DNA from: Rhodophyticola sp.
GTDB lineage: Bacteria; Pseudomonadota; Alphaproteobacteria; Rhodobacterales; Rhodobacteraceae
DNA length: 33,665 nucleotides
Assembly: GCA_028279315.1 (NCBI GenBank)
Contig: JANQNZ010000113.1
Location: forward strand, 1 to 33,665
Direction of reading: 5' to 3'
Under the pieces are notes generated by a model. That model was not told the DNA's origin. It did not search any database and saw only the letters and a list, made by a program, of their open reading frames with translations. Position 1 is the first letter of the stretch, and each line of letters starts with the position of its first letter. Made by a program: the position numbers and the translations under genes. Shown in pieces: positions 1-33,665 of this stretch.

Positions 1-24
1 TTGGCATGGACGGGGCTCCCTTGT

Positions 25-1197
25 TTAAGCGGCAGGTAATCGTCGTTCGACCAGTTCAGCGAAGAAGCTGCACCCATAGGGGATCGCCTCATCGTTGAAG
101 TTGTATTCCGGGTGATGGACCTTGGCGCTGTCGCCATTGCCGACATTAATGAAGGCGCCCGGGCGGGCCAAGAGCATGTAAGAGAAATCCTCGGCGCCCA
201 TGCGAGGGGGACGCCCGTAATGAACCTTCTCGGTGCCCGCGACGGCGCGGGCGACCTCTGCCGCGATCTCGGCATTGGCGTCGTGGTTCACGGTCACCGG
301 ATAGCCCCGGTCGAAATCGATATGCGCCTCGCAGCCATAGGCGGCGGCGGTGGAGTGGATCAGGTCTTTCGCCCGCGCCTCGGCCATGGTGCGGATGTCT
401 TCATCAAGCGTGCGGATGGTGCCACGCAGCAGGATGGCGGACGGGATGATGTTGGACGCTTCCGAGCTGGATTTGATCGTGCAGACCGAGACCACAACCT
501 GTTTCAACGGGTCCACATTGCGGCTCGCCACGGTTTGCAGCGCCATAACGATATTGGCCGCCGCCGGCATCGGGTCGATGGTGTTGTGAGGTTGCGCCGC
601 GTGGCCGCCTTTGCCCACAACCTGGACTTCGAATTCATCGCAGGCGGCCATGATGGGCCCGGGGGCCACGCCAAACTCGCCCACGGGCAGACCCGGCTCA
701 TTATGCATCCCGTAAACCTCGTCGATGCCGAACCGCTCCATCATCCCGTCATCGACCATGGCTTTGCCCCCTGCCCCGCCTTCTTCGGCGGGCTGGAAGA
801 TCACCGCGACCGTGCCGTCAAAATTCCGCGTCTCGGCCAGATATTTCGCGGCGCCAAGCAGCATCGCGGTATGGCCGTCATGGCCGCAAGCATGCATCTG
901 CCCCTCGGTCTGAGAGGCATAAGGCAGCCCGGTCTCCTCCCGCATCGGCAGCGCGTCCATATCGGCGGGGAGGCCGATGGTCCGGCCCGAGCCGTCCGAT
1001 TTGCCCCGGATCAACCCGACAATGCCGGAGCGGCCAATGCCGGTGACAATCTCATCAACGCCAAACTCCCTGAGCTTGGCCTCGACCAGGGCGGTTGTGT
1101 TGGGCAGATCATACCCAAGCTCGGGCTTGGAATGGATGTCACGACGCCATTCGGCGATTTCGGGCAGCAGTTCAGCAAGACGATTCTTGATCGGCAT
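25..1197 (-). CDS. M20-family amidohydrolase (hippurate hydrolase-like)
   Basis: A 390-residue metal-dependent hydrolase of the M20 (amidohydrolase/HipO-like) family, expected to remove an acyl group from an N-acyl amino acid in the cytoplasm. Visible family motifs are HACGHDGH at residues 102-109 (Cys104 and His106 are expected metal ligands), PAEEGG at 136-141 (the Glu pair), His165 in GMHNEPG, the dimerisation/lid region GKGGHAAQPH at 195-204, and GAEDFSYML near the C-terminus. The start ATG at 1195-1197 was chosen because it gives the usual family N-terminus and lies 10 bp after the stop of the upstream ArgE-like gene; a longer reading would overlap that gene by nearly 190 bp. It is the third gene of a leftward operon with an ABC ATPase and a deacetylase, so N-acylated amino acids or peptides brought in by the transporter are plausible substrates. 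That substrate assignment is inference; the family assignment is firm. Confidence 0.88.
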   Translation of the reverse strand: MPIKNRLAELLPEIAEWRRDIHSKPELGYDLPNTTALVEAKLREFGVDEIVTGIGRSGIVGLIRGKSDGSGRTIGLPADMDALPMREETGLPYASQTEGQMHACGHDGHTAMLLGAAKYLAETRNFDGTVAVIFQPAEEGGAGGKAMVDDGMMERFGIDEVYGMHNEPGLPVGEFGVAPGPIMAACDEFEVQVVGKGGHAAQPHNTIDPMPAAANIVMALQTVASRNVDPLKQVVVSVCTIKSSSEASNIIPSAILLRGTIRTLDEDIRTMAEARAKDLIHSTAAAYGCEAHIDFDRGYPVTVNHDANAEIAAEVARAVAGTEKVHYGRPPRMGAEDFSYMLLARPGAFINVGNGDSAKVHHPEYNFNDEAIPYGCSFFAELVERRLPAA

Positions 1198-1207
1198 CTT
1201 TGGCCAC

Positions 1208-2368
1208 TTAATCCTCACATAAGACATCCAGCAGGCGAGCCATGAAGCGTTCCCCCTGCTGGAATTGATCGATGGAGATAAACTCGTTTGGCTGATGGGC
1301 CTGCGCGATATTGCCCGGCCCGCAAACAACGGCGGAATAGCCGCCTTCCTGGAACTGCCCGGCCTCAGTGCCGAAGCTGACCACATGGGTGGCATTGTCC
1401 CCGGTCAGACGCCTGACCAGCGCCTCTGCCTCCCCATCGGTTTCGGGCGCGAGGCCCGGGACATCCCAAAGCGGATCGGCCTCGATGAAGCAAGAGGGAT
1501 GCACGGCCTGCATCTCTTTTTCCAGTGCATGAACTTCGGCCAGGTAACGCTCTTTCCAGGCTTGCGGGTCATCCGTTGGCACACAGCGGAAGGAGAGGAC
1601 AAAGCGGCAATCCTTGGCGGTGATATTGTGCGCCGTCCCGCCTTCGATCTTGCCCACATGGATGGTGGTGTAAGGCGGATCGAACGGGTTGTCCGGCGCC
1701 GCATTGGCCTTGCTTTCGGCGTTCATCCGATTGGCCCAGTTGATCAGTTTGGCGCCTTCCATGATCGCGGAGACACCCCGGTCTTGCAGGGAGGAATGCA
1801 CCTCATACCCGCGCAGATGCATGTCGAAGCCCACACCGCCTTTGTGGCCGGTGACGGTCTGCATCTGGGTCGGCTCCCCAATCAGGGCAACCGCGGCTTT
1901 GGGCACCACACCTTGCATTGCGGCAATCATCGGCGGGGCGCCGACACAGCCGGTTTCCTCATCGCGCGAGAGGCAAATCTGCAGCGGGCGCTTCAACTCC
2001 CGCTTCAAGGCGGGTGCCACAAGCGACAAGGCCAGCGCATCAAACCCTTTCATGTCGCAGGTGCCGCGCCCGAAAAGCTTGCCGTCTTTCTCCACGACCT
2101 CAAACGGGTTGGTATCCCAGGCTTGACCGTCCACCGGGACCACATCGGTGTGTCCTGACAGGATCACACCGCCATCCACCTCGGGCCCGATATGAGCATA
2201 GAGGGAGGCTTTGTTGCCCTCGTCATTGTAATCCCGGTGGCAGGTCACGCCCAGGCCGGAGAGATACTCCTCAACCCAATCCACCAGTTCCAGGTTCGAA
2301 TCCCGGCTGACCGTTGGGAAAGACACAAGCTTTTCCAACAGATCGCGGGCGCTGAGGGCCGTAGACAT
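1208..2368 (-). CDS. argE: Acetylornithine deacetylase (ArgE-type M20 peptidase)
   Basis: A 386-residue M20 metallopeptidase with the acetylornithine deacetylase / succinyl-diaminopimelate desuccinylase pattern. It is expected to hydrolyse N2-acetyl-L-ornithine to ornithine and acetate, or a related N-acyl amino acid. Motifs seen: SGHTDVVPVDG at 71-81 (His73 a metal ligand, Asp75 its partner), GRGTCDMKGF at 100-109 (bridging Asp105), DEETG at 136-140 (catalytic and metal Glu), and the C-terminal run containing FGTEAGQF, with AHQPNEFI carrying the last ligand His. Length fits the family. The gene lies 13 bp after the stop of the ABC ATPase and 10 bp before the second M20 enzyme, so the three are probably one transcript. 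Its place in a peptide-transport operon leaves open that the real substrate is an imported acyl amino acid rather than the arginine intermediate. Confidence 0.85.
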   Translation of the reverse strand: MSTALSARDLLEKLVSFPTVSRDSNLELVDWVEEYLSGLGVTCHRDYNDEGNKASLYAHIGPEVDGGVILSGHTDVVPVDGQAWDTNPFEVVEKDGKLFGRGTCDMKGFDALALSLVAPALKRELKRPLQICLSRDEETGCVGAPPMIAAMQGVVPKAAVALIGEPTQMQTVTGHKGGVGFDMHLRGYEVHSSLQDRGVSAIMEGAKLINWANRMNAESKANAAPDNPFDPPYTTIHVGKIEGGTAHNITAKDCRFVLSFRCVPTDDPQAWKERYLAEVHALEKEMQAVHPSCFIEADPLWDVPGLAPETDGEAEALVRRLTGDNATHVVSFGTEAGQFQEGGYSAVVCGPGNIAQAHQPNEFISIDQFQQGERFMARLLDVLCED

Positions 2369-2381
2369 GGGGGTTGCTCCC

Positions 2382-4202
2382 TTAATACCCGCTGTCGGTG
2401 GTCAGGATGAAATGACCGGTCTCAACCTCCCGGTATTCCGACGGCTCCGGCACATAGTCGAGATCATGAACCGGCGACGGGATGGGTTTGAAGTTGAGGT
2501 CGGTTTCGCTTTTTCGCTGCGTCGGATCGGCGATGGGCACGGCGCTAAGCAAGGCCTGCGTATAGGGGTGCTGCGGGTTCTCAAAGACCCGCGCCCGTGG
2601 CCCGATCTCCACAATCCGGCCCAGGAACATCACGCCCACATCATGGCTAACCCGCTCCACCACCGCCATGTCGTGAGAGATGAAGAGGTAAGAGAGACCC
2701 AGTTCCGCCTGCAATTCCATCATCAGGTTCAGAACCTCGGCCTGAACCGAGACGTCGAGGGCCGAGACGGCCTCATCGGCGATGATCAGCTTGGGGTTCA
2801 GCGCCAAGGCGCGGGCAATCGCGACCCGTTGGCGTTGGCCGCCCGACAGTTCGTGCGGATAGCGCGACATGAAATCCCGCGGCAGGCGCACCCGGTCGAA
2901 CAACATCGCGACACGGTCGGCGATCTCACTCCGGTTCGCGGTGTGGTAGTTCTGCATGGGCTCAGCCACTTGCGCGACCAGCTGCATCTGCGGATTGAGC
3001 GAGGCAAACGGGTCCTGGAACACCATCTGCATATCCTGGCGCGCCTTGCGCAGGTCGCTTGACCCAAGGGACATGATGTCGGTGCCGTCGAGCTCAATCC
3101 GGCCCGATTGCGGCTCCACCAAACGCAGGATCGAGCGCCCGGCGGTGGATTTCCCGCAGCCTGATTCGCCGACAAGGCTCAAGGTGCGGCCACGGTTCAG
3201 CGACAGCGAGACATCTTCGACCGCATGAACATTGGCGATGGTCCGGCGCAAAAGGCCACCTTTGACCGGAAACCGGGTGACGAGGTTTTCGACCTTCAGA
3301 AGCAGATCATCGCTGCCCTGGATCGGCTCCCGCGCCTCACCTTCCCGGCCGACAAGCTTCATTGGTTCAGGCAGGGCTTTGCCGCGCATCTCCCCCAGTT
3401 TCGGGACCGCAGCGAGCAGAGCCTTGGTGTAATCGTGCTGCGGATTGGCGAAGATCTGTTCGACCGGGCCTTCCTCAACCTTTTTGCCGCGATACATCAC
3501 AACAACCCGGTCAGCCATCTGGGCCACCACAGCCATGTCATGGGTGATGAACATCACCGACGTACCGGTTTCCCGCTTCAGCCGGTCAATAAGCGCCAGA
3601 ATCTCCGCCTGGATCGTCACGTCAAGCGCGGTTGTGGGCTCATCAGCGATCAGAATCTGCGGCTCGCAGGCCAGCGCAATGGCGATCACAACGCGCTGCC
3701 GCATCCCGCCTGAAAGCTCATGGGGATATTGCAGCAGACGCCGCTCTGGCTCAGGGATGCGCACTTGGCGCAGCAGCTCCAACGCCCGCTCCCGCGCCTC
3801 GGCCTTGCTCATGTGTTTGTGGCGGCGCAGGCCCTCGGTCAGTTGCCGCTCAATTGTGAAAACCGGGTTCAGGGCGGTCATCGGCTCTTGGAAGATCATG
3901 CCGATCTCATTGCCGCGAATCTCGCGCATGGAGTCGCCGCTGGCCTTGGACAGATCGACCACGCCGCCATCTTTCCGGTCGAACAGCAATTCGCCACTCG
4001 CGATGGTGCCGCCGCCAAATTCGACAAGCCGCATCAACGACAGAGAGGAGACCGATTTGCCCGACCCCGACTCGCCCACGATGCAGACCGTTTCACCGGC
4101 GGCCACCTCGAACGAGACGTCTTCGACACCAACAACCGTGCCGCCTTTTGTCTGAAATTCGACGCGCAGTTGGCGCACCTGAGCAATCGGCTGGTCGAGC
4201 AT
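2382..4202 (-). CDS. Fused two-domain peptide ABC transporter ATPase (DppD-DppF type)
   Basis: A 606-residue protein with two complete ABC ATPase domains that would energise the two permeases encoded on the other strand. Domain one: Walker A GESGSGKS at 43-50, signature LSGGMRQRV at 163-171, Walker B ILIADEPT at 183-190, and switch His in FITHDMAVV. Domain two: Walker A GESGCGKS at 345-352, a signature LSGGQRQRV, Walker B LIIADEAVSALD, and FISHDMAVV. Each domain is followed by the oligopeptide-specific NPQHDYTK / NPQHPYTQ segment, which places it in the DppD/DppF (OppD/OppF) group. Fusion into one chain is a common variant in alphaproteobacteria. The ATG at 4200-4202 is preceded by AGGGGA about 7 bases upstream. 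The gene heads a leftward operon that diverges from the binding-protein gene. All ATPase motifs look intact. Confidence 0.94.
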   Translation of the reverse strand: MLDQPIAQVRQLRVEFQTKGGTVVGVEDVSFEVAAGETVCIVGESGSGKSVSSLSLMRLVEFGGGTIASGELLFDRKDGGVVDLSKASGDSMREIRGNEIGMIFQEPMTALNPVFTIERQLTEGLRRHKHMSKAEARERALELLRQVRIPEPERRLLQYPHELSGGMRQRVVIAIALACEPQILIADEPTTALDVTIQAEILALIDRLKRETGTSVMFITHDMAVVAQMADRVVVMYRGKKVEEGPVEQIFANPQHDYTKALLAAVPKLGEMRGKALPEPMKLVGREGEAREPIQGSDDLLLKVENLVTRFPVKGGLLRRTIANVHAVEDVSLSLNRGRTLSLVGESGCGKSTAGRSILRLVEPQSGRIELDGTDIMSLGSSDLRKARQDMQMVFQDPFASLNPQMQLVAQVAEPMQNYHTANRSEIADRVAMLFDRVRLPRDFMSRYPHELSGGQRQRVAIARALALNPKLIIADEAVSALDVSVQAEVLNLMMELQAELGLSYLFISHDMAVVERVSHDVGVMFLGRIVEIGPRARVFENPQHPYTQALLSAVPIADPTQRKSETDLNFKPIPSPVHDLDYVPEPSEYREVETGHFILTTDSGY

Positions 4203-4236
4203 GCAGTTCCCCTATCGCCCAAGAATGACCCCGTGA

Positions 4237-4265
4237 CGCTAAGGGCATGTGCAGGGAAGTGTCAA
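4237..4265 (-). promoter_or_regulatory. Probable sigma-70 promoter for the ABC ATPase operon
   Basis: On the minus strand there is a perfect -35 hexamer TTGACA (4260-4265), a 17-bp spacer and a weak -10 TTAGCG (4237-4242). Transcription would begin near 4230, about 28 bases before the ATPase start. The -35 match is strong and the -10 match poor, so this is a tentative call. The promoter lies in the 274-bp gap shared with the divergent binding-protein gene. Confidence 0.4.
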
Positions 4266-4405
4266 ATGCCCCTTTTGAGACAACCGGGATGCATTCCCTG
4301 ACGGCATCGGGCTTGCATTTTCCCAGATATCCGCGTTCGATACGCGGGTTGAGGGTCAATGGGTTGGGGAACACTCTCCCAAACTGCGACCCTGGCGAAA
4401 TAAGG

Positions 4406-4447
4406 GCGGGGCCCAGAATGCCCCGCGCATTTCACTGGAACCAGTGA
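4406..4447 (+). promoter_or_regulatory. Hairpin plus palindrome in the leader of the binding-protein gene
   Basis: Two symmetric sequences sit just upstream of the binding-protein start. The first is a 7-bp stem GCGGGGC / GCCCCGC (4406-4412 and 4420-4426) with a 7-base loop. The second is a near-perfect palindrome TCACTGG-AA-CCAGTGA (4432-4447). Neither is followed by a T-run, so they do not look like an intrinsic terminator. They could be an operator or mRNA structures in the 5' leader. The rest of 4203-4476 shows no convincing ORF; a weak rightward promoter (TTGCAT at 4313-4318) is possible. Confidence 0.35.
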
Positions 4448-4476
4448 GTTCAACAAGGAGAAAGAGAGTTACTGCC

Positions 4477-6183
4477 ATGACATCCAGAACGCTATTGTTG
4501 GGGACAGCGGTCGCCGTGCTTTTGGCACCCGTCGCCGCGCTGGCCGAGCGCGGCTCGTCCGGACATCTCAACATCATCTATTGGCAAGCGCCCTCGACGC
4601 TGAACCCGTATCTGTCGGGTGGCACGAAGGAAGTGGAATCGGCCTCGCTGGTTTTGGAAAGCCTCGCGCGGTTTGACGATACCGGGACGATCACGCCCTG
4701 GCTCGCCACCGAGATTCCAACCGTGGAAAACGGCGGCGTGGCCGAGGATCTGACCTCGATCACCTGGACCTTGCGCGATGATGTGACCTGGTCCGATGGC
4801 ACCGATCTGACGCCAGCCGACCTGATCTTCACCTGGGAATACTGCACCCATCCCGAAGGCGGCTGCGCGCAGGCCAGCTTCTTTGACGGGGTGACAAGTG
4901 TTGAGGCCCTGAGCGAAGACCAAGTCCGGGTCAATTTCGACGCCCCGACACCCTTCCCCTACACCGCCTTTGTCGGGTCTGAATCGCCGATCATCCAGGC
5001 CGCGCAATTCGCCGATTGCCTGGGCGCGCGCGCGCCGGAATGCACCGAGGCCAACTTTGGCCCAATCGGCACCGGCCCCTTTGTGGTGGATGAATTCCGC
5101 CCAAATGACGTGATCGAGTTCTCGGCCAACCCGAACTTCCGCTTCCCCGACCGGCCCTATTTCGCCACCGTGACCTTCAAAGGCGGCGGTGATGCGGCAG
5201 CGGCGGCGCGGTCTGTTCTGGAAACGGGTGAGTTCGACTATGCCTGGAACCTGCAGATCGACCCGACGATCCTGGCGCAGATGGAAGCCCAAGGGAACGG
5301 CACGGTTGTGACTGCGTTCGGCACCTCGGTTGAGCGTCTGCACATGAACCAGTTCAATCCCGATCCGGCGCTCGGCGACGCGCGCTCGACCGCGGATGCA
5401 GGTCCACACCCGTTCCTCACCAACCCGGTTATCGGTCAGGCCATGTCGATGGCAATTGACCGCGCGCTTCTGGTGGAAGTGGGTTATGGCGCAGGCGGTC
5501 AGCCGACCTGTAACGTGCTGCCGGCACCGGAGCTTTATGCCTCCACCGCCAATGATGGCTGCCTGGTGCAGGACATCGCGGGCGCCAATGCGCTGCTTGA
5601 TGAGGCCGGTATCCTCGACACCGATGGCGATGGCATTCGTGAATACGAAGGCACGCCGCTTCGGGTTCTCTACCAGACCTCGACCAACGCCGTCCGTCAG
5701 GACACCCAGGCGCTGGTGAAGCAGTGGTGGTCCGAGATCGGCGTTGATGCGGAACTGCGGAACATCGACGCTTCGGTCTTCTTCGGCGGCGATCCGGCAT
5801 CCCCGGACACGTTCCAGAAGTTCTATGCCGATATCGAGATGTACACCAACAACTTCGCCGGTGTGGACCCGCAGGCCTATATGGCGAACTGGATCTGCTC
5901 GGAAATCCCGGGCCCCGACACCCAGTGGCAGGGCTCTAACATCCAGCGCTATTGCGACCCGGCCTATGAGGCCCTGGTCGATGAGATGGCCGTCACCGCC
6001 GATCTGAATGAGCGCGGCCGCCTGGCGCGCGAGATGAACGACATGCTGGTCCAAAGCTACTCGATCATCCCGCTGATCCACCGTGGTGGCGTCTCGGCCC
6101 ATGCGAACAGCCTGGAAGGCATCCGCATGTCCGACTGGGACACCGAGCTGTGGAACATCATGGATTGGCGCCGCGCTGAGTAA
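4477..6183 (+). CDS. Peptide ABC transporter periplasmic substrate-binding protein
   Basis: A 568-residue solute-binding protein of the SBP_bac_5 (DppA/OppA) family that captures peptides in the periplasm and delivers them to the permeases encoded downstream. Residues 1-23 form a clear Sec signal peptide with a hydrophobic core and an ALA cleavage site before Glu24. The mature protein shows the family pattern: an STLNPYLSGG-like N-terminus, WTLRDDVTWSDGT with TPADLIFTWEY, GTGPFVV, and the late PLIHRGGVSAH segment. The ATG at 4477 is chosen because it starts the signal peptide; a GTG at 4444 would add 11 residues in front of it. AAGGAG lies at 4455-4460, a rather long distance from the ATG, and the purine-rich AGAGAG nearer to it may contribute. 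Several cysteines in the mature part could form disulfides. The substrate class is inferred from the family. Confidence 0.93.
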   Translation: MTSRTLLLGTAVAVLLAPVAALAERGSSGHLNIIYWQAPSTLNPYLSGGTKEVESASLVLESLARFDDTGTITPWLATEIPTVENGGVAEDLTSITWTLRDDVTWSDGTDLTPADLIFTWEYCTHPEGGCAQASFFDGVTSVEALSEDQVRVNFDAPTPFPYTAFVGSESPIIQAAQFADCLGARAPECTEANFGPIGTGPFVVDEFRPNDVIEFSANPNFRFPDRPYFATVTFKGGGDAAAAARSVLETGEFDYAWNLQIDPTILAQMEAQGNGTVVTAFGTSVERLHMNQFNPDPALGDARSTADAGPHPFLTNPVIGQAMSMAIDRALLVEVGYGAGGQPTCNVLPAPELYASTANDGCLVQDIAGANALLDEAGILDTDGDGIREYEGTPLRVLYQTSTNAVRQDTQALVKQWWSEIGVDAELRNIDASVFFGGDPASPDTFQKFYADIEMYTNNFAGVDPQAYMANWICSEIPGPDTQWQGSNIQRYCDPAYEALVDEMAVTADLNERGRLAREMNDMLVQSYSIIPLIHRGGVSAHANSLEGIRMSDWDTELWNIMDWRRAE

Positions 6184-6199
6184 GCGGCACCCCTAGATC

Positions 6200-6237
6200 T
6201 TGCGCCGTCCCGGGCCTTCTTGCCCGGGGCGGCGCAA
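6200..6237 (+). repeat. Long hairpin between the binding-protein and exporter genes
   Basis: A 16-bp stem (6200-6215 with 6222-6237, one G-U wobble at 6208/6229) closes on a 6-base CTTCTT loop, starting 17 bp after the binding-protein stop. No T-run follows, so it is unlikely to be an efficient intrinsic terminator. Such stems behind binding-protein genes are known to protect the upstream mRNA from 3' decay and so give an excess of binding protein over permease. Applying that role here is inference. Confidence 0.7.
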
Positions 6238-6256
6238 CCCAGGACCTGACCCTCAT

Positions 6257-6892
6257 ATGACGCTTGAGCTTTATCTGGCCTATCTGGCAACCGTGGCGGT
6301 CTTCTTCGCATCGCCCCCGGGGCCGAGCCAGCTTCTGATGATTTCAAACTCGATCCGCCATGGCCCCCGCAGAAGCGGCTGGACGGTGGCGGGCGATCTT
6401 TCCGCAAACGCTTTGCAAATGCTTGCCGCGGGCTTTGGCCTGGCTGCGCTCATCGCAACCGCCGATTGGGCGCTTGGCGCGATCAAATGGGCCGGGGTTG
6501 CCTATCTGGTCTGGATGGGCATTCGCACCTTCCGTGCCGCCCCCAAAGCACCGGGAGAGGCCGCAGCGCTGGTCTCGGCCCGGCAACTCTATTTCCAAGG
6601 CTTCTTCACCTCCGCCTCGAATCCCAAGGCGGTGTTCTTCTTCGCCGCCCTTTTCCCGCAATTCATCACCGCCGGGGCCGCCATCTGGCCGCAGCTTCTG
6701 ATCCTGGGCACGACTTATCTGCTGATCGATGGGATTCTGCTTTTTGTCTACGGCGCCAGCGCCAACCGCCTTCTCGCCCGCCTCGCCTCCCGCGGTCGGC
6801 TTCTGAACCGCCTGTCAGGCAGCGCGATGATTGCCGCCGCCGGGCTTCTCGCTTTGCGTGACGTGCGCGCGCCCCTGACCTCGAACGGATGA
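6257..6892 (+). CDS. LysE/RhtB-family amino-acid exporter
   Basis: A 211-residue integral membrane protein of the LysE/RhtB translocator family, which exports amino acids or their derivatives. The typical N-terminal segment SPPGPSQLLM lies in the first helix region (about residues 15-25), followed by several hydrophobic helices, with SNPKAVFFFAALFPQF in the middle and a C-terminal RLLNRLSGSAMIAAAGLLAL helix region. The ATG at 6257 gives the canonical family N-terminus; upstream codons in the same frame run through the hairpin and look non-coding. The gene sits inside the peptide transporter operon, 7 bp before the first permease. This suggests that it relieves amino-acid build-up after imported peptides are hydrolysed. 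That link is inference; family membership is clear, substrate unknown. Confidence 0.88.
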   Translation: MTLELYLAYLATVAVFFASPPGPSQLLMISNSIRHGPRRSGWTVAGDLSANALQMLAAGFGLAALIATADWALGAIKWAGVAYLVWMGIRTFRAAPKAPGEAAALVSARQLYFQGFFTSASNPKAVFFFAALFPQFITAGAAIWPQLLILGTTYLLIDGILLFVYGASANRLLARLASRGRLLNRLSGSAMIAAAGLLALRDVRAPLTSNG

Positions 6893-6899
6893 CCGCCTT

Positions 6900-7910
6900 A
6901 TGCTGACCTACACAATCCGACGATTGCTGCTGGCCATCCCGACGCTGATCTTCATCAGCTTCATCATCTTCCTGATCGTGAAGCTCTCACCCTCTGACCC
7001 AACCGCGGGCCTGCCGCTGACTATCCCGCCAGAGGTGCGGGAGCAGATCCGCGAAAGCCTGGGCGTGAACGATCCGGTGATGGTGCAATATGTCAAATGG
7101 CTCCGCCTTATGGTCTGGGATGAGCCATTGCACCTGATCGAAGCCTGGACCGGGTGGGATATTGCCCCTGAGGGCGGGGCGCGCATCATCTCCTACCAAA
7201 CCCGCTCCCCCGTTATGGAGTTGATCGTCCAGCGGATGCCGCAGACCCTTTGGGTGGTTGGCGTCAGCTATATCGTCGGCGTGATCATCGCGCTGCCGAT
7301 CGGCATCATCTCGGCCTATCGGCAGTATTCCTGGTTCGACCAGATCGGCACCTTCATCTCGATGCTGGGCTTTTCGGTCCCGACTTTCTTCACCGGGGTT
7401 CTGTTCATCGTCATCTTCTCGGTCAATCTAGGCTGGTTCCCAAGTGTCTACGACACCACGCATGAGGTCACGGATTGGGACAGTTTCGTGGTGCAGTTAA
7501 AGCAGATCATCATGCCGGTGATGGTGTTGGGCCTGTTTAACGCCAGCCAGATCAGCCGGTTCATGCGCGCCTCGATGCTGGATAATCTCAATCAGGATTA
7601 CGTGCGCACGGCGCGGGCCAAGGGGTTGAGTGAGAAGGTTGTGGTGCTGGTCCACGTCCTCAGGAACTCGCTGATCCCCGTGGTCACCGTGATCGCGCTG
7701 AATGTGCCCGCGGTCTTTGGCGGCGCGATCATCACCGAACAGGTGTTCCGCGTGAACGGCATCGGCCAGCTTCTGATCATCGCGATCCAATCGGGCGATA
7801 TCCCGACGGTGCAAACTGTCAGCTTCATCTTCGCGGTCTTGATCGTGCTCTTCAATCTTATTGCCGATGTGCTCTACGGCATTCTCGACCCGAGGATTCG
7901 CTATGACTGA
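6900..7910 (+). CDS. Peptide ABC transporter permease (DppB-type)
   Basis: A 336-residue inner-membrane permease of the binding-protein-dependent transport family (DppB/OppB group). It begins with the typical MLTYTIRRLLLAIPTL membrane segment and has an N-terminal periplasmic domain before the core (about residues 45-115). The five-helix permease core contains the cytoplasmic EAA loop DYVRTARAKGLSEKVV, which docks onto the ATPase, and it ends ILYGILDPRIRYD-like (DVLYGILDPRIRYD). The stop overlaps the start of the next permease by 8 bp (7903-7910), which indicates translational coupling. It should form the heterodimeric channel with the downstream permease, powered by the fused ATPase encoded leftward. 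Confidence 0.93.
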   Translation: MLTYTIRRLLLAIPTLIFISFIIFLIVKLSPSDPTAGLPLTIPPEVREQIRESLGVNDPVMVQYVKWLRLMVWDEPLHLIEAWTGWDIAPEGGARIISYQTRSPVMELIVQRMPQTLWVVGVSYIVGVIIALPIGIISAYRQYSWFDQIGTFISMLGFSVPTFFTGVLFIVIFSVNLGWFPSVYDTTHEVTDWDSFVVQLKQIIMPVMVLGLFNASQISRFMRASMLDNLNQDYVRTARAKGLSEKVVVLVHVLRNSLIPVVTVIALNVPAVFGGAIITEQVFRVNGIGQLLIIAIQSGDIPTVQTVSFIFAVLIVLFNLIADVLYGILDPRIRYD

Positions 7911-8874
7911 CGCGCCGGAACCGAAACAGCCGCTGGCGACCAGCGGTGCGACCCCTGCGGGCGCCGCGCCGATCCTGGAGCCTGAGATCAACACCCCCCA
8001 TCGCAACCAATGGTGGGATGTGTGGGACCAGTTCAAGACCCATAAAGGCGCGGTGCTTGGCCTGGGCTTCTTCGTCTTCGCGCTGCTTTTTGTCTATATC
8101 GGCCCGTTCATCTGGACGATTGACCCGCAATTCATCGACATTCGCGCACGGAATTCAGGCCCCAGCCTGGCGCACCCGCTTGGCACCGACCAATTGGGCC
8201 GCGACACGCTGGCGCGCATGATGGCGGGTGGTCAGACCTCGATTGCGGTTGGGCTGACGGCGATGGCGCTGTCCCTGGTGCTTGGCACGTTGATCGGGGT
8301 GGTGGCGGGATATTTCCGGCGGATGGACGGCATCCTGATGCGGATGACCGACCTGTTCCTAGCGATGCCGCTTCTGCCGCTTCTTCTGGTCATCATCATG
8401 CTGTTCCGGGATCAGCTTCGCGCGGCTTTCGGGCCAGAGGGCGGGATCTTCATCCTGATCGTCTTTGTGATCGGGATCACCTCTTGGATGCAGACCGCGC
8501 GGGTGGTGCGGGGCGACGTCTTGGCTTTGAAAGAACGCGAGTTTGTGATGGCCGCACGCTCCATCGGGACGCCGTCGCGTCTGATGATCCTCCGCCATAT
8601 TCTGCCCAATGTGATGTCGCCGATCATGGTCTCGGCCACGTTGGGGATTGCAAATGCCATCATCACCGAAAGCGCGCTGAGCTTCCTGGGCCTCGGCTTC
8701 CCATCGGATTTCCCGACCTGGGGGCGGCTCTTGTTCGACGCCACGGACTGGTTGCAGCAGAACCCGGAGCGGGTGATTTGGCCGGGATTGGCGATCTCAC
8801 TGACCGTCTTGAGCGTGAACTATATCGGCGACGGGCTGCGCGACGCGCTTGATCCGCGGATTAGGGGGCGGTGA
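7903..8874 (+). CDS. Peptide ABC transporter permease (DppC-type)
   Basis: A 323-residue second permease of the DppC/OppC group. A soluble N-terminus of about 45 residues precedes the first membrane helix (GAVLGLGFFVFALLFVYIGP). The conserved HPLGTDQLGRDTLARMM segment and the EAA loop EFVMAARSIGTPSRLMI are both present, and the protein ends in the family-typical GDGLRDALDPRIRG. The ATG at 7903 is chosen because it overlaps the upstream permease stop by 8 bp and gives a normal N-terminus; an earlier in-frame ATG at 7861 lies deep inside the upstream gene. It is the last gene of the rightward uptake operon and is followed by a repeat-filled region before groEL. Confidence 0.93.
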   Translation: MTDAPEPKQPLATSGATPAGAAPILEPEINTPHRNQWWDVWDQFKTHKGAVLGLGFFVFALLFVYIGPFIWTIDPQFIDIRARNSGPSLAHPLGTDQLGRDTLARMMAGGQTSIAVGLTAMALSLVLGTLIGVVAGYFRRMDGILMRMTDLFLAMPLLPLLLVIIMLFRDQLRAAFGPEGGIFILIVFVIGITSWMQTARVVRGDVLALKEREFVMAARSIGTPSRLMILRHILPNVMSPIMVSATLGIANAIITESALSFLGLGFPSDFPTWGRLLFDATDWLQQNPERVIWPGLAISLTVLSVNYIGDGLRDALDPRIRGR

Positions 8875-8880
8875 GCGCGT

Positions 8881-8952
8881 CGTAGGGCGGGACTTGTCCC
8901 GCCGCGCCGGACCGAACCCTTGCTTGAGCGGCGGGACAAGTCCCGCCCTACG
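8881..8952. repeat. Nested-palindrome inverted repeat (family 1, copy 1)
   Basis: Two 23-bp arms (8881-8903 and 8930-8952) are perfect reverse complements of each other, separated by 26 bp. Each arm contains its own palindrome, GGCGGGAC-TT-GTCCCGCC or its AA-centred counterpart. The element can therefore fold either as one long stem or as two short hairpins. It begins 7 bp after the permease stop. Identical arms occur at 12985-13058 and 26678-26751. Confidence 0.9.
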
Positions 8953-9018
8953 CCAATATCTAAGTATCGCGCCGAACCACCATCGTTCTACGCCCCCTGC
9001 CCGAATAGCGCCGAAGGC

Positions 9019-9161
9019 GCCGGGCATCGACAGGCCGCCCGGGCGGTCTGGCGATTTGGCTGAGTCTGGGTGCTGAGATTGGAGTGAGGAGGGGTTTGGC
9101 CGGGATAAAGCGCGTCGGCTCAGACGTTGGATCGCCAGTCCCCGGCCTGTCGATGCCCGGC
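9019..9161 (+). repeat. MITE-like interspersed element (family 2, copy A)
   Basis: A 143-bp element bounded by perfect 19-bp terminal inverted repeats (GCCGGGCATCGACAGGCCG at 9019-9037, its reverse complement at 9143-9161). Inner arms TGGCGAT / ATCGCCA extend the symmetry. The interior includes a conserved GGATAAAGCGC block. The flank just left of it (TGCCCGAATAGCG, ending 9009) is also conserved in the other copies. The arm of the family 1 inverted repeat ends exactly 66 bp upstream. Short ORFs across it are repeat-derived and are not called as genes. The 8875-9328 gap is otherwise filled by the groEL terminator and two small hairpins. Confidence 0.88.
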
Positions 9162-9203
9162 TTTTGTCGTCCTTGCGTTACCCTCCGAACGCCCTGCCCT
9201 ATC

Positions 9204-9233
9204 AAAAACAAAGGCCCGCGATTGCGGGCCTTT
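9204..9233 (-). terminator. Intrinsic terminator of groESL
   Basis: Read on the minus strand, a 10-bp perfect stem (AAAGGCCCGC with GCGGGCCTTT, 9210-9219 and 9224-9233, 4-base loop) is followed by TGTTTTT. This is a good rho-independent terminator about 95 bp after the groEL stop. Confidence 0.82.
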
Positions 9234-9256
9234 GCATTGTCAGATTCGGGCCAACT

Positions 9257-9300
9257 CCTCTCGGCATCTTTTCTTACGAAAAGAGCCTGCCAGAGTGACG
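9257..9300. repeat. Small hairpin repeat (family 3) downstream of groEL
   Basis: The block CCTCTCGGCA, then stem TCTTTTC (9267-9273), loop TTAC, stem GAAAAGA (9278-9284), then GCCTGCCAG. The same flanks around a different but equally paired stem occur at 32319-32359. This suggests a small structured repeat lying in the 3' untranslated part of the groESL transcript. A further AT-centred hairpin (CGAATTCGC / GCGAATTCG) lies at about 9304-9326, just after the groEL stop. Confidence 0.6.
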
Positions 9301-9328
9301 CGCGAATTCGCTCTCGCGAATTCGTCGC

Positions 9329-10981
<1,653 letters not shown>

Positions 10982-11018
10982 CTATTCGAATTCTGTCTTG
11001 GATTTTGAAGGGGCGGTC

Positions 11019-11306
11019 TCAGGCAATAATGCCGAGAATGTCGCTTTCCTTCATGATCAGCAGCTCTTTGCCATCCACGGTGACCTCGGTGCCCGACCAT
11101 TTGCCGAACAGGATCTTATCACCGGCTTTGACATCCATGGCGATCCGGTCGCCATCGTCATCTTTGGCGCCTGCGCCAACGGCGACAACCAGGCCCTCGG
11201 CCGGCTTTTCCTTGGCGCTGTCGGGGATGATCAGCCCGCCTGCGGTTTTCTCGTCGCTCTCGACGCGTTCGACCAAGACACGGTCATGCAACGGTGTGAA
11301 AGCCAT
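11019..11306 (-). CDS. groES: Co-chaperonin GroES (Hsp10)
   Basis: A 95-residue GroES, the heptameric lid of the GroEL chamber. It begins [20 protein letters not shown], carries the mobile-loop region [15 protein letters not shown] that contacts GroEL, and ends [10 protein letters not shown]. The start ATG (11304-11306) was selected over longer in-frame readings because it gives the conserved N-terminus and has AAGGAGAGG directly upstream. It is the first gene of the groESL operon. The operator and promoter lie 39-100 bp upstream. Confidence 0.97.
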
Positions 11307-11344
11307 GTTGCGACCTCTCCTTCGGTTTGTGTTTCTCCCAAGTG

Positions 11345-11371
11345 TTAGCACTCGTCTCTCTTGAGTGCTAA
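11345..11371. promoter_or_regulatory. CIRCE operator (HrcA binding site)
   Basis: A perfect CIRCE element: TTAGCACTC, a 9-base spacer, GAGTGCTAA. It lies in the groESL 5' region, right at the predicted transcription start. HrcA binds this inverted repeat and represses groE until heat shock reduces its activity. The hrcA gene is not in this window. Confidence 0.96.
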
Positions 11372-11378
11372 CGGCGGT

Positions 11379-11407
11379 GAGATAGGGAAGGCGGGGCCTT
11401 AAGTCAA
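11379..11407 (-). promoter_or_regulatory. groESL promoter
   Basis: On the minus strand, TTGACT (11402-11407), a 17-bp spacer and TATCTC (11379-11384) place the start of transcription at about 11371, the edge of CIRCE. The -10 region read as CCCTATCT also resembles the alphaproteobacterial RpoH -10. Dual sigma-70/RpoH use is therefore possible; sequence alone does not decide. Confidence 0.6.
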
Positions 11408-11490
11408 CCGACGAAACCCGGAAAACCCCGACCATTCGACATGCGCCCCGGCAGACCCTGAAATCTGGGGCCGCCGGGGCGGGGTTTGCT

Positions 11491-11670
11491 TCACCGCCCG
11501 CCGGTTCGTCCGGGAAAGCGCGGCGGCCGTCCGCCGCTTGGGCGGGAGGGGCCATGGGGCAGCGCGTTTGGCGGCCGCGCCTGGCGGGCGTTGACTTTCC
11601 GGGGCACGCCGCGGGACGTGCGTGTTTGGCCGGGCGCCTTCGGGCGCCGGGGTTTCGATGATTTGGGCAT
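11491..11670 (-). CDS. Small Arg/Pro-rich basic protein, unknown function
   Basis: A possible 59-residue protein starting [15 protein letters not shown]. It has 13 prolines, 12 arginines and 4 lysines, no acidic residue and almost no hydrophobic residue, so it should be unstructured and very basic. I do not recognise it. In favour of it being real are AGAGG five bases before the ATG, and a good promoter plus two micro-ORFs with Shine-Dalgarno sequences upstream on the same strand (11751-11904). Against it, Arg/Pro-rich reading frames arise easily in GC-rich non-coding DNA and no domain is visible. If translated, it might bind nucleic acid or ribosomes, or act through proline-induced ribosome pausing; both are speculation. 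Confidence 0.4.
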
Positions 11671-11750
11671 GAGCGCCTCTTTGATCTGAATGGAGGTTTG
11701 GCCCGCACGCAAATCCGCACGGGGCCTCGGGCCACCCGATCACTCGGGTG

Positions 11751-11768
11751 TCAGAGAGGGTTGTCCAT
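11751..11768 (-). other. Micro-ORF 2 (5 codons, MDNPL) with Shine-Dalgarno
   Basis: ATG GAC AAC CCT CTC TGA on the minus strand, preceded by AAGGAG (11779-11784) with a 10-base spacer. It is followed immediately by a 7-bp hairpin (CACCCGA/TCGGGTG, 11733-11750). The 26 bases around its start match micro-ORF 1 at 22 positions or so, including the same spacing, so the unit looks duplicated. It is probably a leader-type micro-ORF rather than a stable peptide gene. Confidence 0.45.
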
Positions 11769-11828
11769 GTTCAGGGCACTCCTTGTCAGAGGGTCCGCCA
11801 TTCCGTGGCGGTTAGGGGCTGTCGGGGA

Positions 11829-11846
11829 TCAGATTTGGTTGTCCAT
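11829..11846 (-). other. Micro-ORF 1 (5 codons, MDNQI) with Shine-Dalgarno
   Basis: ATG GAC AAC CAA ATC TGA on the minus strand, preceded by GAGGAG (11857-11862) with a 10-base spacer. A 6-bp hairpin (CCGCCA/TGGCGG, 11795-11811) separates it from micro-ORF 2. It lies about 23 bases from the predicted transcription start, so it would be the first translated stretch of the transcript. Confidence 0.45.
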
Positions 11847-11875
11847 GGTCAGCGCACTCCTCTAAAGGTGCGCGC

Positions 11876-11904
11876 ACTCTACCCAGGCCCCCGCCCCAAG
11901 TCAA
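11876..11904 (-). promoter_or_regulatory. Sigma-70-type promoter for the micro-ORF transcript
   Basis: On the minus strand, TTGACT (11899-11904), a 17-bp spacer and TAGAGT (11876-11881). The transcript would start near 11869, just ahead of the first micro-ORF's Shine-Dalgarno. It diverges from the pyrophosphatase promoter at 11925-11953. Confidence 0.6.
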
Positions 11905-11924
11905 AACGCCTCAGGCCCGCGGGG

Positions 11925-11953
11925 GTGACAGGGGGAAACACCAGCCCTATAAG
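11925..11953 (+). promoter_or_regulatory. Sigma-70-type promoter for ppaC
   Basis: GTGACA (11925-11930, 5 of 6 matches to TTGACA), a 17-bp spacer and TATAAG (11948-11953, 5 of 6 to TATAAT). The start of transcription would be near 11960, leaving a leader of about 30 bases before the preferred ppaC start. Confidence 0.65.
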
Positions 11954-11989
11954 GCCCGCGACCTCTGGACAGCAATGATGGACGCCCCC

Positions 11990-12913
11990 ATGACAACCCT
12001 CGTTTTCGGCCATAAATCGCCTGACACCGACTCGACCGGCTCGCCGCTGATCTGGGCCTGGTACTTAAGTGAGATCAAAGGCACCGAGGCTGAGGCGGTG
12101 TTGTTGGGTGAGCCCAATACCGAGGCCGCGTTTATGCTGGAGAAATGGGACCTCGACAAACCGCGCATCATCGAGGGCGTGGCAGCGGATCAGCCCGTGG
12201 TCATTGTCGACACCAACAACCCCGCCGAGCTGCCGGATGGGATCAATGACGCGGATATCCAGGCCATCATCGACCATCACAAGCTGGTCGGCGGGCTGGA
12301 GACCAAAGGCCCAATTGATATCCGGATCGAACCGCTCGCCTGCACCGCCACGATCATGCGCAAGATGATCGGCGCGGATTTGGCCAAGGCGCCCGAGGCG
12401 GTGAAAGGCGCGATGCTGTCCTGTATCCTGAGCGATACCCTGGAGTTCCGGTCGCCGACCACCACCGAGGAAGACAAGGCGGTGGCCGAGGAGTTGGCGG
12501 CGGATTTGGGCGTCGATATCCCGTCTTACGCGGCGGAGATGTTCGCGGCGAAATCCGATGTCTCGGCGTTTTCGGATTCCGAGCTTCTGCGGATGGATTC
12601 CAAGGAATATGAGGTGGGCGGCAAAAGCTTCCGGGTGTCGGTGCTGGAGACAACTTCGCCCGAAACGGTTCTGGCCCGCAAAGCCAGCCTGATGGAGACG
12701 ATGCCCACGGTGGCCGTGGAAGATGGCGTTGATCAGGTGCTCCTTTTCATCGTCGATATCCTGAACGAGGAATCGACCATGCTGATCCCGAATGAACTGA
12801 CCAAGCAGGTGGCGGAGAAAAGCTTCTCCACGGTCTGCGGGGACGGGGACACGGTGGTTTTGCCCGGCGTGGTCAGCCGGAAGAAGCAGATCATTCCGAA
12901 CCTGGCGGTTTGA
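11990..12913 (+). CDS. ppaC: Manganese-dependent inorganic pyrophosphatase (DHH family)
   Basis: A 307-residue family II inorganic pyrophosphatase, which splits pyrophosphate to two phosphates and so pulls biosynthetic reactions forward in the cytoplasm. Metal-site motifs are visible: GHKSPDTDS (His8, Asp12, Asp14), VDTNN (Asp74), DHHK (95-98), and the C-terminal SRKKQ (296-300), which binds substrate phosphate. Two in-frame starts are possible. The ATG at 11990 gives MTTLVFGHKSPDTDS, the usual N-terminus for the family; the ATG at 11975 would add five residues. Neither has a strong Shine-Dalgarno. The gene is monocistronic, with its own promoter, and ends against a repeat region shared with a convergent gene. 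Confidence 0.95.
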   Translation: MTTLVFGHKSPDTDSTGSPLIWAWYLSEIKGTEAEAVLLGEPNTEAAFMLEKWDLDKPRIIEGVAADQPVVIVDTNNPAELPDGINDADIQAIIDHHKLVGGLETKGPIDIRIEPLACTATIMRKMIGADLAKAPEAVKGAMLSCILSDTLEFRSPTTTEEDKAVAEELAADLGVDIPSYAAEMFAAKSDVSAFSDSELLRMDSKEYEVGGKSFRVSVLETTSPETVLARKASLMETMPTVAVEDGVDQVLLFIVDILNEESTMLIPNELTKQVAEKSFSTVCGDGDTVVLPGVVSRKKQIIPNLAV

Positions 12914-12931
12914 GGGCGTAAGCGGACCGGC

Positions 12932-13058
12932 AAGCCGGGCGTCGGCAGGCCGGAGGTTGGCGATCCGGCCTTTAAGTCGTCACTCGTAGGGCGGGACTTG
13001 TCCCGCCGTCCAAGGCGATCCACGACCGGGCTTGTGGCGGGACAAGTCCCGCCCTACG
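12932..13058. repeat. Solo family 2 end joined to family 1 inverted repeat (copy 2)
   Basis: This lies between convergent genes. Positions 12932-12966 match one terminal arm plus inner arm (GGCGATC) of the family 2 element in inverted orientation, with GTCGGC in place of ATCGAC. The other end and interior are missing. After 18 bp comes the complete family 1 inverted repeat: 23-bp perfect arms at 12985-13007 and 13036-13058, separated by 28 bp. The order fits an inverted composite element with an internal deletion of roughly 190 bp. The region 12914-13073 holds nothing else that I can see. Confidence 0.8.
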
Positions 13059-13073
13059 CCCTTCGATCACAGC

Positions 13074-13673
13074 CTAGAGCAGCGCCGCCAGGTCCTCTCG
13101 GGCGCGCGCCAGGCTCCGGTGATCCAGAAATCGCGGCGTCCGGCGCATATACCGCACAAAATCGCGCCCATAGCCGCGTTTGAGCCAGCGCTCCTCATTC
13201 AGCGCGAAGAGGAAATAGATCCCGAAAAGACCAGCCGCCAGGGTCAGGACGGTCCAAGACCCCGCCACAACCGCAAGCCCGAACGCGGCGGCTAGAGAGG
13301 CAACATAGCCGGGATTCCGCGAATAGGCATAGACGCCGCCCGTCACCAGCCCGCCGGCGGCGAAATAGGTGTTCTCCTTGCCAAGCCGCTTATAGGCCCA
13401 AAGCGACATCGCATAAGCCCCGCCCATGATCGGCAGGCCAATCACATATTGCGGCCAACTGCCCGAGCCATAGAGCCACAGCATCAACACCGCCTCCACC
13501 ACCATCGCGGCGCAATAGGTGCGGAAAAGGATCAGCGCGATGGTCTTCTGGCGCGGATTGGCAGCGGGCCAGAACCCGGTTTCGGGCCGAAGGAGATTGC
13601 GTAGAAGGAGCCCCAGAAGCACCCCACCCGCCAACATCGCGACACCCAAGGCGCCGACTTCAATGATCCACAT
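13074..13673 (-). CDS. Membrane methyltransferase-like protein (ICMT/PEMT family)
   Basis: A 199-residue integral membrane protein with several hydrophobic helices and the C-terminal signature of the isoprenylcysteine carboxyl methyltransferase / phospholipid methyltransferase family. The signature parts are YSRNPGYVASLAAAFGLAV, then NEERWLKRGYGRDFVRYM followed by RRTPRFL. Enzymes of this fold transfer a methyl group from S-adenosylmethionine to lipid-like or prenylated substrates. The bacterial members are mostly uncharacterised, so the substrate is unknown. The ATG at 13671-13673 has GGAGA 9 bases upstream; an in-frame ATG six codons earlier is less well placed. It is convergent with ppaC across the repeat region and has no obvious functional partner nearby. 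Confidence 0.8.
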   Translation of the reverse strand: MWIIEVGALGVAMLAGGVLLGLLLRNLLRPETGFWPAANPRQKTIALILFRTYCAAMVVEAVLMLWLYGSGSWPQYVIGLPIMGGAYAMSLWAYKRLGKENTYFAAGGLVTGGVYAYSRNPGYVASLAAAFGLAVVAGSWTVLTLAAGLFGIYFLFALNEERWLKRGYGRDFVRYMRRTPRFLDHRSLARAREDLAALL

Positions 13674-13810
13674 GTGAGTACGTCTCCACACCGCGCAGTT
13701 TACGCGGCGATCCTGCCAAAGAGAGATGACATCTGTGCGACCTTGGGGGAGCGGTTTGCCGATCTGAGCACGGATACTCGCGAAGGGAGCGCATTAGGCT
13801 GGCGTCGGAT

Positions 13811-13840
13811 GCCTCCGGCGGGAGTATTTGGGAAGCAAAG
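13811..13840. repeat. Short GCCTCCGGCGGGAG-TATTTGGG motif
   Basis: A short GC-rich symmetric core (CCTCC-GGC-GGGAG) is followed by TATTTGGGAAGCAAAG. I recall closely similar strings scattered through Rhodobacteraceae intergenic regions, but only one copy is present here. The surrounding gap (13674-13954) also has a TCGCGA-GCT-TCGCGA hairpin (13870-13884) and no credible ORF. Confidence 0.35.
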
Positions 13841-13954
13841 ACCTTGGGGGGTGGACTTCGAGGTGGTTATCGCGAGCTTCGCGACGGGCCGGGTTCAAGC
13901 GGCTCGCCCCTTGCGTTAAGGAGGGCTGAGACCCCAGTTTAGGAGCCGCGACCC

Positions 13955-14827
13955 ATGACGGAGATCATCGAAACCCTGTCCGAGATCTCTGAGCGTTATG
14001 ACGCGCTTCTCTGCGATCTTTGGGGCTGTGTGCATGACGGCATCCGGGCCTTCCCTGAGGCGATTGCGGCCTTGCAAGCCTTCCGGGCGGGTGGGGGCAC
14101 CGTCCTCCTTCTGACCAATGCGCCCCGGCCCCGCGCCGATGTGGCGCGCCAGATCGCGAAGCTGGGCGTGCCCGAGGACGCCTGGGACATCATCGCAACC
14201 TCTGGCGACAGCGCCCGGGCGGCGATGTTGCAAGGCGCGGTGGGCGCCCGTGTCTATTTCATTGGCGAGGATCGGGATCATACCTTCTTTGCGCCGATGG
14301 AGTTGATCGAAGACGCCATTGAGATTGAGCGTGTGCCTCTGACCGAGGCGGAGGGGATTGTCTGCACCGGCCCCTTTGACCCCCATGCCGACCCCGCCGT
14401 GAATCGCCCGGATTTCCTTTATGCCAAGACCAAGGGGCTGAAACTCCTTTGCGCCAATCCCGATATCGTTGTGGATCGGGGCGAGACGCGGGAATGGTGC
14501 GCGGGCGCCTTGGCGCAGCTTTACACCGAGATGGGGGGCGAGAGCCTTTATTTCGGCAAACCCCACCCGCCGATCTACGATCTGGCGCGGCGACGGTTGG
14601 CGCAGATCGGGAAACTGGCAGCCGATGACCGGATTCTGGCCATTGGCGACGGCATCCATACGGATATCCAAGGCGGGATGGGCGAAGGGATCGACACAGT
14701 GTTCATCACGGGTGGGTTGGCGCGCGCGGAAACTGAGACGAAGCGCCAGCCAAACCCCGAAAAACTCAGGGCTTTTCTTGCGGGCGCGCAAGTTGAACCG
14801 ACCTATTCGATGGGCGCCTTTCGGTAA
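13955..14827 (+). CDS. HAD-superfamily hydrolase, subclass IIA (NagD-like)
   Basis: A 290-residue HAD hydrolase of the subfamily that carries DLWGCVHDG in motif I (residues 21-29). Asp21 is the nucleophile and the usual second Asp is replaced by Trp, as is typical for this subgroup. Motif II is LLTNAPRP, the motif III lysine lies in YFGKPHPPIYD, and motif IV is IGDGIHTDIQGG. The C2-type cap lies between motifs II and III, as in NagD. It is probably a phosphatase for a small cytoplasmic phosphorylated metabolite; the substrate is not known. The ATG at 13955 has AGGAG 9 bases upstream. In related alphaproteobacteria this gene often sits beside a MaoC-like gene and ribF, as here. Confidence 0.9.
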   Translation: MTEIIETLSEISERYDALLCDLWGCVHDGIRAFPEAIAALQAFRAGGGTVLLLTNAPRPRADVARQIAKLGVPEDAWDIIATSGDSARAAMLQGAVGARVYFIGEDRDHTFFAPMELIEDAIEIERVPLTEAEGIVCTGPFDPHADPAVNRPDFLYAKTKGLKLLCANPDIVVDRGETREWCAGALAQLYTEMGGESLYFGKPHPPIYDLARRRLAQIGKLAADDRILAIGDGIHTDIQGGMGEGIDTVFITGGLARAETETKRQPNPEKLRAFLAGAQVEPTYSMGAFR

Positions 14828-14886
14828 CGAGTGCGCAATATAGTTACCGATTATACGCAATAATTTGGCATTTTGTTACTTCTGCA

Positions 14887-14915
14887 TTGCAGCATCGCCT
14901 CGATTGCTCTATGAC
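14887..14915 (+). promoter_or_regulatory. Possible promoter upstream of the MaoC gene
   Basis: TTGCAG (14887-14892), a 17-bp spacer and TATGAC (14910-14915) lie in a locally AT-rich stretch (14828-14944) unlike the surrounding DNA. Transcription would begin about 22 bases before the MaoC start. Matches are moderate. Confidence 0.4.
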
Positions 14916-14944
14916 CGTCGCACAGCACGGCAAGGATCAATCAG

Positions 14945-15388
14945 ATGCTCGACAACATGCCCCGCGGAACGATTTGTATAGAAGATATCGAGATCGGGAT
15001 GACCCGGCACCTAATGAAAGAGGTGACGGATCGGGACATTGAGCTGTTTGCTGAGGTCTCCACCGATCGGAACCCGGTGCATCTGGACGATGACTATGCT
15101 CAAGACACGATCTTTGAGGGCCGGATCGCCCATGGCATGCTGACCGCCGGGCTGATCTCTGCCGTGATTGGAGAGCAACTGCCGGGCCATGGCACGGTCT
15201 ATCTGGGCCAGTCCCTGAAATTCATGGCGCCCGTGCGCCCCGGCGACCTGGTCCGCGCTGAGGTGGAAGTGACAGAGATCGATTTCTCCCGCCGCCGCGT
15301 CACCATGGACACTCATTGCGCCGTTGATGGCCAGGTTGTGCTGAAGGGCGAAGCCGTGGTTCTGGCCCCCTCGCGGAAATTCGACTGA
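14945..15388 (+). CDS. MaoC-like (R)-specific enoyl-CoA hydratase
   Basis: A 147-residue single hot-dog protein of the MaoC dehydratase family, similar in layout to PhaJ. The hydratase motif is complete: DRNPVHLD at 41-48 (Asp41 and His46 the expected catalytic pair, Asn43), followed by FEGRIAHGMLTAGL at 58-70. It is expected to hydrate trans-2-enoyl-CoA to (R)-3-hydroxyacyl-CoA in the cytoplasm, linking beta-oxidation to other pathways such as polyester synthesis. The exact acyl range cannot be read from the sequence. It has its own likely promoter and lies 56 bp before ribF. Confidence 0.88.
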   Translation: MLDNMPRGTICIEDIEIGMTRHLMKEVTDRDIELFAEVSTDRNPVHLDDDYAQDTIFEGRIAHGMLTAGLISAVIGEQLPGHGTVYLGQSLKFMAPVRPGDLVRAEVEVTEIDFSRRRVTMDTHCAVDGQVVLKGEAVVLAPSRKFD

Positions 15389-15444
15389 CGAAGGGCGCCC
15401 GCGCCCACCTTGCCCTCCCCCGCCCACCCGGCTAATCGGGTCTC

Positions 15445-16371
15445 ATGCGGATCGTGCGGGACTATCAATATGCTATGGCGGACGACCGGGGTGCCTCTGT
15501 CGCCATCGGGAATTTCGACGGCGTGCATCTGGGCCATCAACATGTGATGGACATCGCGGGGAAATCGGACGCGCCGCTTGGCATTCTGACCTTCGAGCCG
15601 CACCCCCGTGAGTTCTTCGCCCCCGACGCCCCACCCTTCCGTCTGATGAATGCCGAGGCGCGCGCGCACCGGTTGGAGAAGCTTGGCGTGGACCTTCTCT
15701 ATGAGCTGGCCTTCAATCGGGCGCTCGCCGGGCTGGAGGCGGAGGATTTCGCGCGAGAGGTTTTGGCCGACGGCTTGGGCGTCGCCCATGTGGTCGTCGG
15801 CGCGGATTTCTGTTTCGGCAAGGGGCGCAAGGGAAATACCAAATCTTTGCAAGAGTTTGGCGCGCGGTTCGGCTTTGGAGTGACGATTGCCGAGATCATG
15901 GAAGGCCCGCTTGGTGCTGTCTCCTCTACCAATATCCGCAATGCCCTGAGCGAGGGCCGCCCCCGCGACGCCGCCGCGATGCTGGGTCATTGGCACCGGA
16001 TCGATGGGCCGGTGCTGCATGGGGAGAAACGCGGGCGGCAATTGGGCTATCCGACGGCGAATATGTCGCTGGCCGGGCTGCATGTGCCGAAGCTTGGTGT
16101 TTATGCGGTGTTGGTGGACGTGCTGGATGGCAGCCATCAGGGCAGCTACCGCGGGGTTGCCTCGCTTGGCGTGCGGCCGATGTTCGGCGGGGAAGAGCCC
16201 AATCTCGAAACCTATCTCTTTGATTTCACGGGCGATCTCTATGGCGCCGATCTCTCGGTGGCGCTGATCGATTTTCTGAGACCCGAGGCGAAGTTTGACG
16301 GGATCGATGCGCTGGTGACCCAGATGGATGCCGACAGCGCCGAGGCCCGCGCGATCCTGGCCGCCTTGTGA
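15445..16371 (+). CDS. ribF: Bifunctional riboflavin kinase / FAD synthetase
   Basis: A 308-residue RibF that phosphorylates riboflavin to FMN and then adenylates it to FAD. The N-terminal adenylyltransferase domain has GNFDGVHLGHQ at 22-32, TFEPHP and an STNIRNALSEG segment (the ISSTxIR-type motif). The C-terminal kinase domain has GRQLGYPTANM near residue 200, GVASLGVRPMFGG, and E-YLFDF. Length and domain order are normal. The ATG at 15445 gives the usual N-terminus. The TGA overlaps the next gene's GTG (GTGA, 16368-16371), so the two are translationally coupled. Confidence 0.96.
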   Translation: MRIVRDYQYAMADDRGASVAIGNFDGVHLGHQHVMDIAGKSDAPLGILTFEPHPREFFAPDAPPFRLMNAEARAHRLEKLGVDLLYELAFNRALAGLEAEDFAREVLADGLGVAHVVVGADFCFGKGRKGNTKSLQEFGARFGFGVTIAEIMEGPLGAVSSTNIRNALSEGRPRDAAAMLGHWHRIDGPVLHGEKRGRQLGYPTANMSLAGLHVPKLGVYAVLVDVLDGSHQGSYRGVASLGVRPMFGGEEPNLETYLFDFTGDLYGADLSVALIDFLRPEAKFDGIDALVTQMDADSAEARAILAAL

Positions 16372-16814
16372 GGGACCGGTTCTGGACCCGCGTGCCGATG
16401 CACAGGATGACCGCAGAGGAGTGGGAGGCGCTCTGCGACGGCTGCGGCAAATGCTGTCTAAACAAGCTGGAGGATGACGAGACGGGCGAGGTTGCCCTGA
16501 CCCGCGTCGCCTGCCGCCTTCTGGACGATGCGACCTGCCAATGCGGGAATTACCCCCTGCGCAAGACACTTGTGCCCGATTGCATCCAACTGACGCCGGG
16601 GACGATGAAGGACGTCGCCTATTTCATGCCCGAGACCTGCGCTTATCGCCTGATCCATGAAGGTAAGCCGCTTTATTGGTGGCATCATCTGGTCTCCGGT
16701 GACCCGGAGACGGTGCATGAGGCCGGCATCTCGGCGCGCGGGATCACGGTGCCGGAATTCGAGGTGCCCGAGGAGGAGTGGGAAGATTACGTGATTGAGG
16801 AGCCCGGCGTATGA
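16368..16814 (+). CDS. YcgN-family cysteine cluster protein (UPF0260)
   Basis: A 148-residue protein of the YcgN/UPF0260 family. It is rich in conserved cysteines: CDGCGKCC at 23-30, then Cys49, CQC at 57-59, and PDCIQL with Cys72. The arrangement suggests a metal or iron-sulfur site; the molecular function is not established. It begins with GTG at 16368, overlapping the ribF stop by 4 bp. No better start lies downstream without losing the conserved TAEEWEALCDGCG region. Its own stop overlaps the next gene's ATG by 4 bp (ATGA, 16811-16814). The coupling with ribF and a PLP enzyme may reflect shared cofactor supply, but that is only a guess. Confidence 0.9.
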   Translation: MRDRFWTRVPMHRMTAEEWEALCDGCGKCCLNKLEDDETGEVALTRVACRLLDDATCQCGNYPLRKTLVPDCIQLTPGTMKDVAYFMPETCAYRLIHEGKPLYWWHHLVSGDPETVHEAGISARGITVPEFEVPEEEWEDYVIEEPGV

Positions 16815-17863
16815 ACTTCGCCTCTGACAATGCCGGGCCTGCCGCACCAGAGATTATGGCGGCGGTGGCGGCGGCCAATGATGGCTATGCCATGCCTTAC
16901 GGCGCAGATGTCTTTATGGAGCGGGCGACCGAGAAGCTGCGGGCGTTGTTTGAGGCGCCGGAGGCCTCGGTGCATTTGGTCGGGACCGGGACGGCGGCCA
17001 ATGCGCTGGCGCTCTCGGTGATGGCCGCACCTTGGCAAACGGTTTTCTGTCACGAGCACGCCCATATTGCGGTCGATGAATGCGGCGCGCCGGAGTTCTT
17101 TTCGGGCGGGGCAAAGCTGTCCCTGATTGCCGGTGATGACGGGAAACTCACGCCCGAGGCGCTCTCGGCGGCGATCGAGAAAACAGGGCAAAAGGACGTG
17201 CATTCCGTGCAGCGTGGGCCGGTCAGCTTGACCCAAGTGACTGAGGCGGGAACGGTCTACACCTTGGGTGAGTTAGAAGCGTTGTCTGAGGTTGCCAAGG
17301 GATTTGACCTGCCCGTCCATCTCGACGGCGCGCGGTTTGCCAATGCTTGCGCCGCGCTTGGGTGCAGCCCGGCGGAGATGACCTGGAAAGCCGGGATCGA
17401 CATGGTGAGCTTCGGGGGCACCAAGAATGGGTGCTTGGGGGTGGAGGCGGTAATTTCCTTTGATCCAGGCCAGGCGTGGGAGTTTGAGCTGCGCCGCAAA
17501 CGCGGCGGGCATTTGTTTTCAAAGCACAAATATCTCTCCGCACAGATGGAGGCTTATGTGACCGATGGGCTGTGGCTGCATTTGGCGGAGCAGGCCAATG
17601 CGGCCTGCGCTCGGTTGGCCGAAGGGCTGGCGCACATCCAAGGCGCGCGGTTCGCCCATACGCCCGAAGCCAATATCATCTATGCTGACCTGCCTCGCGC
17701 GGCCCATGCGCGCGCCTTTGCGGCGGGGGCGGAGTACTACCTCTACGGGCCCGATACGTCGCTGGAGGGGCCGGGCGACACGCCGATCCGGTGTCGGTTG
17801 GTGTGCGATTGGTCTTGCAGCGACGAGAAGATCGCGGCGATTTTGGCGGCATGGGCAGGGTGA
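16811..17863 (+). CDS. ltaE: Low-specificity L-threonine aldolase-type PLP enzyme
   Basis: A 350-residue fold-type I PLP enzyme of the threonine aldolase / beta-eliminating lyase family, expected to cleave L-threonine or allo-threonine to glycine and acetaldehyde. It begins MNFASDNAGPAAPEI, as family members do (FxSDN). Other motifs are VGTGTAANALAL (57-68) for the cofactor phosphate, the ring-stacking His in HEHAH (81-85), HLDGARFAN (170-178) with Asp172, and SFGGTKNG (200-207) with Lys205 as the cofactor-binding lysine. The ATG overlaps the ycgN-like stop by 4 bp, making a tightly coupled ribF-ycgN-ltaE unit. Beta-hydroxyamino-acid aldolases of this family vary in substrate, so the precise activity is less certain than the fold. 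Confidence 0.88.
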   Translation: MNFASDNAGPAAPEIMAAVAAANDGYAMPYGADVFMERATEKLRALFEAPEASVHLVGTGTAANALALSVMAAPWQTVFCHEHAHIAVDECGAPEFFSGGAKLSLIAGDDGKLTPEALSAAIEKTGQKDVHSVQRGPVSLTQVTEAGTVYTLGELEALSEVAKGFDLPVHLDGARFANACAALGCSPAEMTWKAGIDMVSFGGTKNGCLGVEAVISFDPGQAWEFELRRKRGGHLFSKHKYLSAQMEAYVTDGLWLHLAEQANAACARLAEGLAHIQGARFAHTPEANIIYADLPRAAHARAFAAGAEYYLYGPDTSLEGPGDTPIRCRLVCDWSCSDEKIAAILAAWAG

Positions 17864-17976
17864 AAGCAAACGTCCCCAAATCGGGATGCGCTTGGGTTGA
17901 ACCACACCACTCTTGAGCAAAGCGGCGCAGAGCAGCCGTTCTTCTCCTTCCCCTGCCCGAATAGCGCGCCGAAGGC

Positions 17977-18117
17977 GCCGGGCATCGACAGGCCGCCCGG
18001 GCGGTCTGGCGATTTGGTTGATCTTGGGCTGAGGTCTGAGCGAGGAGGGGTTTGGCTGGGATAAAGCGCACCCGCTCAATCGTTGGATCGCCAGCCCACG
18101 GCCTGTCGATGCCCGGC
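17977..18117 (+). repeat. MITE-like interspersed element (family 2, copy B)
   Basis: A 141-bp element with the same perfect 19-bp terminal inverted repeats as copy A (17977-17995 and 18099-18117). It has the same inner arms (TGGCGAT / ATCGCCA) and the same interior GGATAAAGCGC block. The conserved left flank TGCCCGAATAGCG is present, but no family 1 inverted repeat precedes it. It lies between the convergent threonine aldolase and alpha/beta hydrolase genes. The gap 17864-18192 holds no other feature that I can support. Confidence 0.88.
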
Positions 18118-18192
18118 TTGCGTTTCGGCCCGGAGGCAAACCGTATTGCTGGCGCCCAGTTTCAAGCTGATCTCATCACGATCTAAAAGGCT

Positions 18193-18966
18193 TCACACCC
18201 CCCGGATCAGTTCGGCGATCTCAGCCGCCACCGGTTCGGCATGGGTGATCGGCACCATATGTCCAGCCCCCGGGACCACCGCGCGGCGGGTGTCCCGGAT
18301 ACCGTCTTCCAACCGATCTAGAATCTCCGAAATCACCGAGGGCGAGGCGCCGCCAGACAGAAGCAAGGTTGGCATTGTAACGGCCTCTAACCGGGTCAGG
18401 AGCCGCGCCCGGTCCTCATGCAGCGCCGGGTCGCTGGCGCGGATCAGCCGGATGCGCTCGGCCATATAGCGCTGCTGCGCGGCGGGCATATCGGCAAACG
18501 CCGTGCCGCCGCCCCAGAGGTCGAGGAAATGTGCTGCGGCCTCCGGCCACGCGCCCCGATCAAGCGCCGGTCCCATCTCAGTCAGCGCCGCGCGCGCCGC
18601 CACTTCCCCCGGGCGCCCTTTGGCGGCGGCGAAAAGGACGGGCTCGATCAGCGTAAGAGTTTTGACCCGATCCAGATGGGTCTGTGCAAGCCGCAGTGCC
18701 ACGGTGGCCCCGAAGCTGTGGCCGATCAGGTGGAAGGGCGCGTCTGGCAGGATCCGCTCCACAGCGTCCGTCGCCTGATCATGGTAATCCTGGCGAACAT
18801 CCCAATCGGGCGCGCGGCCATGGCCAATCATGTCAGGCGCGATCAGTGTCAGATGATCCGACAACGCCTCGGCCACGCCAGCCCATGCGCTTGACCGGCC
18901 CAAGGAGCAATGGAGGAGGAGCGCGGTCTCAGACCCCTGCCCCCACTGCCGAACCCAATCCCTCAA
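18193..18966 (-). CDS. Alpha/beta-hydrolase fold protein
   Basis: A 257-residue alpha/beta hydrolase. The nucleophile elbow is GHSFG at 82-86 (Ser84), the oxyanion region is LLHCSLG near residues 18-23, and the catalytic His236 lies in GAGHMVP; an acidic residue should lie between them. Substrate is unknown; esters or thioesters are typical. It appears to begin with TTG at 18966, overlapping the stop of the upstream DsbA-like gene by 4 bp (TTGA), with GGGAAG close upstream. No ATG or GTG is available before the conserved N-terminal strand. It is co-transcribed with the DsbA-like isomerase gene. Confidence 0.83.
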   Translation of the reverse strand: MRDWVRQWGQGSETALLLHCSLGRSSAWAGVAEALSDHLTLIAPDMIGHGRAPDWDVRQDYHDQATDAVERILPDAPFHLIGHSFGATVALRLAQTHLDRVKTLTLIEPVLFAAAKGRPGEVAARAALTEMGPALDRGAWPEAAAHFLDLWGGGTAFADMPAAQQRYMAERIRLIRASDPALHEDRARLLTRLEAVTMPTLLLSGGASPSVISEILDRLEDGIRDTRRAVVPGAGHMVPITHAEPVAAEIAELIRGV

Positions 18967-19559
18967 AGCTTCCCGGCGAGGTAAAGGTCGAGGTCTTCCA
19001 GCCGGTCCTGGCCCCAGAAATGCGCGTCCCTATCGACGATGAAGAACGGTGCGCCGAAGGCCCCGGCATTGACCGCATCTTCCAGGTTGCGAGCATATTC
19101 CTCCGCCCCCGCCAAAAGCCCGCTATCGGCCAGGCCCGGGTCGAACCCGGCTTCTTCCAGCGCCTCCCGGATCACATCGTCTTCGGCGATGTTCTTCTCA
19201 TCCGCCCAGACCCGGCGCGTGATCGCATGGATCAACCCACCCATATCTCCACCAGCCTTCTGCGCGGCGATAATCGCGTAGGACGCGGGCGCCGGATTGG
19301 TGGGCCAAAAGGCGGGCTGCACGTTCAACGGCATCCCTAGCTTCTTCGACGTCCGCGCGAGGTCTTGCAGCCGATAAGCCTGGCGCGAGGGGTGGCGGTC
19401 TTTCGGCGGTGTGCCCCCGGTCCGCGCGAACAGCGCCATGATGTCGAGCGGCTTATAGGTCACGGCCGCGCCATGGCGTTTCGCGATCTCCTCAAACCGG
19501 AGGCCAGTGAGGTAGGTGAAGGGCGAGATTGTCGCGAAATAGAAGTCGATATGGGCCAT
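18963..19559 (-). CDS. 2-hydroxychromene-2-carboxylate isomerase-like DsbA-family protein
   Basis: A 198-residue thioredoxin-fold protein of the DsbA/kappa-GST group related to 2-hydroxychromene-2-carboxylate isomerase. The active-site region reads YFATISPFTYL, with Ser12 where oxidoreductases carry CxxC, so it should be a glutathione-dependent isomerase or transferase rather than a disulfide oxidase. The C-terminal GAFGAPFFIVD (cis-Pro region) and FWGQDRLEDL are typical. The ATG at 19557-19559 has GGGGGAGG just upstream and gives the family N-terminus. It is the first gene of a two-gene leftward operon with an alpha/beta hydrolase. Aromatic-ring degradation is the classic setting, but no such pathway genes are nearby. 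Confidence 0.87.
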   Translation of the reverse strand: MAHIDFYFATISPFTYLTGLRFEEIAKRHGAAVTYKPLDIMALFARTGGTPPKDRHPSRQAYRLQDLARTSKKLGMPLNVQPAFWPTNPAPASYAIIAAQKAGGDMGGLIHAITRRVWADEKNIAEDDVIREALEEAGFDPGLADSGLLAGAEEYARNLEDAVNAGAFGAPFFIVDRDAHFWGQDRLEDLDLYLAGKL

Positions 19560-19660
19560 GTGCCTCCCCCGCTGGTTTAAGCTTTGCGCGGAGCCTAGAC
19601 CGATGTTAGGGGGTGTCAACGCCCGCGGGGACGGGCCGCGATAAGAGGGACAAAGCTGCC

Positions 19661-20689
19661 ATGTCTGCCACCGACCCGAAACTGATTTCCGGGAATGCAA
19701 ACCGACCGCTGGCGGACGCCATCGCCCGGCGGATGTCCATGCACCGGGGGATGCAGATCGGGCTGGTCGATGCGCGGGTGGAGCGGTTCAACGATCAAGA
19801 GATCTTCGTCGAAGTGTTCGAGAACGTGCGCGGCGAGGATATGTTCATCATCCAGTCGACCTCAAAACCGGCCAATGACAATCTGATGGAGCTTCTGATC
19901 ATGGCCGATGCGCTGCGCCGATCCTCGGCCAGCCGGATCACCGCCGTGATCCCCTATTTCGGCTATGCCCGCCAAGACCGGCGCACCAAGGCGCGGACAC
20001 CGATCTCGGCCAAGCTGGTCTCAAACATGATCGCCAAAGGCGGGATCGAGCGGGTGTTGACCATGGATCTGCACGCCGCACAGATCCAAGGCTTCTTCGA
20101 TATCCCCGTGGACAACCTCTATGCCTCGCCGATCTTCGCGCTCGATATCTTGCACCAATTCAAGGGCAAGGTGGATGATGTGATGGTGGTCTCCCCCGAT
20201 GTGGGCGGCGTCGGCCGGGCGCGGGAGCTGGCGCAGCGGATCGGCGCGCCGCTCTCGATTGTCGATAAACGGCGGGAGAAGGCGGGTGAAGTGGCTGAGA
20301 TGACCGTGATTGGTGATGTCAAAGGCAAGAAATGCCTGATCGTGGACGATATCTGTGACACGGCCGGCACGCTCTGCAAAGCCGCTGAGGTTTTGATGGA
20401 GCATGGCGCGACGGAGGTCCATTCCTACATCACCCATGGGGTCATGTCGGGGCCCGCCGTGAACCGGGTGTCGAAATCGGTGATGAAGAGCCTGGTGATT
20501 ACCGACACAATTGCACCGACCGAGGATATGGAAGGCTGCAAGAACATCCGCATCATCCCGACCGCGCCGATGTTTGCCCAGGCGATCCTAAATATCTGGA
20601 ACGGGACCAGCGTGTCATCGCTGTTTGAGGCGGCGTCGCTGGTGCAGATTTATGAGGGGCTCTACCCGAAAGGCATGTGGGGCCGGTGA
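19661..20689 (+). CDS. prs: Ribose-phosphate pyrophosphokinase (PRPP synthetase)
   Basis: A 342-residue PRPP synthetase, which makes phosphoribosyl pyrophosphate from ribose 5-phosphate and ATP for nucleotide, histidine and tryptophan synthesis. Motifs are [10 protein letters not shown] (43-52), [10 protein letters not shown] (99-108), [12 protein letters not shown] (135-146) and the PRPP-binding loop DDICDTAGT (229-237). The start ATG at 19661 yields the conserved [14 protein letters not shown]-terminus; a longer GTG reading from 19613 lacks similarity. At 342 residues it is longer than the roughly 310-315 of enterobacterial Prs, with extra residues in the C-terminal half, which I believe is usual in this bacterial group. 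It is transcribed alone, divergently from the DsbA-like gene. Confidence 0.96.
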
Positions 20690-20728
20690 AGGATGGGCAG
20701 CGGAGGTTTGGACCTCGGTCACCCGGTT

Positions 20729-21076
20729 CTAATATAGCTCCCACTCATCGGAATCGCGGATTTCTCCAATCGCCATCCAATCCGCGCGGACCCGGGCGAT
20801 CCGGCTGTCGCCCCAGGTGCGAAAGACCAAATCGAAGCCTTTCAGTTTGATATCTTCAGCCCTCAAATCCGCGCGCTGATTTGTCTTGCCATCGGTATCC
20901 CACATGGTCAGACCAACCTGCACCATTGGCAAGGTCTTGAATTCCTCAGAGAACGTTACGGGAAACCGAGCTTCGCGCGGGCCGTCGCCGGTCCACATCT
21001 GACCGCCCTCTTCGAAATCGGCAAACACACGGGTGCCTTGGTCAATCCCGATCAGATGGTTTTTCAGCTTCTTCAC
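20729..21076 (-). CDS. H-type lectin domain protein
   Basis: A 115-residue protein that resembles the H-type lectin domain: FPVTFSEEFKTLPMVQVGL, then NQRADLRAEDIKLKGFDLVFRTW, then a late VRADWMAIGE. In animal and slime-mould proteins this fold binds sugars such as GalNAc, while the bacterial role is unclear. There is no signal peptide, so it should be cytoplasmic. It starts with GTG at 21076; no ATG gives the full domain. It lies 165 bp downstream of atpC on the same strand and 39 bp from the convergent prs stop, so it may be read through from the atp operon or have its own promoter. The domain call rests on pattern recognition only. Confidence 0.65.
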   Translation of the reverse strand: MKKLKNHLIGIDQGTRVFADFEEGGQMWTGDGPREARFPVTFSEEFKTLPMVQVGLTMWDTDGKTNQRADLRAEDIKLKGFDLVFRTWGDSRIARVRADWMAIGEIRDSDEWELY

Positions 21077-21241
21077 GTCCCCACTCTCACCGCTGTCCCA
21101 TCGGCATCCCGCATCTTATCCAGACCAAGATGGATAAAAAATGGTGAAAATGGGCGCATTTCAAGAGAAACACCGCCGGAAAAGTCCAGCGTTGGCCCCC
21201 TAGCGGGGGTTGTCGGAATAGAAGACAGCCTAGCGCGGGGC

Positions 21242-21640
21242 TCAGACGGAGGCTTGATCGCGAAGCGCCATCAGATCGGCGACCTGTTTGGTGGCGAGAT
21301 CGGCGGCGGGACCCTCAGCTGCGTCACGCTTGGCCTCAGCCTCGGCGATCAGCTCACCAATCCAATCGGCGGTCACCTCATCCAAAGGCACGGCGCGTTC
21401 GGCCAGGATCGTCGTCGCGGGGCCTGAGACATCGGCAAAGCCACCGGTGACCGCAAATTGCATCGGGCCGCTCGCGGCGTCCGCAGTGACCACGCCTGGG
21501 CGCAGCGTCGTGATCGTCGGCGCGTGATCAGCCATGGCGGTCATATCACCATCGGCACCGGGGATTTGCACCGCGCTTGCCTCGACCGAGGCCAAACGGC
21601 GTTCGGGCGAGACCAGATCGAATTGCATCATATCGGCCAT
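21242..21640 (-). CDS. atpC: ATP synthase F1 epsilon subunit
   Basis: A 132-residue epsilon subunit of the F1 rotor stalk, which couples gamma rotation to the catalytic head and inhibits ATP hydrolysis. The N-terminal beta-sandwich is clear: MMQFDLVSPERRLASVEASA, the GADGDMTAMADHAPTITTLRPG segment in two parts, and FAVTGGFADV. The C-terminal helical part is short and Ala/Glu-rich, as in many alphaproteobacteria. It is the last gene of atpHAGDC, 12 bp after atpD. A weak GC stem (CCCCC-TAGC-GGGGG at 21196-21209) lies just beyond the stop but has no T-run. Confidence 0.95.
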   Translation of the reverse strand: MADMMQFDLVSPERRLASVEASAVQIPGADGDMTAMADHAPTITTLRPGVVTADAASGPMQFAVTGGFADVSGPATTILAERAVPLDEVTADWIGELIAEAEAKRDAAEGPAADLATKQVADLMALRDQASV

Positions 21641-21652
21641 CTTGGCCCTCCC

Positions 21653-23972
<2,320 letters not shown>

Positions 23973-23974
23973 GT

Positions 23975-24288
23975 CTATGACCCCCTGCAGGACGCGTGAG
24001 CGTCGTTGTAGCCTTGCGCGACCGCATCATGGAGATCGACGCTGCGCGCTTGGAGAACGGCCCCGAGCATCGCAAATCGGGATTGGATAGCCGCGAACTG
24101 ATCTGCGACCCCGTCCGTCATGCAGGCGCAATACGCGCTTTCTTCCAGTTGTCCGGCGCAGGGGTCGCCGACATACGAGACGTAGTTGGCTTGGACATAG
24201 GGCGCCCTAATGACCCCCCAGAAGGCCGCCATGAGAAGCGAAGCGCTTCCTAGAACCCCGATGAGTATGGCAAACAGCACAGAGGGCC

Positions 24289-24292
<4 letters not shown>
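23975..24292 (-). CDS. Small membrane-anchored cysteine protein inside the atp operon
   Basis: A 105-residue protein that I do not recognise. Residues 5-28 form one hydrophobic segment (signal anchor or signal peptide) with few positive charges before it. The remainder should lie in the periplasm and contains four cysteines (45, 55, 57, 102) that could form two disulfides; Cys55-Ala-Cys57 is a close pair. Its ATG overlaps the atpA stop by 4 bp (24289-24292) and its stop is 2 bp from atpG. It must therefore be translated as part of the F1 operon, coupled to atpA. A role in ATP synthase assembly or membrane attachment is suggested by position only. No F1 operon in the textbook models has a gene here. 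Confidence 0.75.
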
Positions 24293-25827
<1,535 letters not shown>

Positions 25828-26388
25828 TTATCCGACCTCTTTCATGGAATTTTGCAGGGCGTTGAGCTTCGAGCGGACCGAGCTGTCGATCATTTTCGAG
25901 CCAACTTTGACAACAAGACCGCCGATGAGGCTTTCATCGACGGTCGCATTCAGGTTCACTTGCTTGCCGACAGAGGCTTTCAGCGCTTGGGCAAGCTTGT
26001 CGGATTGGGCTTGGGTGAGCGGCTTGGCCGATGTCACATCCACCGTCACTTCGCCCTTATGGTCTGCGATTTTCTCGCGGAGCGCGCGCAGAAGCGCAGG
26101 CAGCACAAAGAGGCGGCGCTTGGCGGCCATCAGCTTCAGCGTATTCGCGGTCATCGGGCCGAGGTTCATGGCGGTGGCCACCGCCCCAATCGCCGCTGCA
26201 GATTCCTCGCGGCCATAGATGGGGGAGCTGATCATGTCTTGCAGATCGGCGCTGCCCTGAATGGCGCCTTCCAGGGCCGCGACATCGCCTTCCAGAGCGT
26301 CGAGCGCCTTTGCTTCGGTGGCCAGTTCAAACAATGCGGTCGCGTAGCGCGCGGCAATGCCGGTCGAGATCGAAGCAGGTTCGGACAC
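25828..26388 (-). CDS. atpH: ATP synthase F1 delta subunit
   Basis: The 186-residue delta subunit, the peripheral-stalk cap that holds the F1 head to subunit b. The N-terminal helical domain begins [20 protein letters not shown], and the C-terminal signature [28 protein letters not shown] (its parts GGLVVKVG and DSSVRSKL) is clear. The start is GTG at 26386-26388, supported by AAAGGG a few bases upstream and the conserved [11 protein letters not shown] position; a longer ATG reading from 26484 encodes an Arg/Pro-rich stretch unlike the family. It is the first gene of the atp operon. The Fo genes are elsewhere, as is usual in this group. Confidence 0.96.
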
Positions 26389-26494
26389 GTCCACCCTTTC
26401 AGTATTTCGGCCCGGCGCCGCGCGAGGGTCGCGTCCGGGCTGTTCGCGTCTTGGCCGGGCGCGTGTCCCAAAGCCATTCCCCAAAATCGCGCTT

Positions 26495-26523
26495 CATCTA
26501 GCAGAGGGGGTGACGTGCTGCAA
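26495..26523 (-). promoter_or_regulatory. Possible promoter of the atp operon
   Basis: On the minus strand, TTGCAG (26518-26523), a 17-bp spacer and TAGATG (26495-26500). The start would be near 26488, giving a leader of about 100 bases that contains GCCCGGC and GCCGGGC arms able to form a stem. The hexamer matches are only moderate. Confidence 0.35.
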
Positions 26524-26677
26524 CCGCCCTGGCATGGGCGTTGAAGCCGCGCTATGTCTTTGTTTTCAAGGCGTTGCCCGCGGCGTCATTCAGTGCGACG
26601 CTTTGAAGCTCGCAGAGATAGGGCATTTCTATCGGAAATTCGGCGATTCTGGACGGTCGCGTGCATCTTTCACCACC

Positions 26678-26751
26678 CGTAGGGCGGGACTTGTCCCGCC
26701 GCGCGAAAACGATCCAATGCCGGGCGGCGGCGGGACAAGTCCCGCCCTACG
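26678..26751. repeat. Nested-palindrome inverted repeat (family 1, copy 3)
   Basis: Two 23-bp perfect inverted arms (26678-26700 and 26729-26751) are identical in sequence to the other two copies, separated by 28 bp of unrelated sequence. Each arm again holds the GGCGGGAC-TT-GTCCCGCC palindrome or its complement. It lies upstream of the atp operon promoter region and downstream of the leftward methyltransferase gene. Confidence 0.9.
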
Positions 26752-26817
26752 CGGCTTGAGCGCCGCCTCGTCGAACCACCGTCCGTCTACGCCCCCTGCC
26801 CGAATAGCGCCGAAGGC

Positions 26818-26957
26818 GCCGGGCATCGCCAGACCGTCCCGCGGGCTGGCGATTGGGCTAAGCCAGGTTCTCAGATTGGATTGAGGATGTGTTTGGTTGC
26901 CATAAAGCGCGCCGAACAAAGCTTCGATCGCCATCCCCCGGTCTGGCGCTGCCCGGC
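26818..26957 (+). repeat. MITE-like interspersed element (family 2, divergent copy C)
   Basis: A 140-bp divergent copy. Its terminal arms are at 26818-26836 and 26939-26957. Relative to copies A and B, the left arm carries A to C and G to A changes at arm positions 12 and 16. The right arm carries the matching T to G and C to T changes, so pairing is kept; one further right-arm change is unpaired. It starts exactly 66 bp after the family 1 inverted repeat, the same as copy A. No gene is supported in 26389-27002 apart from the promoter and these repeats. Confidence 0.85.
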
Positions 26958-27002
26958 TTCCCGTTGCTTTCATTGGCAAAGTCGGACCGGCCCTGCCGCC
27001 AA

Positions 27003-27767
27003 TTACTCGGCGCCTCCGACCCGACCCGAAATCCCCGCGGGCTTCGGAACCCCCTCCAAGACCCGCAACGGTCGGCGCACCCGTTCGGCCAAACCAGGCC
27101 TTGTCGGCGCATAGACCTGCTTGGACGCCTCAACCAGGATCACCCCGCCTGCGTAATAGGACGAGAGTTTGCGTCCCAGCTTCTCCACCATCTCCGCCGA
27201 TTTCAGGATCGCGCGACGGTGGCTTGGCGGCGCAAACAGCGCGGCGCTGTGGCGTTCCGGCACAAAATCATGGCGCTTCAACTGTGCCTCCAACTGGCTA
27301 AGCGTATAGGGGCGGCCAAAGCCAAAGGGCGTGGCATCCCGCCTGGCCCACATGCCGGAGCGGTTCGGCACGATGAAAAGCGCCCGACCGCCGGGGCCCA
27401 GAACCCGCGCGCATTCCTCCAACACTGCCGATGGATGCTCAGAAGTCTCCAATCCGTGCAAACAGACGAGCTTGTCGGCGAACCCGGTTTGGATCGGCCA
27501 CAACCCCTCCCGACACAGAACTGAGACATTATCGAGCCCTGAGGGCCAGGGCATCACCCCCTGCTCTGCCGGCATCAGCCCAATCACCCGGCGCGCATCG
27601 GCCAGATAGGGGCGCAAAAGCGGCACCGCGAAGCCGAAACCCAGCACCGTCTGGCCTTTCGCCTCGGGCCAGAGCGCCAGCATCTGATCGCGCACCGCCT
27701 TCTGAGCGATCCGGCCAAGCCGCGTGCGATAATAGAACTGGCGCAAGTCCAGCACATCCAGATGCAT
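27003..27767 (-). CDS. Putative SAM-dependent methyltransferase
   Basis: A 254-residue protein with the layout of a class I (Methyltransf_11-like) methyltransferase. After an N-terminal helix region come [15 protein letters not shown] (41-55), where the glycine-rich SAM loop is expected, then [37 protein letters not shown], and a C-terminal basic tail. Motif I is unusual: GFGFA in place of the more common E/DxGxGxG. SAM binding is therefore probable but not certain. The substrate is unknown. It diverges from gloB (start at 27836) across a 68-bp gap; this pairing is, to my recollection, common in Rhodobacteraceae. The ATG at 27765-27767 gives the natural N-terminus [13 protein letters not shown]. 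Confidence 0.75.
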
Positions 27768-27835
27768 TGCAAACCCTCGGTTCCTGGGCGAGGCTTTCGC
27801 CAGCCCTGTCCATATCTAGCCTTGCGAGACCCCCC

Positions 27836-28612
27836 ATGCCAGAGACACGCGCCGAGATTGTCACCATCCCCTGCCTGGCGGATAACTACGCCTTCCTGCT
27901 GCACGACCCAGAGACCGGTGCAACGGCAGTTGTGGATGTGCCCGAAGTGGCGCCAATTGAGGCCGCGCTGAAGGACCGGGGCTGGGCCTTGAGCGATGTC
28001 CTGATCACCCATCACCATTTCGATCATATCGAGGGGGTGGAGCCCCTTCGGGCCGCAACCGGTGCCAAGGTCTGGGGTGCGGCGGCGGATGCGCACCGGC
28101 TGCCGCAGCTTGATCATGCCCTGGCCGAAGGCGACCCCGTTCAGATCGGCGGGCTTACCGGGGCTGTCATCGACGTGCCCGGCCATACGGTCGGGCATAT
28201 CGCGTTCCACTTCCCCGATGCCTCCGCCGTTTTCACCGCCGACAGTCTGATGGCCCTTGGCTGCGGACGGCTTTTCGAGGGCACCGCGGCGCAGATGTGG
28301 GAGAGTTTGCAGAAACTGGCCGCGCTGCCGCCCGAAACCCTGGTCTGTTCCGGCCATGAATACACCGCCGCCAACGCCAAATTCGCGCTCAGTATTGAAC
28401 CGGGCCATGAAGCCCTTATCTCTCGCATGGCCCGGATCGACGCAGCCCGTGCCACCAACATCCCAACCGTCCCGAGTACGCTGGCAGAAGAGCTGGCCAC
28501 CAACCCCTTCCTGCGCGCCAATCTCGACGCGGTCAAAATCGCGGTCGGCCTCCCCGGAGCGAGCGATGTCGAAAGCTTCGCGGAGGTCCGGGCGCGAAAA
28601 GATCGGTTCTGA
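27836..28612 (+). CDS. gloB: Hydroxyacylglutathione hydrolase (glyoxalase II)
   Basis: A 258-residue metallo-beta-lactamase-fold enzyme that hydrolyses S-D-lactoylglutathione to D-lactate and glutathione, the second step of methylglyoxal detoxification. The binuclear metal site is complete: THHHFDH at 58-64 (His59, His61, Asp63, His64), GHTVGH with His117, the bridging Asp136 in TADSLMALGCGRLFEG, and GHEYT with His174. The family-typical N-terminus IPCLADNYAFLL and a C-terminal glutathione-binding helical part are present. The ATG at 27836 is chosen by this N-terminus; earlier in-frame codons belong to the divergent methyltransferase region. A short stem (TGCCCG / CGGGCA, 28622-28638) follows the stop without a T-run. 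Confidence 0.95.
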   Translation: MPETRAEIVTIPCLADNYAFLLHDPETGATAVVDVPEVAPIEAALKDRGWALSDVLITHHHFDHIEGVEPLRAATGAKVWGAAADAHRLPQLDHALAEGDPVQIGGLTGAVIDVPGHTVGHIAFHFPDASAVFTADSLMALGCGRLFEGTAAQMWESLQKLAALPPETLVCSGHEYTAANAKFALSIEPGHEALISRMARIDAARATNIPTVPSTLAEELATNPFLRANLDAVKIAVGLPGASDVESFAEVRARKDRF

Positions 28613-28812
28613 TCCCGCCCTTGCCCGAATTCCGGGCAGAGGCCGTCTGGCCAGGAAAAAAGGGGCGCGCGGGCAAGCATTACAGCCCGGTCACGGAATA
28701 TTTGTTGAAAAATGCCTTGAAACCGTCCCGCAAAAACCGAAGCTTAATAACATGAGGCCATAGTCAGCAGGCGGCTGTCCCCTTCTGCTGCACATGAAAA
28801 GGAGCACCCCAC

Positions 28813-31151
<2,339 letters not shown>

Positions 31152-31155
<4 letters not shown>

Positions 31156-32126
31156 GCCGAGGCTTTATAGCATCTACGGCGGCCCTGATCGGGGCCGCCG
31201 TTTTTGCATTGGGCGCTGCGGCAGAAGATGCGCCGTCCCTCCAATTCCCGGTCCTCTGCGAGTTGGGAGACACCTGCTTCATCCAGCAAACCATGGACCG
31301 TGACGCTGGCCCCGGCGCCCGGGATTTCACCTGCGGGCCAATGAGTTACGATGGCCATAGCGGCACCGATATCCGCCTGCCCGACCGCGCCGCGATGGAA
31401 GAGGGCTGGACCGTCGTCGCCGCTGCGCCCGGCCGGGTGCGGGGCACCCGCGACGGCGTGCCCGATTTTGGGTTAGCCGCGATGCCGGAAGGACAAGATT
31501 GCGGGAATGGCGTCGCGATCACCCATGACGGCGGGTGGGAGACGCAGTATTGCCACCTCCGCCAGGGCAGCGTCCGCGTGGCCGAGGGCGATATCGTTGA
31601 GGCCGGAGCGCCCCTGGGCGAGATCGGGTTTTCGGGTCGGACCGAGTTTCCGCATCTTCACATCACCCTCCGCCGGGATGGGGAGGAGGTTGACCCGTTC
31701 GATCCATCCGATGCCGCGACTTGCGGCGCGGGCGCTAACGCGCTCTGGGCCGAGGCTGTTCCTTTGCAACCAGGCGGGTTCCTGGCTGCCGGGTTCAGCG
31801 ACGGGATCCCCGATTTCGACGCAATCAAAGCGGGCGTGGCTGACGCGCCGATGCTGATGAACAGCGCGCCGGCCTTGGTGTTTTGGGCCAATCTTTTCAG
31901 CGGGCGCGCAGGCGATGAGGTGCAGCTTCGGATCGTGGGGCCGGATGGCAGCGTCTTTCACGAACATACCGTTGCGTTGGAGCGGACCCAAGCTGAGCTT
32001 TTCCGCGCCTCGGGCCGTCGGACGCCCAACCAGGGCTGGCCGCGCGGGGTGTATACGGGCGAGGCCACGCTGTCGCGGGATGGCGAGGTGGTGGACCGGA
32101 TCGCAGCAGAGGTGACGCTGAACTAG
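31152..32126 (+). CDS. Secreted M23 (LytM-type) peptidase
   Basis: A 324-residue exported protein with a peptidase M23 domain, likely acting on peptidoglycan in the periplasm. Residues 1-24 are a Sec signal peptide (basic Arg3, hydrophobic core AALIGAAVFALG, AAA cleavage site). The zinc site is complete: HSGTD (His69, Asp73), His135 in YCHL, and HLHI (His168, His170). The remaining C-terminal 120 residues look like a beta-rich add-on domain. The ATG overlaps the clpA stop by 4 bp, so translation should be coupled. However, an intrinsic terminator is embedded in the signal-peptide codons, so full-length transcripts from clpA may be rare. Enzyme class is confident; the exact bond cut is not known. 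Confidence 0.88.
31176..31205 (+). terminator. Intrinsic terminator of clpA inside the M23 coding sequence
   Basis: A perfect 9-bp GC stem (31177-31185 CGGCGGCCC with 31192-31200 GGGCCGCCG, extended by an A-T pair) has a 6-base loop and is followed directly by TTTTT (31201-31205). It starts 20 bp after the clpA stop. It also encodes residues 9-18 of the M23 peptidase signal peptide. Confidence 0.7.
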
Positions 32127-32190
32127 GCGGAGATGAGATCGGGCCAAGGCAGGCGTCGACCGGCTCAGATCGGTCCCAAGCACAACACAA

Positions 32191-32380
32191 GCCGGGCGTC
32201 GACAGGCCGAGGGCTGGCGATCCAACATCTGAACTGCGGTGCTTTATGGCAGCCAAGCTCCTCCTCGCTCCGATCTCAGCTCCAGGATCAACCCAATCGC
32301 CAGACCGCCCGGGCGGCCCCTCTCGGCAGATTTTCTACGAAAATCGCCTGTCAGCAACGTGTCGATGCCCGGCGCCTTCG
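32191..32380 (-). repeat. MITE-like interspersed element (family 2, inverted copy D, interrupted)
   Basis: This is the same element as copies A-C in inverted orientation. One terminal arm is at 32191-32209 (with GTCGAC in place of ATCGAC). The other arm is split: GGCGGCC ends at 32318, 41 bp of foreign sequence follow, and TGTCGATGCCCGGC resumes at 32360. The conserved flank CGCTATTCGGGCA follows at 32381-32393. It lies between the convergent M23 peptidase and OmpA-domain genes. Nothing else was found in 32127-32469. Confidence 0.85.
32319..32359. repeat. Small hairpin repeat (family 3) inserted in copy D
   Basis: A 41-bp block with CCTCTCGGCA, stem GATTTTC (32329-32335), loop TAC, stem GAAAATC (32339-32345), then GCCTGTCAGCAACG. 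It interrupts a terminal arm of the family 2 element exactly, and it shares its flanks with the hairpin at 9257-9300, whose stem bases differ but still pair. Confidence 0.75.
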
Positions 32381-32469
32381 GCGCTATTCGGGCAGGAGTC
32401 TAGAATGGTGGTTGTTCGGTGAGGTTCCCGCTCACAGGCAGCGGCGCATCTACCCAAGGGGATCAGGCG

Positions 32470-33665
32470 TCAACGCTCCGTCAGCTTCAACTCGATCCGG
32501 CGGTTCTGGGCCCTGGCCTCGGGCGTATCAGCAGGGTTGATCGGGCGGTACTCGCCAAACCCCGTGGCCGCCAAACGGCGCGGGGGAATGCCAAGGTTTT
32601 CAGACATATAGAGCACAACCGACAGGGCGCGCGCCTGGCTCAACTCCCAGTTATTGGCAAACTGACCAAAACCCGACAGCGGCTGATCATCCGTATGGCC
32701 ATCGACGCGGATGATCCAATCGATGCTGTCGGGGATCTCATCAGCAACCTCAGAGAGAAGCGCCGCCACATTGGCGATCTGCGCGCGGCCTTCGGGCGAC
32801 AGATCGGCAGAGGCCGGGGCAAACAGCACCTCGGAGGAAAACACAAACCGGTCGCCTTCGATGCGGACCCCATCGCGGCCTTCCAGAAGATCGCGGAGCC
32901 GCCCGAAGAACTCCGATTGATAGCGCTCCAACCGCTCGGCCTCTGTGGCCAACCGCGCGGCTTCCTCGGCCAGGCGCTCCGCCTCTGCCGCTTCGAGCGC
33001 AGCGCGGGCGCTTTCCTCCGCCGCTAGCTGCGCCAAAGCGGTGTTGAGCTGCGCGCCCAAGGTCGCGATTTGCACCTCGGCCTCCGCATCCCTTGCGGCA
33101 GAGGCATCAAGCAGATTCTGAAGCCCGCCAAGCTGCGCCCGAAGCGCCGCGATCTGCTCGTTCAACGCGGCGATCTGGCGTTGGCTTTCGGCAGAGGCGG
33201 CCTCGGCACTTTGCAATTCCAGATTGGCTTGGGCGAGCAAAGCCGCGCGCTGTTCTGCCTCGGTCAATTGGCTGTCGAGATTGGCTTCGGCCAAACGTTG
33301 CGCGGCCAAGGCCGCTGCCAAGGCCTCTTCCAACTCCTCCGCCGATCCGGCTTGGATGTCGGCCTCTGCCAAGGCGGCAGCCAGCCGTTCGGCCAAATCC
33401 TCCCGCGCGACATTCGCAGCGGCCAGGAGCGTCAGCGTATCCTCCGCCTCTTGCCGCCGCGCCTCCAGCGCCAGTGACATCGCGGTGAGTTCTGCATCCG
33501 CATCTTCCAGGCGTTGGCGCAGCGCCTCAGCCGCAGCCGCCTCAGCCAAACGCGCAGCCTCTTCTTGCGAAATCGCCGTCGCCGCCTCGGCGAGGCGTAG
33601 GCGGAGCGCTTCGGCCGCCGCTGCTTCGGCCAAACGCGCCTGTTCCTCCGCGCTCAGATCGGCCT
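32470..33665 (-). CDS. OmpA-domain protein with long coiled coil (5' end beyond window)
   Basis: The C-terminal 398 or so residues of a larger protein; the frame stays open to the window edge, so the true start lies outside. The visible N-terminal part is a long Ala/Glu/Leu/Arg-rich coiled coil that includes two copies of a 28-residue unit (ARLAEAAAAEALR...). The last 140 residues form an OmpA-like peptidoglycan-binding domain: LFAPASADLSPEGRAQIANV, then RVDGHTDDQPLSG, LSQARALSVVLYM, and AQNRRIELKL at the end. A membrane anchor upstream would be expected, as in MotB-like or peptidoglycan-tethering proteins. It probably bridges membrane and cell wall. Codons starting with TTG near 33633 are internal, not a start. 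Confidence 0.85.
   Translation of the reverse strand, partial: ADLSAEEQARLAEAAAAEALRLRLAEAATAISQEEAARLAEAAAAEALRQRLEDADAELTAMSLALEARRQEAEDTLTLLAAANVAREDLAERLAAALAEADIQAGSAEELEEALAAALAAQRLAEANLDSQLTEAEQRAALLAQANLELQSAEAASAESQRQIAALNEQIAALRAQLGGLQNLLDASAARDAEAEVQIATLGAQLNTALAQLAAEESARAALEAAEAERLAEEAARLATEAERLERYQSEFFGRLRDLLEGRDGVRIEGDRFVFSSEVLFAPASADLSPEGRAQIANVAALLSEVADEIPDSIDWIIRVDGHTDDQPLSGFGQFANNWELSQARALSVVLYMSENLGIPPRRLAATGFGEYRPINPADTPEARAQNRRIELKLTER

Follow-up and report, generated by a model that had tools for sequence, protein, structure and literature searches.

Two unrelated intergenic repeats in a Rhodophyticola genome: a GTAG-class REPIN and a long, structured and very probably mobile element of an apparently undescribed family

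Two unrelated non-coding repeats share intergenic gaps in a 33,665-nucleotide stretch of DNA from Rhodophyticola sp. (assembly GCA_028279315.1, contig JANQNZ010000113.1, positions 1 to 33,665; hereafter the window): a REPIN of the GTAG class and a long element of approximately 180-195 bp. The first-pass annotation of the window had described a single composite repeat of about 280 bp; instead, these are two independent repeats side by side, and most copies of each stand alone. The long element appears to be an undescribed family of a known broad kind (REP/BIME/MITE-type repeats). The explanation that we favour, with a probability of roughly 0.55, is that it is a non-autonomous mobile element recognised via its folded strand, with the mover supplied elsewhere in the cell. 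The window's own assembly (G000) comprises 3.3 Mb in 357 contigs and is 89% complete; G015, G021, G024, G051, G079 and G180 denote other genomes compared. Beyond motif scans, whole genomes were covered through the sequence surrounding copies and through sampled windows. The copies in the window are as follows:

8881..8952, no strand assigned: REPIN 1 (part 1 of copy A), an inverted repeat with exact GTAGGGCGGGACTTGTCCCGCC REPs at 8882-8903 (+) and 8930-8951 (-).
8973..9168, plus strand: long element, copy A (profile match 204 bits), with outer arms at 9019-9037 and 9143-9161, an inner stem pairing 9048-9055 with 9131-9138, and the core TTGGCCGGGATAAAGCGC at 9096-9113.
12931..12979, minus strand: long element, right end only (profile match 22.9 bits, model 147-195).
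12985..13058, no strand assigned: REPIN 2, adjoining the truncated long element, with exact REPs at 12986-13007 (+) and 13036-13057 (-).
17929..18125, plus strand: long element, copy B, without a REPIN (profile match 193 bits), with the core at 18052-18069.
26678..26751, no strand assigned: REPIN 3 (part 1 of copy C), with exact REPs at 26679-26700 (+) and 26729-26750 (-).
26772..26961, plus strand: long element, copy C (profile match 147 bits), whose neighbours run in the same direction.
32183..32418, minus strand: long element, copy D (profile match 158 bits), with an approximately 41-bp nested palindrome at about 32319-32359.

Copies A, B, C and D, recognised in the first-pass annotation, are real and carry the 19-bp terminal inverted repeats reported for them, and the nested-palindrome pair described in copies A and C is present. 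The boundaries required revision: the second part, taken to be about 140 bp long, measures approximately 180-195 bp, weak conservation extending about 25 bp to the left and about 16 bp to the right, and the partial copy at 12931-13058 exists not as a plain deleted form but as a REPIN together with the right end only of the long element. The 66-bp spacer between the two parts holds for copies A and C; elsewhere REPIN adjacency is occasional, with a REPIN lying 56-77 bp upstream in 7 of 63 long-element copies and downstream in three others of the 63. A single 280-bp unit in G000 was rejected because the spacing is variable and most copies are solitary. Copies B and D had both been assigned the second part only; this is correct for copy B, whereas copy D additionally contains the palindrome of about 41 bp. 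The latter is a third palindromic repeat (CGGCAGG-TTTTC-AAAAC-CCTGCCG type) inserted within the long element, observed in the window (32319-32359) and at L115 (C319), L085 (C221) and L015 (C265); it occurs in either arm of the long element, at the corresponding point adjoining GGCC.

Part 1 consists of two head-to-head GTAG-class REPs with the unit GTAGGGCGGGACTTGTCCCGCC, the first on the plus and the second on the minus strand (8881-8952, 12985-13058 and 26678-26751), each a short palindrome preceded by a GTAG tag. A GTAG REP dimer of this description is a REPIN (PMC3733652) and, as judged from its sequence, part 1 is an ordinary REPIN of the GTAG class, belonging with the GTAG REPs, REPINs and BIMEs (PMC3733652, PMC3116915). 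The REP motif was found at 130 places in G000 at up to two mismatches (control, 0), and all 100 of the places listed, of the 130, are exact copies. No RAYT (Y1) transposase was found in G000, a fragmented assembly of 89% completeness. Several G000 long elements (C335/L116, C336/L004, C169/L082, C90/L027 and C203/L083) have another GTAG-class REP pair, GTAGACCGGGCCTTGGCCCGG, next to them; by these motifs, G000 hosts more than one REP family. The earlier description of the repeat as a non-autonomous mobile or REP/BIME-like family was right in outline, the first part being a classic REPIN/BIME of the GTAG class. The second part falls outside the definition of a REP: REP units are approximately 20-40 bp in length and have a GTAG or CGTC end tag, and the long element, at approximately 180-195 bp, has no such tag at its ends in the alignments.

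The repeat family extends well beyond the window. A 26-mer of part 2 matched at least 124 places in the 3.3-Mb G000 at up to three mismatches (reversed control, 0). The family is clearly neither limited to a handful of copies nor explained by segmental duplication. Sixty-six full copies were recovered from G000; several copies lie at contig ends, so the true copy number is probably higher. Of 199 genomes from the bacterial family, 41 contain the exact core motif (control matches number about a dozen overall), with 51 copies in G000, 67 in G024 and smaller bursts elsewhere, and inside one genus the copy number of the long element ranges from none detected to more than 100. When named genomes were scanned with a 20-mer, the matches listed fell in many genera, almost all of them Rhodobacterales and including Tropicimonas, Celeribacter, Alloyangia and Puniceibacterium; a single Paenibacillus match (L198) gave no profile match and was treated as chance. 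Phages yielded no match to the long element. Tandem arrays of the long element occur in two other genera: in G180, with a 203-bp period, and in G024, where units of approximately 290 bp each include another GTAG-type REP; the association with REPs thus recurs, though there is no fixed unit in G000.

Read 5' to 3', the long element comprises H1, which is a hairpin of the GCCCGG-AATCAAG-CCGAAGG-CGCCGGGC type, then an arm that pairs with the far end, followed by an inner stem and a variable top. After these come the conserved core TTGGCNNNNATAAAGYGC, the partner arms and a short GGCTTGCGTTGCGC-type tail. A short form lacking the top and core is also found. Over 113 diverse copies, pairing reaches 88% in H1, 90% in the outer stem, 95% in P2 and 95% in P3, compared to 20-58% in the slid control. 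Two-sided changes number 33, 43, 53 and 20 in the same helices, against shuffle maxima of 11, 18, 16 and 9 (300 shuffles per helix; both shuffling and sliding ignore shared ancestry). Compensatory changes between genera are therefore found in every helix tested of what is predicted to be a long imperfect hairpin. The outer stem and H1 share a middle arm, so that only one of the two can pair at a time, and many genera preserve both pairings: the left, middle and right arms covary, from GCCCGG/CCGGGC/GCCCGG to GCACGG/CCGTGC/GCACGG or GACCGG/CCGGTC/GACCGG. Some element classes keep one pairing only, as in G180, which retains H1 and has lost the outer arm. In individual G000 copies, most stem changes disrupt pairing, as is expected if constraint acts on the masters alone and single copies degenerate once inserted.

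Covariation of this RNA-like form, two pairings competing for one middle arm, and the position of the copies just past stop codons would all suit a structured RNA as the functional unit, whether its transcripts return to the chromosome as new copies or the copies act as regulatory RNAs at the ends of transcripts. We consider such a role improbable, given that orientation relative to the transcription of flanking genes shows no preference (36 to 42), that the stem mismatches in G000 (11 G-T, 19 A-C) reveal no G-T excess on one strand, that the excess in the diverse set points in either direction depending on the helix, and that the window has no match in Rfam 15 at gathering score, permissive scans finding nothing meaningful on the long element. 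An RNA-strand wobble signal, absent from G000 and inconsistent among the helices of the diverse set, was rejected.

Element-free counterparts at the copy B locus and at two plasmid loci indicate that the family is very probably mobile. In four genomes of the same genus, synteny identifies the copy B locus without the element, the same two convergent genes nearly abutting. Plasmids of Salipiger sp. CCB-MM3 carry the element at two loci, one filled site being within an ABC-transporter gene row; both loci are element-free in two Alloyangia pacifica plasmids, and one of the two is also element-free in a Salipiger abyssi plasmid. Insertion is the simpler reading at these sites, although the filled and empty plasmid sites are only approximately 84-87% identical, so that the element ends are approximate and loss in the relatives would be a less likely alternative. 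In plasmid unnamed3 of CCB-MM3 (L318, 1501-1670), the element separates the permease gene of an ABC transporter from its ATPase gene and is flanked by the near-repeats AAGGGTGCCGCT and AAGGTTGCCGCC, which might be a target duplication. Insertion into terminator hairpins was hinted at by one plasmid locus and rejected, flank complementarity being unconvincing (z of -0.3 in G000 and -2.2 at the named loci).

A Pfam scan of 20 genes in the window revealed no transposase. Of 14 genomes that bear the element, 12 (G000, G024 and G180 among them) gave no Y1 transposase in a search that detected its positive controls. Copy-rich genomes of the long element thus depart from the pattern of RAYT-mobilised REPs, in which the Y1 gene is present; RAYT mobilisation was rejected on this basis, and a mover of a different kind is needed. 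Several fragmentary Y1 transposase genes were observed in the relatives G021 and G051.

The main rival to a folded-strand element is a conventional MITE, in which duplex terminal inverted repeats would be served by a DDE transposase in trans and the arms would covary because both ends match that transposase. Part 2 does have terminal inverted repeats and is short, non-coding and dispersed; moreover, its 19-bp inverted repeats are alike within a genome and differ between genera, and element-free sites exist in relatives. We nevertheless find this account doubtful: covariation extends to the inner helices and H1 and is not limited to the ends, copies are abundant in G180 despite the lost outer arm, and the core is kept across genera. 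In addition, no clear target-site duplication was seen in the flanks or at the two filled/empty sites (where the ends are approximate), and the loci sampled around copies contained neither an autonomous parent, with a gene between element halves, nor an IS-length relative. A structure-recognising enzyme acting on single strands would be the best fit to the internal covariation and to the orientation of the copies.

With respect to orientation, the element is co-directional with replication at 28 of 35 sites in G180 and, in G015, at all 9 of the sites scored by profile or exact motif, but at only 7 of 12 sites in G079, and the trend in G000 is weak (replication arms were inferred from GC skew across windows sampled along the genome). 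A replication link is suggestive in two of the three chromosomes tested and is not general. Orientation along fork movement would be expected if the substrate were single-stranded DNA at the replication fork.

Among G000 copies with both neighbours known (n = 61), 37 lie between convergent genes, 23 between tandem genes and 1 between divergent genes; in named genera, 49 of 97 copies are between convergent genes, compared to 18% of all adjacent pairs (neighbouring genes were called using a simple codon model). Four of the five window loci are convergent, the exception being copy C, with same-direction genes. REPIN 3 and copy C (26678-26961) are located in a gap directly upstream of ATP synthase genes (delta subunit at 25828-26484, minus strand), where they lie approximately 41 bp beyond the stop codon of the gene at 27003-27767. 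The strong preference for convergent gaps, with divergent ones nearly avoided, could mean that selection keeps copies as bidirectional terminators or supercoiling sites, and a role of this kind has been proposed for some REPs and BIMEs. As the explanation of the family it is very unlikely: copy number varies from none detected to more than 100 inside one genus, the same gaps occur element-free, groEL adjoining copy A retains its own terminator-like hairpin (approximately 9212-9236), and the same kind of site, after stop codons and in convergent gaps, is reported for REPs in general (PMC3733652).

Part 2 resembles GTAG REPs, REPINs and BIMEs in being present in many copies, in its palindromic fold and in its location after stop codons and in convergent gaps, and differs from them in its length of approximately 180 bp, lack of a GTAG tag, conserved core, several covarying helices and hosts mostly without a RAYT. 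Bacterial MITE-like intergenic repeats further include ERIC and the Correia elements of Neisseria. Compared to RU, ERIC and Correia-type repeats, the long element is similar in size range, inverted repeats, dispersal and absence of coding, but it has a conserved core, internal covariation and tandem arrays, and no target duplication was seen; we know of no sequence relation between it and any of the three. The enterobacterial RU elements are MITE-like intergenic repeats of 127 and 168 bp (PMC2759123). IS200/IS605-type elements and their small derivatives move as single strands by means of a Y1 transposase (PMC6006769); the long element is like them in its hairpins near both ends and its possible replication-direction bias, and unlike them in that its hosts mostly lack a Y1 transposase and the loci sampled contain no IS-length relative. 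A description of the repeat was not found in the open-licence literature, either by sequence or by topic.

Under the favoured reading of a non-autonomous element recognised via its folded strand, one strand would fold into a long imperfect hairpin with the outer stem, the competing 5' hairpin H1, inner stems and the conserved core; a recombinase or transposase supplied in trans would recognise the folded strand and core; and new copies would be placed in permissive gaps past gene ends, often along fork movement. Both the mover and the single-stranded intermediate are elements that we infer. We raise, tentatively, the more specific idea of an unrecognised Rhodobacterales transposition system, in which a non-Y1 enzyme would act on a folded single strand at the fork and give rise to both dispersed and tandem multiplication.

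Dozens of Rhodobacterales genera carry the long element, some with more than 100 copies. It shapes gene-end regions and probably contributes to fragmented assemblies such as G000. Since copy-rich hosts have been cultured (for example, Pseudoroseicyclus tamaricis), the family would lend itself to a clear-cut test of RAYT-independent spread of small repeats, with the further assets of a fold that is well constrained by covariation and of filled and empty sites between related plasmids.
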